A stretch of 64,000 bases of DNA from Candidatus Thiosymbion sp. (GTDB lineage: Bacteria; Pseudomonadota; Gammaproteobacteria; Chromatiales; Chromatiaceae), in contig JAHDND010000004.1 in NCBI GenBank assembly GCA_018435665.1, positions 1 through 64,000 on the forward strand. Direction: 5' to 3'. Position 1 is the first letter of the stretch; the number at the start of each line of letters is the position of its first letter. The notes below the pieces were generated by a model. That model was not told the DNA's origin and did not search any database. It was given only the letters and a program-made list of their open reading frames with translations. The translations under genes and the position numbers were made by a program. This document shows positions 1-64,000 of the stretch, one piece after another.

Positions 1-31
1 CTCTCTCTCCGCCATTCAAGTCAAAAATTCT

Positions 32-52
32 CCTATCTGTCAATAAGATAGG
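32..52 (-). terminator. possible terminator hairpin downstream of the LysR gene
   Basis: A perfect 7-bp inverted repeat (CCTATCT / AGATAGG, 7-nt loop) is followed on the minus strand by AGAATTTTT. It lies about 85 bases past the stop of the minus-strand LysR gene. The stem is short and AT-rich, so the assignment is tentative. A second GC-rich inverted repeat near 80-100 has no T tract. Confidence 0.4.
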
Positions 53-135
53 CAAGATCTCAGTCAAATCCCCATCCTCGGCCCCCCAACCCTGGGGGCT
101 TATCCGTAAACTCCTTCCTGGGGTATGTAAGGCCG

Positions 136-1113
136 TCAAATCAGGTGCGTATCCTCCCATTCGCCATGCTGGGGGCCCTGAAGTTGTGGTTCCACTTCCT
201 GTCCGGCGAAGTTGGTATCCAGGACCTCGAGGAAGCGCTTGGCTTGGGGTGAGAGAAACTTGCCGCGCCGTAGGACGATGCCGTAACTGCGTTTGGGGAA
301 ATACTCTTCCAGGGGGATGGCCGCCAGTCGCTCCTGGCCCGTCAGGCAGACATCGGTGACGATGGAGATGCCGAGCCCCAATTCGACATACTTCTTGATG
401 ACCTCCCATCCGCCGGCCTCCATGGCGACCTTGTACTCCAGATTGTGCTGGCGGAAGACCAGATCCACGGTCCGCCAGGTGCTGAGATGACTGGGGGGAA
501 GGATGAGGCCGTAAGGGGCGATATCCCGCAGCGTAACGCGGGTCCGGTCGGCCAGGGGGTGGTCGAGGGGGGTGATGAGCTTGGGACGGTAGGTGACGAA
601 GGGCCGGTAGGTGATGTCGTCAGGGATCTCGATCATCGAGCCGACAGCCAGGTCGGCCTCGTCAGCCCGCACCATCGCCAACCCATCGCGGCCGGTTACG
701 TTGTGCAGCTTGATCTCGATGCCGGGATGGCTGGCGGTGAACTGTCGGATCGGTTCCGGCAGGATGTAGAGGATGGTCGATTCCCCGGCGGCCAGGTCCA
801 GGGTGCCCTGATCCACGCGGCCACAGTGGCTGAAAAAGGTCTCGTGGAGTTTGTCCATGCCCTCCACCAGGGGCTGAGCCAGTTCGTACAGTACCTCCCC
901 GGCGGGGGTCAACTTGATCTTGGGGCCGCGGCGCTCGAACAGCAGGGTATCGAATTCCCGTTCCAGGGCCTGAATCTGCAAGGAAACGGTGGGTTGGCTG
1001 AGGAAGATCTGATCCGCGGCGGCGCTGACGCTGCCCGAGCGGGCGGCATGGCAAAAGGCCCGCAATTGTTTGAGCCGGTTCTGTTTGTAATGGAGTTGGG
1101 TGGCGGAGGCCAT
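136..1113 (-). CDS. LysR-family transcriptional regulator (CysB/CbbR-like architecture)
   Basis: A 325-residue DNA-binding regulator of the usual LysR length. The winged helix-turn-helix is at about residues 15-75, with the family pattern SAAADQIFLSQPTVSLQIQ. The effector-binding domain follows (about 95-305), with LysR hallmarks such as GLGISIVTD near residue 246. It probably senses a small metabolite and controls nearby or distant genes; the ligand cannot be read from sequence. No divergent partner gene is visible, because the next gene (tatC) lies on the same strand 88 bases upstream of its start. The ATG was chosen for the N-terminal helix length; its ribosome-binding site is weak. Confidence 0.85.
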   Translation of the reverse strand: MASATQLHYKQNRLKQLRAFCHAARSGSVSAAADQIFLSQPTVSLQIQALEREFDTLLFERRGPKIKLTPAGEVLYELAQPLVEGMDKLHETFFSHCGRVDQGTLDLAAGESTILYILPEPIRQFTASHPGIEIKLHNVTGRDGLAMVRADEADLAVGSMIEIPDDITYRPFVTYRPKLITPLDHPLADRTRVTLRDIAPYGLILPPSHLSTWRTVDLVFRQHNLEYKVAMEAGGWEVIKKYVELGLGISIVTDVCLTGQERLAAIPLEEYFPKRSYGIVLRRGKFLSPQAKRFLEVLDTNFAGQEVEPQLQGPQHGEWEDTHLI

Positions 1114-1201
1114 GGGCGGGGCTCATCTTGGGTGAGGTTGCCCTGGCCCAAAGCCTTGCGGGCCGGGGTATGGTCTGGCGGAGGTGCGGAAGGGGCAAGC
1201 T

Positions 1202-2650
1202 TCAGGGCTGATCCATCTCCGTCAGGATGTTCATGGCGACGAAGCGCTGGGATTCATTGCCGTCGGCCAGGACGCGATAGAGGAGCTGGCGAGCCCCAGG
1301 CTCGTTTTCCAGCTCCCGCAGTTCCTTGACCCGTTCCAGCAGGGCATCGATGGGATCGACGGTGTCCAGGGAGTCGGATTCATGGTCCGCGTCGTCGGTC
1401 GCTTCCAGCGAAGCCGGGTCCAGGGCCGCCTCCGCCGCCTCGATGGCATCGAGTTCGGCCTCCATCTCCTCCGGCGTCAGGGGGACGAAGCGGCTAGGAT
1501 CGAAGGGGTCGCCGCCGTCGATGTCCGCGCCGATGATGACCTCCCCCGGGGCGAATCCCGGGGTGGGGGTCTGGCCTCCCGTAGGGGGTGAAGACGGGGC
1601 TGAAGCCGCCTCCAGGGTGGCGGCGGTGGCTGATGCTGGCCCCGGCTCCGGGTCGTCCGCCGCCCCGCTGCTGACGCCGGCGGCGGCCATGCTGGCCACA
1701 CCAGCGCCCAGCGTGGTCGCCGTGCCTGGATCAGAGCCCGCGGTTGAGGTGGCGGGACCGGCAGCAGTGCCAGTGGAAGCAGCGCCAGCGGGGGCGGTGT
1801 TCGCGGAGGTGGTTTGTCCGCCCGCGTGATTGCGGCCGGGGCCAGACGCCGTCGCGGGCCCACGCCCAGGTCCGGACCCTGTCGGGGGCTGTTCCTCCGT
1901 CTCCTCGACATCATCCTTGCGGAAGAAGCGGGAAAAGAAGATCCCTGCCTCGTAGAGCATCCACATGGGCACGGCCAGCAAGGTCTGGGAGATGACGTCC
2001 GGTGGGGTCAGGAGCATGCCGACGACGAAGCAGCCGACGATGACATAGGGGCGTTTCTCGGAAAGGCTTTCCGCGGTAGTCATGCCCATCGCCACCAGGA
2101 GAATGGTGGCGATGGGGATCTGGAAGGCGACGCCGAAGGCGAAAAAGATCTTGAGGACGAAATCCAGGTAGAAGCTGATGTCCGGCATCTGCGCCACCCC
2201 CTCGGGGGTGGTCGCGGCGAAGAAGGCGAATACCAGAGGGAAGACCACTAGATAAGCAAAGGCCATCCCCAGGTAAAACAGGACGATGCTCGAGGCCAGC
2301 AAGGGGAGGGCGAAGCGCTTTTCGTGCTGGTAGAGACCCGGGGCGACGAAGCCCCAGATCTGAAACAGGAGATAGGGCATGGCCAGGAAGACCGCAGCCA
2401 CCAGCGCCAGCTTGAAGGGGGTGAGGAAGGGCGAGGCGACCTGGGTCGCGATCATGGTGGAACCCTCCGGCAACTGGGCGCGGATGGGTTCGGCGACGAA
2501 GGTGTAGAGGTCGTTGGCGAAGGGGAACAGGATCAGGAACATGACCGCGATGGCCATGATCATGCGCAGAAGGCGGTCACGGAGTTCCACCAAATGCGAG
2601 ATGAAGGGCTGTTCCGGGCCCGGATCTTCGTCGTAAGCCGGCGCTGTCAT
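1202..2650 (-). CDS. tatC: Sec-independent translocase subunit TatC with a long C-terminal extension
   Basis: TatC is the polytopic membrane receptor of the twin-arginine export system and binds RR signal peptides together with TatB. Residues 1-245 are a complete TatC core: the N-terminal [14 protein letters not shown] motif, six hydrophobic segments, and conserved PFLTPFK and TPPDVISQ motifs. The usual protein ends near 250 residues, but this one continues to 482. Residues 246-390 are Ala/Gly/Pro/Thr-rich low complexity, then an acidic stretch follows. The last 50 residues resemble the C-terminal motif of FimV ([16 protein letters not shown]). The start at 2650 is chosen because the upstream open frame is Pro/Arg-rich and unlike TatC. 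Third gene of tatABC. Confidence 0.93.
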
Positions 2651-2750
2651 TGCTGAGCCGTATCCGATGGTAGAGGAGAGGGCAAGCCGGCCCGGCAGAG
2701 GGGCAGGGGTTGCCGCAGGGTGATGGGGTTGCCGTGGGGGCTGGGGGACT

Positions 2751-3074
2751 TCAGGTGCTTTTATCCGCCGGCGCGGCGGCCTTGTCGCCCTGAGCCTCAC
2801 CGGGGGTGGCGGTGGTCTTCCCCTGGGAGCGGCTCGCGGGCATCTCAATGAGGGTCTCCAGCGGATTCTCCCGGGCCTGCTTGGCCAGGATTTCCTTGAG
2901 TTCTTCCGCCTTGAGTTCGCTGTCGATCTCCGCCTTGACCGTCGCCAGGGTCCGCCGCGCCCGCCCCAGCCAGAGGCCGGCGGTGCGCGCTAAACGGGGC
3001 AAGCGTTCGGGGCCCACCACGACGAGGGCCACGACGCCGATCACGACCAGTTCAAGAAAACCAATGTCGAACAT
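2751..3074 (-). CDS. tatB: Sec-independent translocase subunit TatB
   Basis: A 107-residue protein with the TatB pattern: a single N-terminal membrane helix starting [21 protein letters not shown], the PERLPR hinge, then a long amphipathic helix and a charged, disordered tail. TatB works with TatC to recognise twin-arginine signal peptides. It lies 33 bases after tatA and 100 bases before tatC on the same strand, the standard operon order. The Glu early in the membrane helix (residue 8) is typical of TatB rather than TatA. Confidence 0.95.
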
Positions 3075-3107
3075 AACCTTGGCCTGGCCTGGGTGCTAAG
3101 GACGGGG

Positions 3108-3422
3108 TCAGACCCGATCCCGGTTTTCGACCCGGGCGCCGGGGTCCTGGGTGGCCGTGCGACTTGCCCCGGGCTGGGTGGTGGCGCCCGGGTGGGCCCC
3201 GGTGACGCCCTGGGTGCCCGTGGTCGTGGTGGAGGAGGGGGCATCTTCCAGACGCTTCGGTTCCTCCTCCTCCTTGTCCGAGTCGCTCATTGCCGAGCGG
3301 AACCCCCTGACCGCATTGCCCAGATCCGAGCCGATGCTCTTCAGGCGCTTGGTGCCGAAAAGCAACAAAACGATCACCAGGATGATCAGAAGCTGCCAGA
3401 TGCTGATACCACCCATGCCCAT
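3108..3422 (-). CDS. tatA: Sec-independent translocase subunit TatA
   Basis: The pore-forming TatA/E subunit of the twin-arginine system, 104 residues. It has a short N-terminal membrane helix ([17 protein letters not shown]), the [14 protein letters not shown] hinge and amphipathic helix, then an acidic and Thr/Gly-rich tail. The ATG at 3422 is chosen because GGAG lies six bases upstream; a second ATG two codons later is also possible. The longer open frame upstream encodes non-TatA sequence. First gene of tatABC; the twin-arginine pathway would export cofactor-containing redox proteins. Confidence 0.94.
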
Positions 3423-3726
3423 AGTGTTCTCCAACGCTCCCGAGGAGCGGTTGCAAAGGATATCTGAGCGAATCGACACCTGGCCGCTGGGGGCTGGGCG
3501 CCAACCCGCTGCGCCCGCCGTGCTGCGGACGCGAAAAGTGTCACGATCTTACCGCAAGAGCGATGCGGACAGTAGGGGGAGATCGACGCCGTGGCCGGAG
3601 CTTCGGCAGGAGCAAACCTTGTTTGGGCGAGCTGCAGTGCCCGGCGTTCATGAAGTGGGGCGGTTATCCTGCTGGCGCACAGTCCGCGCGGATCAGCAGT
3701 CCCAGGTGCTCAGGAAACCTGGCCTG
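3423..3726. other. intergenic region upstream of tatA
   Basis: About 300 bases between the sugar-kinase-like gene and tatABC, all neighbours on the minus strand. It should contain the tatA promoter. I see no convincing coding frame, tRNA, long inverted repeat or terminator in it. hisI/hisE, which precede tatA in many relatives, are absent here. Confidence 0.5.
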
Positions 3727-4923
3727 TCAGTCCCCGAAGCCGGCGGCGATCGCCTCCCGGATGGGCGCCTCCTGCCGCTCGATGGAGGCCACCAGCGCGA
3801 ATTGCGCCCGGGCCCGGGCCAGGTTTTGGCCGGGGGCGGTGACCCGAAACCAGCAATTGCCCTGCAGGTGGTCCGTAAGGAAGCGCAGGCCCAACTCCAG
3901 GGGTAGGAGACGAATCGCTGGGTAAAGGAGCGTGACCTCGGTGCGGGTCAGGAGCCCCCGGGTCACGGTGGCATAGGCCGACAGCAGGGGCCGGCAGACC
4001 CCGAGGTCGAAGCCGATCGCCGCCGGCTGAGCCGCCTCGCCTTGGCGGTTGCAGCAAGAGCGCAGGCAGTCGGCGATATCGTGGAGGGTGAGACCCGGCT
4101 GGACGGTGTCCAGGTCGATGAGGGCCAGGGCGCGTTGCCCCGTGGCATCGAATAGCAGGTTGTCCAGTTTGGGGTCGCCATGGACCACCCGTTCCGGGAT
4201 AAGGCCCATCCGGCGGGCATCCTCCAACACGCCCAGGCCATCCCGGCGGCGGGCGAGGAAGTCCAGGGCCTCATCCAGGTCAGTGCCGGTTGGCCAAGCC
4301 TCTGCCGTGGGCTCCGTGCCCGCTGAGCCCACCTCGCCGCCGTTACTACCATTCTTGATGGCGATAAGGGTATCGGTACTGTCCACCATCCCTTGGATTG
4401 GGAGCGGGACTCCCGCCCCCATGACGCGATCGAACTGGCGCAGATAGGCGGGGGTCACATGGAAGCCGGGGAGGGTGACCCGCAGATCCGCCGGTTCCAG
4501 GTCCGCCACGGCGCAGTGGAACTGGCCCAGCAGGCGGCCGACCTCCCTCGCCTGACCGGGGGTTATGATCCGGGCCAGGGGCTGGCCGGGCAGGTAGCTC
4601 ATCATCCGCCACAGGTCGCCGGCCTCGTCCCGCGTCCAGGTGGCGCCGCTGGCCGCGCGTCTGAGGGTCGGCCAGGCCAGGTCCAGCCCCGGCTGGCGGT
4701 CCAGGTAGGCACCCAACCGGGCGAGATTGGCCATGATGCCTTCGGGGTCGGGAAAGACCCGGCCATTGAGGCGCTGCAAGACCCAGCGACCCGTGGTCGC
4801 CCGCACCAAAAAGCTGTCGTTGATCAGCCCCCGGCCCAGGGGAGTGACCTCCAGGTCCTCGACCTCCAGGCCAAAGCGGCGGGCGATGTCCGTGGCGAGG
4901 GGGAGCGGGGGGGAGGGCTTCAT
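3727..4923 (-). CDS. APH/ChoK-family sugar kinase-like phosphotransferase (NahK-like)
   Basis: A 398-residue cytoplasmic kinase-fold protein of the aminoglycoside phosphotransferase superfamily. The catalytic loop VVHGDPKLDNLLF lies near residue 245 and the metal-binding IDLDTVQPG about 20 residues later, a spacing typical of this fold. The IDLDT and LHDIADCLR segments resemble N-acetylhexosamine 1-kinases (NahK), so a sugar 1-kinase role is more likely than antibiotic resistance. A low-complexity insertion lies around residues 175-215. It follows mtaB by 70 bases on the same strand and is probably the last gene of that run. The substrate is not determinable by eye. Confidence 0.75.
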   Translation of the reverse strand: MKPSPPLPLATDIARRFGLEVEDLEVTPLGRGLINDSFLVRATTGRWVLQRLNGRVFPDPEGIMANLARLGAYLDRQPGLDLAWPTLRRAASGATWTRDEAGDLWRMMSYLPGQPLARIITPGQAREVGRLLGQFHCAVADLEPADLRVTLPGFHVTPAYLRQFDRVMGAGVPLPIQGMVDSTDTLIAIKNGSNGGEVGSAGTEPTAEAWPTGTDLDEALDFLARRRDGLGVLEDARRMGLIPERVVHGDPKLDNLLFDATGQRALALIDLDTVQPGLTLHDIADCLRSCCNRQGEAAQPAAIGFDLGVCRPLLSAYATVTRGLLTRTEVTLLYPAIRLLPLELGLRFLTDHLQGNCWFRVTAPGQNLARARAQFALVASIERQEAPIREAIAAGFGD

Positions 4924-4993
4924 CCTAGATTCTCAATCCTCTGGCAAGAGCGGCGGGCGATCCTGGTGGCGAGCGAAACCAGTGCGGCGGTCC

Positions 4994-6307
4994 TCATCGC
5001 ACCGGTGATACGGCCTGGGGGGTGATCAGCGTCGCCACCAGGCTCTCGCCGTCAGGGTGGCGTCCTGTCAGGCGGACCCGCAGCAGGTGGTTGGTCAGGT
5101 CCGGGGTCCCGGTCGCCGCCAGGCGCGCCGGGAGATAGTCCGGGGTGTAGCCGAACCAGTCCCCCGCGGGATTGCCGCCATGGCGGCCTTCAACCAGGAT
5201 GGTCGTCTCCGCGCCCAGGCGGCGGTCCAGCGTCTCGCCCTTCAGGCGGCGGGCCAGTTGGTGCAACGCCTGACTGCGCGCCCGTTTGATTGCGGCGGGG
5301 ACTGGGTCCGGCAGGGCGGCGGCCTTGGTGCCGGGGCGGGGGGAGAAGGGGAAGATGTGGATCTGGCCAAAGCCGATCCGGTTGACGAAGCCCAGGGTCT
5401 GCCGCCACTCGTCCTCGCTTTCGCCGGGGAAGCCGACGATGAGGTCGGTGGTCAGGTTGATGCCCGGCACCCGCTCGCGGGCCTGGGTGGCCAATTGGGC
5501 AAATTCCCCGGTGCGGCAGCGGCGGGCCATGCGACGCAGGACGCTGTCGGCGCCGCTCTGCAGGGGCAGATGGAGATGGGACATCAGCCGCGGGTTGGCG
5601 AAGAGGTCCCAAAGGCGCTCCGGCAGTTCCCAGGGTTCCAGGGAGCCCAGGCGCAGGCGGGGGATCGCCGTTTCGGTCAGGACGCCAGCCACCAGGTCGT
5701 CCAGTCCCTGACCCAGGTCGCTCCCCCAGCCGCCGAGGTGGACCCCGGCGAGCACCACCTCCCGCACCCCCTCCGCCGTCGCCCGGTTGATCTCCGCCAC
5801 CACCTCGGGGATGGGGCGACTGCGCTCCTCGCCCCGGGCCAGGGTGACGATGCAGAAGGCGCAGCGGTAACGGCAGCCATCCTGGACCTTGACGAAGGCG
5901 CGCTGGCGGCCGCGGGCGAAGAGGGGGTTGGCGTCGGCGGCCAGGGCGGTGACCGGCATGGTCGGCAGGTCAAGCTCGGCGGCGGCGATCGCCACCAGCC
6001 GGTCCTTGTCCTGATTCGGGACCAGCAGGTCGATGCCGCCCTCCGCGGTCAGGGCCTGGGTCTCCAGGGTGGCAAAGCAGCCGCTGACCACCAGCTTGGC
6101 GCGGGGATTGGCGCGCTGGGCGCGGCGGAGCAGCTTGCGTGACTTGCGCACCGCCTCCTGGGTGACGGCGCAGGTGTTGACCACCACCAGATCGGCCCCT
6201 TGTTCGTCGGGGCTGATCTGGTGGCCGAGTTGCTGGAACTGCCGGGCCCAGGTCTCCAGTTCCGCCTCGTTGAGCCGACAGCCCAGGGCCTGGAGGCTGA
6301 CGCGCAT
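4994..6307 (-). CDS. mtaB: tRNA N6-threonylcarbamoyladenosine (t6A) methylthiotransferase MtaB
   Basis: A radical-SAM enzyme that converts t6A37 to ms2t6A37 in ANN-decoding tRNAs. The 437-residue protein has the UPF0004 N-terminal domain with conserved cysteines (ALGCRLN, NTCAVT, SGCFAT) binding one [4Fe-4S] cluster. The radical-SAM CxxxCxxC motif (CRYRCAFC) is near residue 147, and a TRAM-like C-terminus follows. The ALGCRLNxAE start and the SRPIPEV segment fit MtaB/YqeV better than MiaB or RimO. Its ATG overlaps the stop of the upstream NTF2-like gene by one base (TGATG), implying coupled translation. Confidence 0.9.
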   Translation of the reverse strand: MRVSLQALGCRLNEAELETWARQFQQLGHQISPDEQGADLVVVNTCAVTQEAVRKSRKLLRRAQRANPRAKLVVSGCFATLETQALTAEGGIDLLVPNQDKDRLVAIAAAELDLPTMPVTALAADANPLFARGRQRAFVKVQDGCRYRCAFCIVTLARGEERSRPIPEVVAEINRATAEGVREVVLAGVHLGGWGSDLGQGLDDLVAGVLTETAIPRLRLGSLEPWELPERLWDLFANPRLMSHLHLPLQSGADSVLRRMARRCRTGEFAQLATQARERVPGINLTTDLIVGFPGESEDEWRQTLGFVNRIGFGQIHIFPFSPRPGTKAAALPDPVPAAIKRARSQALHQLARRLKGETLDRRLGAETTILVEGRHGGNPAGDWFGYTPDYLPARLAATGTPDLTNHLLRVRLTGRHPDGESLVATLITPQAVSPVR

Positions 6308-6741
6308 CAGCCCTCGAGCCCGGGCATCAGGCCGGGGGGCATGCCGGGGAAGGGCCCCGGGGGCGGCGGGGCGGGGGAGTTCTGGTGCAGGATCAGGCGC
6401 CAGCCCTCCGCTCCGCGGCGGTAGATGTTGGTGGCCAGGACCGGCGGCTGGGCCGGACGGCCGGGGACCGTGACCCGCTCCTCCAGGTAATGGATCGCCA
6501 GGTCGCCGGCATGGAGCCAGCGGATGTGGGTGACCTGGATGTCGAGGTGAAAATCCCCGCCGAAGAGGGGCGTCCAGGCCTCGTGAACCTGGTCGCCATG
6601 GAGTAGCGGCTGCATGGGCAGCAGGCAGGCGATGTCCGGGGAGTCTTCCCAGACCCCCCGCAACCGCTCGGCGTCACGCTCGTCGATGGCGTCGTAAAAG
6701 GCGTCTTCCGCATCCTGGGGGCTAGCGTAGCGTTCGGGCAT
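6307..6741 (-). CDS. NTF2/SnoaL-like family protein
   Basis: A 144-residue cytoplasmic protein with the NTF2-like cone fold pattern. An N-terminal helix (DAEDAFYDAIDERDAERL) is followed by the WEDSPDIACLLPMQPLLHG segment and a run of beta strands ending GWRLILHQNSP. Such stand-alone domains (DUF4440/SnoaL type) bind small molecules or modify partner proteins; this one has no assigned reaction. The C-terminus is Pro/Gly-rich. It overlaps mtaB by one base and starts 29 bases after the Hsp20-like gene, so the three are probably co-transcribed. Confidence 0.75.
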   Translation of the reverse strand: MPERYASPQDAEDAFYDAIDERDAERLRGVWEDSPDIACLLPMQPLLHGDQVHEAWTPLFGGDFHLDIQVTHIRWLHAGDLAIHYLEERVTVPGRPAQPPVLATNIYRRGAEGWRLILHQNSPAPPPPGPFPGMPPGLMPGLEG

Positions 6742-6770
6742 GGCGCTGAATCGGTTCCGGGGGTGGGTTG

Positions 6771-7418
6771 TTAGCGGCCTTGGCGGCGGGGGATGAGGAT
6801 GCGGACCTGCTCGGCGCTGTCCAGGCGCTGCATGGCGGCGCCATCGGCGTCCGGGGGCAGGCTGACGCGCCGGCTGGCGCGGCCGCTGGAGAAGCTGTAG
6901 CTGCGCTGGTAGCCCCGACCCTCATCGAAGCTGTCCTCCCGGGTCGTCTTGGCGGAGGTATCCCGGGAGATACGCAGGGCGCGACCCACGACATCGACCT
7001 GGATCTCCTCGGCCTTCATGCCATCCAGGGGGATCTCCAGGACATAGCCCTCGGCGGTGACGGACTGATTGAAGCGCAACGGACCCCCGAAACGACCCGG
7101 CATGCCGCGCTCCGGGCCGGACATGCCGGACATTCCGGACGGGAAGGGGAAGTCCGGCGGGGGTGGAAAACCATAGCCCCCGGGCCCGGTGAAGCCGGGT
7201 GGGGCGGGATAGTCCGGCCCTGAAGGGGGATAGCCCTGCATCGGCGGTTGATAGCCCTGCATCGGTGGCGGATAGCCCTGCGCCGTTAGCGGATAGTTCG
7301 GCGCCGGCGGTGAAGCGGGTCCATAGCCGGGGGCGGCGGGAGTCTGGGCCAGGGCGAGGGCCGGGCTTAGTAACACCAGGCCCGCCAGGAGGACGCGAGG
7401 GGAGGAAATCTCGAACAT
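6771..7418 (-). CDS. secreted Hsp20/alpha-crystallin-like protein with Pro-Gln-Gly-Tyr repeats
   Basis: A 215-residue protein with an N-terminal signal peptide (hydrophobic run VLLAGLVLLSPALALAQ, AxA-type cleavage). A Pro/Gly/Tyr-rich linker with 7-residue repeats occupies about residues 30-110. The C-terminal domain (about 115-215) reads as a small-heat-shock/HSP20 beta sandwich (EGYVLEIPLDGMKAEEIQVDVVG ... LRISRD ... VRILIPRR, quoted in pieces). Cytoplasmic Hsp20 chaperones lack signal peptides, so this would be a periplasmic or surface variant. The ATG at 7418 has GGAG eight bases upstream; an ATG 27 bases further out lacks one. Confidence 0.7.
   Translation of the reverse strand: MFEISSPRVLLAGLVLLSPALALAQTPAAPGYGPASPPAPNYPLTAQGYPPPMQGYQPPMQGYPPSGPDYPAPPGFTGPGGYGFPPPPDFPFPSGMSGMSGPERGMPGRFGGPLRFNQSVTAEGYVLEIPLDGMKAEEIQVDVVGRALRISRDTSAKTTREDSFDEGRGYQRSYSFSSGRASRRVSLPPDADGAAMQRLDSAEQVRILIPRRQGR
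7230..7292. repeat. three 21-bp tandem repeats in the Hsp20-like gene
   Basis: Three contiguous 21-base units beginning ATAGCCCTGC encode the heptad-like M/A-Q-G-Y-P/Q-P-P repeat of the secreted protein. The first two units differ at few positions and the third is more diverged. The unit length keeps the reading frame. Confidence 0.85.
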
Positions 7419-7707
7419 GACGGCAGCTCCAGGGCATGAATTCATGGTTTCATTATAAGTCAGCCTTGATTGCTGCTGGCGGCCGATTTCCCGCTCCGCG
7501 GCCCGGGATGGAAAAAGGCCGAACGATCAGCCAACCACGGTTTTTCCAGCCCCCGCGCCATGGAGGAACCTGATAGGTCGCGGATCTCACGGAAAACTGC
7601 CGGGTGAAGGGTATACTTGGCGGCCAACGATCAGCATTTCCGCGTTGCTCCCCAAGGCCTGGGGGCTGGCGACCGGTTTGGCTTCCCACCTTTCGGGCAC
7701 AGATTTC

Positions 7708-8325
7708 ATGAGCGAAGGCATCCTTTTCGTCATCTCCGCGCCATCGGGCGCGGGCAAGACCAGCCTGGTCAAGGCCTTGCGTGAGCGGGAGCCCTCCCTG
7801 GGGCTAGCGATCTCCCATACTACGCGCCCGTCCCGGTCGGGGGAGAGCGACGGCGTCCATTACCATTTCGTCTCTGAGGTCGACTTCCTGGCCATGATCG
7901 CGGCGGGCGCCTTCCTCGAACATGCCCAGGTCTTCGGCAATCGTTATGGCACCGGCGAGGCCAAGGTCCGGGAGGCCCTGGCCGCGGGCCAGGACCTGCT
8001 GTTGGAGATCGACTGGCAAGGGGCCCGGCAGGTGCGCGCGCGGTTCCCGGAAGCGGTCACCATCTTCGTCCTGCCACCTTCCTCCGCCGAACTGGCGCGC
8101 CGGCTGCGCGGTCGGGGCCAGGATAGTGAGACGGTCATCGCCGGGCGTATGCACCAGGCCCGGGACGAGATGACCCATTTCAGCGAATATGGCTATTTGG
8201 TGGTCAACGACGAGTTCGAGACGGCCCTCGATGACCTGGTGTGTCTGATCCGCGCCGAGCGCCTGCGTCTGGCCCATGGCGCCGGCCGCTGGCAGGGGCT
8301 GCTGGCGGGCCTGCTGGCGGAATGA
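7708..8325 (+). CDS. gmk: guanylate kinase
   Basis: Phosphorylates GMP to GDP with ATP. A 205-residue protein with the P-loop SAPSGAGKTSL at residues 9-19, the GMP-binding SHTTRPSRSGE segment, and the LLEIDWQGARQVR core. Length and order match the family. The ATG at 7708 gives the canonical MSEGxLFVIS start; the open frame extends 21 codons upstream without family similarity. It is the first gene of the conserved gmk-rpoZ-spoT group, which links GTP supply, RNA polymerase and ppGpp. Confidence 0.96.
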   Translation: MSEGILFVISAPSGAGKTSLVKALREREPSLGLAISHTTRPSRSGESDGVHYHFVSEVDFLAMIAAGAFLEHAQVFGNRYGTGEAKVREALAAGQDLLLEIDWQGARQVRARFPEAVTIFVLPPSSAELARRLRGRGQDSETVIAGRMHQARDEMTHFSEYGYLVVNDEFETALDDLVCLIRAERLRLAHGAGRWQGLLAGLLAE

Positions 8326-8429
8326 CCAGCCGAGGGTGGCAGTGGCTGAGAGCCAGTGAAATGTCTTTTTCTACTCCGCTTCAGACGCGGCCCTTGATCC
8401 TCGTCGTCGATGCCGAAAACTGAGATGCG

Positions 8430-8450
8430 CCGTCTATAGACGGAATTTTT
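8430..8450 (+). terminator. probable terminator between gmk and rpoZ
   Basis: A 14-bp perfect palindrome (CCGTC TATA GACGG) is followed directly by AATTTTT. It sits 105 bases after the gmk stop and 110 bases before rpoZ, so the two genes may be separately transcribed. The stem is only 5 bp with a 4-base loop, so termination may be partial. Confidence 0.5.
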
Positions 8451-8559
8451 CGACCTCTGATACGTCCGCCATCAGCCCACCCTCTGCGGGCCCATCGCTT
8501 GCAAGGCGGTCTTTTGCTAACCTTTATCACAATTCACTCATAAGGAGTTATCTCTACTC

Positions 8560-8847
8560 ATGGCACGCATTACCGTCGAGGATTGCCTCGATCATGTCGA
8601 CAACCGCTTCGATCTGGTGCTGTTCGCCACCAAACGGGCGCGGCAACTGGCCAATGGCGTCGAACCGCTGATCCCCTGGGCCAATGACAAGCCCACGGTG
8701 GTGGCCCTGCGGGAGATCGCCGACGGCGTCCTTACCCAGGAGGCCGTGGAGGTCTTGGAGCGGGAGCGTGAGCAGCGCCGCGCCGAGCGCTCCCTGGAGA
8801 TGCGGATTGCCGCGGAACTGGCGGCTGAACTGGCCGGCGACGAATAG
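8560..8847 (+). CDS. rpoZ: DNA-directed RNA polymerase omega subunit
   Basis: The 95-residue omega subunit supports assembly of beta-prime into core RNA polymerase and forms part of a ppGpp site. The sequence starts [20 protein letters not shown] and contains the ATKRARQL and [12 protein letters not shown] blocks of the family. An AAGGAG lies about 14 bases upstream of the ATG, slightly farther than usual. It lies between gmk and spoT, as in most Gammaproteobacteria. Confidence 0.97.
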
Positions 8848-8976
8848 GCCCCCGGGCCTGTGTCGCGGGTCCCGGGCTTTGGAGGGGGCAATGGCGGGAA
8901 CCCGCTTTGCCCTGCCGTTCCGGGCCGGGGTCAACCACCCGGCTGAAAGGGTCCGCGTCCGACGAGCCTTGAGCCG

Positions 8977-11160
8977 ATGATCCAGGCCCTGTTGTCCCCC
9001 GCGCTCCCCCCGGTCGGCGACCTGGCCCCGGTGGAAAAGCCGCGCTTCCAGGTCGAGGACCTCTGCGTCTATCTCGAATCCTACCTGACCCCGGAACAGA
9101 TTCGCGAGGTCTACCGCGCCTATCAGCTCGGCGCCGAGGCCCATGCGGGCCAGACGCGCAAGAGCGGCGAGCCCTATATCGAGCATCCGGTGGCGGTGGC
9201 CCGCATCCTGGCCGGGATGCGCATGGACTACAAAGGCCTGATGGCGGCCATCCTCCATGATGTCATCGAGGACACGGGTCACTCCCGGGAATCGGTGGCG
9301 GCCCTTTTCGGTGAGGAGATCGCCGAGCTGGTGGACGGGGTCAGCAAACTGACCCGCTTCGACTTCCCCACCAAGGCCGAGAACCAGGCGGCCAATCTGC
9401 AGAAGATGCTGCTGGCGATGACCAAGGACATCCGGGTCATCCTCATCAAGCTCGCCGACCGACTGCACAACATGCGCACCCTGGGCATCATGGCCCCGGA
9501 GAAGCGCCGCCGCATCTCCCGCGAAACCCTGGAGATCTACGCCCCCATCGCCAACCGCCTGGGGATACGTTGGATCGGGGCGGAACTGGAGGAGCTGGCC
9601 TTCGCCCATCGCTGGCCCTGGCGCCGGTTTCTGCTGCAACGGGCGGTGGAACGGGCGCGGGGTTCGCGCAAGGCACTGGTGACGGACGTGGAGACCGCCC
9701 TGCGCGACCGCATGTCTCAGGCCGGCATCCAGGCCGAGGTGGTGGGCCGGCAGAAAAACCTCTTCGGCATCTACTGCAAGATGCGCAACAAACAGCGCGC
9801 CTTCGAGGAGGTGGTGGATGTCTTTGCCTTCCGCATTGTCGTCGATGCGATCGACACCTGTTACCGGGTCCTCGGAGTGGTGCACAACCTCTACAAGCCC
9901 ATCCCCGGTCGCTTCAAGGACTATATCGCCATCCCCAAGAACAATGGCTACCAGTCCCTGCACACCCTGCTCTTCGGCCCCCAGGGCGTTCCCATCGAGA
10001 TCCAGATCCGTACCCTGGAGATGCAGCATGTCGCGGAGAGCGGCATCGCCGCCCACTGGATGTACAAGTCGGGCGCGGAGGGCGTCAGCCCCCAGGCCCT
10101 GGCGGGGGACTGGCTGCGCAGCCTGGTGGAGATGCAACGTGGCTCCGGCAACTCCATGGAATTTCTGGAGCACGTCAAGGTCGACCTCTTCCCCGACGAG
10201 GTTTATGTCTTCACCCCCCGGGGCGATATCCAGGTGCTGCCGGTGGGGGCCACGGTGGTGGATTTCGCCTATGCCATCCACTCCGGCCTGGGCAATCGCT
10301 GCGTGGCGGCGCGCATCGACCGGCGCATGGCCCCTCTGCGCACCCCCCTGCGCAGTGGTCAGACGGTGGAGATCATCACCGCCCCCCGGGCCATGCCCAA
10401 TGCCGGCTGGCTGAACTTCGTGGTGACGGGCAAGGCCCGCGCCAACATCCGCGCCTATCTCAAGAATCTGCAACGCCAGGAGGCGGAGGTCCTGGGACGG
10501 CGCCTGCTCAATGCCGAACTGGCGGGGCAGGGCCTGGACCTGGAGCGCTTGCCGGCGGCCCAGGTGACGGCCTATCTGGAGCGGGCCGAGCTGCCCGACC
10601 TGCCAACCCTGCTGGTGGAGGTGGGGCTGGGCAATCGGCTGCCGGTGCTGGTGGTGCGACGGCTCATGGGCGAGGAGGTCACGGAGACGACGGGGGCGGG
10701 GGAACGGGGCAAGGGGCCTAAGCTGGATATCAAGGGCACCGAGGGCATGGTGGTCAATTATGGCCGTTGTTGCCGGCCCATCCCGGGCGACCCTATTGCC
10801 GGGCTCTTTAGTCCGGGGAAGGGGATCGTCGTCCACCGCCAGGGCTGCCGCAATCTGGGCGATTTCCAGCGCCACAAGGATCAGTGGCTCGACCTGGAAT
10901 GGTCCAGTGAGCCCAGCGGCGACTTCTTCACGGAGATCCGGGTCGATGTCGGTAACCAGCGGGGCGTCCTCGCCAGCCTGGCGGCCGCGATCGCCGAACT
11001 GGGCTCCAATATCGAGAACATCCAGTCCCGGGAGCGGGATGGCCACAACACCAGTCTGGACTTCCTGGTGACGGTCCGCGACCGTCCCCATCTGGCTCGC
11101 CTCATGCGACGGCTGCGGCAAGTCCCGCGGGTGATGCGTATTCAGCGGCTGATGCGCTGA
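8977..11160 (+). CDS. spoT: bifunctional (p)ppGpp synthetase/hydrolase SpoT
   Basis: Controls the stringent response by making and degrading (p)ppGpp. The 727-residue protein has an intact HD hydrolase domain with HDVIED at residues 94-99, so it can hydrolyse ppGpp, unlike the relA product further on. A synthetase domain (FKDYIAIPKNNGYQSLHT), a TGS domain near residue 400 (VYVFTPRGDIQVLPVGAT), a zinc-finger-like CCRPIPGDPI segment and a C-terminal ACT domain follow. The N-terminus is about 20 residues longer than usual. No strong ribosome-binding site precedes the ATG. It follows rpoZ by 129 bases. Confidence 0.95.
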   Translation: MIQALLSPALPPVGDLAPVEKPRFQVEDLCVYLESYLTPEQIREVYRAYQLGAEAHAGQTRKSGEPYIEHPVAVARILAGMRMDYKGLMAAILHDVIEDTGHSRESVAALFGEEIAELVDGVSKLTRFDFPTKAENQAANLQKMLLAMTKDIRVILIKLADRLHNMRTLGIMAPEKRRRISRETLEIYAPIANRLGIRWIGAELEELAFAHRWPWRRFLLQRAVERARGSRKALVTDVETALRDRMSQAGIQAEVVGRQKNLFGIYCKMRNKQRAFEEVVDVFAFRIVVDAIDTCYRVLGVVHNLYKPIPGRFKDYIAIPKNNGYQSLHTLLFGPQGVPIEIQIRTLEMQHVAESGIAAHWMYKSGAEGVSPQALAGDWLRSLVEMQRGSGNSMEFLEHVKVDLFPDEVYVFTPRGDIQVLPVGATVVDFAYAIHSGLGNRCVAARIDRRMAPLRTPLRSGQTVEIITAPRAMPNAGWLNFVVTGKARANIRAYLKNLQRQEAEVLGRRLLNAELAGQGLDLERLPAAQVTAYLERAELPDLPTLLVEVGLGNRLPVLVVRRLMGEEVTETTGAGERGKGPKLDIKGTEGMVVNYGRCCRPIPGDPIAGLFSPGKGIVVHRQGCRNLGDFQRHKDQWLDLEWSSEPSGDFFTEIRVDVGNQRGVLASLAAAIAELGSNIENIQSRERDGHNTSLDFLVTVRDRPHLARLMRRLRQVPRVMRIQRLMR

Positions 11161-11330
11161 GACTCTGGCCCCGGCGGCTGCCGCTCGCGTGGCAGGCGGA
11201 TTAGAGACACCGTAGATCGATCCTAAGACCCACGTCCCGAACCGCCCCGCCTTGAATTACCAGGCTGCGCACTCAACTTTGGCGCATCATCGGCCGGCCC
11301 CCGTCGCCGTTCATCGCTAGGGAAACTCCC

Positions 11331-11768
11331 ATGACCACCGCCCTGACCCCCGTCCTCAACCCTGAAGAGCGCCTGGCGGCCACCCGCCATGTCATGGCCC
11401 TGTGCCATGACTGGGGGCTGGGGGCGAGCGATATCCTCACCCTCCTGGCCCTGCCGGATTCGGTCAAGCCCCGCCACATCCCCCGCTTCGTCGAGCAGGA
11501 GGCCTTTCCGGACGAGGTGGCGGTCAACCGCCGCCTGGGTTATCTCGCCCGCATCGAGCATGCCCTGGGCACCTATTTCCCCCGTAATCCCGAGATGCGT
11601 GCCCTCTGGGTCAAGCGCGGCAATCGCAAATTTGGGCGGCGCCCGCCCATCACCGTGATGATCGAGGACGGTGAGACGGGCCTGGCGGCGGTGCTGGCCC
11701 ATCTGGACTGTACCTTTGCCTGGGATCAGACCGGCTCCCGGACCGAGTACGACGAGCGCAAGGGCTGA
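11331..11768 (+). CDS. MbcA/ParS/Xre-type antitoxin-like protein (DUF2384), orphan
   Basis: A 145-residue protein with an Xre-like helix-turn-helix region (DILTLLALPDSVKPRHIPRF) followed by the toxin-binding helical domain (about residues 65-130), with the GNRKFGRRPPITVMIEDG segment. In this family a RES-domain toxin normally sits immediately downstream. Here the next gene is a DUF2782 protein, so no cognate toxin is visible. It may be a stand-alone regulator or act on a distant partner. AGGGA precedes the ATG. Confidence 0.7.
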   Translation: MTTALTPVLNPEERLAATRHVMALCHDWGLGASDILTLLALPDSVKPRHIPRFVEQEAFPDEVAVNRRLGYLARIEHALGTYFPRNPEMRALWVKRGNRKFGRRPPITVMIEDGETGLAAVLAHLDCTFAWDQTGSRTEYDERKG

Positions 11769-11867
11769 CGTACGAGGCGGCCGAACCCGGCGCGGGTGAT
11801 CCCGGCGCAAGTCAGCGACCTTCCTGCTACCATAGGCGCGCTTTTCCCACCCAGGGCCGCGCCAATC

Positions 11868-12191
11868 ATGCACCCCTTATCCTCCCCATCCCCGCTGCCG
11901 CTAGCCGCCACGCTTGCGTTGCCACTGGTGGTTCTAGCCAGTGAGGTCGCCGGCCTGGATCTGAGCGTCCATGAGTCCGATCTGGCGCCGGATGTCACCC
12001 TTCAGGAGCACGAGAATCGCACCGTCCAGGAGTACCGGATCAATGGCCGCCTCTATAAGGTCAGGATTACCCCAAGCGTCGGCGCGCCCTACTATTTGGT
12101 CGATCAGGACGGCTCCGGCGACCTGTCCTGGAACAGCGGAACCGGCCCCGCGGCCACCCGGGTACCCCAGTGGGTGCTGATGCGCTGGTAG
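11868..12191 (+). CDS. DUF2782 family periplasmic protein
   Basis: A 107-residue protein with a hydrophobic, signal-like N-terminus (LPLAATLALPLVVLASEVAG) followed by the DUF2782 core: VQEYRINGRLYKVRITP, PYYLVDQDGSGD and the near-terminal RVPQWVLMRW. Function is unknown; in related bacteria it usually neighbours polA or thrB, which are not here. The ATG at 11868 gives a normal signal peptide; an earlier in-frame ATG adds sequence with no family resemblance. Confidence 0.8.
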   Translation: MHPLSSPSPLPLAATLALPLVVLASEVAGLDLSVHESDLAPDVTLQEHENRTVQEYRINGRLYKVRITPSVGAPYYLVDQDGSGDLSWNSGTGPAATRVPQWVLMRW

Positions 12192-12256
12192 TCCCGGACG
12201 AGCACCCGGGTACCTCGTACCGCGGGCATCGCCCCCTTTGGTTCAGGAGCATCTTC

Positions 12257-13276
12257 ATGAGACATGTCGTCAAGTCGTTGTCTATCCTCGCGCTGACCCT
12301 GGCCCTCAGCCAGTCGCTGCTGGCGGGGACCCTGGAGAGCGTCAAGGCCCGGGGCACGGTCAAGTGTGGCGTCAACGGCGAGGCGCCGGGGCTCTCCTTC
12401 AAGGACGCCGCCGGCCACTGGCAGGGCATGGACGTCGACTTCTGCCGGGCCATCGCCGCCGCCACCCTCGGATCGCGGGACAAGGTGGAGTTCGTCCCCT
12501 TGACCCTGACCGCGGCACCGGTGGCCCTGGCCAAGGGGGAAGTGGATGTGCTGGCGCGCAACTTCAGTTGGAATCTGGAGCGGGACGTCAGCGCGGGGAT
12601 AAGCTTCGTCGGCATTCTGCTCTTCGATGGCCAGGGCTTCATGGTTCGGCGCGATACTGGCATCCTCAGCGCGCTGGAACTAGACGGCAAGGGGGTGTGC
12701 GCCCTGGAGGGGTCCACCAGCGCCGCCCATGTCCAGCGCTACTTCGACCGTCACCGCATGCGCCTCGACCTGCGGCTCTTCCCCGACCTGAGCGCCGCCT
12801 CCAAGGCCTACCTGGCTGGTGAGTGTCAGGTCCTGACCAGCGATCACCTCCAGTTGCACGGTCTGCGGGCAACGCTGGCGGACGGGCAGGATCACCGGGT
12901 CTTGGCCGAGATCATCTCCAAGGAGCCCCTGAGTCCCGCGGTGCGCGAGGGCGATGGCCGATGGTTCGACCTGGTGCGCTGGACCCTGTTCATCTTGATC
13001 GACGCCGAGGAGTTGGGTATCGACTCCCATAACGTCCACCGCGCCATGAGCGATGCCCAGGCCAGCGACACCCGTTTGCTGCTCGATGTCGAGGGCCAGG
13101 TCGCCAAGTCCCTGGGGCTCGATCGGGAATGGGTGGTACGAGTCATCGGTCAGGTCGGCAATTACGGCGAGATCTACGCGCGCAACCTGGGCGACCAGTC
13201 GCCGCTCAAGGTCCAGCGCGGCTTCAACGCCCTCTGGAATGACGGCGGCCTGCTCTACGCCCCGCCGCCGCGCTAG
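12257..13276 (+). CDS. amino-acid ABC transporter substrate-binding protein (AapJ-type), orphan
   Basis: A 339-residue periplasmic binding protein of the general L-amino-acid (AapJ/BztA) group. It has a signal peptide (residues 1-22), then VKARGTVKCGVNGEAPGLSF, the DVDFCRAIAAATLG block and the WFDLVRWTLFILIDAEELGI segment diagnostic of AapJ. It would capture amino acids for an AapQMP permease, but no permease or ATPase gene is adjacent. AGGAG lies nine bases upstream of the ATG, which supports this start over the longer open frame that overlaps the DUF2782 gene. Confidence 0.85.
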   Translation: MRHVVKSLSILALTLALSQSLLAGTLESVKARGTVKCGVNGEAPGLSFKDAAGHWQGMDVDFCRAIAAATLGSRDKVEFVPLTLTAAPVALAKGEVDVLARNFSWNLERDVSAGISFVGILLFDGQGFMVRRDTGILSALELDGKGVCALEGSTSAAHVQRYFDRHRMRLDLRLFPDLSAASKAYLAGECQVLTSDHLQLHGLRATLADGQDHRVLAEIISKEPLSPAVREGDGRWFDLVRWTLFILIDAEELGIDSHNVHRAMSDAQASDTRLLLDVEGQVAKSLGLDREWVVRVIGQVGNYGEIYARNLGDQSPLKVQRGFNALWNDGGLLYAPPPR

Positions 13277-13288
13277 CGCGAAAGTCAC

Positions 13289-13330
13289 GGAACCCTCTCC
13301 CATGAGGGTAGAGGGGCTGGTTCCTTTCTC
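13289..13330 (+). terminator. possible terminator after the AapJ-type gene
   Basis: An outer 6-bp stem (GGAACC / GGTTCC) encloses a CCCTCT / AGAGGG stem and is followed by TTTCTC. It begins 12 bases after the stop codon. The T tract is interrupted, so efficiency is uncertain. Confidence 0.5.
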
Positions 13331-13359
13331 ATCCTCATACCCCACGGAATCTCTTGCTC

Positions 13360-14601
13360 ATGCCCCTGATCAAGCCCTTCGCCGGCCTGCGTCCGGCCCC
13401 CGGCCGCGCGGCGGACGTGGCCGCGCCTCCCTATGACGTGATGAGCACCGCGGAGGCCCGCGCCATGGTGGCGGGCCGGCCCTGGAGCTTCCTGCACATC
13501 TCCCGCCCCGAGGTCGATCTGCCGGAGGACACGGACCCCTATGCCCCGGTGGTCTACGCCAAGGCCCGGGAGAACCTGGAGGCCATGCGGTTGGCGGTCG
13601 TGCTGGAGCGGGACCCGACCCCCTGCTACTACGTCTACCGCCTGACCATGGGCGAGCATGTCCAGACCGGCCTGGTGGCCGCCGCCTCGGTGGCGGCCTA
13701 TGACCAGGAGCGCATCAAGAAGCACGAATTCACCCGCCCGGTGAAGGAGGACGACCGGGTGCGTCAGATCGACGCCCTGGACGCCCAGACCGGTCCGGTC
13801 TTCCTGGTCTATTCGGCCACGCCCCGCATCGACGCGGTCCTGGCCGCCGTGAGCCAGGGCGAACCCGCGGTGGATATCCGCGCCACCGGCGAGGTCCGCC
13901 ACCAGATCTGGGTGGTTCGGGATGCCGACCTCATCCGCTTGCTGTCCACGGCCTTCGAGGCCCTGCCGGCCCTCTACGTGGCCGATGGCCACCACCGTTC
14001 CGCCGCCGCCTCCCGCGTCGCCGCGGCGCGCCAGGCCGCCAACCCGGCCCCTACCGGGGAGGAGGCCTACAACTATTTCCTGGCCGTCATCTTCCCCCAT
14101 GACCAGATGCAGATCCTGGACTACAACCGCCTGGTGACGGACCTGCACGGCCTGGACCGGGACGAGTTCCTGCGCCGGGTGGCGGTGCCCTTCCGCGTCG
14201 AGCCCAGCCCCGTCCCCGTCAAGCCGGCCAAGGCCGCCGAGTTCGGCATGTACCTGGATGGTGCCTGGTATCGCCTGATCCTGGACGAGCGGCGCATCCC
14301 CTGGGATGACCCCGTGGCCCGCCTCGACGTCAGCCTGCTCCAGGACAACCTGATCGAGCCCATCCTCGGCATCGTCGACCCCCGCCGGGATGACCGCATC
14401 AACTTTGTCGGCGGCATTCGCGGCCTGGAAGGCCTGGCCCGGCCGGTGGACGAGGGGCGCTACCGCGTCGCCTTTTCCCTCTTCCCCACCCGCATGACCG
14501 ACCTCATGGCCGTCGCCGACGCCGGCGAGGTCATGCCACCCAAGTCCACCTGGTTCGAACCCAAGCTGGCTGATGGCTTGGTAAGTCATGTCCTGGATTG
14601 A
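13360..14601 (+). CDS. DUF1015 family protein
   Basis: A 413-residue cytoplasmic protein matching DUF1015 across its length: KPFAGLRPAPGRAADVAAPPYDVMS at the start (quoted in part), the YYVYRL segment, the KKHEFTRP block and the ALYVADGHHRSAAA motif near residue 205. DUF1015 proteins have been linked to serine/phosphoserine metabolism in some clades (SerC/SerK-like ADP-dependent kinases), but that is not demonstrated for this one. The ATG at 13360 is preferred over a TTG two codons earlier. It lies between the AapJ-type gene and relA. Confidence 0.85.
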   Translation: MPLIKPFAGLRPAPGRAADVAAPPYDVMSTAEARAMVAGRPWSFLHISRPEVDLPEDTDPYAPVVYAKARENLEAMRLAVVLERDPTPCYYVYRLTMGEHVQTGLVAAASVAAYDQERIKKHEFTRPVKEDDRVRQIDALDAQTGPVFLVYSATPRIDAVLAAVSQGEPAVDIRATGEVRHQIWVVRDADLIRLLSTAFEALPALYVADGHHRSAAASRVAAARQAANPAPTGEEAYNYFLAVIFPHDQMQILDYNRLVTDLHGLDRDEFLRRVAVPFRVEPSPVPVKPAKAAEFGMYLDGAWYRLILDERRIPWDDPVARLDVSLLQDNLIEPILGIVDPRRDDRINFVGGIRGLEGLARPVDEGRYRVAFSLFPTRMTDLMAVADAGEVMPPKSTWFEPKLADGLVSHVLD

Positions 14602-14722
14602 GGCCGGTGCCGCGGCTGGAGATTGAGATCTTTGCCCCTCCTTGGGTTCAGGTTCGTGACGTGGGTTGGGATTGAGGGTGGTCACGGAATAACCGAGCTC
14701 TCGCGCTGTTGACTGTCAGATC

Positions 14723-17020
14723 ATGGTGACCTCGGTCTACAACCTCCCCGACGATCCGGCGGACGATGCCTCCGTGGTCGAACACTGGCTGGCGGCCCTG
14801 GCAGGCAAATACCCCACGGCTGACCTGGCCCGGTTGCGGGAGGCCTGCACGCTGCTGCTGGGCTGTCGGGGGCGCCAGACCCTGGAGACGGGGGAGACCC
14901 AGGTCCGCTATCGCCTGGCCAGCGCCGACCTCCTGGCGGGGATGCACCTGGACGCGGACACCCTAATCGCCGCCCTCCTCAATGGCTGCCTGGAGCGGGG
15001 CGAGATGAGCCCCGAGGACCTGGCCAAACGCTTCGGCCCCGGCATCGCCCGCATGGTCGGCGACCTGCGGCAGATCGGCCAGCTCGCCAACGTCGAGGCG
15101 GTCATCGCCGGCAAGGCCCAGGAGCGCCACGAGGAGAACCTGCGCCGCCTCCTGCTCGGCATCGCCGAGGACGTGCGCGTGGTGCTGGTGGTCCTGGCGG
15201 AGCGCCTGCACCTCATGCGTTGCATGAAGGGCCTGGACGAGGCCCGGCAGCGCAAGCTGGCCAGCGATACCCGCCGCCTCCACGCCCCCCTGGCCAATCG
15301 CCTGGGCGTCTGGCAGATCAAGTGGGAGCTGGAAGACCTGGCCCTGCGCTGCCTGGAGCCGGAGGCCTACCGGCGCATCGCCCAACTCCTGGGCGACAAG
15401 CGCGCCGAGCGCGAGGCCTATATCGCCAACGTCATTGCCTTGCTCAAGGCCAAGTTCGCCGAGGCTGGCGTCAAGGCCGAGATCACCGGCCGCCCGAAGC
15501 ACATCCACAGCATCTGGCGCAAGATGCAGCGCAAGGGCGTGGACATCGAACAGATCTTCGACCTGCGCGCCGTGCGCATCCTGGTCGATACGGTGGCCGA
15601 TTGCTATGCCGCCCTGGGCCTGGTCCATGGCCTGTGGCGCCATATCCCCAAGGAGTTCGACGACTACATCGCCACCCCCAAGGGCAATATGTACCAGTCC
15701 CTGCACACCGCCGTGGTGGGACCCGAGGACAAGCCCCTGGAGGTGCAGATCCGGACTTGGGACATGCACCGCCACGCCGAGCTAGGCGTCGCCGCCCACT
15801 GGGCCTACAAGGAGAGCAAGGGCTCGGACGACGCCTTCCAGCGCCGGCTGGTGTGGATGCGCCAATGGATGGAACTGCTCAACGAGGGCGAGGATGACAC
15901 CGACTTCCTCGATCGTTTCAAGACCGAGTTCGAGCCGGCCCACATCTATGTCCTGACCCCCCAGGCCAAGGTCATCGACCTGCCGCGCGGCTCCACGCCC
16001 CTGGACTTCGCCTACGCCATCCACTCCGAGATCGGCCACCGCTGCCGGGGGGCCAAGGTCGACGGCCGCATCGTCCCTCTCAACCAGACCCTGCGCAGCG
16101 GCCAGACCGTCGAGATCATCACCCAGAAGAACGCCACCCCCAGCCGCGACTGGCTGAGCGTCCATCAGGGCTACCTGATGACCGCCAAGGCGCGCAACCG
16201 GGTGCGCCAGTGGTTCAAGCAGCAGGACTTTGACCGCTATCTCGCGGAGGGGCGCGCCCTGCTGGATAAGGAGCTGACGCGCCTGGGCATCGAGATCCGC
16301 CTCCAGCCCCTCGAACCCATCGCCCAGCGCTACAACTTTCTCAAGGGTGAGGACCTGCTGGCCGCCATCGGCCGCGGCGACGTGGCGGTGGGCCAGGTCG
16401 CCCGCCAGATCGGCGAACTCACCGCCCCGGCGGAGAAGGAGCGGGAGGAACTGGTCCCGGAGGACCTCGTCAGCCGCAAGCGGGAGCGCCGCCGCCGCGC
16501 CCCGCCCGCGGGTCGGGGGCACCCGGAGGTGGTGGTGGAGGGCATCCCCGACCTCATGAGCCACTTCGGTCACTGCTGCAAACCGGTGCCGGGGGACCCC
16601 ATCCGCGGCTACATCACCCGTGGCCGCGGCCTCACCATCCATCGCCGCGACTGCGAAAACCTGCGTCAACTGGTCGCGGCGGAGCCCGCCCGGCTGATGG
16701 AGGTGTCCTGGGCGCGGGACCTGAGCCCGGCGGGGTCCCAGACGGGAACACAGGCCGGGGCCCCAACCGGGAACCGGACCGCCTATCCCGTCGATATCCT
16801 CCTCGTCGCCGCCGACCGCAAGGGCCTGCTACGAGACATCTCCGCCGTCTTCTCCGATGCCGACATCACCCTCCTCGGCGTCAACACCAGCACCGACCGC
16901 ACCACCGACCGCGCCACCATGCGCTTCACCGCCGAGGTCCATGACATGGACCAGCTCGAACATCTCCTCAACCGGCTGCGCATGATCCCGGATGTCATGG
17001 CCGTCCGCCGGCCGCGTTGA
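14723..17020 (+). CDS. relA: GTP pyrophosphokinase RelA
   Basis: The ribosome-associated (p)ppGpp synthetase that senses uncharged tRNA. The 765-residue protein has the RelA/SpoT layout, but its hydrolase domain is degenerate: where SpoT has HDxxED this protein reads LLNGCLERG, so it is synthetase-only. The synthetase domain carries FDDYIATPKGNMYQSLHT (quoted in part). TGS (HIYVLTPQAKVIDLPRGSTP), zinc-finger (CCKPVPGDPI) and ACT domains follow. Its stop is only 15 bases from the stop of the convergent Lon-like gene. Both ppGpp genes lie within 8.1 kb. Confidence 0.95.
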   Translation: MVTSVYNLPDDPADDASVVEHWLAALAGKYPTADLARLREACTLLLGCRGRQTLETGETQVRYRLASADLLAGMHLDADTLIAALLNGCLERGEMSPEDLAKRFGPGIARMVGDLRQIGQLANVEAVIAGKAQERHEENLRRLLLGIAEDVRVVLVVLAERLHLMRCMKGLDEARQRKLASDTRRLHAPLANRLGVWQIKWELEDLALRCLEPEAYRRIAQLLGDKRAEREAYIANVIALLKAKFAEAGVKAEITGRPKHIHSIWRKMQRKGVDIEQIFDLRAVRILVDTVADCYAALGLVHGLWRHIPKEFDDYIATPKGNMYQSLHTAVVGPEDKPLEVQIRTWDMHRHAELGVAAHWAYKESKGSDDAFQRRLVWMRQWMELLNEGEDDTDFLDRFKTEFEPAHIYVLTPQAKVIDLPRGSTPLDFAYAIHSEIGHRCRGAKVDGRIVPLNQTLRSGQTVEIITQKNATPSRDWLSVHQGYLMTAKARNRVRQWFKQQDFDRYLAEGRALLDKELTRLGIEIRLQPLEPIAQRYNFLKGEDLLAAIGRGDVAVGQVARQIGELTAPAEKEREELVPEDLVSRKRERRRRAPPAGRGHPEVVVEGIPDLMSHFGHCCKPVPGDPIRGYITRGRGLTIHRRDCENLRQLVAAEPARLMEVSWARDLSPAGSQTGTQAGAPTGNRTAYPVDILLVAADRKGLLRDISAVFSDADITLLGVNTSTDRTTDRATMRFTAEVHDMDQLEHLLNRLRMIPDVMAVRRPR

Positions 17021-17035
17021 GGGTCTGGGGCTTCC

Positions 17036-19585
17036 TCAGTCCGCCTCTTCCCCCTTGGCCTGATTGATCTGCTGGCGGACGGCGAAGAAGGTCGCCAGGC
17101 GCTCCTGGATCTGGCCGTTGATGCTGTCCGGGGGGTAGAGGCCGTCCTTGTCGGGCTGGCCGGCGGGCAGGCCGGTGAGCAGTTCCAGGGCCTGGTCGAC
17201 ATGGGCGACGGCATGGATCTGGAATTCGCCCCGGGTCACGGCCTCGCGCACCTCTTGGTCGAGCATCAGGTGCTTGCGGTTGGCGTGGGGGATGATGACC
17301 CCCTCGGCGCCGGTCAGACCCCGGGCCTGGCAGATGGCGAAGAAGCCCTCGATCTTTTCGTTGACGCCGCCGATGGCCTGGACCTCGCCGTGCTGGTTGA
17401 CCGAGCCGGTGACGGCCAGGGCCTGCTTGAGGGGGATGTCGCCGATGGCGGAGAGCAGGGCGCAGAGCTCCGCCACCGAGGCGCTGTCGCCTTCCACCGG
17501 GCCATAGGTCTGCTCGAAGACCAGGCTGGCGGAGAGGCACAGGGGCTGAAAGCGGGCGTAGCGGCGGCCCAGGTAGGCGGAGAGGATGAGGACGCCCTTG
17601 GAGTGGATGGGCCCGGCCTGCTCCACCTCGCGCTGGATGTCGACCACCTCGCCGTGGCCCAGGCGGGCGGTGGCGCTGATGCGGGTGGGGGCGCCGAAGG
17701 CCAGGTCGCCGAGGGCCATGACCGAGAGGCCGTTGACCTGACCAAGCTGGACGCCCTGGGTGTCGATGAAGAGGGTGCCGCGCAGGATCTCCTCCTGGAG
17801 GCGCTCGCGCATCTGACCCAGGCGCCGGCGGCGGGCGGCGATGGCGCCCGCGATCTGGAGGGTGTCGATGCGCTCCAGGCGCTCGCGGCGAGCCAGGTGG
17901 TCGGCCTCGCGCAGCAGGTCGAGGACGCTACCGAGGTGGATGGAGAGGCGCTCGCCGTCCGCCGCCCGCCGCGCCGCCTGCTCGATGACCCGGCCCACGG
18001 CGGCGCGACTTAGGGGTAGCAGGCGCTCCTGGCGCTGGAGGGTGGCGATGAGGCGGGCATAGAGGGGGTCCTGGTCTGCCCCAGCCGCCGGTGGTCCTTC
18101 CTCTGCCGGAGCCGGTGGTCCCGAGGGCGGTGGCTGGGCGGGCTGGTCCTGGGACTGTCTGGTCCCCGGTTTTTCATCTTTCGCGGACGGGAGGCGGGGA
18201 GCCATGGGCGGATTGCCCGTCTCGCCAGCGTGACGTGGCAGGTCCTCGGCGAAGTCGGCGGCGACCTTGAAGAGCTGGGCGAAGTCGGGGTCGTAGGCGT
18301 CCAGCAGGTAGTAGAGCAGGCGCTCGCCCACCAGGATCACCTTGACCTCGACCGGGATGGGCTCGGGTTCGAGGGAGGTGGTGCCGGCCAGGCTCAGGAC
18401 CCGCTCCAGGGATTCGATGCGGATCTCCCCGGCGCGCAGCACCCGCTTGAGGCAGTCCCAGGCGAAGGGGTTGGCCAAGAGGCGCAGGGCGTCGAGGATG
18501 AGATAGCCGCCGTTGGCGCGGTGCAGGGCCCCGGCCTTGATTAGGGAGAAGTCGGTGGAGAGGGTGCCCATGCGGGCGACGTGTTCGATGCGCCCGATCA
18601 GGTTCAGGTAGCTGGGATTGTCCTCGTGGATGACCGGGGCGCCATGGAGCTCGGCGTTGTCCACCAGCAGATTGACCCGGTAGCGGATGAAGGGCGGATC
18701 ATCGGGGCTGGGGGTGTGGCTGTCCTCGCTCTCGGCTTGGCGGAACAGTTCGCCGTTCTCGATCATGTCCTTGCGCACCGCGGTCAGGTAGTCCTGGACC
18801 GCCGGCAGGTCGGCGTAGTCGGCGGCAAGCTGGGCCATGAGGGTGTTCACCGTCCGCTCCATGGTCTCCTGGTTGAGGACCTTGAAGCGCCCGCGCATCT
18901 CCTTCTGCCACAGGGGGACCTGGCTCAGGGTCTGCTGCAAGTCCTCTCGCAGTTCCTCGATGACCTCGCCGATCTGCTCGCGCTCCTCCTCGGGTAGGGC
19001 GTTGAAGTCGTCCGGAGGCAGGATGTGACCCTCGCGCACTGGCGCCAGGGTGTAGCCGCCGGGGGTGTGGATGAGGGCGATGCCGCGTTCCTTGGCCTTG
19101 CGCCCGATGGCGCTGGCGGCCTCCTCCTCCCGCCCCTTGAATTCCTTCTGGATCTCCTCGGCGCGGTGACTGTAGTCCTCTCCCTGGAAGGCGGCGGGGA
19201 CGGCACTGAGCAGGTCCTCCACCAGTTGGCGCAGGTCGGCGCGGAGGTGACGCCCGCGTCCCGGCGGCAGGCGCAGGGCGTTGGGGCGCTGGGGGTTGTT
19301 GAAGTCGGCGACGTAGCACCAGTCGTCCGGGGCCGGCGACTCGCGGCGGCGCTGGGTCAGCACGCCTTCGATCAGGGCATGCTTGCCGAGGCCGGCGGAG
19401 CCCATGAGATAGAGGTTGTAGCCGCGGTGGGGCAGGCTGATGCCCAGGTCGATAGCCTCCAGGGCCCGCTCCTGGCCCAGGCCGGGGGGCAGGGGCTCCA
19501 GTTCGCTGGTGTCGGCGAAGTCGAGGCCGGCGAGGTTGCAGGGGTGGTAGAGATCGGCTGCCGTCAGGGGCACAGTCGGTTCCAT
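17036..19585 (-). CDS. Lon-like ATP-dependent protease (YcbZ / AAA_32 type)
   Basis: An 849-residue ATP-dependent serine protease of the Lon-related YcbZ family. The N-terminal ATPase module has a Walker A-like GSAGLGKHALI near residue 64, with His in place of the usual Thr/Ser. A helical insertion (about 150-270) is rich in charged residues. The ATPase core includes NGGYLILDALRLL. The C-terminal Lon protease domain has the catalytic Ser in EGDSAS (residue 701) and Lys in VNEKIEG (residue 744). A Pro/Ala-rich spacer occurs near residues 470-510. It lacks the LonA substrate-binding N-domain. Convergent with relA. Confidence 0.88.
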   Translation of the reverse strand: MEPTVPLTAADLYHPCNLAGLDFADTSELEPLPPGLGQERALEAIDLGISLPHRGYNLYLMGSAGLGKHALIEGVLTQRRRESPAPDDWCYVADFNNPQRPNALRLPPGRGRHLRADLRQLVEDLLSAVPAAFQGEDYSHRAEEIQKEFKGREEEAASAIGRKAKERGIALIHTPGGYTLAPVREGHILPPDDFNALPEEEREQIGEVIEELREDLQQTLSQVPLWQKEMRGRFKVLNQETMERTVNTLMAQLAADYADLPAVQDYLTAVRKDMIENGELFRQAESEDSHTPSPDDPPFIRYRVNLLVDNAELHGAPVIHEDNPSYLNLIGRIEHVARMGTLSTDFSLIKAGALHRANGGYLILDALRLLANPFAWDCLKRVLRAGEIRIESLERVLSLAGTTSLEPEPIPVEVKVILVGERLLYYLLDAYDPDFAQLFKVAADFAEDLPRHAGETGNPPMAPRLPSAKDEKPGTRQSQDQPAQPPPSGPPAPAEEGPPAAGADQDPLYARLIATLQRQERLLPLSRAAVGRVIEQAARRAADGERLSIHLGSVLDLLREADHLARRERLERIDTLQIAGAIAARRRRLGQMRERLQEEILRGTLFIDTQGVQLGQVNGLSVMALGDLAFGAPTRISATARLGHGEVVDIQREVEQAGPIHSKGVLILSAYLGRRYARFQPLCLSASLVFEQTYGPVEGDSASVAELCALLSAIGDIPLKQALAVTGSVNQHGEVQAIGGVNEKIEGFFAICQARGLTGAEGVIIPHANRKHLMLDQEVREAVTRGEFQIHAVAHVDQALELLTGLPAGQPDKDGLYPPDSINGQIQERLATFFAVRQQINQAKGEEAD

Positions 19586-19690
19586 GGTTTCTCATCCTAT
19601 CGGGCCCCGTCCCGGTAGGCGGGAGGGGGCCCGGGGCCGGGCTGGTCCTGGACTGGTGTTGGGTTGGTCCTGGTCTGGTCTGGGGCGAGC

Positions 19691-20125
19691 CTAGAGATAT
19701 TCCGGCAGGTGCTTGCGGATGGCCGCCGGGTCCTGGGTGGTCAGGTTCTTGTCGAATTCGGCCACGATCGCCTGCTTGAGCCCATCGGACTGATGCTTGC
19801 GCAAGAGGCCGAGGAAGGTCGGCGCGGCGAGGATATAGAGCTTGCTGAAGGCGCCGGCCAGGCGGGCGGCATCGAGTTCTTCACAGACGGATAGGGCGAA
19901 GCGATCGGCACCTTCCTGCTTGTGGGAGGCATCGGCGCCGACGCCATGGGCAGTGCCGGTGCTGGGGTTGCGGTCGCGACCCGTTTTATCGGAAACCAGG
20001 TCGCACTCGTGCAGGCGCGCCTCCGGATAGGTGAGATCCTTGATTTCGGTGAGGGGGCTGACGGGTTTTTCGGCGGTGAAGAAGCGGGCGCGGCTGTTAT
20101 CGGCGGCTAAGACCCAAATGGCCAT
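19691..20125 (-). CDS. host attachment family protein (baeRF-like)
   Basis: A 144-residue cytoplasmic protein with the host-attachment (PF10116-type) pattern: WVLAADNSRARFFTAE at the N-terminus, a middle region naming Asp/His-rich turns, and LYILAAPTFLGLLRKHQSDG in the second half. The family is related to archaeo-eukaryotic release factor domains (baeRF), so a ribosome or RNA role is possible. The name reflects an attachment phenotype in one rhizobial member. It stands alone, between the Lon-like gene and the permease gene on the same strand. Confidence 0.82.
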   Translation of the reverse strand: MAIWVLAADNSRARFFTAEKPVSPLTEIKDLTYPEARLHECDLVSDKTGRDRNPSTGTAHGVGADASHKQEGADRFALSVCEELDAARLAGAFSKLYILAAPTFLGLLRKHQSDGLKQAIVAEFDKNLTTQDPAAIRKHLPEYL

Positions 20126-20232
20126 GATGTTTCTCCTTCTCCTAAGGGGCGCAACCCGCCGGGGCGGATGGCGCGGTGGCTTGGGCGGTGGCTAGTCCTG
20201 TGTGAGGTTCGCCAACGGGCTCCAATCTGAGT

Positions 20233-20260
20233 GTATACCCATCGACACTCAATTTTCGGT
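20233..20260 (+). repeat. isolated end of the palindromic repeat family
   Basis: This 28-base stretch, beginning GTATACCCATCGACACTCAA and ending TTTTCGGT, matches the outer end of the full repeat elements at 26589-26757 and 33394-33562. No inner stem is found beside it, so it is a solo end. It overlaps the last codons of the permease gene on the opposite strand, whose final residues (KTEN) derive from it. Confidence 0.6.
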
Positions 20261-21355
20261 TTTTACCGGTTCCTCCCCCAGCCAGGCCAGGAGCAGTTCG
20301 TAGCCCAGGGCCAGCACCACGGCGCCGAGGAAGAGACCGATGATGCCCTGGCCGATGAAGCCACCGATGGCGCCGACGAAGATGACCAGCATGGGGACCG
20401 AGATGCCCCGGCCGAGCAGCAGGGGTTTGAGGACATTGTCGATGGCGCCGACGAACAGGGTCCAGATCAGGAAGAGGACCGCCGTGGTGGTGCTGGCGGT
20501 GTAGAAGAGGTAGATGGCCGCCGGCAACATGACCGGAAAGACGCCCAGTTGGATAGTGCTGAGCAGGAGGGCGACCAGTGCCCAGAGGCCCGCGGCGGGT
20601 AAGCCGGCGGCCAGCATGCCGAGGCCGGCCAGGGTGGCCTGAATGAATGCCACCCCCAGGATGCCCCGGGAGACGCTCCGGACCACGGCGATGGCCAACT
20701 CGGCGAAGCGGGAACCGTGGTGGCCCGCCAGGCGATGGGCGATGCCATGGGCCACGTTCCCAGCCACCTCGCTCTTGGCCAGCATCACGCCGGCGATGAA
20801 GATGGCGATGATGAAGTGCAGGATACCCAGGCCGGCGTCCCTGGCAAACCCTAGCACCCACTGGCCGGCCTGGCGTAACTGGGGTTCGATCTGGCCTAGG
20901 GCCTCCTCGATGTTGAGGGAGGCGGTGTGCCAGAGGTCCTGGATATCGGAACCGATCAGGGGAATGTAACTTAGGTCGGGGGCGGGGGGGATGGTCCAGC
21001 GTCCGCCCTCGTAGCCATGGGCGAGGCTCTCCGCGCCCTGGACCAGGGTCTCGCTGAGCAGATAGATCGGCAGGATCAGCACCAGCAGGGCGATCAGGAT
21101 GAACAGGGTGGAGGCCAGGACCCGCCGGTGGCCGACCCGTCGCAGCAGGGCCAGGTATCCGGGGTGGACGGCGATGGTGATGATGATCCCCCAGGCGATC
21201 GGCACCAGGAAGGGCTGCATGATGGCGAAGCACAGGGCCACCCACAGGGCCAGGAGGCTGATGCGGATGGCGATCTCCACCGCCCGCTCCACGGTGTTGC
21301 GGTCGTGGTCCGGGGGCGCCGGGCTCAGAGCGGATGAATCGGGGGCTTGAGGCAT
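20249..21355 (-). CDS. AI-2E family transporter (PerM-like membrane protein)
   Basis: A 368-residue polytopic inner-membrane protein of the AI-2 exporter/PerM family. It has an N-terminal pair of hydrophobic helices, a charged middle domain (about 110-190), and a C-terminal bundle containing the conserved VGAIDNVLKPLLLGRG and FVGAIGGFIGQGIIGLFLG segments. The substrate is unknown; family members are proposed to move autoinducer-2, Na+/H+ or other solutes. The ATG at 21355 has AGGA eight bases upstream; the longer frame adds 47 residues of unrelated sequence. A second, different family member lies at 44857-45930. Confidence 0.88.
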   Translation of the reverse strand: MPQAPDSSALSPAPPDHDRNTVERAVEIAIRISLLALWVALCFAIMQPFLVPIAWGIIITIAVHPGYLALLRRVGHRRVLASTLFILIALLVLILPIYLLSETLVQGAESLAHGYEGGRWTIPPAPDLSYIPLIGSDIQDLWHTASLNIEEALGQIEPQLRQAGQWVLGFARDAGLGILHFIIAIFIAGVMLAKSEVAGNVAHGIAHRLAGHHGSRFAELAIAVVRSVSRGILGVAFIQATLAGLGMLAAGLPAAGLWALVALLLSTIQLGVFPVMLPAAIYLFYTASTTTAVLFLIWTLFVGAIDNVLKPLLLGRGISVPMLVIFVGAIGGFIGQGIIGLFLGAVVLALGYELLLAWLGEEPVKTEN

Positions 21356-21470
21356 TGGTAGGATCCTGAACGGCAGACTGGTCTGAGGATGCCGGGGGCC
21401 AGAGTGACGGCCGGGTGGCATGGACGAGACCGGCCGCCCCGCGCCGGCACGGGCGGCAGGATGGAAGGGA

Positions 21471-21923
21471 TCACTCCATCTTGACGGTGACGCCACTCGA
21501 ACTCAGGTTGAACTGCAACCCCTGGGAGGTGGACTGGAGGCGCATGATGACCCCGTTTTGGTTCTTCAGGACCGTGCCACCCACGCCGCCGGCGAGGGTG
21601 ATGCCCCCCTCCAACTGCACGTAGGTACCCGGGAAGTCCGCCAGTTTTTTCAGGTCATAGACCTCGCCCACCGCGGAGACCTTGGAGGCGCCAAAGTTGG
21701 CGCCGGCGCTGATGCCGTTGATCTTGAAGTCGTGGGTCTGACCACGGAAGGTGAGTTGCCCCTTACCGAAGCTGCCGCCGACGATGAAAGCGATCTGGGT
21801 CTCGTCGATGCTGACCTTGCCCGAAGGCTGCTTGGCGGGAGCTTTCTCCGCCAGGGCGGCGCCCGAGGCCAGGAGGCTAAGGCCCATCAGGGCATGGGTA
21901 AGAAATACGCGGCGGTTGATCAT
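21471..21923 (-). CDS. small periplasmic protein, possibly DUF1134/EipA-like
   Basis: A 150-residue secreted protein with a clear signal peptide (residues 1-25, ending in ASGAALA). The mature part is Gly-rich beta sequence: FIVGGSFGKGQLTFRG, KINGISAGANFGASK, VYDLKKLADFPGTYVQLEGG. The alternating VGG and FPG blocks resemble DUF1134 (EipA) envelope proteins, but I am not certain of the family. It probably folds as a small beta barrel in the periplasm. It starts about 135 bases downstream of moaE's end on the same strand. Confidence 0.6.
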   Translation of the reverse strand: MINRRVFLTHALMGLSLLASGAALAEKAPAKQPSGKVSIDETQIAFIVGGSFGKGQLTFRGQTHDFKINGISAGANFGASKVSAVGEVYDLKKLADFPGTYVQLEGGITLAGGVGGTVLKNQNGVIMRLQSTSQGLQFNLSSSGVTVKME

Positions 21924-22058
21924 GTCTGGATTCCGGAAACAAGGGATAAAGGGGAGGTTGGCACCTTACCACATCCGTCCGCCGGGGTTCTTTATCGGCG
22001 AGGCCGGTCGCGCTGTCGGGGCGAGCCAGAGTTCCGGTCTGTCCCGGTGTCCCGCCTG

Positions 22059-22538
22059 CTAGCCCGGTGGCTCCACTCCGGGTGCCACCCAGCGGTCGGC
22101 GGCGGCGGTATCGGTGGCCCGCGCCGCCACCCAGCGTTCCCCCGTCGGGGTGATCTCCTTTTTCCAGAAGGGGGCGCGGGTCTTGAGGTAATCGATGAGG
22201 AATTCGCAGGCACGGAAGGCCGGGCCGCGATGGCTGGCGGTGACGGCGACCAGGATGATTGGGTCCTCGGGTGCCAGGCTGCCGACGCGATGCAGGATGC
22301 GGATGGCCAGCAAGGGCCAGCGTTGGCCGGCCTCGGCGGCGATGGCGGCCAGGGCCTTCTCGGTCATGCCGGGATAGTGTTCGAGGACCAGGCGGCTGAC
22401 CGGGGCGTCCTCATTGAAGTCGCGCATCAGGCCGATGAAATTGACCAGGGCCCCCACCTGGGGTTGGCCCTGCCACAGGGTGGCCTGTTCCTCGAGGGGG
22501 TCCAGGGGCTCGGCCTGAACGCGGATATCCACCCACAT
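22059..22538 (-). CDS. moaE: molybdopterin synthase catalytic subunit MoaE
   Basis: MoaE converts precursor Z (cPMP) to molybdopterin using sulfur carried by MoaD. The 159-residue protein contains the family blocks GALVNFIGLMRDFN, LEHYPGMTEKAL, RILHRVGSL, VAVTASHRGPAF and the catalytic-lysine region KTRAPFWKKE. The ATG at 22538 sits 11 bases after the stop of the YkgJ-like gene; the longer upstream frame is out-of-frame sequence of that gene. No moaD, moaA or moaC is adjacent. It implies that molybdenum enzymes are present. Confidence 0.94.
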   Translation of the reverse strand: MWVDIRVQAEPLDPLEEQATLWQGQPQVGALVNFIGLMRDFNEDAPVSRLVLEHYPGMTEKALAAIAAEAGQRWPLLAIRILHRVGSLAPEDPIILVAVTASHRGPAFRACEFLIDYLKTRAPFWKKEITPTGERWVAARATDTAAADRWVAPGVEPPG

Positions 22539-22549
22539 GGCCCGGTCCC

Positions 22550-22864
22550 TCAGGCGGTTTGTTCCACGGGCACCAGGGGGGGGAGGGGCTCGGGCGGGGC
22601 GACTTCCAGGGGCTGGGGACCGGGGACGAAACTGAAACCACAGACCTCGGCGGTCAGATTCTCCGCGGACGTGCGCGGATATTTTCGGCAGCTCGGGGGA
22701 CGAAAGTGATAGATGGCGCAGGTGCTGAGACCTTCGGCATCGAAGCGCAAAAAGGGGCAGGGATAGGGGAGCTTGCAGCACTCACCGCAGCGGTTACAGC
22801 TACCGACGCGGTTGTCCGCGACTGGCAGAAGCGAAGTCGCGAGGCGCTTTAGTTTCTTCTTCAT
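22550..22864 (-). CDS. YkgJ-family cysteine-cluster protein
   Basis: A 104-residue protein with the cysteine cluster of the YkgJ (zinc/iron-chelating) family: GSCNRCGECCKLPYPCPFL at residues 21-39, then CAIYHFRPPSCRKYP and a further Cys at FC-type position. The cysteines probably bind Zn or an Fe-S centre; no reaction is known. It lies 11 bases upstream of moaE, so it is probably co-transcribed with it. Confidence 0.78.
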   Translation of the reverse strand: MKKKLKRLATSLLPVADNRVGSCNRCGECCKLPYPCPFLRFDAEGLSTCAIYHFRPPSCRKYPRTSAENLTAEVCGFSFVPGPQPLEVAPPEPLPPLVPVEQTA

Positions 22865-22978
22865 GACCTGAGACTTTGCGGGAAAGGGGGGGTGGAGCCT
22901 GAACGAACCAAACCGAACCGGGGCGAGGGTGGGTGGTCCTGGCCGGAGAGGTCGAGCACTCAGAAAATGGGTTTCATG

Positions 22979-23725
22979 CTACCGCAACTCGAAGTGAGGG
23001 AACAGAGTAGGTCCCAGGCGTTCGTAAGCGTTGGCCTGGGGGTCTGCCGATTGGGCCGGGTCGGGCCGCAGCGAGAGGGGTGGGCCCAAGGGGCCGCTCC
23101 GTCCGCGGGCGAACTGGAGGGCGTAGCGCCGCACCCCAGCCGCCGCCAGCCGATACATCAGGGTCGTCACCCTGGAATCAAAGTCCCCGTCACGTGCGGC
23201 GCTTGAAGAGGTGAACTCACCCCGCGGGTCCAGGGTGGTCCGGACCTCCAGGGTGATGCCGCTGGCCAGCAGGAGGCGAAGGCTCCACCAGGCCCGGACC
23301 CCGGAAGCGGGCACGCCGGTCAGGGCGGGGTAGTCCGCGGGCAAGGCCTTGATGTCGAGGCCCACCCAGTCCAGCTGGGGGAGCAGGGCGGCCAGATGGC
23401 GGGGATAGATGCCGGCGGTATGGAGGCCAATCCGGAACCCCAGCGATCTCACCTCAGCCATGGCCGCGCCCAACGCCCTCTGGCGGGTGGGTTCACCGCC
23501 GCTGAAGACCACCGCATCCAGGAGGCCCTGGCGGCGACGCAGGAAGTCCATGACCTGGCCCCAGGCCACGGGGTGCGGGCCCCGCGCGGGGAGGAGGTCC
23601 GGATTGTGGCAATATCCGCAGCGCCAGGGGCAGCCCTGGCAGAAGATCACCGCCGCCAGTTCCCCTGGGTAGTCGAGGCTGGTCAGGGGGGTGAGACCGC
23701 CGACGCGCAGCAAAGGGCTGGTCAA
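22979..23725 (-). CDS. nrdG: anaerobic ribonucleotide reductase activating protein NrdG
   Basis: A radical-SAM activase that generates the glycyl radical on class III ribonucleotide reductase. The 248-residue protein starts with VGGLTPLTSLDYPGELAAV (quoted in part), has the CxxxCxxC cluster motif (CPWRCGYC) at about residues 32-39, and FSGGEPT near residue 94. It matches the shorter, PFL-activase-like NrdG of many Proteobacteria. The start is a TTG at 23725 inside a 39-bp tandem repeat, with no clear Shine-Dalgarno, so the exact start is uncertain. Third gene after nrdD and the small glycyl-radical gene. Confidence 0.9.
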   Translation of the reverse strand: MTSPLLRVGGLTPLTSLDYPGELAAVIFCQGCPWRCGYCHNPDLLPARGPHPVAWGQVMDFLRRRQGLLDAVVFSGGEPTRQRALGAAMAEVRSLGFRIGLHTAGIYPRHLAALLPQLDWVGLDIKALPADYPALTGVPASGVRAWWSLRLLLASGITLEVRTTLDPRGEFTSSSAARDGDFDSRVTTLMYRLAAAGVRRYALQFARGRSGPLGPPLSLRPDPAQSADPQANAYERLGPTLFPHFELR

Positions 23726-23810
23726 GGGGGGAGACTGCCGACGTGCAGCATGGGGTTGGTCAGGGGGATGAGACTGCCGAAGCGCAGGATGGGGCTGATC
23801 CGGGGCGAGG
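23677..23810. repeat. 39/38/39-bp tandem repeat spanning the nrdG start
   Basis: Units at 23677-23715, 23716-23753 and 23754-23792 share the pattern GGCTGGTCAGGGGG...GAGACYGCCGACGCGCAGC, and a fourth partial unit follows. On the minus strand they repeat the first codons of nrdG (TSPLLRVGGLTPL). The middle unit is one base short and breaks the frame, so the upstream copies are not a continuous N-terminal extension. Confidence 0.85.
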
Positions 23811-23832
23811 GACGGTTATGGGGTTGCGGCTC

Positions 23833-24012
23833 TCAGCGGCACTGCGGGGTTGGGGTTTGCCGCGGCTCGACGAAGTAGCGCCGTTCCTGGTGTTCGGACT
23901 GTTTGCCGGCATTGAAGGCGCTCACCGGGCGGTGATAGCCCATGACCCGGGTCCAGACCTCGCAGCGGGTGCGTTCTTCATCCTTGAGGGTAATAGAGCG
24001 ATTGGTGGACAT
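23833..24012 (-). CDS. stand-alone glycyl-radical segment of class III ribonucleotide reductase
   Basis: A 59-residue protein that carries what is normally the C-terminal end of NrdD: RCEVWTRVMGYHRPVSAFN, then GKQSEHQERRYF. RVMGY (residues 23-27) matches the RVxGY glycyl-radical motif, so Gly26 is the likely radical site. GGAG lies about nine bases upstream of the ATG, which is 49 bases after the nrdD stop. Large NrdD upstream has no such motif. I infer that the two chains assemble into the active enzyme, as small YfiD does with damaged pyruvate formate-lyase. NrdG, the activase, follows. Confidence 0.85.
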   Translation of the reverse strand: MSTNRSITLKDEERTRCEVWTRVMGYHRPVSAFNAGKQSEHQERRYFVEPRQTPTPQCR

Positions 24013-24061
24013 GGCATTGCTCTCCAGGGTTTGTCGGGATTTTGTGGGGGGGGTGCTCGGG

Positions 24062-26347
24062 TCAGGCCACTCGTTCCCGCGACTTGATCTCGACCTTGGC
24101 GTAGGCCGGAGCGGAAGCCGGAGCTGGAACAGGGGCCGAAGTCAAAACCAAAGCCGGGGCGGGGGTAGGTGCCGCGGTTTGGGAAGGGACCGGGGCCGAA
24201 GCCGTAGTCAGAAACGAAGCCGGAGCCTTGGTGTGGCCTGGGTCCCGAACGTGGGGCCTGACCTGAACCTGCATTTGGGGCGGGACGGGGGCCTTGGCCT
24301 GGACCTTGACCGGCTCCTCGGCTGGGGGTTGGCCGTGCCGTCGCGCCAGGAGTTCCTGGTCGCAGCGCGGGCAGAACTCGTGCTCGCCGGGCAGGTAGCC
24401 ATGGCGGGGGCAGATGGAAAAGCGGGGGGTGATGGTGAGGTAGGGCAGGCGGAAGCGGGTCAGGGCACGCCGCACCAGGCGCTTGCAGGCCTCGGTGCTG
24501 GAGATTTGCTCACTCATGTAGAGGTGCAGCACGGTGCCGCCGGTATAGCGGGCCTGGAGTTGCTCCTGGAGTTCCAGGGCCTGGAAGGGGTCGTCGGTGA
24601 AGCCCACCGGCAGTTGGGAGGAGTTGGTGTAGTAGGGCGCCGCGGGCGTGCCGGCCTGGAGGATGGCGGGAAAGCGCTTCTGGTCCTCCCGGGCGAAGCG
24701 ATAGGTCGCCCCCTCCGCCGGGGTCGCCTCCAGGTTGTAGAGATGGCCAGTCTCCTCCTGGATCGCCACCAGGCGCCTCCGCAGGTGATCGAGACACCGC
24801 AGGGCCTGGGCCTGACCCGTCGGCGTGGTGATGTTCTCCCGGTCCGCGCTGAAGTTGCGGATCATCTCGTTGAGGCCGTTGACGCCAATGGTGGAAAAGT
24901 GATTCCGCAGGGTGCCGAGGAAGCGTTTGGTATAGGGGAAGAGGCCGTCGTCCAGATGGCGCTGGATGACCTTGCGCTTGATCTCCAGGCTGTCCCTGGC
25001 CAGGTCGGTCAGGCGGTCGAGGGCGGCCAGCAGGCCGGTCTCGTCGCCGGGGTGGAGAAAGCCCAGGCGGGCACAGTTGATCGTCACCACCCCCAGGGAG
25101 CCGGTCTGCTCGGCGGAGCCGAAAAGGCCATTGCCGCGCTTGAGTAGTTCCCGCAGGTCGAGCTGCAGCCGGCAGCACATGGAGCGGACCTGGTGGGGCT
25201 GGAGCTCGGAATTGATGAAGTTCTGGAAATAGGGCAGGCCGTACTTGGCCGTCATGGCGAAGAGGCGCTCGGCATTGGCGCTATCCCAGGGAAAGTCCGC
25301 CGTCATGTTGTAGGTGGGAATGGGGAAGGTGAAGATGCGGCCCTTGGCGTCCCCCGCGGTCATCACCTCGATGTAGGCGCGGTTGATGAGGTCCATTTCC
25401 ACCTGGAGCTCGCCGTAGGTGAAGGGCTGTTCCTCGCCGGCGATGACCGGGACCTGGTCGCGCAGATCCTCCGGGCAGACCCAGTCGAAGGTCAGGTTGG
25501 TGAAGGGGGTCTGGCAGCCCCAGCGGGAGGGGACGTTGAGGTTGTATATGAGCTCCTGGATGGCCTGGCGCACCTGGGGGTAGCCCAGCCGGTCGCGGCG
25601 CACGAAGGGCGCCAGATAGGTATCGAAGCTGGAAAAGGCCTGGGCGCCGGCCCATTCATTCTGCAGGGTGCCGAGGAAGTTGACGATCTGACCGACGGCG
25701 GAGGTCAGGTGCCGGGGCGGGCTGGATTCCACCTTGCCGGGGACGCCGTTGAAACCCTCCTGGAGGAGGGTGCGCAGGGACCAGCCGGCGCAATAACCGG
25801 ACAGCATGTCCAAGTCGTGGATATGGAGGTCCCCGTTGCGGTGGGCGGCGCCAATCTCGGGGGGATAGACATGGGACAGCCAATAGTTGGCGATCATCTT
25901 CCCCGAGGTGTTGAGGATGGGCCCACCCAGGGACCAGCCCTGGTTGGCGTTGGCGGCCACCCGCCAGTCGGATCGGTCCAGGTATTCGTCGATGCTGGCG
26001 GCGGCATCCACCAGGGTGCGGCGGTCGGTGCGCAGTTTGCGGTGCTGCTCGCGGTAGCGGATGTAGGCGCGCGCCGTCGCGAAGTGGTCGGCGGCGATCA
26101 GGGTCTGTTCCACCAGGTCCTGGATGGCCTCCACCTCCGGGGGGCGCCCCTGGTCGTCCCGATGGCTGAGGACCTTGATCACCTGGGCGGTCAGCCGTTG
26201 CGCCTCCGGGGCCGAAAACTCGCCGCTGGCTCGACCGGCCCGTTCGATGGCCGAGCGGATCTTCGCCGCGTCGAAGGCGACATCCTGACCGTCGCGCTTG
26301 CGGATGCGGGTCGGTAGGGTGGCGGGTCGTGGCAAGGGGATTGGCAT
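24062..26347 (-). CDS. nrdD: anaerobic (class III) ribonucleoside-triphosphate reductase, large chain
   Basis: Reduces NTPs to dNTPs without oxygen. The 761-residue protein has an N-terminal ATP-cone (about residues 10-105, RIRKRDGQDVAFD), the ten-stranded barrel core with SMCCRLQLDLREL and VVTINCARLG, and the zinc-site region CPRHGYLPGEHEFCPRC at about residues 646-662. In usual NrdD an RVxGY glycyl-radical segment follows the zinc site. Here it is replaced by a 96-residue Pro/Ala-rich tail (666-761). The missing segment is in the next gene. Expression should be anaerobic, from the NrdR/FNR-type promoter just upstream. Confidence 0.93.
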   Translation of the reverse strand: MPIPLPRPATLPTRIRKRDGQDVAFDAAKIRSAIERAGRASGEFSAPEAQRLTAQVIKVLSHRDDQGRPPEVEAIQDLVEQTLIAADHFATARAYIRYREQHRKLRTDRRTLVDAAASIDEYLDRSDWRVAANANQGWSLGGPILNTSGKMIANYWLSHVYPPEIGAAHRNGDLHIHDLDMLSGYCAGWSLRTLLQEGFNGVPGKVESSPPRHLTSAVGQIVNFLGTLQNEWAGAQAFSSFDTYLAPFVRRDRLGYPQVRQAIQELIYNLNVPSRWGCQTPFTNLTFDWVCPEDLRDQVPVIAGEEQPFTYGELQVEMDLINRAYIEVMTAGDAKGRIFTFPIPTYNMTADFPWDSANAERLFAMTAKYGLPYFQNFINSELQPHQVRSMCCRLQLDLRELLKRGNGLFGSAEQTGSLGVVTINCARLGFLHPGDETGLLAALDRLTDLARDSLEIKRKVIQRHLDDGLFPYTKRFLGTLRNHFSTIGVNGLNEMIRNFSADRENITTPTGQAQALRCLDHLRRRLVAIQEETGHLYNLEATPAEGATYRFAREDQKRFPAILQAGTPAAPYYTNSSQLPVGFTDDPFQALELQEQLQARYTGGTVLHLYMSEQISSTEACKRLVRRALTRFRLPYLTITPRFSICPRHGYLPGEHEFCPRCDQELLARRHGQPPAEEPVKVQAKAPVPPQMQVQVRPHVRDPGHTKAPASFLTTASAPVPSQTAAPTPAPALVLTSAPVPAPASAPAYAKVEIKSRERVA

Positions 26348-26363
26348 GGGTCTTTGTCTCTTA

Positions 26364-26379
26364 GCCCAATATATAGTGG
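26364..26379 (-). promoter_or_regulatory. NrdR box 1 upstream of nrdD
   Basis: The core CAATATATAGTG agrees at every position with the palindromic NrdR consensus core (CWATATATWGTG). It lies at the predicted transcription start, 17-32 bases upstream of the nrdD ATG. Its partner box is 31 bp away, the three-turn spacing typical of NrdR. Confidence 0.8.
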
Positions 26380-26384
26380 TGTGG

Positions 26385-26390
26385 ATTATA
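26385..26390 (-). promoter_or_regulatory. nrdD promoter -10 element
   Basis: On the minus strand this hexamer is a perfect TATAAT, between the two NrdR-like boxes. No good -35 hexamer lies 17 bases upstream, as expected for an activator-dependent promoter. The predicted start near 26378 gives a leader of about 30 bases. Confidence 0.65.
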
Positions 26391-26394
26391 GAAT

Positions 26395-26410
26395 ACCCAA
26401 TATGTTGTGT
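26395..26410 (-). promoter_or_regulatory. NrdR box 2 upstream of nrdD
   Basis: The core CAATATGTTGTG differs from the NrdR consensus core at one position. It occupies the promoter spacer, 31 bp from box 1. Paired boxes on either side of the -10 would allow NrdR-(d)ATP to exclude RNA polymerase. Confidence 0.75.
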
Positions 26411-26411
26411 T

Positions 26412-26425
26412 TTGACTCAGGTCAA
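26412..26425 (-). promoter_or_regulatory. FNR/Anr-like site of the nrdD promoter
   Basis: TTGACTCAGGTCAA has perfect TTGAC/GTCAA arms with a 4-base spacer, close to the FNR consensus TTGAT-N4-ATCAA. Its inner edge is 21 bases from the TATAAT, placing the centre near -41, the class II activator position. The C/G at the fifth arm position is a deviation. Confidence 0.6.
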
Positions 26426-26588
26426 CCCGGTGCCGGCGAGCGATTGGGTCATCGCGCGGGAAGTTCGCCGGGATCCGTGCCTGGTATGCCAACACCCTCG
26501 GGTTCGGCTTACCCCAAGCCTCTCTTGTCCGTCTGATCAAGATCTGAAATGACTTGGGTATAATCCCTGTCCCTGCTCAGTTGGTTAT

Positions 26589-26757
26589 ACATGTCGTATT
26601 TCAGTTTTTGGCCTTATGTAAGGGAGGGTCGGGTGGCGTCTGGTGGGGGTGTCGACCGCAGGGATGCGGTCGTCAAGCCTCCAGGGATGGATTCACGGCG
26701 TCCCCCGCCAGACGCCACCCGACCCGGGAAACCGAAAATTGATGTGCGAGATGGATA
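26589..26757. repeat. palindromic repeat element, copy 1
   Basis: The inner stem is an 18-bp perfect inverted repeat, GGGTCGGGTGGCGTCTGG at 26626-26643 and its complement at 26708-26725, extended by G-rich/C-rich flanks. Within the loop, GACCGC-AGGGAT-GCGGTC forms a second hairpin. Outer ends (about 30 bases each side, core TTTTYGG / CCGAAAA) are imperfect inverted repeats. It fills the space between nrdD's promoter and the VWA gene. It encodes no transposase and looks like a REP- or MITE-type element. Confidence 0.8.
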
Positions 26758-26781
26758 CTTATCCCCTGGACGCCATGACCG

Positions 26782-27495
26782 ATGACTAACGACCGTCAGG
26801 ACCTGGGGCCCACCGCCGACGCGGGGGCGGTGGCGGCCTTTCTGCGCCAGGTCAAGGCTATCCCGACCCCGGCGGCCAGCGGTAACCGTGGGCGTCTGAT
26901 CTTCGCCCTCGACGCTACCGCCAGCCGCGAGCCCAGTTGGGATCAGGCCATGGCCATTCAGGCCGCCATGTTCAGCGAGACCGCCGGCCTGGGCGGGCTG
27001 TCGGTGCAGTTGTGCCATTACGGGGGCTTTCATGAGTTCTCCGCCTCGCCCTGGTGCCATCAGTCCCCGGAACTGCTGGCGCGGATGACCCGGGTGCGCT
27101 GCCTGGCGGGTCTGACCCAGATCGGGCACGTCCTGGAACATGCCCTCGCCGAGACCCGGCGGACCCGGGTCAATGCCCTGGTCCTGATCGGCGACGCCAT
27201 GGAAGAGGAGCCGGCGTCCCTGCGTGATCTGGCCGGGCAACTCGGGCTGCTGGGTCTGCCGGCCTTCGTCTTCCAGGAGGGGCACGATCCCCAGGCGGAG
27301 CAGACCCTGCGCGCCATCGCCCGGCTGAGTGGGGGCGCCTGGAGCCCCTTCGATAGCCATAGCCCCGAGGTGCTGCGCGACCTGCTGAGCGCCGTGGCCG
27401 TCTTCGCCGCCGGCGGACGTCCGGCCCTGGAGGACCTGGCCCGGCGGCGGGGCGGCGCGATCCTGCGCCTCACCCAGGGACTGGGCCGGGATTAG
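26782..27495 (+). CDS. VWA-domain protein
   Basis: A 237-residue cytoplasmic protein with a von Willebrand A fold: LIFALDATASREPSWDQA (MIDAS-like DxTxS near residue 45), the CLAGLTQIGHVLEHAL helix with a Thr that could complete the metal site, and VNALVLIGDAMEE (third metal-site Asp). It probably binds a protein partner through Mg2+. It is followed after 3 bases by the J-domain gene and then topB, so it is the first gene of a compact operon. The specific role is unknown. Confidence 0.8.
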   Translation: MTNDRQDLGPTADAGAVAAFLRQVKAIPTPAASGNRGRLIFALDATASREPSWDQAMAIQAAMFSETAGLGGLSVQLCHYGGFHEFSASPWCHQSPELLARMTRVRCLAGLTQIGHVLEHALAETRRTRVNALVLIGDAMEEEPASLRDLAGQLGLLGLPAFVFQEGHDPQAEQTLRAIARLSGGAWSPFDSHSPEVLRDLLSAVAVFAAGGRPALEDLARRRGGAILRLTQGLGRD

Positions 27496-27498
27496 CCC

Positions 27499-28311
27499 AT
27501 GGCGGGACGTCTGCTTCTCCTCATTCTGGCCATCGCCGGCCTGTTCTGGTTTCTGCACTGGTTTCGCCGCACCCCCAGCCACCGGGTGGCCCAGCGTCTG
27601 CGCCAGGCGGCGCTCTGGGGTGGCATCGGTCTGGTGTTCTTCCTGGCCCTGACCGGGCGCCTCAATCCCCTCTTCGCCGCCGTGGCCGCGGCCATTCCGG
27701 TGGTGATGCGCGGGGTCAACCTGCTGCTCATGCTCCCGGCCATTCGCCAGGCCCTGCGCAACCTGGGGCTGGGGGGGCTCGCCGGTGGCGCGGGCGCGGC
27801 CCAGGGCGGGGCCTTGGGTGGGCTTGGGGGTGGTGTCGGGGGCGGCCAGCGCTCCACCATCCGCACCCGCTTTCTGGAGATGACCCTGGACCATGTCAGT
27901 GGCGATCTGGAGGGTCTGGTGCTGGAGGGCGAGGCCCAGGGGCAGCGCCTCTCGGCCCTGGCGCTGGACCAGTTGCTCCGCCTCCTGGCGCGCTATCGCC
28001 GCGAGGATGGCCAGTCGGCCGCCTTGCTGGAGGCCTATCTGGATCGTACCCAGGGCGCGGACTGGCGTCAGCCCGATGAGGGCGGCGAGGGCCGGGGTGG
28101 CCATCGGGAAGGGGGGCAGGCCCCGCCCGGCGCGGGTGGCATGAACCGGGACGAGGCCCGGGCCATCCTGGGACTGGCCCCGGAGGCGGACGAGGGGGCC
28201 ATCCGTGATGCCCATCGCCGGCTGATGCAGCGCCTGCATCCCGACCGGGGGGGCTCCGACTACCTGGCCGCCAAGCTCAACGAGGCGAAGCGCGTCCTGC
28301 TCGGCGACTGA
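27499..28311 (+). CDS. membrane-anchored J-domain (DnaJ-like) protein
   Basis: A 270-residue protein with two or three N-terminal membrane segments (residues 3-20, 38-55, 58-80), a Gly-rich linker, a helical middle region (about 115-185), and a C-terminal J-domain. The J-domain (about 212-270) has the [18 protein letters not shown] signature that stimulates Hsp70 ATPase. This TIM14/DjlA-like topology puts the J-domain at the membrane. It begins 3 bases after the VWA gene and ends 11 bases before topB, which suggests translational coupling. Confidence 0.85.
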
Positions 28312-28322
28312 ACCCGGCCGCC

Positions 28323-30890
28323 ATGAGCATCCTCGTCCTTGCCGAAAAACCCAGCGTTGCCCGCGACCTGGCCCGGGTGCTGGGCGCCGGCCGGCGGGGG
28401 GAGGGGTATCTGGAGGGGGGTGGCTACCGCGTCACCTGGGCCCTGGGCCATCTGGTTCACTTCGCCGAGCCCGACGACTATGGCGGCGCCTGGGCGGCGC
28501 GCTGGTCCCTGTCCCAATTGCCCATGATCCCGGAGCACTGGCAGTTGCGCACGAGCGAGCGGACGGCCAGCCAGTTGCGGGTCGTCGAAAGGCTGCTCAA
28601 CGCCGCCGATACCCAGTCCATCGTCTGCGCCACGGATGCCGGCCGCGAGGGGGAGCATATCTTCCGCCTCATCTACGAGCATGCCCGCTGCCGTAAGCCC
28701 GTCCAGCGCCTGTGGGTCTCCAGCCTGACCGACGAGGCGATCCGCGAAGGGCTGGCCCGGCTCCAGCCCGGGAGTGCCTTCGATCCCCTGGCCCGGGCGG
28801 CGCGGGCCCGCGCCCAGGCGGACTGGCTGGTGGGCATGAACCTCACCCGCGGCTACACCGTCCACAATCGCGTTCTCTGCACCATCGGCCGGGTGCAGAC
28901 GCCGACCCTGGCGATGATCGTGGCCCGGGACCAGGCCATCGCCGGCTTCGTCACGACCTTCTTCTACGAACTGGTGGCGACCCTGGCGGAGGGCTTTCGC
29001 GCCCGCTACTGCCGCGACGGGGAGACCCGCATCGACACCCGCGCCGAGGCCGAGCGGCTGCACCGCGAACTCGCAACCCACGAGACCGGCCGGGTCAAGC
29101 GCCTGGAGCGCAAGGTCCGCCACAACCGCCCGCCCCCCCTCTATGACCTGACGAGCTTGCAGCGGGACGCCAATCGCCGCTTCGGCCTCACCGCCGCCCA
29201 GGTCCTGGAACAGGCCCAGGCCCTCTACGAGACCCACAAGCTCATCAGCTACCCCCGGACCGAAAGCCGCCACATCCCCGAGGACCTGGTCCCCCGCCTG
29301 CCGGCCATCCTCCGTGGCCTGGAGCATCCCCTGGCCGCCGAGGCCCTGGCCCGGCTGGAGGGGGGCCACCGGCTTGGCAAGGCCTATGTCGACGACACCC
29401 GGCTCACCGACCATCATGCCATCCTCCCCACGGGCAAGCGCCCGCCCGCGGGCGTGCCGGAGACCGCCCGGCGTATCTTCGAGCTGGTGGCCACCCGTTT
29501 CGTCGCCGTCTTTCTCCCCGACGAGACCCTGGAGGAGACCCGGGTGATCCTGGACATCGGCGGCGCCGAGTTCCTCGCCCGTGGCAGCCGGGTGCTGGAC
29601 CCCGGCTGGAAGCGCGCCGAGCCCCCGCGCCGGCGCCCCGCCGCTGGGCAATCCGCGGGTCCAGCCACCGGGCAGACCGTGGGAGTGGCGGCAGGTGAGA
29701 CCATGCGCCGCCCAGCCGGTGGCGATGACAGAGAGACGGGAGCGAACGGCCAGCCGCCATCCCCCGTCGGCCAGGAAGAGGCGGCGGAAGGGGAGGGGGC
29801 CCTGCCGCCCCTCGCCCTCGGCCAGATCGTCCAGGTCACCCGTCTGGAGGTGGTGGAGAAGGAGACCCAGCCCCCGCGGCCCTATGACGATGCCAGCCTG
29901 CTGGCGGCCATGAAGAACGCGGGGCGGGAGATCGAGGACGACGCCCTCGCCGCCGCCATGAAGGAGTCCGGCCTGGGCACGCCGGCGACGCGGGCCGAGA
30001 TCATCGAGAAGCTCATCCGCACCGGCTACGTGGAGCGCCAGCGCAAGCAGTTGCGGGCCACCGCCAAGGGTCAGGCCCTCATCGGGCTGGTGGCCGAACC
30101 CCTGCGCAGCCCGGAACTGACCGCGCAATGGGAGCAGCGGCTCAAGGACATCGAGCGGGGGCAGGCCGCGGCCGAGGATTTCTACCGCGACATCGTGGCC
30201 TGGGTGCGGGGCCTGATCCCGACCCTGACCCCGGGGCGGGCCTTGACCCAGATGCCGGGTGCGGTCCGGCGGCCCGCGGACGGGGCGAGGGCAGGACATC
30301 AGGCGGGTCAGCGGGGGCGTCCACGGGCGGGTCGGCAGCCAGGCCAGGGGCCGAAACAGGGGGTGGTTCGGCAGAATGGGCAGCGGGCGGGTCAGCAGGC
30401 AGGAAATCGCACGACTCAGCCGTCGGGTCGGCAGGCGGGTCAGCCAGCGGTGCAGAAGACCAGCCGGCAAAAAAGTCAGCAGGCAAGCCCGCATGCGGGT
30501 GGGCAGTCAGGTCAGCTGGTGGATCAGCCGGAGGGTCAGCAAGTGACCGTGAATCGTGGCGGTGGAGGGGCCGCGGACAGGACGGGTGGTCTCGGCCCCC
30601 TGACCTGCCCCAAGTGCGGGCGCGGCCAGATCATCGTCGGGCGCCGGGGTTACGGCTGCGACCGCTACCGTGAGGGCTGTGACTTCGTGGTCTGGAAGGA
30701 GGTGGCCGGCCGCGAACTGTCCCCCGCCCAGATCCGGGAACTGATCGTTACCCGACTTACCGGTCCGCTTCGCGGCTTGACCGCGGCCTCCGGGGTCCAG
30801 ATCGATGCCTGCCTTCGCCTCGACGACCAGTGGCGGGTGATCCTGGACTTTGCGCCTGAGGTGGCTTTACCGGCCCGGGATGCGGGTTGA
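28323..30890 (+). CDS. topB: DNA topoisomerase III with low-complexity insert
   Basis: A type IA topoisomerase that decatenates DNA by single-strand passage. The 855-residue protein has the TOPRIM domain (DAGREGE at residues 105-111) and the catalytic tyrosine in HKLISYPRTES (Tyr310). Conserved RDANRRFGLTA and IGRVQTPTLAMI segments are present. Two regions are unusual: a Gly/Ala/Arg-rich stretch at about 440-490 and a Gln/Gly/Arg-rich stretch at about 640-745. A C-terminal zinc finger (CPKCGRGQIIVG...GCDRYREGC) follows. Last gene of the VWA/J-domain operon. Confidence 0.92.
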   Translation: MSILVLAEKPSVARDLARVLGAGRRGEGYLEGGGYRVTWALGHLVHFAEPDDYGGAWAARWSLSQLPMIPEHWQLRTSERTASQLRVVERLLNAADTQSIVCATDAGREGEHIFRLIYEHARCRKPVQRLWVSSLTDEAIREGLARLQPGSAFDPLARAARARAQADWLVGMNLTRGYTVHNRVLCTIGRVQTPTLAMIVARDQAIAGFVTTFFYELVATLAEGFRARYCRDGETRIDTRAEAERLHRELATHETGRVKRLERKVRHNRPPPLYDLTSLQRDANRRFGLTAAQVLEQAQALYETHKLISYPRTESRHIPEDLVPRLPAILRGLEHPLAAEALARLEGGHRLGKAYVDDTRLTDHHAILPTGKRPPAGVPETARRIFELVATRFVAVFLPDETLEETRVILDIGGAEFLARGSRVLDPGWKRAEPPRRRPAAGQSAGPATGQTVGVAAGETMRRPAGGDDRETGANGQPPSPVGQEEAAEGEGALPPLALGQIVQVTRLEVVEKETQPPRPYDDASLLAAMKNAGREIEDDALAAAMKESGLGTPATRAEIIEKLIRTGYVERQRKQLRATAKGQALIGLVAEPLRSPELTAQWEQRLKDIERGQAAAEDFYRDIVAWVRGLIPTLTPGRALTQMPGAVRRPADGARAGHQAGQRGRPRAGRQPGQGPKQGVVRQNGQRAGQQAGNRTTQPSGRQAGQPAVQKTSRQKSQQASPHAGGQSGQLVDQPEGQQVTVNRGGGGAADRTGGLGPLTCPKCGRGQIIVGRRGYGCDRYREGCDFVVWKEVAGRELSPAQIRELIVTRLTGPLRGLTAASGVQIDACLRLDDQWRVILDFAPEVALPARDAG

Positions 30891-30976
30891 TAATCCCCCG
30901 GCCATTTTTTCTGGGGTCTTCGCCGATACCCGCATGATCGGCGGCCGAACCCTTCACGTTCGATCCAGGTAGCGCC

Positions 30977-31360
30977 ATGAATCCGGAAAAGGTCGTCTTT
31001 GGCTTCTTCATCGTCCTTGCCTTGACCCTCAACTTCGGGTTCTTCATCGGTGAGCTCGACAATCCGGAACATCACCAGGTCTGGGAACTCTTCGCCACCC
31101 TGGTGGTGAACGCCATTGCCACCGTGCTCAAATTTGGCGACCGCACTCAGTTGGGGGCCGTTCTCCTCGCCACCAGTCTGGCGGCCATGCTCCAGCTTAT
31201 CGCCGCCGTCATCGTCTGGGCCGTGGCGGTCCATGTCTCCCTGACGGGGCTGACCCCTGCCGTGATGGCCAGCATCGTCTCCCTGAGTGGCGGCGCCATG
31301 ATCGCCAATGTCATCTCGGTGGTGCTGCTGGTGATCGAGACGGTGATGTTGCGGCGCTGA
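30977..31360 (+). CDS. DUF6394 family membrane protein
   Basis: A 127-residue inner-membrane protein with three or four hydrophobic helices (residues 7-25, 40-55, 62-88, 103-125). The sequence ELDNPEHHQVWELFATLVVNAIAT (quoted in part) and the AAMLQLIAAVIVW helix match what I recall of DUF6394. Function is unknown. It lies about 200 bases upstream of the potassium channel gene on the same strand and could be an accessory subunit. Confidence 0.7.
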   Translation: MNPEKVVFGFFIVLALTLNFGFFIGELDNPEHHQVWELFATLVVNAIATVLKFGDRTQLGAVLLATSLAAMLQLIAAVIVWAVAVHVSLTGLTPAVMASIVSLSGGAMIANVISVVLLVIETVMLRR

Positions 31361-31497
31361 AGCGGCGGCATGCGGTCGCTGTCCAGCCCGGGGCGGAGGG
31401 CACGGGGCCGATGGCCAGGAGGACCCAATGCCTGGGGGCGATGGTGTGACCGGGCGGTAATGCGCTGCCCCCCCAGGCCCGTACCGGGCTCCACCCA

Positions 31498-31530
31498 GAA
31501 AACCGTAAATTGAAATGCGATGCCAATATT
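31498..31530 (+). repeat. isolated end of the palindromic repeat family
   Basis: AAACCGTAAATTGAAATGCG and the next bases match the 3' outer end of repeat copy 1 (AAACCGAAAATTGATGTGCG) with few changes. No inner palindrome is preserved upstream. It lies between DUF6394 and the channel gene. Confidence 0.5.
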
Positions 31531-31566
31531 TGCCCGCTGATGACTTGAGTCACGCGAACACTGGTC

Positions 31567-33306
31567 ATGGATAACGTCGCCTTCCTCATCTTCCGGCGCA
31601 TGCGCGCCCCCCTGATCGTCCTCATCGCCATCTATGCCGTCGGGGTAATGGGGCTGGTACTGATCCCCGGACAGGATGCGGAGGGCAACCTGTGGCACAT
31701 GGATTTCTTCCACGCCTTCTACTTCTTTAGCTACACCGCCACCACCATAGGCTTCGGCGAGATCCCCTATGCCTTCAGCGATGCCCAGCGTCTCTGGGTC
31801 ACCCTGGGCATCTATCTGTCCGTGGTCGCCTGGTTCTATTCCATCGGCACCCTCATCGCCCTCCTGCAGGACAAGACCTTCCAGAACTCCCTGGCGGAGC
31901 TGAGGTTTGCCCGCCGCATCCGGCGGATGCGGGAGCCCTTCTATCTGGTCTGCGGCTACGGGGAGACCGGCGGGGCCCTGGTGCATGCCATCACCGAGGG
32001 TAACCGCCATGCCGTGGTCATCGACCTGCGCCAGGAACGGGTGGATCTGTTGCAGCTCGAAAATCTGCGGGAGTATGTCCCCGCCCTGTGCGGTGACGCC
32101 CGTCGTCCCCGCCATCTGTTGGAGGCGGGTCTCAAGCACCCCCAGTGCGCCGCCGTGGTGGCGCTGACCGACGTCAACGAGACCAATCTCAAGATCGCCA
32201 TCGCCGCGAAACTGATGCATCCGGAGGTCAAGGTCATCTGCCGTGCTGACTCCCACGAGGTCGAGGCCAACATGGCCTCCTTCGGCACGAACTACATCTA
32301 CGATCCCTTCGATATCTTCGGCGCCTATCTGGCCATGGCCGTCGCGGCCCCGGGGCTGACCCTGCTGCGGGATTGGTTGTCGGGGCAGCAAGGTGACCCC
32401 CTCAAGGAGCCCCTCTTCCCTCCCGCCCGGGGGCTGTGGATCCTCTGCGGCTACGGCCGCTTTGGCAAGGCCATCGCCACCAATCTCAGCGCCCGGGGCC
32501 TATCGCTGGTGGTCGTGGAGGCGGCGCCGGAACGGACGGGCTACCCGGAGGCGTTACCCCTCGTCCTGGGCTGGGGCACCGAGGCCCGGACCCTGGAGGA
32601 GGCGGGGGTGCGACAGGCGGTGGGACTGGTGGTGGGCACCCACGACGATGCCAACAACCTCTCCATCGTCATGACGGCGCGTGCCCTCAATCCCGACCTC
32701 TTTATCGTGGTGCGGGAAAATCATCTGGACAACGAGGTACTCTTCCAGGCCGTGGGAGCCGACATCGTCATGCATCCCAGCAGCATCATCGCCGAACGTA
32801 TTCGCGTGCTCCTGGTCACGCCCCTGTTGACGGAATTTGAGCAGTTGGTCCAGGGCTATGACGATGCCTGGTGTTGTCAACTGGTCAGCCGCATGGTCGC
32901 CATGGTGCAGGATCAGGTGCCCGCCGTATGGGAGGTCCAGATCGACGAGGAAGGGGCCCATGCCGTCTATATCCTGATCGCACAAGGCGGCGCCCTGACC
33001 CTGGGTGACCTGCTGCGGGATCCCCGGGACCGGGAGCGGCCCCTGCCCATCATTCCCCTGCTCCTGACGCGGGGCGAGGCACGCGAGGTCCTCCCCGACG
33101 GGGACCGCCCCTTGCGCCTTGGTGACCGACTCCTGCTCTGCGGTTGTAATCTCGGCCGTTCCCGCCTCACCTGGACCTTGCAGAACCTCCATGCCCTCGA
33201 TTATGTCCTGGTCGGCGCCAGCCCGCCCGAAGGTCTGATCTGGCGTTGGCTCTTCCGTCGTGGGCCAGCCACCAGGACCCTGCCGTCCGCCATGGATCGT
33301 TGCTAA
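31567..33306 (+). CDS. RCK-gated potassium channel protein (two TrkA-N domains)
   Basis: A 579-residue inner-membrane ion channel. It has an N-terminal helix (residues 14-33), a pore loop with selectivity filter TIGFGE at 60-65, and a second membrane helix (77-100). Two cytoplasmic NAD-binding RCK/TrkA-N domains follow: YLVCGYGETGGALV near residue 128 and LWILCGYGRFGKAI near residue 295. A TrkA-C-like end follows. The filter differs from the canonical TVGYGD, having TIGFGE, but keeps the GxG core. It probably gates K+ flow by nucleotide or ligand binding. Confidence 0.88.
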   Translation: MDNVAFLIFRRMRAPLIVLIAIYAVGVMGLVLIPGQDAEGNLWHMDFFHAFYFFSYTATTIGFGEIPYAFSDAQRLWVTLGIYLSVVAWFYSIGTLIALLQDKTFQNSLAELRFARRIRRMREPFYLVCGYGETGGALVHAITEGNRHAVVIDLRQERVDLLQLENLREYVPALCGDARRPRHLLEAGLKHPQCAAVVALTDVNETNLKIAIAAKLMHPEVKVICRADSHEVEANMASFGTNYIYDPFDIFGAYLAMAVAAPGLTLLRDWLSGQQGDPLKEPLFPPARGLWILCGYGRFGKAIATNLSARGLSLVVVEAAPERTGYPEALPLVLGWGTEARTLEEAGVRQAVGLVVGTHDDANNLSIVMTARALNPDLFIVVRENHLDNEVLFQAVGADIVMHPSSIIAERIRVLLVTPLLTEFEQLVQGYDDAWCCQLVSRMVAMVQDQVPAVWEVQIDEEGAHAVYILIAQGGALTLGDLLRDPRDRERPLPIIPLLLTRGEAREVLPDGDRPLRLGDRLLLCGCNLGRSRLTWTLQNLHALDYVLVGASPPEGLIWRWLFRRGPATRTLPSAMDRC

Positions 33307-33393
33307 CGGTGCTGGGCGGCCAGGGTGAGCCCGGGTGGCGTGGGTCGGGACTGCCGTCGCCGGCCCCCGTCTATGCCATACTAGCCAGCATCG

Positions 33394-33562
33394 TATACCG
33401 GGCGCATTTTAGTTTTCGGCATTGTCAGGGCGGGTCGGATGGCTTCTGGCGGGGGTGTCGAGCGCAAGGGGGTGGTCGTCAAGCCTATCGGGACCTATTC
33501 AGGTTGCCCCCCGCCAGACGCCACCCGACCCGGAAAATCTGATGTTGATGGGCGATGTCCTT
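33394..33562. repeat. palindromic repeat element, copy 2
   Basis: The inner stem is GGGTCGGATGGCTTCTGG (33432-33449) and CCAGACGCCACCCGACCC (33514-33531), with two mismatched pairs. The CGGGGGTGTCGA and GTCGTCAAGCCT segments are shared with copy 1. The outer ends (GTATAC...TTTTAGTTTTCGGC) also match copy 1. The loop has diverged between copies. Confidence 0.8.
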
Positions 33563-33793
33563 AACCCAACTCCTTGAGGTTCGCGCCATTCCCGGGAAAG
33601 CGGTCAAGCGACAGGCAACGGGAAGGCGCGAGCGATGCGGTCAGGGGACCTGACAGGGGCCCTGAGCAGGGCCGCAATCATTTTCGCTGGGCCGGAAAGT
33701 ATCCGGGACCGGGCCGCACTGAGATCGTCCCCCCTTTTTTTGACGCCGGCCGAGCTGTAAGGGCCTCCATCCACGCCAAGAGGATCATGACCC
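33563..33793. other. intergenic stretch between repeat copy 2 and hemerythrin gene
   Basis: The gap between the channel and hemerythrin genes is 487 bases, of which repeat copy 2 takes about 170. The remaining 230 bases contain a short open frame on the plus strand with no protein-like features. They probably hold the hemerythrin promoter. I see nothing else in it. Confidence 0.4.
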
Positions 33794-34342
33794 ATGACGC
33801 AAATTCTTGATCGCCTCCATCAGGAGCATAAGCAAATCAGTAAGCTGTTGGATCTGTTGGACGACATTCTGGCCATGTTCCATCGTGGCCGGGAGCCGGA
33901 CTATGAACTCCTCAGCGAACTCTTGCAGTACATGGAGGAATACTCCGATCAGATCCATCACCCGGTCGAGGAGGTGATCCGCGAGCGCCTCCGCCTGGCG
34001 GGCCAAAATCAGCCCTACCTCGATATCCTGACCCGCCAGCACGAGGCTCTCAATGAGATGACCCATAATTTCCGCCAGGCCGTGGAGGGCGTGGTCAATG
34101 GCGAGGTCCAGCGCCGTGATCAGGTCGAGGCCTATGGTCGGGAGATGGTTACCACCCTGCGCCATCACCTCAATCTGGAGGAGACCGAGGCCTTTCCCCT
34201 GGCGCGCCAGGTGCTTACGGCAGCGGATTGGGTGGCGATTCAGGAAGAGGTGGCGCGGACTATCGACCCGCGCCTGAGCGAGACGGATTTGCAGCGCATC
34301 CGGACCCTCGTCCAGCATCTGACCTCCCAGGTCCGCACCTGA
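33794..34342 (+). CDS. hemerythrin-domain protein
   Basis: A 182-residue, all-helical cytoplasmic protein with a hemerythrin/HHE-type di-iron pattern: LHQEHKQISKLLDLLDDI at the start, DQIHHPVEEVI near residue 52, RQHEALNEMT near residue 83, and LRHHLNLEETEAFPLA near residue 117. The histidines and carboxylates could bind two irons and O2 or NO. In microaerophilic or anaerobic bacteria such proteins serve oxygen or nitrosative stress responses. No operon partner is evident; glgB is convergent downstream. Confidence 0.88.
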   Translation: MTQILDRLHQEHKQISKLLDLLDDILAMFHRGREPDYELLSELLQYMEEYSDQIHHPVEEVIRERLRLAGQNQPYLDILTRQHEALNEMTHNFRQAVEGVVNGEVQRRDQVEAYGREMVTTLRHHLNLEETEAFPLARQVLTAADWVAIQEEVARTIDPRLSETDLQRIRTLVQHLTSQVRT

Positions 34343-34503
34343 GGGGCGAGGCCCTCGCGCCACTGGCTTCGATGGCGCCGTCACCCCCTAGCCGATGGTG
34401 GTGGCGGGCGAGGGTCCGCACTGGCCCTGTCCATCCAGTGATTTCCGAATTGACAACGCCTCCCGGGGCGAAAATCGGGAACCAGAAAAATGGACACCCT
34501 CTC

Positions 34504-36756
34504 CTACTGGGCGTCGGCGTCCTGTGCCTCGTCCGCCTCCGTCACGGCTGCCAAGGCCTCGGGATAAGGATCCTGAACGAGGATGACCCCGGCCAGCGGG
34601 GGGAGATCGAGGAGGATGGAGTGGGGCCGTCCCATCCACTCGATGGGCTCGGAAGCGCCCCCCTTGCGCTCGCCAAAGGAACTGCCGCCATATACCTCCG
34701 CGTCGGAATTCAGCACCTCGCGGTAGTTGCCGGCTTCCGGTACTCCCAGGCGGTAGCCCGGCCGCGGCACCGGGGTGAAGTTGAAGAGTGCCAGGACTTT
34801 TGCCTGGCCTTCACGATCCTTGCGCAGATAACTGAGCACGGACTGGGAGGCGTCGTGGCAGTCGATCCACTCGAAGCCGCTGTCCTGAAAATCCAGGTCG
34901 TACAGGGCGCGTTGGGTGCGGTAGAGGCGATTGAGGTCCGCCACCAGGCGCTGCATCCCCTGATGGGGCGCCCTGTCGAGCAGGTACCAGTCCAGTTCAG
35001 CGGCGAAGTCCCACTCCCGCCCCTGGCCGAACTCGCAGCCCTGGAACAGGAGCTTCTTGCCCGGGTAGCTGAACATGAAGGTGTAGAGCAGGCGTAGCCC
35101 GGCGAACTTGCGCCAGCCGTCCCCGGGCATGCGGTCGAGGATGGACTTCTTGCCGTGGACCACCTCGTCATGGGAGAAGGGCAGGACGAAGTTCTCGGTG
35201 AAGGCGTAGAGCAGCCCGAAGGTCAGCATGTCGTGGTGATAATGCCGATAGATCGGGTCTTTGGAGAAATAGGCCAGGGTGTCGTGCATCCAGCCCATGT
35301 TCCACTTCATGCTGAAGCCCAGGCCGCCGGCGAAGGTCGGCCGTGACACCGCCGGCCAGGCGGTGGATTCCTCGGCGATCATCAGGGTGCCGGGGTGCTG
35401 GCCATGGGTGACCTCGTTGAGCTGGCGCAGGAAGTCCACCGCCTCCAGGTTCTCGTTGCCGCCGTACTTGTTGGGCAGCCACTCGCCGGCGTTGCGGGAA
35501 TAGTCCAGGTAGAGCATGGAGGCCACGGCGTCGACGCGTAGGCCGTCCAGGTGGAACTCCTCCAGCCAGAAGAGGGCGCTGGAGAGCAGGAAGTTCTTCA
35601 CCTCGTGACGCCCGTAATTGAAGATCAGGGTCCCCCAGTCCTTGTGCTCGCCCAGCCGCGGGTCTTCGTGCTCGTAGAGGGCCGAGCCGTCATAGCGCGC
35701 CAGGGCGAAGGTGTCGCGGGGAAAGTGGGCGGGCACCCAGTCGAGGATGACGCCGATACCCCGCTGGTGCAGATGGTCGACGAACCAGCGGAAGTCGTCC
35801 GGTGAACCGAAGCGGCTGGTGGGGGCGAAGTAGCCGGTGGTCTGGTAGCCCCAGGAAGCATCCAGGGGGTGTTCGGTGATGGGCAGCAGTTCGACATGGG
35901 TGAAGCCCGCCTCCTGGGCATGATCGGCCAGGCGCCGGGCGATCTCCCGATAGTCGAGGAACTCGCCGTCTGCGCTGCGCTGCCAGGAGCCCAGGTGGAC
36001 CTCGTAGACCGCCAGGGGCTGGTGCGCCCAGTCAGTCTGACCGCGGGCCGCCAGCCAGTCCGCGTCACCCCAGGCGAAATCGGGCTCGGGCTGGGTGATG
36101 CAGGCCGTCTCCGGCCGGGTCTGGAAGGCGAAGGCATAGGGATCGATTTTGACGTGGGCGTGGCCGTATTGATCACGGACCTCGAATTTGTACAGTTCTC
36201 CCGGGCCGATCCCCGGCAGGAACAGCTCCCAGACCCCCGAGCCACCGCGGGCGCGCATGGGGTGGACCCGACCGTCCCAGGCGTTGAAGTCCCCGACCAC
36301 GCTCACCCGCTGGGCGTTGGGGGCCCAGACGGCGAACTGCATGCCCGGGATGCCGGTGACCGTGCGGGGGTGGGCGCCCAGGAAGCGGTAGGCGTGCCAG
36401 TGCCGCCCCTCGCCGAAGAGGTGCAGGTCGAAGTCGGCGAGTTGGGGCGGAAAGGCGTAGGGGTCGATCAGCCGGTGAATGTGGCCCTGCCTGTCGGTCC
36501 AGTCGATCTGGTAGCCCGGCGGGACCAGGGCGGGGTCGCCCTCCCAGACGAACAGGTCCGTGCCCGCCAGGCGCGGGACCTCGAGCCCGGTGCCGGCCAC
36601 CCTGACCCCCTCGGCCTTGGGCAGGAAGAGCCGCAGGCTGCACTGGCCATCGGCGATATGCCGCCCCAGCACGTCGAAGGGGTCGTGATGGCGGGCCTCG
36701 ATGATGCGCAGGAGCGGCTCGGGGACATGGGGGGCGGGGGTGGATCCGGTGGACAT
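34504..36756 (-). CDS. glgB: 1,4-alpha-glucan branching enzyme
   Basis: Introduces alpha-1,6 branches into glycogen (GH13). The 750-residue protein has the long N-terminal CBM48 region of type 1 GlgB ([30 protein letters not shown] in part). The catalytic barrel contains [15 protein letters not shown] with the nucleophile Asp, the acid Glu in [11 protein letters not shown], and [11 protein letters not shown]-terminal beta domain follows. The ATG at 36756 has an AGGAGAGAGG-type ribosome site; the upstream open frame adds 13 unlikely residues. It is divergent from glgC across 171 bases, which should hold both promoters. Confidence 0.95.
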
Positions 36757-36927
36757 GACAGCCTCTCTCCTGTACGGCGGGGTGCACTGGCGCAACGGGG
36801 GAAAATGGTACCATAAGGCCCTGTCAGGGTTTGTCCGCCACCGGTCGCCAACCTGGGCCGCTCACCCATGGAGCGCCGGGTGCGGGCACGAACCGAACCA
36901 GGAAAACCATCGTCAAAGGGGTATCCC

Positions 36928-38199
36928 ATGCCGGATGCAAGCCTACGCTTCGTCAGTCGCCTCACCCGCAATACCCTGGCCCTGATCCTGGCCGGTGGTC
37001 GGGGCTCCCGTCTCCATGACCTGACCAAGTGGCGCTCCAAGCCCGCGGTGCCCTTTGGGGGCAAGTTCCGGATCGTCGACTTTCCCCTGTCCAACTGCAT
37101 CAATTCCGGCATCCGCCGGATCGGGGTCCTCACCCAGTACAAGTCCCATTCCCTGATCCTCCACATCCAGAAGGGCTGGGGCTTCCTGCGGGGCGAATTC
37201 GGCGAGTTCGTGGAGCTCTGGCCGGCTCAGCAACGGATCACCGAGACCTCCTGGTACGCCGGCACCGCCGATGCCGTTTTTCAGAATCTGGACATCATTC
37301 GCGCCCACAACCCGGACTACATCCTCATCCTGGCGGGGGATCACATCTACAAGATGGACTATGGGGCCATGATCGCCCAGCACGTGGAGTCCGGCGCCGA
37401 CATGACCGTGGGGTGCCTGGAGGTGGACCTCGGCAAGGCGCGGGAATTTGGTGTCATGTCCGCTGACGAGGACGGCCGGGTGCGCCGCTTCGCCGAAAAA
37501 CCGGACCAGCCCGATCCCATCCCGGGTCGCCCGGGGGTGGCCCTGGCCTCGATGGGGATCTATGTCTTCAACCGCGGCTTCCTTTACGAGCAGCTCATCC
37601 GGGATGCGGATAACCCGGTGTCCAGCCACGACTTCGGCAAGGACATCATCCCGGGCGTCATCGAAAAATACCGGGTCCTGGCCTATCCCTTCCGCGATGT
37701 CCGCAGTGGCGAGCAGGCCTACTGGCGGGACGTCGGCACGGTGGACGCCTTCTGGCAGGCGAATCTGGAGCTGATCGGCGTGACCCCGCCCCTCAACCTC
37801 TATGACGCCTCCTGGCCCATCTGGACCTACCAGGAACAACTGCCCCCCGCCAAATTCGTCTTCGACGACGAGGATCGCCGCGGGATGGCGGTGGACTCGA
37901 TGGTCTCCGGGGGCTGCATCATCTCCGGCGCCGTGGTCCGCCACTCCCTGCTGTTCTCCAACGTCCGCGTCAACTCCTACTCCTACGTACAGGATACGGT
38001 AATCCTGCCGGACGTGGACGTGGGCCGCAATTGCAAGCTGCGCTACGCCGTCATCGACCGCGGCTGTCGCCTCCCCGAGGGCCTGGTGATCGGCCACGAC
38101 TCGGGCCAGGACCGCGCCCGGGGCTTCCATGTCACCGACGGTGGCGTCACCCTGGTCACCCCCGAGATGCTCCATCAGGAGCCCAGTTATGTCCGCTGA
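36928..38199 (+). CDS. glgC: glucose-1-phosphate adenylyltransferase
   Basis: Makes ADP-glucose from glucose-1-phosphate and ATP, the committed step of glycogen synthesis. The 423-residue protein has [30 protein letters not shown] (quoted in part), [14 protein letters not shown], the [12 protein letters not shown] metal site, and a C-terminal left-handed beta-helix. It is allosterically controlled in other bacteria. The ATG at 36928 has AAAGGGG eight bases upstream. Its 3' end overlaps the start of the GH57 gene by 11 bases, indicating an operon. Confidence 0.96.
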
Positions 38200-39901
38200 C
38201 GCCCCCCTGGACCCGACCCGCCTGCCGGTGGTGCTGTGCTGGCACATGCACCAGCCGGACTACCGGGGCCCGGACGGGCGCGAATTCCATCTGCCCTGGG
38301 TCTATCTCCACGCCCTCAAGGACTATTCGGACATGGCCGCGCACCTGGAGGCCCAGCCCCTGGCCCGCGCCGTGGTCAATTTCGCCCCGGTCCTGCTCGA
38401 ACAGATTGAGGATTACGCCCGCCAGGTCCAGGCCTGGCTGGCTACGGGGGCGCGCATCCACGACCCCCTGCTGGCCGCCCTCGCCGGTCCGGGGTTGCCC
38501 CTGGAACTGTCCCGGCGCCATGAACTGATCACCGCCTGCCGCAAGGCCAACAAGACCCATCTCATCGACCGCTTCCCCTGCCTGCGCGAGCTGATCGACC
38601 TGGCCGACTGGTTCGACCGCCACCACCGGGCCGAGCTCTACATCAACGACCAATTCCTCGCCGACCTCCTGGTCTGGTACCACCTGGCCTGGACCGGGGA
38701 GCACATCCGCGACAACGACCCGCGGATCGACTCCCTCCAACGCAAGGGCCGTGGCTTCAGCCTGGATGACCGTCGGGCCCTCGTGGGCCTGATCGGCGAG
38801 CAGCTCCAGGCCCTGGTGCCCCGTTATCGCCGCCTGGCGGACGCGGGTCGGGTCGAGCTGTCCTTCTCACCCTACGCCCACCCCATCCTGCCCCTGCTGC
38901 TGGATCTGGGTTGCGCCCGGGAGTCCGTCCCCGACAGCCCCCTGCCGGCGCTGGCGTCCTATCCGGGCGGCGAGGAGCGGGCGCGGTGGCACATCCGTCG
39001 CGGTCTGGCCACCTTCGAGCGCCACTTCGGGCGCCGCCCCGCCGGCTGCTGGCCATCCGAGGGCGCCATCAGCGCGCCCACCCTGCGCTTGCTGGAGGAG
39101 GAGGGGATACGCTGGGCCGCCAGCGGTCAGCGGGTCCTCTATCACAGCCTGCGGGCCCGGCATGGCGATCACCTCCCCGAGCACTGGCTGACCAACCCCT
39201 ATCGGTCAGGTGATGGCGCCATTCAGTGCTTCTTTCGCGACGATGGCATCTCCGATCTCATCGGCTTCACCTATGCCGACTGGCACGCCCAGGATGCCGT
39301 CGCCAACCTGGTCGAACACCTGGAGCGCGTCGCCGCGGCCACCCAGGGGCATCCCAACCGGGCGCTGGCCATCATCATGGATGGGGAGAATGCCTGGGAG
39401 TATTACCCCCACAATGCCAGCTTCTTCCTGCCTGAGCTCTATCGCCGTCTGGCCAGCCACCCGCGCCTGCAATTGACCACCTTCGCCACCCTGGTCACCG
39501 CCCAGACCAGCCCGCCGCCCGCCTTGGAGCGCCTGGTGGCCGGTAGCTGGGTCTACGGCACCCTCTCCACCTGGATCGGCAATGCCGACAAGAACCGCGC
39601 CTGGGACATGCTGGGCGAGGCCAAGGCCGCCTACGATCGCGCCCTGGCCACGCGCCACTGGACCCCGGCGGAGCGTGAGCGCCTGGAATTGCAACTCGCC
39701 ACCTGCGAGGGCTCCGACTGGTTCTGGTGGTTCGGCGATGACAACCCGGCGGAGGCCGTCGCCGATTTCGAGCGGCTTTACCGGCTGCAACTCCGGCAGC
39801 TCTATGAGCTTCTGGGTGAGGCCCCACCCGAGTATTTGTCGCATCCCTTCACCACCCGTTCCGGTGGCGCCGAGCACGGTGGCGTCATGAAGCGTAGCTG
39901 A
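38189..39901 (+). CDS. GH57 family glycoside hydrolase
   Basis: A 570-residue cytoplasmic protein of glycoside hydrolase family 57 (alpha-amylase/amylopullulanase/branching type). It starts with the family motif [14 protein letters not shown] and has [10 protein letters not shown] (catalytic Glu region), [14 protein letters not shown], and [12 protein letters not shown] (catalytic Asp region). A helical C-terminal segment ends the protein. It starts inside glgC with AGGAG upstream, so it probably acts on glycogen or maltodextrin. The exact bond specificity is not clear from sequence. Confidence 0.88.
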
Positions 39902-40051
39902 GGGCTTCCCCGCCCGGAGCCCCAATGGCCGTTCAGGCCAACCGCGCCGGCCTGGTGGTCATGAGGGGTTGCCCGGCCCCCTATAAATGAAAGCCTTTGT
40001 CGTGACTTTCACGCCAATCCGTGGACATTCATACTTGACTGAGGAATCGCC

Positions 40052-40507
40052 GTGGAAGAAGTCTATGACCTGATGACCAGCCTGCTGGCTACCAAGGCCG
40101 ACGAACAGATGATCGGCTTTGCCGGTTTCAGTCGGCTGGCCGGCCCCGAGGGTCAAGCCGGGGAGGGGATCGTCAAGGTTGCCGCCTTTCATCGCCCGGA
40201 AGGCAGCGGTTATCTCACCCTGACCTTTATCCAGGATCGGACCGCGGGGACCCGGGCCCTCCTGGGCAAGCTCGATCAGGGGGCGTTCCACGCCCTGCTC
40301 GGGCCCGATTTCGAGATGCTGATCGAGATCCCCCTCGATGCCTTTGCCTCAGCCCCCGATTTCCTGGTCGAGGAACTCGACGTCTATTTCCATCACCTCC
40401 AGGGTCGGGAACGGCATCTCCTGGAGACCCGCCTCCTGCCGGCCCTGAGCCAGGTCTGCGCCCTGGAGGTCAGACCGCTTCAGGACTGGCGGCCGCGGGG
40501 CCGCTAG
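40052..40507 (+). CDS. conserved hypothetical protein
   Basis: A 151-residue soluble protein that I do not recognise. It has no signal peptide or membrane segment. Alternating strands and helices (GIVKVAAFHRPEGSGYLTLTF quoted in part; FEMLIEIPLDAF) suggest a small alpha/beta domain. The start is a GTG with GAGGA six bases upstream; an ATG six codons later is the alternative. Its 3' end overlaps the 3' end of cysG on the other strand by 38 bases. Confidence 0.55.
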   Translation: MEEVYDLMTSLLATKADEQMIGFAGFSRLAGPEGQAGEGIVKVAAFHRPEGSGYLTLTFIQDRTAGTRALLGKLDQGAFHALLGPDFEMLIEIPLDAFASAPDFLVEELDVYFHHLQGRERHLLETRLLPALSQVCALEVRPLQDWRPRGR

Positions 40508-41918
40508 TGCCGAAGGCCCCCTGGTCGGAGTGGGCCGGGGTCTGATACCAGTTGAGCTTCTCCCGCAGCCGGACCACCTCGCCGACGATGATCAGGGTGG
40601 GGGGCTCGGGTTTGTCCCCGGCGATCACCTCCTGGATGGTCGCTAGGGTGCCGGTGAAGACCCGCTGATTGTGGGTGGTGCCCTGCTGGACCAGGGCGAT
40701 GGGCATGTCCGCTGGCACCCCATGGCGACGCAACTGTTCGACGATGACCGCCAGGCCCACCAGGCCCATGTAGAAGACCACCGTCTGGTGGGGCTGGGCG
40801 AGTTGGGGCCAGTTCAGGTCGATGCTGCCGTCCTTGAGGTGGCCGGTTACGAAGGTGACGGATTGGGCGTAGTCACGATGGGTGAGGGGGATGCCGGTGT
40901 AGGTCGCGCAGCCGGAGGCGGCGGTGATGCCGGGGACGACCTGGAAGGGGATGCCCTCCGCGGCCAGGGTATCGATCTCCTCGCCCCCACGGCCAAAGAT
41001 GAAGGGGTCGCCGCCCTTGAGGCGCAGGACCCGCTGACCTTGCTTGGCCAGGTCGGCGAGGAGGCGGTTGATGTCTTCCTGACGCATGACGTGATGGTCG
41101 CGTTCCTTGCCCACGTAGATGCGCCGGGCATCCCGCCGCGTCAGGTCGAGGATCGGTTTGGCCACCAGTCGATCGTAGACCACCACGTCGGCTTGCTGCA
41201 TGAGCCGCAGGGCGCGGAAGGTGACCAGGTCCGGATCGCCGGGCCCGGAGCCCACCAGATAGACCTCACCCATGCCCCCTCCGGTGCCGGTGGCGGTCAG
41301 TTCACGTGCCATGGCGGCATCGGCCTCCTCCAGGTGACCGGAAAAGACCCGCTCCGCGACCCCACCGACCAAGACCCGGTCCCAGAAATGGCGCCGCTCG
41401 CGCTCATCGCTGAAGCGGGCCTTGACGGTGTCCCGATAACGGGCGCAGAGATCGGCGAGGCGTCCATAACCGGCGGGGATCAGGGACTCCAGACGGGTCC
41501 GCAGCAGGCGCGCCAGCACCGGCGAGGCCTTGGTGGTGGTGACGGCCACCACGACGGGGGAACGGTCGATGACGGAGGGCAGAATGAAGCTGCACTCCTC
41601 CGGCTGATCGACCACGTTGACCGGAATCCCCGCCGCCTTGGCCAGTTCGGCGATACGACCGTTGACGGCGCGGTCCCGGGTGGCGGCGATGACCAGGCGC
41701 ATCCCCTGGAGGTCCGCGTCCTGGAAGGGGCGCGGCTGGTGAAGGATATCCCCCGCCACCGCCAGGGCATGCAGCTCCGGGCCCAGTTCGGGGGCCACCA
41801 GATGGATGCGGGCACCGGCACGCTGGAGGTTGGTGACCTTGCGGGCAGCCACCGCGCCGCCACCGACCACCAGACAGGGTTGCTGGCGGATGTCGAGAAA
41901 GATAGGTAGCAGGTCCAT
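40470..41918 (-). CDS. cysG: siroheme synthase (multifunctional CysG)
   Basis: Converts uroporphyrinogen III to siroheme, the cofactor of sulfite reductases including Dsr. The 482-residue protein has an N-terminal NAD-binding dehydrogenase/ferrochelatase domain (CLVVGGGAVAARKVTNL; residues 1-110) and a dimerisation segment (115-205). The SUMT methyltransferase domain contains VYLVGSGPGDPDLVT, DVVVYDRLV and VVPGITAASGCATYTG. The last 30 residues are variable. It is divergent from the rhd-tusA-dsrE2 cluster, consistent with a role in sulfur oxidation by reverse Dsr in purple sulfur bacteria. Confidence 0.94.
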   Translation of the reverse strand: MDLLPIFLDIRQQPCLVVGGGAVAARKVTNLQRAGARIHLVAPELGPELHALAVAGDILHQPRPFQDADLQGMRLVIAATRDRAVNGRIAELAKAAGIPVNVVDQPEECSFILPSVIDRSPVVVAVTTTKASPVLARLLRTRLESLIPAGYGRLADLCARYRDTVKARFSDERERRHFWDRVLVGGVAERVFSGHLEEADAAMARELTATGTGGGMGEVYLVGSGPGDPDLVTFRALRLMQQADVVVYDRLVAKPILDLTRRDARRIYVGKERDHHVMRQEDINRLLADLAKQGQRVLRLKGGDPFIFGRGGEEIDTLAAEGIPFQVVPGITAASGCATYTGIPLTHRDYAQSVTFVTGHLKDGSIDLNWPQLAQPHQTVVFYMGLVGLAVIVEQLRRHGVPADMPIALVQQGTTHNQRVFTGTLATIQEVIAGDKPEPPTLIIVGEVVRLREKLNWYQTPAHSDQGAFGTSGPAAASPEAV

Positions 41919-42024
41919 GGACTTAGATCAGGCTGGGCGGTCAGGGGACGGGGGCGTCGGTTGCGCCGCGGGTGAAAACATCTTAATATACTGAAATACT
42001 TGGATACAGGATAGGATTATAACC

Positions 42025-42351
42025 GTGGTCAACGAGATCGACTCCGTCGGCCTCCAGGAGAGGATCGCGGCGGGAGAGGATATCTGCCTGGTGGATATCC
42101 GCACGCCGGCGGAGATCGTCCAGGCCGCCATTCCCAACGCCCTCTTTCTGCCCATGCACCTCTTGCCCCTGCGGATGAACGAGTTGCCGCGGGACAAGGA
42201 GGTGGTGCTCTATTGCCGGAGCGGCGCGCGCTCTTACCATGCCTGTCTGTATCTGGCCCAGCAGGGATTTGACAATGCCGTCAATCTGCGGGGCGGGATC
42301 ATCGCCTGGGCGCGCCACGGTTTCGCGATCGAACCGGGCCGGCTGGCGTGA
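42025..42351 (+). CDS. rhodanese-like sulfurtransferase (rhd of rhd-tusA-dsrE2)
   Basis: A 108-residue single-domain cytoplasmic rhodanese. The active-site loop CRSGARS has the persulfide-forming Cys64, and VDIRTPAEI is the usual CH2A-like segment. In Allochromatium vinosum, the rhodanese of the rhd-tusA-dsrE2 cluster mobilises sulfane sulfur and passes it to TusA. The start is GTG at 42025, 105 bases upstream of which cysG begins in the opposite direction. An AT-rich leader precedes it. Confidence 0.88.
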   Translation: MVNEIDSVGLQERIAAGEDICLVDIRTPAEIVQAAIPNALFLPMHLLPLRMNELPRDKEVVLYCRSGARSYHACLYLAQQGFDNAVNLRGGIIAWARHGFAIEPGRLA

Positions 42352-42464
42352 GCAGCGGCGGCGCGCTGGTCGGCGCGTTTGCCTTTTCACCGGGTTTGGC
42401 CTATAAACGCCCAACCCTCAAGCCCTGAAACCACACCGAACAACAACGACTCTCGGAGATTTAC

Positions 42465-42695
42465 ATGGCAGCCTTCGATCAAGAACTCGACGCCAGTGGC
42501 CTGAATTGCCCCCTGCCCATCCTGCGCGCCAAGAAGACCCTCAATTCCATGGCCTCTGGCCAGGTCCTGCACATCATCGCCACCGACCCGGGGTCGGTGA
42601 AGGACTTCGATGCCTTTGCCAAGCAGACGGGCAACGAATTGATGGAGTCCAAGGAAGAGGGCGGTAAGTTCCATTTCCTGATCAAGAAGTCCTGA
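42465..42695 (+). CDS. tusA: sulfur carrier protein TusA
   Basis: A 76-residue sulfur carrier with the CPxP motif (NCPLPIL, Cys15), the usual two-layer alpha/beta length, and the ATDPGSVKDFDAFAKQTG block. It takes persulfide sulfur from rhodanese and delivers it toward DsrE-type acceptors in sulfur-oxidising bacteria. It lies between rhd and dsrE2, with about 110 bases before it and 41 after. An upstream CTCGGAG-type sequence serves as ribosome site. Confidence 0.95.
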   Translation: MAAFDQELDASGLNCPLPILRAKKTLNSMASGQVLHIIATDPGSVKDFDAFAKQTGNELMESKEEGGKFHFLIKKS

Positions 42696-42736
42696 GCCGC
42701 AGACACCTGCCCTAACACCCTTTGAGAGGTTTGCCG

Positions 42737-43216
42737 ATGGAACAGAAGAAGCTGGCGATCATCGCCACCAAGGGATCCCTGGACTGGGCCTACCCTCCCT
42801 TCATCCTCGCCTCCACGGCGGCGGCGCTGGGTTATGAGGTGCAGATCTTTTTCACCTTCTACGGCCTTCAGCTCCTCAAAAAGGACCTGGCCCTGGAGGT
42901 GACCCCCCTAGGTAATCCGGGGATGCCCATGCCCATGGGGATGGATAAGTGGTTCCCGGTCCTGGGCCTCACCCTTCCCGGCATGCAGGGCATGATGACC
43001 TCCATGATGAAGGCCAAGATGAAGAAAAAGGGCGTGGCCAGCATCGAGGACCTGCGCGAACTCTGTCAGGAGGCCGAGGTCAAGTTCATCGCCTGTCAGA
43101 TGACCGTCGACCTGTTCGAACTGAACCCCGCCGAGTTTATCGACGGCGTTGAGTACGCCGGGGCCGCGGCCTTCTTCGAGTTCGCCGGCGAGAGCGATAT
43201 CTGCCTCTATATCTGA
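42737..43216 (+). CDS. dsrE2: DsrE2-type sulfurtransferase
   Basis: A 159-residue DsrE/DrsE-fold protein with the DsrE2A features: LAIIATKGSLDWAYPPFIL, the FFTFYGLQLLKKDL segment, and cysteines at 110, 120 and 156. Cys120, in FIACQMTVDLF, is the likely persulfide acceptor. A Met-rich stretch at 63-95 is typical and may be membrane-associated. The ATG at 42737 is preferred over a TTG 15 bases earlier, with GAGAGG upstream. It is the third gene of rhd-tusA-dsrE2 and precedes a strong terminator. Confidence 0.92.
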   Translation: MEQKKLAIIATKGSLDWAYPPFILASTAAALGYEVQIFFTFYGLQLLKKDLALEVTPLGNPGMPMPMGMDKWFPVLGLTLPGMQGMMTSMMKAKMKKKGVASIEDLRELCQEAEVKFIACQMTVDLFELNPAEFIDGVEYAGAAAFFEFAGESDICLYI

Positions 43217-43255
43217 TCCCGGCCCGATCTTCGGGTTCGGATCGGACCCGTGGTC

Positions 43256-43292
43256 AAAAGAGACGCCGCCCCCCGGGGCGGCGTCTCTTTTT
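43256..43292. terminator. strong, probably bidirectional terminator after dsrE2
   Basis: AGAGACGCCGCCCC and its perfect complement form a 14-bp GC-rich stem around a CC loop, flanked by AAAA before and TTTTT after. It lies 40 bases after the dsrE2 stop and isolates the sulfur cluster from the LysR gene. Confidence 0.9.
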
Positions 43293-43361
43293 GCGCTTTT
43301 CCTTGCCTATTTTTCATGCTATAAAAAGTTTTTATTTACCCATTAACGCGGCGAGGGGTCC

Positions 43362-44264
43362 ATGGCGGATCGGCGTCTGCAAGTCTTCCATACGGTCGCG
43401 CGCCTGTTGAGCTTCACCAAGGCCGCCGAAACGTTGCACATGACCCAGCCCGCGGTGACCTTTCAGGTGCGCCAGCTCGAGGAGCATTTCAACACCCGCC
43501 TGTTCGACCGCACCCACAATCGCATCAGCCTCACCGCGGCCGGAGAGCAGGTCATGGGCTATGCCGACCGGATCTTCGAGCTCTACGCCGAGATGGAGAA
43601 CTCGGTGCGGGAGTTGACCGGCGAGATCAGCGGCGCCCTGACCATCGGGGCCAGCACCACCATCGCCGAATACATGCTCCCCACCTTGCTGGGGGACTTC
43701 AAGGAGAAATACCCCGAGGTCACCATTCACCTCAAGGTGGCCAACAGCGAGGGGATTGTCTCCCTGGTGGAGAGTAACGCCATCGATCTGGGGGTGGTGG
43801 AATCCACGGTCACCAACAAGAATCTGGCGGTGGAGGTCTGCAAGCGCGACCACCTGGTGGGTATCGTCCCCCCTGGCCATCCCCTGGCCAAGGCGACCGC
43901 GCTCAAGTTCGCCCGGCTGCTGGAATACCCCTTCATCTGCCGCGAGGAAGGCTCCGGCACCCGGGGCGTGATCAGCGAATACCTGGATCAGTTTCCGGAA
44001 TGCGAGGGTGCCCTCAAGATGGCCATGGAACTGGGGAGCCCGGAGGCCGTCAAGGGGGCGGTGGAGGCCGGCATGGGGGTATCCGTGGTGTCGCGGGCGA
44101 CCATCCAGAAGGAACTGCGTCTCGGGACCCTGGTGGCGGTGGAACTGGACCCCCCCCTGGAGCGGCCCTTCTCCTTCGTCCACCAGAAACAGAAGTTCCG
44201 GCTGCGGGTCATGGAAGAGCTCCTGGACTTTGCCAGGGCCTATTGCGAGGAGCATCCGGGCTGA
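43362..44264 (+). CDS. LysR-family transcriptional regulator (CysB/CbbR-like)
   Basis: A 300-residue LysR regulator with the helix-turn-helix FTKAAETLHMTQPAVTFQVRQLEEHF (quoted in part, residues 18-45) and a full effector domain with GAVEAGMGVSVVSRATI near the C-terminus. The AT-rich stretch just upstream (43310-43345) is the likely promoter and autoregulatory site. Because it follows rhd-tusA-dsrE2 it may respond to a sulfur compound, but that is inference. It differs clearly from the LysR protein at 136-1113. Confidence 0.87.
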   Translation: MADRRLQVFHTVARLLSFTKAAETLHMTQPAVTFQVRQLEEHFNTRLFDRTHNRISLTAAGEQVMGYADRIFELYAEMENSVRELTGEISGALTIGASTTIAEYMLPTLLGDFKEKYPEVTIHLKVANSEGIVSLVESNAIDLGVVESTVTNKNLAVEVCKRDHLVGIVPPGHPLAKATALKFARLLEYPFICREEGSGTRGVISEYLDQFPECEGALKMAMELGSPEAVKGAVEAGMGVSVVSRATIQKELRLGTLVAVELDPPLERPFSFVHQKQKFRLRVMEELLDFARAYCEEHPG

Positions 44265-44270
44265 GTGCTC

Positions 44271-44357
44271 GTGAAAAATCTGTTTCCCCTCCGCCGCGAA
44301 CGCGCTATCTCGTGGTTAGCGTCCAGGCCCGGATTCCTGACAAAGCGTTTTTTTCAC
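44271..44357 (+). repeat. 88-bp repeat, copy A
   Basis: It begins GTGAAAAATC and ends TTTTTTTCAC, so its ends are inverted repeats. It contains GCGCTATCTCGTGGTTA. About 70% of positions match copy B at 45927-46014 in the same orientation. Copies A and B flank the hypothetical gene and the permease gene. Confidence 0.7.
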
Positions 44358-44425
44358 GGACACTGATCTCAGGTCGCGTGCCGGAGCATCGTCCCGCGCC
44401 GCTACTTTCCTCTGGAACCACCCAC

Positions 44426-44827
44426 ATGCTGACGCCCCCCCGGCCGCCCAGCGATGAGCGCCACCTGATCCGGATCTTTCGCCGCCTGGACCCCGAGTCC
44501 CGGCGCACCCTGCTGCGGTTTGCCGAGTTTTTACACCGCGATCGGGAGGGGCAGGCAGCCGGGGCGGGCGATGAGGCCGGGGGCCAGGATGCGGGCCCGG
44601 TGGAACCCCAGGCGATCCCCCGGCCCGCCGCGGAGACCGTGGTCGGCGCCATCAAGCGCTTGTCGCTGAGTTACCATATGCTGGATCGACACCCGATGCT
44701 CGATGAAACCTCGACCCTGATGGCGGCCCATGTCCTCAATGGTCGTCCGGCCCGGGAGGTGATCGATGAACTGGAGGCGCTGTTTGCCCGGCACTACGGC
44801 GCTTACCGCGAGCGTTTAACGCGCTGA
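44426..44827 (+). CDS. conserved hypothetical protein upstream of a permease
   Basis: A 133-residue, mostly helical, cytoplasmic protein. The N-terminal helix (RIFRRLDPESRRTLLRFAEFL) and a C-terminal block (DRHPMLDETSTLMAAHVLNG, REVIDELEALFARHY) look conserved, with a variable Gly/Glu-rich linker between them. I recall similar proteins next to PerM-like permeases, but know no function. It ends 29 bases before the permease start. The ATG at 44426 lacks a strong ribosome site. Confidence 0.6.
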   Translation: MLTPPRPPSDERHLIRIFRRLDPESRRTLLRFAEFLHRDREGQAAGAGDEAGGQDAGPVEPQAIPRPAAETVVGAIKRLSLSYHMLDRHPMLDETSTLMAAHVLNGRPAREVIDELEALFARHYGAYRERLTR

Positions 44828-44856
44828 TCCGCGCAGCACAGGGAAGCCTTTTCGCC

Positions 44857-45930
44857 ATGCAGGTCATCACTGACTGGTTTCGGCGCTATTTTTCCGATCC
44901 CCAGGTCGTCTTTCTGGCCGCGGCCCTTCTGGTGGGTTTCGCCGTGGTCCTCTCCATGGGCTACATGCTGGCCCCGGCCCTGGCGAGCATCGTCATCGCC
45001 TATCTCCTGGAGGGCCTGGTCTCCTACCTCCAGCGTTATGGCTGGCCGCGCCTGGTCGCGGTGCTGGTGGTCTATGTCGCCTTTCTGGTCTTCGTCATCA
45101 CCCTCCTCTTTGGCGTCATCCCCGTGGTGTCGCGCCAGGTGACGGACCTGGTGCAGCAGCTCCCCTCCATGATCTCCTCCGGTCTGGTCTTCCTTGGCCA
45201 GTTACCGGAGCGCTATCCGGAGGTAATCTCCCCGGACCAGGTCCAGCAGGTCATCGGCACCATCCGCGCCGAGATCACCAGCTTTGGCCAGGGTGTCCTG
45301 TCCTGGTCCCTGGCTTCGGTGGTGGGCTTCATCACCCTGCTGGTCTATGTGATTCTGGTGCCCCTGCTGGTGTTTTTCTTCCTCAAGGACAAGGAGTTGA
45401 TCATTGCCTGGTTCATGAGTTATCTCCCTAAACATACCCGAATCGCCGGTACCGTCTGGCATGATGTCGACCGGCAGATCTCCAACTATGTGCGGGGCAA
45501 ATTCTGGGAGATCCTCATCGTCTGGGCCGCCACCCTGATCGGCTTCCAGGTGATGGGGCTCAATTACGCCATGTTGCTTGCCCTGCTGGTGGGGCTGTCG
45601 GTGATCATCCCCTACATCGGCGCCTCGGTGGTGACCATTCCCGTGCTCCTGGTCGGTTGGTTCCAGTGGGGTTGGTCCAGCGAGTTCGCCTGGATGGCCT
45701 CGGTGTACTTCATCATCCAGGCCCTGGATGGAAACGTGCTGGTGCCGCTGCTCTTCTCCGAGGTGGTCAATCTCCACCCGGTCGCCATCATCGTCGCCAT
45801 CCTGGTCTTTGGCGGCCTCTGGGGGTTTTGGGGCGTCTTTTTCGCCATCCCCCTGGCGACCCTGGTGCAGGCGATCCTGACCGCCTGGCCGCGGGCAAAT
45901 GGCGAGACCCTCGCACCTGAGGGCTTGTGA
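44857..45930 (+). CDS. AI-2E family transporter / PerM-like permease
   Basis: A 357-residue polytopic inner-membrane protein. Helices occur at about 18-65 and 68-95, followed by a hydrophilic domain (105-165) and a C-terminal helical bundle containing VGLSVIIPYIGASVVT and ALDGNVLVPLLFSEVVNLHPV. These segments are typical of the PerM branch of the AI-2E family. Substrate unknown. It is the second family member in the window and is not close in sequence to the one at 20249-21355. Its stop codon lies inside repeat copy B. Confidence 0.88.
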   Translation: MQVITDWFRRYFSDPQVVFLAAALLVGFAVVLSMGYMLAPALASIVIAYLLEGLVSYLQRYGWPRLVAVLVVYVAFLVFVITLLFGVIPVVSRQVTDLVQQLPSMISSGLVFLGQLPERYPEVISPDQVQQVIGTIRAEITSFGQGVLSWSLASVVGFITLLVYVILVPLLVFFFLKDKELIIAWFMSYLPKHTRIAGTVWHDVDRQISNYVRGKFWEILIVWAATLIGFQVMGLNYAMLLALLVGLSVIIPYIGASVVTIPVLLVGWFQWGWSSEFAWMASVYFIIQALDGNVLVPLLFSEVVNLHPVAIIVAILVFGGLWGFWGVFFAIPLATLVQAILTAWPRANGETLAPEGL

Positions 45931-46014
45931 ATAATTCCGTTTCTGCTCAGCCACATGCGTGCTATCGCGTTGTTATTGAGGGTGCCCAGAAGCCTGATCA
46001 GCTGTTTTTTTCAC
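45927..46014 (+). repeat. 88-bp repeat, copy B
   Basis: It begins GTGAATAATT and ends TTTTTTTCAC and shares GCTATC-CGT-GTTA and CCTGA blocks with copy A. It overlaps the permease stop codon. The T-rich end may act as a terminator. Confidence 0.7.
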
Positions 46015-46247
46015 CGCCTCTGAGGGCGCGCGTCAGGGCATGAGGACAGGCGCCAGCGCACCGCCCTCCGTCTTCCGTCCTCCGTCCTCCGTCCTCCGCG
46101 GGGAAGCCCGGCTGCCCGGCACCGGCCCCAAAAGTTCCCGACCCTTTTCGCCGCTTTCGGACATTCTCCCGATGGGTTGTTGCTGGCGGCGGTGAGGGTG
46201 AACCCACAAGTCTCTGACCCTTTTCATCGCTTCCAGACACTCACCCC
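46015..46247. other. intergenic region upstream of htrA with short repeats
   Basis: The sequence holds five 7-bp tandem units of CTCCGTC type at 46066-46100. It also holds the first arm of a 48-bp direct repeat (46127-46174), whose second arm includes the start codon of the protease. No gene is seen here. Confidence 0.6.
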
Positions 46248-46250
46248 ATG
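46127..46250. repeat. 48-bp imperfect direct repeat at the htrA start
   Basis: 46127-46174 and 46203-46250 align without gaps, with 11 differences. Both contain GACCCTTTTC and end in ATG. Only the second ATG opens the protease gene; the first is followed by a short frame. It looks like an old local duplication of the leader. Confidence 0.7.
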
Positions 46251-47372
46251 CGCTCCCTCACCACGGCCCGGTTCCTCTTTTGGTTCGCCCTCTTTCTGCT
46301 GCTGGCCCTCGCCTTGCGACCCTGGGTCGAGGACCTGCTGATCAGTTTTCGCGCCGAGCCCCGGGCCATCGCCCCCCGGGGCGATCTCGCCGGGGACGAA
46401 CAGACCACCATCGCCATCTTCGAGGCCTCCACCCCGGCGGTGGTCTTCATCACCACCACCACCCGGGTCCTGGACCTCTGGACCCGGGACATCACCGAGA
46501 TCCCCCGCGGCACCGGCTCGGGCTTCATCTGGGACGATCAGGGGCACGTCGTCACCAATTATCATGTCATCAAGGGCGTCCGCTCGGCCCAGGTCGGGCT
46601 CTGGGATCAGCGCAGCTATGAGGCGGATATCGTCGGTGCCAGCCCGGACCACGACCTGGCCGTGCTGCGCATCCGCGTCCCGACCTCCCGCCCGGCCCCC
46701 CTGCCCATCGGCACCAGCCAGGACCTGCGGGTCGGTCAGAAGGTCCTGGCCATCGGCAACCCCTTCGGCCTGGACTACAGCCTGACCACCGGCGTCATCT
46801 CCGCCCTGGATCGCACCATCCGCGGGGAACAGGGCCAGACCATCCAACACCTGATTCAGACCGATGCCGCCATCAACCCGGGCAATTCCGGGGGTCCGCT
46901 GCTCGACAGCGCCGGCCGCCTGATCGGTGTCAACACCGCTATCTACAGCCCCTCCGGGGCCTTTGCCGGCATCGGCTTCGCCGTGCCGGTGGACACGGTC
47001 AACCGGGTGGTGCCGGAGCTGATCGCCCGGGGGCACTTCCAACGGCCCAGCCTGGGTATCCGCGCCGACGATGCCATCAGCGATCGCATTCTGGAGCAGT
47101 TGGGCCTGGAAGGGGTGCTGATCCTGCGGGTGGAGCCCGGCTCGGCGGCGGAGGCGGCTGGCCTGCGGGGGACCAAGGCGGAACGCGGGGGAGGCGTTAT
47201 CATCGGCGACATCATCCTCGCCGTGAACGGTCAAGCGGTGAGAAATCTGGTGGAACTCGCCGACCGGCTGGAAGGCCAGCAGGTCGGCGATCAGGTCATC
47301 CTCACCCTCGACCGGGGAGGGCAGCGGCTGGAGGTGGGCGTCACCCTGGAGGGAGGACGCCCCGGGTCCTGA
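46248..47372 (+). CDS. S1C-family trypsin-like periplasmic protease (HtrA/DegP-like) with one PDZ domain
   Basis: A 374-residue membrane-anchored or secreted serine protease. The N-terminal hydrophobic segment (residues 8-25) is followed by a trypsin-like domain with His106 (TNYHVIKG), Asp136 (DHDLAVLRI) and Ser214 (GNSGGPL). A single C-terminal PDZ domain (about 270-365) includes VEPGSAAEAAGL and DIILAVNGQ. One PDZ domain plus a membrane anchor resembles DegS-like proteases more than two-PDZ DegP. Its stop abuts the convergent FmdB gene with no gap. Upstream lies a 48-bp direct repeat. Confidence 0.92.
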   Translation: MRSLTTARFLFWFALFLLLALALRPWVEDLLISFRAEPRAIAPRGDLAGDEQTTIAIFEASTPAVVFITTTTRVLDLWTRDITEIPRGTGSGFIWDDQGHVVTNYHVIKGVRSAQVGLWDQRSYEADIVGASPDHDLAVLRIRVPTSRPAPLPIGTSQDLRVGQKVLAIGNPFGLDYSLTTGVISALDRTIRGEQGQTIQHLIQTDAAINPGNSGGPLLDSAGRLIGVNTAIYSPSGAFAGIGFAVPVDTVNRVVPELIARGHFQRPSLGIRADDAISDRILEQLGLEGVLILRVEPGSAAEAAGLRGTKAERGGGVIIGDIILAVNGQAVRNLVELADRLEGQQVGDQVILTLDRGGQRLEVGVTLEGGRPGS

Positions 47373-47633
47373 TCAGAAGCCGCACATCCCCGAGGGACAG
47401 CAGCCGCCGGCGCCACAGGCGGGGGCGGGGGCCATGCCGCTGCCCAGGCTGCTCTTGGATATGAGGTTGCCGCCGGTGGCGAGGCGATGGACCGGTGCGT
47501 CCGCCGGGGTCCCGCCCAGCTCGACCCCGGCCCGGGCGCAGAGATCGCCCCAGTTGGCGATGGTCTCGCTCATGCGATGGCTGACCTCGACCACCCGGTC
47601 ATTGATGTCACAACGATAGTCGTATGTAGGCAT
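47373..47633 (-). CDS. FmdB-family zinc-ribbon protein
   Basis: An 86-residue small protein starting PTYDYRCDINDRVVEV, the typical FmdB N-terminus, though the second Cys of the usual CxxC is absent. The C-terminus has its own cysteine cluster (ACGAGGCCPSGMCGF). Related FmdB proteins are possible regulators of formamide/amide metabolism genes; function is unproven. AAGGAG lies six bases upstream of the ATG, inside the perfect palindrome GGAGTACTCC. A further inverted repeat precedes it. Confidence 0.75.
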   Translation of the reverse strand: MPTYDYRCDINDRVVEVSHRMSETIANWGDLCARAGVELGGTPADAPVHRLATGGNLISKSSLGSGMAPAPACGAGGCCPSGMCGF

Positions 47634-47646
47634 GGAGTACTCCTTA

Positions 47647-47670
47647 GAATATCAGGAATGGCTGATATTC
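47647..47670 (-). promoter_or_regulatory. palindromic operator or hairpin upstream of fmdB-type gene
   Basis: GAATATCAG-N6-CTGATATTC is a perfect 9-bp inverted repeat 13 bases upstream of the ATG and just upstream of the AAGGAG. It could bind a dimeric repressor or form an RNA hairpin near the ribosome site. I cannot match it to a named regulator. Confidence 0.55.
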
Positions 47671-47768
47671 CAATTATATCGGTGGGCGAAAGGCTGACAA
47701 GCCAGCAATTCGTGCGGATTACCCGACCCTCCCTATCCATACCGAATATGGAAATGGGCAGCGGGCCT

Positions 47769-48443
47769 TCAGGCGGGAAAGCGCCGGATGGCCAGGTGGC
47801 GGTCACTCACCACCACGACTTCCAGGTCGGGGATGCCCGCCGCCTCCAGTTGCGCCCGGATCTCGGCGGGCTCGTAGGCGGCGAAGAGGGTGGCGCGAAA
47901 ATCCTGTTGCAGGCTGGCCGGGAGATCGTCGGCGTAAGTGGCGACCAGGGATTCGGCCCATCCGGGCGAGGGGGGGCGCATTAGGTCCATGACCAGGAGC
48001 GGCGCCCCTGGTTTGAGGACGCGCTGGATTGCGCGCCAGAGGTCCAGGGGGTCATCGAGACGATGGAGCAGGTCAGCAGAGAGGACCAGGCCATAGGTGG
48101 CCGCGGGAAGGTCAGCGCTTGAGAGGTCCCCGGAGAGGATCCGGCAGCGACGCGCGACCCCGGGCATGGCCGACAGTGCGCTCGCCAGGGGTTCCAGCCG
48201 GGCGGGCACCGGATCGACCAGGTAACAGCGCGCCTTTGGCCAGGCCTTGAGAAAACCGATAGGGGCCGGGCCGGGCCACCCGCCAAGGGCCAGGGCGAGC
48301 TGGCCCGACAAGTCTCCCGGCTGCATTTCCCGCAGCAGCCGCAGGAAGAGGGCGTCGGTCTCGGTGTGGTCCGCGCTGGCCCAGGCCTGCGCCAGCAGCC
48401 GCTCCTCCTCAGGCCCGCGCGGGGGCAGGGGACGGCGTTTCAC
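47769..48443 (-). CDS. class I SAM-dependent methyltransferase
   Basis: A 224-residue soluble methyltransferase. The SAM-binding region is degenerate at the first glycine-rich motif (LALALGGWPGPAPIGFL), with CYLVDPVPARL as motif I/II. YGLVLSADLLHRLDDPLDLWRAI (quoted in part) and LKPGAPLLVMDLMRPP are UbiE-like post motifs. Substrate unknown. The start is uncertain: a GTG at 48443 is chosen because it begins the conserved sequence; an ATG at 48593 would add 50 residues overlapping no homology and with no ribosome site. Confidence 0.65.
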   Translation of the reverse strand: MKRRPLPPRGPEEERLLAQAWASADHTETDALFLRLLREMQPGDLSGQLALALGGWPGPAPIGFLKAWPKARCYLVDPVPARLEPLASALSAMPGVARRCRILSGDLSSADLPAATYGLVLSADLLHRLDDPLDLWRAIQRVLKPGAPLLVMDLMRPPSPGWAESLVATYADDLPASLQQDFRATLFAAYEPAEIRAQLEAAGIPDLEVVVVSDRHLAIRRFPA

Positions 48444-48614
48444 GCGCCCGGTCCCGCATAATGGGCGCGGGGGCGCCGGCGCCAAGTCAAAAGCAAAAGC
48501 CGCCGGTTGATGGATCGGGGCCAATGATTTGACAGAGGCCAACGACCGGCTGGATTGCGCCAGAACCAGGATGGGCGGCGCGGGTACCGGCATTGCGTAG
48601 TTTGGCGCCGCTGG

Positions 48615-48683
48615 CTCTGGCGCGCGATTCTGCGCGCCATCAAAGCCGGGGCGCCGCTCATGGTCATGGACATGATCCGCAGC
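48615..48683 (+). pseudogene. inverted fragment of the methyltransferase gene
   Basis: These 69 bases match, in reverse orientation, 69 bases of the methyltransferase gene at 47973-48041 with 13 differences and no gaps. The plus-strand translation LWRAILRAIKAGAPLMVMDM parallels the gene's LWRAIQRVLKPGAPLLVMDL. Neither end continues into a methyltransferase frame, so it is a remnant, possibly of an inverted duplication. It lies between lysA and the methyltransferase start. Confidence 0.75.
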
Positions 48684-48693
48684 CCATGGCTGC

Positions 48694-49941
48694 TCATGGC
48701 AGCCGGGCCTCACCCGCAAAGAGACTGGCCACCGTCTCCCGGGGCCGGGCCAGATGGACCTGGGCACCGTCGACCATGACCTCCGCGGCGCGGGGGCGGC
48801 TGTTGTAATTGGAACTCATGGTAAAGCCATAGGCGCCGCTGCCGCGGATGGCCAGCAGGTCCCCGGTTGCCAGGGCCAGGTCGCGGCCCTTGCCGAGGAA
48901 GTCACCGGTCTCGCACACCGGACCCACCAGATCCCAGAGGCCGCGCTCAGCGCCCTCCTTGCGCTCGGCGGGGACGATGTCCTGGACCGCCTGGTAGAGG
49001 GCGGGGCGCACCAGGTCGTTCATGGCGGCATCGAGGATGGCGAAGCGCTTGAGCCCCGTGTCCTTGAGATACTCCACCCGGGTCAGCAGGATGCCGGCAT
49101 TGCCGGCGATGGCGCGGCCCGGCTCCAGCAGGATTTCGTAATGGCGCCCCTCCAGCAGGTCATCGAGGGCGCGGGCGTATTCAGCGGGCTCTGGCGGGGA
49201 TTCATGGGTGTAGCGGATGCCCAGGCCACCGCCCAGGTCCAGGTGCTCGATGGGGATGCCAAAGCGCTCTAGGCGGTCGGCCAGCTCCAGGACCCGGGCC
49301 AGGGCGTCGAGGAAGGGCGCCAGCTCGGTGAGCTGCGAGCCGATGTGGCAGTCGATGCCGGCGACCCGCAGGTGGGGGCTGGCGGCGGCGCGCTCGTAGA
49401 CCCGGTCGGCGGCATGGATGTCGATGCCAAACTTGTTCTCGCGCAGGCCGGTGGAGATATAGGGATGGGTACCGGCGTCTACGTCCGGGTTGACGCGGAT
49501 CGACACCGGGGCGACGACGCCCAGGGCGGCGGCGACCCCCTCCAGCCGTTCCAGCTCAGCCTCCGACTCCAGGTTGAAGCAGCGAATGCCAACCTCCAGG
49601 GCGCGGCGCATTTCATCCGCGCGCTTGCCGACGCCGGAAAAGATGACCTTGGCCGGGTCACCCCCCGCCGCCAGCACCCGTTCCAGTTCCCCGACGGAGA
49701 CGATATCGAAGCCCGAGCCCAGGCGGGCCAGGACATCGAGTACCGCCAGGTTGGAGTTGGCCTTGACGGCGAAGCAGATGAGATGGGGATGGTGGCCGAA
49801 GGCGGTATCGAAGGCCCGCCAATGGCGCTCCAGGGTGGCGCGGGAGTAGACGTAGCAGGGGGTGCCAAAGCGCGCGGCGATATTAGCGACCGGCACCTCC
49901 TCGGCGTAAAGGCGATGTTCCTGGTACTGGAAGTGGTCCAT
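48694..49941 (-). CDS. lysA: diaminopimelate decarboxylase
   Basis: Makes L-lysine from meso-diaminopimelate with pyridoxal phosphate. The 415-residue protein has the PLP lysine in CFAVKANSN, SGFDIVSVGEL, the HIGSQL motif, GGGLGIRY, and the terminal CETGDFLGKGRDL and GAYGFTMSSNYNSRPR blocks. The ATG at 49941 has AGGA nine bases upstream and gives the canonical YxxxxLYAEEVPV start. It follows lptM on the same strand, a conserved arrangement. Confidence 0.96.
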   Translation of the reverse strand: MDHFQYQEHRLYAEEVPVANIAARFGTPCYVYSRATLERHWRAFDTAFGHHPHLICFAVKANSNLAVLDVLARLGSGFDIVSVGELERVLAAGGDPAKVIFSGVGKRADEMRRALEVGIRCFNLESEAELERLEGVAAALGVVAPVSIRVNPDVDAGTHPYISTGLRENKFGIDIHAADRVYERAAASPHLRVAGIDCHIGSQLTELAPFLDALARVLELADRLERFGIPIEHLDLGGGLGIRYTHESPPEPAEYARALDDLLEGRHYEILLEPGRAIAGNAGILLTRVEYLKDTGLKRFAILDAAMNDLVRPALYQAVQDIVPAERKEGAERGLWDLVGPVCETGDFLGKGRDLALATGDLLAIRGSGAYGFTMSSNYNSRPRAAEVMVDGAQVHLARPRETVASLFAGEARLP

Positions 49942-50121
49942 GGGCGGGTTTCCTGGCGGTCGCGAGTAACGGAGGTTGTCGTTTGGCGATCTGGGTTCGG
50001 CAGGGTTTGTATCCAAATCGGTGTGGCAAGGGCCGCCGGCATCCCCGTCTGGTCTGGGGTGGTTGGAGCCGGTCAGTGCCGGTCCAATAAGGGGGCCGCA
50101 TCCACTGGCTGCCACCTCTGG

Positions 50122-50358
50122 CTAACGTATGGGTGGTGGCAGCGGTTCGGGGCCGGGGATCTCGGGTGGGGCGGCTGTGGGCGTAGCCGCCGGTTCGGCC
50201 TTGCTCTTGTCCTTGCCAGCGGCTTTACCCGCTGCAGGTTGAGAGGCCTGATCATCAGGCAGGTAGAGCGGGCCTTTCTGTCCGCAGGCGGCCATCATTT
50301 GGCCGATGCCCAGAATGATGACGATGACGATGAAGAGTTGGCGGCCCCAACAAAGCAT
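50122..50358 (-). CDS. lptM: LptM-family small lipoprotein (YifL)
   Basis: A 78-residue lipoprotein with a hydrophobic N-terminus, the lipobox MAAC (Cys25), and the family signature CGQKGPLYLPDD. The rest is Pro/Ala-rich. LptM promotes oxidative maturation of the LPS translocon LptDE in Escherichia coli. It precedes lysA by 180 bases, the usual neighbour. The start at 50358 fits a normal signal peptide. Confidence 0.85.
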   Translation of the reverse strand: MLCWGRQLFIVIVIILGIGQMMAACGQKGPLYLPDDQASQPAAGKAAGKDKSKAEPAATPTAAPPEIPGPEPLPPPIR

Positions 50359-50553
50359 GGCTGGCGGTTCCGGCGGTCAGAGGGGTAGGAAGGCGGCGCT
50401 GCGGGTCAGGGGGAGCGGCGGGTCAGGTCTTCGCTCTTCAGGTGATATCGCTAAGGCGCTTCGGTATTCGGTTGGGCAAGAAAGGTCAGTTTGCGGTCAG
50501 GCACAGAAGGGTCAGAGTCGGAGGGCGGCTGGAGATCCGCATCCGCCATCAGG

Positions 50554-50979
50554 TCAGGAAGTATCCGACTGCCGGGGCGGCGGAACTGACCGGGCGTTGC
50601 CCGTCTTGCGGGCCTGTTTGACGGCGGCCAGGTCCGGGGCCTCCCGACGCTTGTCGAGGAGGTGGTAAAGGCTGAGGAGGGGATGACGCCACAGCATGCG
50701 GGGGCCGGCATAGCGCATCACCACCTTGACCCGCTCCCGTTGGGTGGCGCTATAGCAATGGACCTGGCACAGATTACAGGCCGGTTTGTCCTCGCCAAAG
50801 GGGCAATTGGCCAGGCGCTGGTCGGCGTAACCCAGCAACTGGGCGCAGTCGTCGCAGATCCGCCCCCGATGGCCGTGGTGATCCCGGCAGTAGATGGCCA
50901 TCATCGCTGCCATGGTCCTTCGTTCCCGGGCCAGGCGCTTGCCGGGGGGTGGGGGGGGAAGGGGGACCGTGGTCGTCAT
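50554..50979 (-). CDS. nitrous-oxide-stimulated promoter family protein (YgbA-like)
   Basis: A 141-residue cytoplasmic protein with the YgbA/PF11756 pattern: RERRTMAAMMAIYCRDHHG, CDDCAQLLGYADQRL, NCPFGEDKPACNLCQVHCY and VKVVMRYAGPRMLWRHP. Six or more cysteines probably bind a metal. In enterobacteria ygbA is in the NsrR regulon and helps recovery from nitrosative stress. Its ATG overlaps the stop of the SPOR-domain gene by four bases (ATGA). Confidence 0.85.
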   Translation of the reverse strand: MTTTVPLPPPPPGKRLARERRTMAAMMAIYCRDHHGHRGRICDDCAQLLGYADQRLANCPFGEDKPACNLCQVHCYSATQRERVKVVMRYAGPRMLWRHPLLSLYHLLDKRREAPDLAAVKQARKTGNARSVPPPRQSDTS

Positions 50980-52319
50980 GGGGCGCGATCCAGGACCTGG
51001 AGTCGGTCGGCGGCCTTGAGCGGGCGGACGAGCGGCTGGAGGGCGGTTAGCTCCGCCGGCAAGGCGGCCTTGGCGGCAGCGGCGGCGGCGGCATCTGGGT
51101 AGAGGCCGAAGAAGACCGCATACCAGGGCCGCCCCCCCCGGCTCTCGGTGCGGTAGTAGACCCGCGACGGCAGGTCCGTCCGCTGGGCGAAGCGCCGGAC
51201 GGCTTCCAGGTCACGAAAGCTGATGAGTTGTAGGGCCTGCTGGGGTTCCGCCAGCACCAGAGCGCTCTCGCCGGGTACTGTGCCTGACCCGGAATCCGTC
51301 GCGGTCTGGGCCTCGCCGATGGCGGCGAGGCCAGGCGCGGAGGAGGGGCCAGCGGGGGGGCTGGCGGCGGTCGGTGGCTGGCCCTGGGTCTGGTCGCCGG
51401 GGGTGGCCGCTGTAGGCTGATTCCCGGCCTCCTTCGTGGCCGTGGCGGCGGCTTGCGCCGCGCTGCCAGGTGCGTCGACACTTCCGGCGGCTTTGGTCGC
51501 CGCCGGTTCGGCAGGGGATTCCTCGGGGGCGAAAGACTTCTGCTCCAGGGGGAGATTGGCGGAGGCCAGGATAGTGGCCAGGCTGTCGCGCAGGAGCAGC
51601 ATGTCCTTGCCCAGCCGTTCCTGGGCCTTCTGGAGGTCTTCGACCTTCTTCGCCAGATCCGTGCCGGCGGTCTTGAGCGCCTCGACCTCATCGTTCCGCG
51701 CCACGGGTTCCGCCGTCGGCTCGGTCTTGCTGGCCAGGGTCTCTTCCAGCCCTTTGAGGCGAGTGGCGAGATCGTTTACCCCGGACTGACGGGCCACGAC
51801 TGTTTCCTCCAGATCGCCGGACAGACGGGTCACCGCCTCGTCCAGTTGTCCCAGCCGCTTGTCGAGGGGCGCGGTATCGATTTCCGACAGGCGGGCCACC
51901 GCCTCCTGGATGCCACTCAGTTGGCCGCTGATCTCCGCCTTGTTGGCATCGGCCTGGAAATAGCTGAAGACCATGGCGCCGACCGCCAGTAGCAGGGCGA
52001 GGAGGACGAACAGGGTCGAGGCCAGGCCGCGACGGCGCAGGTCGTCGTCAAACTCATCCCGCTGGGCATCCAGGGCACGTCGGACCTCGATGCCGGTCCG
52101 GCGACGGTCGTCATCGACATCGGCGATCCGGCCGATGAGGGCGACCTCGGTATCCCGTAGTTTGCTGGCCAGGGTCTCCAGGGTAAGGTGGATAGACGCC
52201 AGGCGCTCGTCCACACCCGGCGCCGTGGTGTCTGACGCTGGGATTACCGGCGGGCCGTCTGGGGTGGTCGGGACGGGTTCCGCAGGGTTGCGAGGGGCTG
52301 CGGCAGGTACTGGTTCCAT
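50976..52319 (-). CDS. SPOR-domain membrane protein with coiled coil
   Basis: A 447-residue protein with a cytoplasmic N-terminal region (1-95), one membrane helix (about 98-120, LASTLFVLLALLLAVGAMVF), and a long periplasmic coiled coil (125-265). An Ala/Thr/Pro-rich spacer (265-360) and a C-terminal SPOR-like domain (ALQLISFRDLEAVRRFAQRT, WYAVFFGLYPDAAAA in part) follow. SPOR domains bind denuded peptidoglycan at the division septum. It is probably an envelope or cell-division factor and is co-transcribed with the YgbA-like gene. Confidence 0.75.
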   Translation of the reverse strand: MEPVPAAAPRNPAEPVPTTPDGPPVIPASDTTAPGVDERLASIHLTLETLASKLRDTEVALIGRIADVDDDRRRTGIEVRRALDAQRDEFDDDLRRRGLASTLFVLLALLLAVGAMVFSYFQADANKAEISGQLSGIQEAVARLSEIDTAPLDKRLGQLDEAVTRLSGDLEETVVARQSGVNDLATRLKGLEETLASKTEPTAEPVARNDEVEALKTAGTDLAKKVEDLQKAQERLGKDMLLLRDSLATILASANLPLEQKSFAPEESPAEPAATKAAGSVDAPGSAAQAAATATKEAGNQPTAATPGDQTQGQPPTAASPPAGPSSAPGLAAIGEAQTATDSGSGTVPGESALVLAEPQQALQLISFRDLEAVRRFAQRTDLPSRVYYRTESRGGRPWYAVFFGLYPDAAAAAAAKAALPAELTALQPLVRPLKAADRLQVLDRAP

Positions 52320-52509
52320 GGGGTGGCGGCTCCCGATGCTCTAAATGGGCGGTAGCGGCTAGGCCATAACGCCAAGGTTGGCGGCGGTGGTTCGATCGTG
52401 CCAGGGTGGCTGGTTTGTCGGCGGGTGCCAGCTCGTTAAATGACAATGATCTCCCAGGCGGGGCGGGATTCCAAGTGGAAACCGCGCCCTGGCGGGGGGC
52501 AGGCAATTT

Positions 52510-52839
52510 TTAGCTTTCCCACATCACATTCTTCCCCCGTGCCGCCGCCGCGGCCAGCAGATCGATGAGGGGCAGCGCCCGGTTGGCCAGGCTCACGTGG
52601 CGACCCGCCTCCTCGTCACCCGGGGCCTGGTGGCCGCCGGCCCGGGGCGCCGGGTCCAGGGTATCTTGGGGGTGCTCTGCCACCGCGGCCTTGAGCCGCG
52701 CGAGGGCGACAGGGATGTCCTCCGCCAGCAGGGCGCCAGGCACCCGGCCGCTTTGGCCCATGAGCTTGAGCAAGGTCAGCGCCACGTCGCCGAACATGAT
52801 GATGTCGGCATGGGCCTCGGTTTTGAAGGTGACCAGCAT
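52510..52839 (-). CDS. DUF1840 family protein
   Basis: A 109-residue cytoplasmic protein that matches DUF1840: MLVTFKTEAHADIIMFGDVA at the start, LLKLMGQSGRVPGALLAEDI, and a Pro/Gly-rich spacer before RALPLIDLLAAAAARGKNVMWE at the end (quoted in part). Function is unknown. It is preceded by a 264-base divergent region shared with the secreted cysteine-rich protein gene. Confidence 0.85.
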   Translation of the reverse strand: MLVTFKTEAHADIIMFGDVALTLLKLMGQSGRVPGALLAEDIPVALARLKAAVAEHPQDTLDPAPRAGGHQAPGDEEAGRHVSLANRALPLIDLLAAAAARGKNVMWES

Positions 52840-53103
52840 CTAAATTTCCTCGTCACGAGTTACGGGCCACCGGTTGGCCCCCGGAGAAGCAGTTCGTCGC
52901 CATGGGACGCTCAGCCTCATTATCCGTTACTTGACCGCCAGGGGTGTAGAACCCCGAACGGGGTCTGGCAATGGTATAGAATCCCCCTCTGATCAATCTC
53001 AGCCCTGGCCAGGCACCCAGCCACCGCCGGTTGCAACCCCGGGGCACCGACGCCTAGCCGATGCCTTGACGCCTGGTCGACGCGCTAATCAACGGAGCCG
53101 CTG

Positions 53104-54675
53104 ATGAAGAAGACCCATGCCCTCCGGTCCGCTCTCGGGGCCCTGGGCCTCCTGCTTGGCCTGGCCGGATTTACTGGCCTGACCTGGGCGGACATCCCCG
53201 CCACGCCCCTCATGACCCTTTACAAGTTCAACGGCCCCCGGGCCATGCCCTACTATGACGTGGACGACTTCGTCCGCCGCGGTCCCAAGTCACCGGCGGG
53301 GCAACTGACCCAGGGCAGTACCATCATCCCCTGCCTGGTCATCCGCGCCGGCCAGCCGCTGACGGACGCCAGCGGTACCCCTTATGTCGGCTTCGAGATC
53401 GTCGTCGATGCTGCCAAGGCCGGCCCGGAGGCGACCGAGCGCTTCAAGCAGGCCCTCGCCAAACGGCAGGGGCTCCGGGTGGAAAACCACCACTGTCCCC
53501 CGGGCGTCGAGCGGGTCATCAACGTCCGCGATCTCTACGCCATGACCAAGGCCCCGGCCTTCGATCCGCCCCAGGGGGGTAAGGGTGCCGCCAGGGGCGG
53601 TCAGGGCGATGGTGCTAGTAGCCTTGACCGCCTGGTGCGGGATTTCCACAACTCGCCCTATTGCGCCCAGGTCAACGAGGAACTGGTCGGTCGCCGGTCG
53701 GCCCTGGAGAAGGCCTGGGAGCGTTACCAGGCCGCCAACCCGAGCCGGGCCTCCGCGACCGAACTCAAGCGAGCCATGCACCTGGACTATGTCATGCGCA
53801 CCGCCCTCTTCGAGGCCCACCTGGGCCGGGGCTGCAACGCCTACGGGGCCTGTGAGCGCAACATCATCGCCCTGTCCCTGCGCAACCGCGTCATCGGCCA
53901 GTGCCGTCGGGACCAGGGCTGCCGTTACCCGGGAGACTTCCAGGGCGCCGCCTCCTCCGTCTCCCAGTACAACATCTGGGACGAGTTCCTTACCCAGGTC
54001 TCCGGCCTCACCTCCTGCTATCTGCGCGATGACCTCGGCAGCGCCGGCACGGCCCGCAGCGGCCCCTACTATGACAAGCTCCAGGCCATGCACGCGCAGA
54101 GTCTGGCGGATTTCGAGCGCATCCTCTTTGGCGATGAACAGGACCTGCGTGACCTCTTCCCGGGAAACTCCCTGGCGGACTTACAGGGCCTGCGCAACTA
54201 CTACCACGCCCCGGCCATGGGCAAGTGCTTTCCCGAGCATCCGGGGGCGGAGTACATGACCGGCGCCGTCGCCCGCAAGGGGGACGATTTCGCCCTCATC
54301 GCCAATACCCGCGTCCAGGTGGAGAACAAGGTCGGGGACTCCTATCGCTTCCGCGAGTTCCTGGTCACCGAGGACGAGGATGCCGATCGCATCCGTCTGG
54401 AGGACAACTATCCGGGCTTCCTCCTTGATGCCCGCAAGGTCAGTGGCAAGCCTCCAGCCGCCTGCCCCCCCTATGGCATCCCCGCCGGTTGCCGTCAGGG
54501 CAAGGTCGGGCGCTACCGCAAGGTCCCCTCCTGGCTGGCCGAGGGCAAGCCCCTGGAACTCAAGTGCCAGATCCAGGACCGGGGGGAGGGCTGCCAGTCC
54601 ACCCCAAGCCCTAAGACCGTCAGCGTCGGGGGCGTCTGCGACACCCAGATGCGGCCCGTGGCGCACGTCAACTGA
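53104..54675 (+). CDS. secreted cysteine-rich protein, function unknown
   Basis: A 523-residue protein with a signal peptide (residues 1-29, hydrophobic core LGALGLLLGLAGFTGL). The mature part holds 14 cysteines, an even number consistent with disulfides: for example RGCNAYGACERN, GQCRRDQGCRYP, and a C-terminal group (CPPYG, GCRQG, LKCQIQ, GCQS, VCDT). I recognise no catalytic domain. The codon use is like the neighbours. It begins a run with three further plus-strand genes, including a FAD oxidoreductase. A hairpin (ACCCC-GAAC-GGGGT) and a TATAGA box occur upstream. Confidence 0.7.
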   Translation: MKKTHALRSALGALGLLLGLAGFTGLTWADIPATPLMTLYKFNGPRAMPYYDVDDFVRRGPKSPAGQLTQGSTIIPCLVIRAGQPLTDASGTPYVGFEIVVDAAKAGPEATERFKQALAKRQGLRVENHHCPPGVERVINVRDLYAMTKAPAFDPPQGGKGAARGGQGDGASSLDRLVRDFHNSPYCAQVNEELVGRRSALEKAWERYQAANPSRASATELKRAMHLDYVMRTALFEAHLGRGCNAYGACERNIIALSLRNRVIGQCRRDQGCRYPGDFQGAASSVSQYNIWDEFLTQVSGLTSCYLRDDLGSAGTARSGPYYDKLQAMHAQSLADFERILFGDEQDLRDLFPGNSLADLQGLRNYYHAPAMGKCFPEHPGAEYMTGAVARKGDDFALIANTRVQVENKVGDSYRFREFLVTEDEDADRIRLEDNYPGFLLDARKVSGKPPAACPPYGIPAGCRQGKVGRYRKVPSWLAEGKPLELKCQIQDRGEGCQSTPSPKTVSVGGVCDTQMRPVAHVN

Positions 54676-54695
54676 GTCCCGGAGGCGGCGGCGGC

Positions 54696-55424
54696 TTGAG
54701 CTACGACATCCTCTTTGCCGGCGAACTTGCCCCCGGGGCGGATCAGGCCCAGGTGCGGGCCAGGCTTCAGGGGCTGTTCCGACTCTCGGATGAGGCGGCG
54801 GCCCGTCTGTTCAGCGGCCAGCCGCTGGCACTGAAACGGGGTCTCGAACAGGCCCAGGCGGAGCGGCTGCGCCAGGCCTTTCTGGCGGCCGGGGCGATGG
54901 CGCGGCTGGTCGAGCAGCCGGCTTCTTCCTTGACCGCCGCGGTCGCTCTCCGGCCGGAGCGGGATGGCTCGGGCAGGCATTCCGGTGCTTCAGCGGTCAC
55001 GCCGGCCAGCGGGTCGGGAGCTGCTGAGGTCACGTCGGCCAGCGGGTCGGGAACTGCTGAGTTCGCGCTGCCCAGCGGGTCGATTACTGCGCAGGTCGCG
55101 CCGGCAAGCGCGCTGGCGGCCAACCCTTTGGCTAGCCCCGATTCACCGGCATCGCTCTCTGCCAGTTCCACATCGCTCTCCTCCCCACCCATCCCGTCCT
55201 CTAGCCCTCCTCAAGGGGTCAACTGGTCGCTGGCAGCGGTGGATGACCGGCCACTGGAGCCGGCCCCCGACCATCCTCCCCCGGCCGTCGACATCAGCCG
55301 CCTGCACCTCGTCACTGGCCAGGACTGGAGCCTGGCGGATTGCGACCGGCCGTCGCTCCCGTCGGCGGTGCCCGATATCAGTCACCTGCGCATCCTGGAG
55401 CAGGAAACGGAGTTGAGTTCATGA
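54696..55424 (+). CDS. hypothetical protein with N-terminal YDILFxGxLAPG module
   Basis: A 242-residue protein beginning at TTG, with GGAGG nine bases upstream. Residues 1-70 form a small alpha/beta module (SYDILFAGELAPGADQAQVR, ARLFSGQPLALKRGLEQAQAERLRQAF in part) that I recall at the N-terminus of other gammaproteobacterial hypothetical proteins. The middle is low complexity with 11-residue repeats. The C-terminal 60 residues are Asp/Pro-rich and contain two similar ISxLHLV / ISHLRIL motifs. No signal peptide. Its stop overlaps the FAD oxidoreductase start (ATGA). Confidence 0.6.
   Translation: MSYDILFAGELAPGADQAQVRARLQGLFRLSDEAAARLFSGQPLALKRGLEQAQAERLRQAFLAAGAMARLVEQPASSLTAAVALRPERDGSGRHSGASAVTPASGSGAAEVTSASGSGTAEFALPSGSITAQVAPASALAANPLASPDSPASLSASSTSLSSPPIPSSSPPQGVNWSLAAVDDRPLEPAPDHPPPAVDISRLHLVTGQDWSLADCDRPSLPSAVPDISHLRILEQETELSS
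54996..55094. repeat. 33-bp tandem repeats in the hypothetical gene
   Basis: Three 33-base units (54996-55028, 55029-55061, 55062-55094) share CAGCGGGTCG and encode 11-residue units VTPASGSGAAE, VTSASGSGTAE and FALPSGSITAQ. The third unit is the most diverged. Confidence 0.75.
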
Positions 55425-56689
55425 GCGAACGTTTCGAGCATATCGTCATTGGTGGCGGTATCAGCGGCCTGGGGCTGGCCTATTACGCGGCCCGCCGCGG
55501 GGTTCCCACCCTGGTGCTAGAGGCCCAGGGGCGGGTCGGCGGCTGCCTCCATAGCCCGACCTTCCCCGGTTGCGGTGATTTCTGGGTCGAGGCGGGGGGC
55601 CATACGGGCTTTAACAGCTACGGCCACCTGCTGGATATCCTCGGCGACCTGGGGATGATGCCGCGCCTCACCCCCAAGGCGAAGGTGAGCTATGCCCTCT
55701 GGCGGGGGGGGCAGCGCCACCGGATTCTCTCCGCCCTGCATCCCCTGGAACTGCTGCTCTCCTTGCCGCGCCTGTTCTCGGCCAGGGCCAGGAAGGCCAG
55801 CCTGAGCGTGCGTGACTATTACGGCCCCGGGCTGGGGGCGAAGAATTACCGGGACCTGTTTGGTCCGGCCTTCAGCGCGGTCATCTGCCAGCCGGCGGAT
55901 GAGTACCCGGCGGATCTGCTCTTCCGCCGCAAGCCCCGGCGCAAGGAGGTGTTGCGGGCCTTCACGCTTCCCGGCGGCCTGGGTGAGATCCCCCTGGCCC
56001 TCGCCCGGCAGCCCGGCGTGGAGGTGCGTACCGGGCAGGACCTGGTCGGGGTCCAATGGGATGGTAAGGACTTCCGGCTGCTGCTAGCCGATGGGGGCGA
56101 GTTGCGGGCCGGGACCCTGAGCCTGGCGACCCCGCCGGACGTCGCCGCGCGCCTGCTGGGTCCCCAGGCGTTGGCGGCCCATCCCCCGGCGGTGCCGGCC
56201 CTGACCCAGGAGGGCCTGGCGGCCATCGCCGGGATCGGCATGAGCGAGGTCGAGACCCTGGTGGCGTGCGTCCCCGCCATGGCCTTGGGACACCTCCCGC
56301 CCACCGCCGGGCTCATTGCCGTGGACGATGCCTTCAACGCCATGGTGGCGCGGGACTATCTGGCCGATCCCGCCTATCGTGGTTTCAGCTTCCACTTCCG
56401 GCCTGGCGCCCTGGACGCCGCGGGCCAGATGGACCGCGCCTGCGCCGCCCTGGGAATCGAGCCGCATCAGGTCGCCGGTCAGTTCCCGGTCCACAATCGT
56501 CTGCCGGCCCTACGCGTCGGCCATGGCGATCGGGTGGCGCGCCTGGATGCCGCCCTGGCCGGTACCCGGCTGGCCATCACCGGCAACTGGTTCCAGGGTG
56601 TCTCCATCGAGGATTGCCTGACCCGGAGTCAAGAAGAGTGTGATCGCCTCTTCCCTACCCCGACTCCCGACAAGGTGGTGGCCCCTTAA
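55421..56689 (+). CDS. FAD-dependent amine/protoporphyrinogen oxidase-like protein
   Basis: A 422-residue flavoprotein of the amine-oxidase/HemY fold. The N-terminal FAD-binding motif IVIGGGISGLGLAYYAARRG at residues 9-28 (GxGxxG) is followed by EAQGRVGGCLHS. The C-terminus has LAITGNWFQGVSIEDCL, the second FAD-contact region. It is about 40 residues shorter than typical HemY. It may oxidise protoporphyrinogen or another tetrapyrrole or amine; the substrate is not clear. The ATG overlaps the previous stop by four bases. Confidence 0.78.
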   Translation: MSERFEHIVIGGGISGLGLAYYAARRGVPTLVLEAQGRVGGCLHSPTFPGCGDFWVEAGGHTGFNSYGHLLDILGDLGMMPRLTPKAKVSYALWRGGQRHRILSALHPLELLLSLPRLFSARARKASLSVRDYYGPGLGAKNYRDLFGPAFSAVICQPADEYPADLLFRRKPRRKEVLRAFTLPGGLGEIPLALARQPGVEVRTGQDLVGVQWDGKDFRLLLADGGELRAGTLSLATPPDVAARLLGPQALAAHPPAVPALTQEGLAAIAGIGMSEVETLVACVPAMALGHLPPTAGLIAVDDAFNAMVARDYLADPAYRGFSFHFRPGALDAAGQMDRACAALGIEPHQVAGQFPVHNRLPALRVGHGDRVARLDAALAGTRLAITGNWFQGVSIEDCLTRSQEECDRLFPTPTPDKVVAP

Positions 56690-56736
56690 GGCAATCTCAG
56701 TGAATGGCCGAAGATGACTGTCAGGAGGAATTCGCC

Positions 56737-57219
56737 GTGGGTAAAGTGATGTTGGCTGCCGGTCTGATCGCCGGTCTGTGGGTCAGCGCGGCTGGGGCTG
56801 ACGAGGTGATCGGCAGCGTCAGCACCCGCTTCAAGGTGTTGGGCCCCAACGACAAGGTGGTGATCGAGGTCTTCGATGACGAGGACGTGCCGGGGGTGGC
56901 CTGCTATCTCAGTCGGGCCAAGACCGGGGGGATCTCCGGGGCCGTGGGGGTGGCGGAAGATACCTCGGATGCCTCCATCGCCTGTCGCCAGATCGGGCCC
57001 ATCAAGTTGAGCGAGGAGATCCGCTCCGGCAAGCGGGACGGGGACGAGGTCTTCAAGAAGCGCACATCACTGATCTTCAAGTCCATGCAGGTGGTGCGCT
57101 TCTTCGATCCCAAGCGCCAGGTGCTGGTCTACCTGACCTATAGCGATCGCATCATCGAGGGGTCGCCCAAGAACAGCATCTCCGTGGTGCCACTCCAGCC
57201 GTGGCCCGGGACGCCCTAG
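56737..57219 (+). CDS. creA: CreA family periplasmic protein
   Basis: A 160-residue periplasmic protein matching CreA: signal peptide ([19 protein letters not shown]), then [20 protein letters not shown], the [19 protein letters not shown] block and a second conserved Cys (SIACRQIG). Function is unknown. A GTG at 56737 is chosen because AGGAGG lies nine bases upstream; an ATG 33 bases earlier lacks one. Its stop overlaps the convergent proB gene by four bases. Confidence 0.85.
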
Positions 57220-58340
57220 ACCAGGACCAGGTTGTCCCGGTGGATCAGCTCGGCCTCGTTCAGATAGCCGAGGATGGTCGCGAATTTTGAGCTGGGCTGA
57301 CCCGCGATGCGCGCCGTCTCTTGGGCGTCGTAGTTGACCAGGCCGCGGGCGACCTCCCGGCCCTCCGGGTCCAGGCAGGCCACCACCTCTCCCCGTTCGA
57401 AGGCCCCCTTGACGGCGGTGACCCCCACCGCCAGTAGGCTGGTCCCCTGGGTGCGCAGGGCCTTGACCGCCCCGGCGTCCAGGGTCAGGCGACCTCGCAC
57501 CACCAGGTGGCCCGCCAGCCATTGTTTGCGCGCCGCCTGGGCCTCCTGGACCGGGGTCAGCAGGGTGCCGACCGATTCCCCGGTCCGCAGGCGGGTGAGG
57601 ACGCCCTGGCCCCGACCGGGGGCGATGACCGTGGGGGTGCCGGAGCGCGCCGCCAGACGCGCCGCTCGCACCTTGGTGACCATGCCCCCCAGGCCCAGGC
57701 CGCTGGCGCTGCCGCCGGCCACGGCGTCCAGCAGGGGATTGTCCACCCGGGTCTCGGGGATGAGGCTGGCCTCGGCGGAGAAGCGGGGATCGCGGTCGAA
57801 GAGACCATCCTGATCGGTGAGCAGGACCAGCAGGTCGGCCTCGATGAGGTTGGCCACCAGGGCCGCTAGGGTGTCGTTGTCGCCGAAGCGTAGTTCGTCC
57901 GTGGCGACGGTGTCGTTCTCGTTGATGACCGGGATGACTCCCAGGGTCAGCAGGGTGCGGAGGGTGGTGCGGGCGTTGAGGTAGCGGTTGCGATCCACCA
58001 GATCGTCGCGGGTCAGCAGGACCTGGGCCGTGCGCAGGCCGCGCTGACCGAAGCCGTCCTCGTAAGCGCGGATCAGCCCCATCTGGCCGATGGCGGCGGC
58101 GGCCTGGAGTTCGTGCAGGGTCTGGGGTCGGCGCTTCCAGCCCATGCGGGCCATGCCCTCGGCGACGGCGCCGGAGGAGACCAGAACCAGGTCGGCGCCC
58201 GCCTGGCGCAAGGCGGTCATCTGGTCCAGCCAGGGGGCCAGGATCTCGCGGTTCAGGCCCTGGCCATCGCTTGTCAGCAGGGCGCTGCCGATCTTGATCA
58301 CCCAGCGGCGGGTGGCGGGCAATTGGTCACGCGTCATCAT
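57216..58340 (-). CDS. proB: glutamate 5-kinase
   Basis: First enzyme of proline biosynthesis, phosphorylating glutamate. The 374-residue protein has the amino-acid kinase domain ([56 protein letters not shown] in part) and a C-terminal PUA domain (about 275-374). Proline feedback inhibition is normal for this form. It follows obgE by 33 bases, the common rplU-rpmA-obgE-proB order. Confidence 0.96.
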
Positions 58341-58373
58341 CGCGGTCAGTAACTCCAGTCGATCCTGGTTACA

Positions 58374-59465
<1,092 letters not shown>

Positions 59466-59515
59466 TCATGAGCGGGGAAAGGGGGCAGGGTGCGAACCCG
59501 TTGACCAGAAATGGA

Positions 59516-59541
59516 AAAGCCTCGCCGAGGGGCGAGGCTTT
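59516..59541 (-). terminator. terminator or attenuator between rpmA and obgE
   Basis: AAAGCCTCGCC and GGCGAGGCTTT form an 11-bp perfect stem around a 4-base loop, followed on the minus strand by T residues. It should reduce obgE-proB transcription relative to the ribosomal protein genes. Confidence 0.85.
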
Positions 59542-59567
59542 GTCCGGGCCACCCGGGTGGCGCGACC

Positions 59568-59825
59568 TCAGAGGGTGTCGACCATCACGTATTTGCGATT
59601 GTCGGGGCCCTTGACCTGGAAGCGCACGATGCCATCCGTCAGGGCAAAGAGGGTGTGATCACGGCCGCAGCCGACATTGTCGCCATTACGGAACTTGGTG
59701 CCGCGCTGGCGGATGATGATGCCCCCGGCGGTGATGCGCTGGCCACCGTAGACCTTGACGCCCAGCCGTTTGGATTCCGAGTCGCGGCCGTTGCGTGAAC
59801 TGCCGCCTGCCTTCTTATGTGCCAT
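59568..59825 (-). CDS. rpmA: 50S ribosomal protein L27
   Basis: An 85-residue basic protein starting [19 protein letters not shown] with VYGGQ, the universal L27 signature near the peptidyl-transferase centre. No N-terminal cleavage extension is present. It lies 13 bases after rplU. Confidence 0.97.
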
Positions 59826-59838
59826 GAGATGTGACTCC

Positions 59839-60153
59839 TCAGCCCGCGCTGATACCGGTAACTGCCAGCTCCGTGTAGGATTGGCGATGACCGGCCCGCT
59901 TCAGGTGGTGCTTACGCCGCCGGAACTTGACGATTCTGACCTTTTCGCCACGACCGTGGGCGATGACCTTGGCGGCGACCTTGCCGTCCGCCAGGTAGGG
60001 CGTGCCAACCTTGACCTGATCGCCATCGGCGACCATCAGTACCTTGTCGAGTTCGATGTCGGCGCCGGCCTCGACCGCCAACTTTTCGACCCTCAGGGTG
60101 TCGCCTTCGGCGACCCGGTACTGCTTGCCACCGGTATGAATAACCGCGTACAT
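59839..60153 (-). CDS. rplU: 50S ribosomal protein L21
   Basis: A 104-residue protein matching L21 ([18 protein letters not shown] at the start; [20 protein letters not shown] near the end, quoted in part). It binds 23S rRNA with L20. The ATG at 60153 has AAGGG eight bases upstream; the longer open frame adds 13 unconserved residues. First gene of rplU-rpmA. Confidence 0.97.
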
Positions 60154-60223
60154 GACTGTGCCCTTCCCAGCGATGACCAGTATCCGCCCCACGTGTCGAC
60201 GGGAGGCTAACCAAAGACCGGCG

Positions 60224-60253
60224 ATGATAGCGCCTGGGTTGACCGGCCGTCAA
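60224..60253 (-). promoter_or_regulatory. sigma70-type promoter for rplU-rpmA
   Basis: On the minus strand, TTGACG and TATCAT are separated by 18 bases. The -10 lies about 70 bases upstream of the rplU ATG. Both hexamers are close to consensus. Confidence 0.65.
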
Positions 60254-60392
60254 ACCGACCTTGCGCTGAATTCGTCGGGGAGCAAGCCCTTGCCTCTTCT
60301 TTCGACTTGGGGCGGCCGTCCCGGAGGCTCGTCCCGGCGGCCGCGCCTCGGCCCCGGGGCAGGAGCCTTGGCGTCATTGGCCAAGCTCCTCG

Positions 60393-60421
60393 TTGACAGG
60401 CACGGCGCAAATCCCTAGCAT
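60393..60421 (+). promoter_or_regulatory. sigma70-type promoter for ispB
   Basis: TTGACA (60393-60398) and TAGCAT (60416-60421) are separated by 17 bases. The -10 ends 38 bases before the ispB ATG. The -35 is a perfect consensus. Confidence 0.75.
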
Positions 60422-60459
60422 CCATCTAGTCTTTTGCCGTTAGCCGACTTCAGTCGAAA

Positions 60460-61428
60460 ATGTCCTTGAACGAACTAAGGGCCCCCGTTGCCGCGGATCT
60501 GCGGGCGGTGGACGCTCTCATCCTGCGCCGTCTTCAGTCCGACGTGGTGCTGATCAATCAGATCGGGCACTACATCGTCAACAGTGGCGGAAAGCGGCTG
60601 CGCCCCCTCAGCGTGCTCCTGAGCGCCCGGGCCTGTGGTTACCCGGGTGAGCGGCACATCGACCTCGCCGCGGTGATTGAATTCATCCACACCGCCACCC
60701 TGCTCCACGACGACGTGGTGGACGGCTCCGAGCAGCGCCGGCACCGGGATACGGCCAATACGGTCTGGGGCAACGCCGCCAGCGTGCTGGTGGGAGATTT
60801 TCTCTATTCCCGATCCTTCGAGATGATGGTCGAGGTGGGCAGCATGCCGGTCATGGACATCCTGTCCCATGCCACCAACCGCATCTCCGAGGGTGAGGTG
60901 CTGCAACTGCTCAATTGCAACGATTCCACCACCACCGAGGCGCGCTACATGGAGGTCATCGAGCGCAAGACGGCGACCCTGTTCGAGGCCGGCACCCGCA
61001 TCGGCGCCGTCCTAGCGGAATCCACCCCCGCGGTGGAGCAAGGCATGGCCGACTATGGCCGTTGCCTGGGGGTGGCCTTCCAATTGGTCGACGATGCCCT
61101 CGACTATCGCGCCAAGGGCGAGGAGCTGGGCAAGAATCTGGGCGACGACCTGGCCGAGGGCAAGCCCACCCTGCCGGTGATCCGCGCCCTGGAGGTCGGG
61201 ACCCCCGCCCAGCAGGCCCTGCTGAGGGAGGTCATCGAGACCGGCGGCCGTGAGCGCATCGCCGAAGTCGCGGAGGCCATTGATTCAACCTCGGCCATTG
61301 ACTACACTATTCGACTCGCACGCCAATACGCGGGGGAGGCCAAAGCGGCTCTCGTCCTGCTTCCCGAATCGGCGTCGCGCCTCGCGCTGGAGAAACTGGC
61401 GGACTTTGCCGTCGCCCGCACCTACTAG
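60460..61428 (+). CDS. ispB: octaprenyl diphosphate synthase
   Basis: A polyprenyl synthase that makes the ubiquinone/menaquinone side chain. The 322-residue, all-helical protein has the first Asp-rich motif LLHDDVVDG and the second, QLVDDALDY, with GGKRLRPL near the N-terminus. Length and motifs fit long-chain (C40) synthases. It is divergent from rplU, the usual arrangement, and is followed by a tRNA gene. Confidence 0.95.
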   Translation: MSLNELRAPVAADLRAVDALILRRLQSDVVLINQIGHYIVNSGGKRLRPLSVLLSARACGYPGERHIDLAAVIEFIHTATLLHDDVVDGSEQRRHRDTANTVWGNAASVLVGDFLYSRSFEMMVEVGSMPVMDILSHATNRISEGEVLQLLNCNDSTTTEARYMEVIERKTATLFEAGTRIGAVLAESTPAVEQGMADYGRCLGVAFQLVDDALDYRAKGEELGKNLGDDLAEGKPTLPVIRALEVGTPAQQALLREVIETGGRERIAEVAEAIDSTSAIDYTIRLARQYAGEAKAALVLLPESASRLALEKLADFAVARTY

Positions 61429-61439
61429 CGCCAGATTCA

Positions 61440-61716
<277 letters not shown>

Positions 61717-64000
61717 TCAGTACTCTTTCTCGTAGGCGATACCGGCGCGGCTGCCGCTGGTGGCGCCGATGTCCGTCTCCAGCTTCAGGTTGGGAGTCAG
61801 TTCGATGCGCAGCACCCCCTGGGTCTCGCCGGCGCGGGTGCCCTGGCGGGCGCCGAGGTAGACTCGCTCGGAAAGCTGGCGACCGGCCTCGGCGGAGGTG
61901 CCCCCTTTCTCGTCGGTGCCGATACTGAGGCGGTCCAGGCCTAGGGCGGTGCGGGCGCTCTCCAGCAAGCCGGGTCCCTTGGGGCCGATGCCGGCGAGGC
62001 GGGCGGCGGCCAGGCCGACCTGGGCGGTCTGCCAGGGGGAGAGGCGGGTGCCGGCGACGCCGAAGAGCAGCCGCGACAGCACCTCGTCCTGAGGCAGTTC
62101 CGGTTCGCCACGCAAGACGATGCGCGGTTCCGAGGCGGTGCCCTTGACCCCAAGGATGGCGGTGTTGCCGGCCGCCGTGACCCGGGCCTCCAGGTCCAGG
62201 GTGGGGTCCAGGCCGTTGGCGCCATCCAGACCGATATGGCCCTCGGTGAAGCGCAGGGTCTGACCGATCAGCTTGTAATCGCCGCGGATGAGGTTGAAAC
62301 CGCCCGTGTAGGTCGGGTCCGCCACCTGGCCGGTTATCCGCACCTTGCCCCCCAACTCGGCATCCACCCCCTGGCCGCGGACAAAGATATTCCGCGGGGC
62401 CGCCAGGCTGAGGTCCAGGGCCAGGCGGAGGGGTATCTCCGTGGCCTCCCGGGGGTTGGCGGCCGGACGGGGCTGGCGTGAGACCCCCTCTTCATGTACC
62501 TGCAAGACCGGGACGCTGGCGGCCAGATGCTCGGGCAGGCGGATGTCGATGCGGGCAAAGTGGGCGTCACCGGCCAGGGTGGCATCGCGTGCCGGTCCGC
62601 GCAGGCGGAGGTCGGCGTCCAGCTTCAGACTGAGGAGATCGGAGCGTAAAGGCTCGGCGCCCTGGGCGGTGAGGGTCAGGTCCAGGGGCAGGTCGGGGGC
62701 GAGGAGATCCACGCTGCCCTGGAGGGCCAGGGTGCCGGCGCCGGCTTGGCCGCGAACGCCTTGGAGGCGCATGCGCTGACCATCCATGACCAGGTCACCG
62801 GCGATGCCCGTGAGACTAAGGCCCAGATTCCAGTCGCGGAAGGCGACGTTGGCCAGCCGCAACCGGCCGTCAAACCGGGGGGCCTGGAGCTGACCGCCGA
62901 GGCGGAGGTCGAGATCGACTAGGCCCTTGGCCTCCCGGCCCGCGGCGGTCAGCAGCGGGTCGAGGAGGTTCAGATCCACCCGGCCCGTGGCGCGCAGGCC
63001 GAGGGCGCCGGGTGCCAGGGGCAAGGTGCCCCCGATCTGGCCGCTCAGCCGCAGATCACCCTGGGGGCCAAGGGCTGCGTTGGCCTCCAGGACGTTGGCG
63101 CCGGGCTTGAGGTTCAGGGTCGCCGCCAGGGTGGCGGGGGGGAGGCCGAAGCCGCCATCGGTGGGGAGGCGTAGGCCGTCGGCCTTGAGTCCCAGGGAAC
63201 CGGTCGGGGCCGTGGGCGAACCTTGGAGTTCCGCCTGGGCATCGAGGAGGCCTGCGGCCAGGGGCTGGCCGGCGAGACCGGCGAGCCAGGCCAGGTCCAG
63301 GCGGTCGAGGCGGGCCTTGAGGTCCAGCGTCGGGGTCAGGCGGCCCCCCAGATCCAGGCTGCCACCGCCCAGATCCAGCCGCAGGCGATCCACCGCCACC
63401 CCCGCCGCGAAGCTCAGGACCGTGGGCTCCCGGAGGCGCAGGCTTTCCCCGCGGGCCTCGGTCGCGAAGCGGTCGAGGGTCAGGCGCCGGCCGGGGATAT
63501 CCAGTCCCGCCGCCGCCGTCAGACGGGTGGGTCCCAGGGGCGTTTCCAGACTGGCCTCGGTGGTCAGGGCCAGGGCCTGCTGGGTTCCCGCCGCGGTGAG
63601 GCTCAGCTCGCCCCGGGCGCCGGCGGCGGAGAGTCCATCCAGGTGCGCCCGAGCCTCGATACCGGTGAGATGTTGCAGATCCTGGACCTGACCGTCCAGG
63701 GTGAGGCGCGCCAGGGCCAGGTCACCCGGTAGTTGCAGGTCCTGGCCCCGAGCGGCGATCTGGGCCTGATCCGCCGTCAGGTCCAGGTGGAGATCGAGGC
63801 TCCCGGCCAAGGGCTGGCCCACCAGGGGTTGGAGCGTGGCGAGGCGGGGGGCCTGGAGATCGAGTTTACCCACCGGCAGTAGGGTGTCCGGGGGAAGACG
63901 CAACTGGCCCTGGGCCTGGATACCGGCTAGGTGACTGGCGTCGATGGCGAGGGACAGGGTCCCGTCCTCCTCGCGCGCGCCCAGGAGCTGAAGACTCAGA
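61717..64000 (-). CDS. tamB: translocation/assembly module TamB (3' part)
   Basis: The C-terminal 761 residues of a TamB/YtfN-like (DUF490) protein; the frame stays open to the window edge, so the start lies outside. TamB spans the periplasm and works with TamA in outer-membrane protein or lipid transfer. The sequence shows repeated short beta strands (DLRLGGQLQAPRFDGRLRL in part) and a conserved end: LLFGVAGTRLSPWQ, the LSERVYLGARQG block and terminal GSRAGIAYEKEY. A TTG-initiated reading near 63903 is only an internal codon. Confidence 0.9.
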   Translation of the reverse strand, partial: LSLQLLGAREEDGTLSLAIDASHLAGIQAQGQLRLPPDTLLPVGKLDLQAPRLATLQPLVGQPLAGSLDLHLDLTADQAQIAARGQDLQLPGDLALARLTLDGQVQDLQHLTGIEARAHLDGLSAAGARGELSLTAAGTQQALALTTEASLETPLGPTRLTAAAGLDIPGRRLTLDRFATEARGESLRLREPTVLSFAAGVAVDRLRLDLGGGSLDLGGRLTPTLDLKARLDRLDLAWLAGLAGQPLAAGLLDAQAELQGSPTAPTGSLGLKADGLRLPTDGGFGLPPATLAATLNLKPGANVLEANAALGPQGDLRLSGQIGGTLPLAPGALGLRATGRVDLNLLDPLLTAAGREAKGLVDLDLRLGGQLQAPRFDGRLRLANVAFRDWNLGLSLTGIAGDLVMDGQRMRLQGVRGQAGAGTLALQGSVDLLAPDLPLDLTLTAQGAEPLRSDLLSLKLDADLRLRGPARDATLAGDAHFARIDIRLPEHLAASVPVLQVHEEGVSRQPRPAANPREATEIPLRLALDLSLAAPRNIFVRGQGVDAELGGKVRITGQVADPTYTGGFNLIRGDYKLIGQTLRFTEGHIGLDGANGLDPTLDLEARVTAAGNTAILGVKGTASEPRIVLRGEPELPQDEVLSRLLFGVAGTRLSPWQTAQVGLAAARLAGIGPKGPGLLESARTALGLDRLSIGTDEKGGTSAEAGRQLSERVYLGARQGTRAGETQGVLRIELTPNLKLETDIGATSGSRAGIAYEKEY

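Follow-up and report, generated by a model that had tools for sequence, protein, structure and literature searches.

A short inverted copy of a methyltransferase gene in the lysA-methyltransferase spacer of a Candidatus Thiosymbion genome, probably an old templated insertion

The spacer between lysA and a class I methyltransferase-fold gene (here MT) of Candidatus Thiosymbion sp. holds a short, decayed and inverted copy of part of MT. We consider it most probable (roughly 85%) that this copy is a one-off inverted templated insertion, with the opposite strand of MT as template, followed by neutral decay. In this sense, an ancestor living after the split from the sampled congeners would have acquired about 60-76 nt of templated sequence in the lysA-MT spacer, the template being the opposite strand of MT codons about 570 nt away. 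Most simply, the polymerase may have switched template for a moment, or a microhomology-primed repair may have had the equivalent effect, and the insert would afterwards have drifted as non-coding DNA. The window is the whole stretch of 64,000 nt that was analysed (contig JAHDND010000004.1, positions 1 to 64,000), and it was compared mainly with three congeners, G001, G002 and G003. The features of the region are collected in Table 1.

Table 1. Features of the lysA-MT region, in window positions
Feature	Positions	Strand	Description
MT, class I methyltransferase-fold gene	47769..48443	-	224 aa, starting with GTG; the fragment derives from it
Donor stretch inside MT	47966..48041	-	76 nt; sense reading LWRAIQRVLKPGAPLLVMDLMRPPS
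lysA-MT spacer holding the insert	48444..48693	.	250 nt; 253 nt counting the lysA stop codon
Inverted decayed copy of the donor	48615..48690	+	reads LWRAILRAIKAGAPLMVMDMIRSPW; core 48616-48676 (G003 reference) or 48615-48685 (G001 reference)
lysA, diaminopimelate decarboxylase	48694..49941	-	Pfam PF02784 (E 8.6e-74) and synteny; lies next to MT, upstream, in a conserved gene order

The inverted match and the methyltransferase gene

In an ungapped comparison within the window, 48615-48683 on the plus strand and 47973-48041 on the minus strand agree at 56 of 69 positions, exactly as the first-pass annotation had reported. The ungapped arms lengthen to 76 nt (47966-48041 and 48615-48690, 61 of 76 identical), with 573 nt between them. 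When the 69-mer was placed without gaps at every position of either strand of the window, matches averaged 19.2 (sd 4.0), and the inverted match is not one of composition, the bias against which a check had been advised, because the other placements reach at most 37/69. Likewise, with the 250-nt spacer as blastn query and the window as subject, the inverted match came out at E 1.4e-14 or 7.5e-16, depending on which of two scoring schemes was used, and the next-ranked match at E 0.04. The claim that the fragment still reads in the MT frame was also correct (25 codons without a stop), an open frame that carries little information. When the 25-residue fragment peptide was searched against the 5.0-Mb genome at E <= 10, no match besides the MT gene was found. 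The piece is present in two places of the genome, the fragment and MT, fewer than a mobile element or dispersed repeat would occupy, a count that speaks against either identity. A 17-nt direct match (48544-48560 with 48018-48034, 88%) was weighed as a possible second fragment but put down to chance, with E 3.1 against the window.

MT is present in all four genus genomes (that of the window and the three congeners), with 74-78% identity in two congeners; it starts with GTG in the window and G001 and with ATG at the same place in G003 and G002. Pfam assigns it to Methyltransf_11 (E 8.5e-8). An AlphaFold2 model built from a 15-sequence alignment has a mean pLDDT of 89.2, and Foldseek matches it with solved methyltransferases, CouO (5m58_B, E 3.3e-12) being the top one; together with a PDB profile search, it returned general methyltransferase relatives only.

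Residues 51-59 of MT read LALGGWPGP in the window, G003 and G001. Of the 18 rows aligned (two of the rows being one locus), the 15 others, congener G002 among them, carry the DxGCG pattern of the SAM-binding motif I at this position. In the proteins of the window, G003 and G001 the Pfam Methyltransf_11 match begins only at profile position 19-21, and in four other proteins tested it begins at position 1, though Methyltransf_25 matches the G003 protein from profile position 1. The three genes constitute a possible pseudo-methyltransferase clade, with the predicted fold intact and the gene apparently still constrained.

Source of the fragment and its place in the spacer

Over 75 nt, the fragment shares 60 identities with the window's own MT, 53 with that of G001, 50 with that of G003 and 30-46 with the other 15 aligned genes. 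In a parsimony analysis of ten sequences over these 75 nt, the fragment as sister to the window MT required 107 steps and the best other placement tried 111; in the bootstrap the grouping was strictly best in 0.9305 and tied in 0.0525 of cases. These comparisons point to the window's own MT as the closest relative of the fragment. The 15 differences between the two comprise 11 private to the fragment, 2 private to MT and 2 ambiguous. Both MT-private changes, at segment sites 33 and 60, fall at third positions where the fragment retains the base of both congeners.

About 60-75 nt appear to have been inserted into the lysA-MT spacer, because the G003 spacer aligns to the window spacer on both sides of the piece and the three congeners are without it: the G003 and G001 spacers gave no self-match with MT, and the G002 spacer has only 7 nt. 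Counting the lysA stop codon, the spacers measure 253 nt in the window, 73 in G003, 229 in G001 and 7 in G002. We also used a jump alignment, where the window spacer may be read from the spacer of a relative or from MT antisense. With G003 as recipient it runs recipient, donor, recipient, window 48676 to 48616 being read from donor 47980-48040 (51/61), and its score is 103 compared with at most 81 when 20 random stretches of the window served as donors. For G001 as recipient, the donor part extends from 48685 to 48615 (58/71; score 92, random donors at most 71), and the flank alignment across the insert is weaker than with G003. Past the insert, the jump alignments fragment into short pieces. 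Template-switch insertions are expected to have precise junctions, often with microhomology. Here the left breakpoint, on the lysA side, is ambiguous by about 10 nt, a blur due to the age of the event (20% divergence), and therefore microhomology or a small target duplication is not readable.

About 90 nt of the spacer (48480-48575) are also absent from G003 and lie outside the insert explanation. The stretch 48444-48612 matched only itself in the genome at E <= 0.01, Rfam was without a match in 47000-50500 (E <= 0.1), and a scan of 47600-48900 returned no terminator-like site.

The order of the two genes is conserved: in 24 of the 25 loci examined, lysA immediately precedes MT and shares its strand (L072 is the exception). 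These 24 loci represent about 22 distinct ones, given that L006 and L067 are one contig (6,751 nt) in two collections, as are L013 and L068 (143,727 nt). In 18 of the 24 the spacer measures -16 to 22 nt and, being under 30 nt, is therefore unable to hold an inverted piece. For the six with longer spacers, L003 (the window), L008, L004, L005, L009 and L074, each spacer was searched by BLAST for matches to the MT of its own locus. Besides the inverted match in L003, those of L004, L005, L009 and L074 gave none, and that of L008 gave a weak same-strand match (39 nt, 69%, E 0.002).

The first-pass annotation had suggested an old inverted duplication of MT followed by decay of one copy. Inverted duplication and decay stand, but the copy seems to have spanned only about 60-76 nt. 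That a complete inverted second gene was once here, the rest of which decayed or was deleted, would agree with the 25-codon open frame of the piece and its position adjoining the gene; we regard it as improbable, since the G003 spacer directly matches both sides of the piece and the window spacer has no further significant match to MT, whereas the remnant of a full duplicate would be expected to leave further pieces in order. Moreover, among the 24 lysA-MT loci, six with spacers long enough to compare, the inverted piece was found in that of the window only. A capture from a paralogue, the other suggestion made at first, or from the MT of a relative by horizontal transfer is likewise hard to sustain. 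The 20% divergence from the present MT allows a foreign source, but the window's own MT is the nearest gene, the two having in common four bases (segment sites 3, 21, 36 and 43) that G003, G001 and G002 are without. The genome has no other close MT, its only other MT-like match at E <= 0.001 being 26% identical, and in a search of 210 family genomes with the insert, where few candidates were scored per genome, the top match outside the window genome was the MT of G001.

Decay, age and possible function of the insert

The changes private to the fragment are 9 nonsynonymous and 2 synonymous, against a random expectation of 73% nonsynonymous; coding constraint on the fragment is unsupported by these counts. 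For MT codons with a single difference, the nonsynonymous:synonymous counts are 29:53 between the window and G003 (Fisher p 0.006 against the fragment) and 33:55 between the window and G001 (p 0.008), bearing in mind that the first comparison mixes polarised changes of the fragment with unpolarised ones of the gene. Codon-position counts alone do not separate fragment from gene, either as third positions 3/11 vs 63/130 (p 0.22) or in an alternative count of 6/15 vs 63/130 (p 0.59). Two residues invariant across 15 aligned homologues, L154 and P157, are altered in the fragment. From its sequence, the fragment appears to have drifted as non-coding DNA, with a pattern of change as expected of neutral decay.

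The copy would have been made on the window lineage, after the split from the sampled congeners and perhaps soon after that from G003, because the fragment-private divergence of 0.163 per site (Jukes-Cantor) compares with 0.23 per lineage for MT and 0.13 for lysA (fourfold-site distances between window and G003 of 0.46 and 0.26, respectively); this dating is rough.

It is conceivable that the insert is retained as an element of the lysA-MT transcript that adjusts MT expression by pairing with the coding region of MT, an idea to which we give very little credit. The minus-strand arms can pair with each other, and folding predictions give the 741-nt transcript a long helix over this stretch (z -7.2 against 20 shuffles). 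However, any inverted copy would yield such a helix, which is predicted here because of the inversion itself; furthermore, of the 15 mismatches just one would allow a G-U pair, the MT start lies in the 573-nt loop that separates the arms, and the private changes look neutral. We find it equally far-fetched that the insert is, or is turning into, a self-derived antisense cassette, that is, a backward piece of a gene in its own leader whose RNA acts in cis, pairing with and dampening the same message. A functional role of the insert seems unlikely.

Proposed template switching, other repeats and meaning of the insert

Gene fragments and pseudogene remnants occur in bacterial spacers, and the insert resembles them in being an incomplete copy of coding sequence that decays between genes. 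Unlike such remnants, it was apparently never a whole gene here and seems to have arrived as a fragment. A template switch to the opposite strand, which is the molecular event that we infer, fits because the copy is a short reverse complement, its template is nearby and the flanks are retained; microhomology-primed repair would leave the same anatomy. A study of short-range template switch mutations presents a four-point model (PMC7954356), and the mutations described there likewise consist of a short reverse complement of nearby sequence with normal flanks, forming an inverted repeat. By comparison, the two sites here have about 570 nt between them, and the event is an old one. That study concerns great apes; for the traditional prokaryotic event, it gives quasi-palindrome conversion as the hallmark (PMC7954356). 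By title and start of abstract, none of the literature found on template-switch insertions, spacer gene fragments and lysA-methyltransferase concerned this locus.

When 254.7 kb (contigs C188 and C200) were scanned for inverted pairs within 3 kb that have at least 40 nt and 44 bits, leaving aside palindromes that match their own interval, the two arms were the only such pair; a process that produces these pairs frequently is therefore not in evidence here.

Repeats of other kinds were also observed. An abundant repeat, about 160 bp long and containing 24-mers in inverted orientation, presumably REPIN- or MITE-like, lies at 26582-26749 and 33394-33555 (plus strand), with about 13 copies in the 254.7 kb and no Rfam match at gathering score. 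The starts of its 24-mers are 76 nt apart in the copy from the window, and also in many of the places listed for G001 and G003. Allowing up to 3 mismatches, 24-mer sites number 191 in the window genome, 79 in G001, 84 in G003 and 56 in G002, with none for a reversed control. A direct pair at 44236-44366 and 45893-46023 (plus strand; 67% over 132 nt) includes, for each of two genes, the 3' end and the spacer that follows. On contig C200, a 1.2-kb direct repeat with 97% identity (51578-52769 and 66914-68104) is perhaps an insertion sequence.

The insert appears to be a neat but ordinary copying-error scar, with no evident biological role. It constitutes a clean and polarised bacterial case of an inverted templated insertion, in which the donor, insert-free relatives and the relative age are all readable, and may be added to tallies of such events. 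Biochemically, more interest attaches to the altered SAM motif in the donor gene than to the insert.
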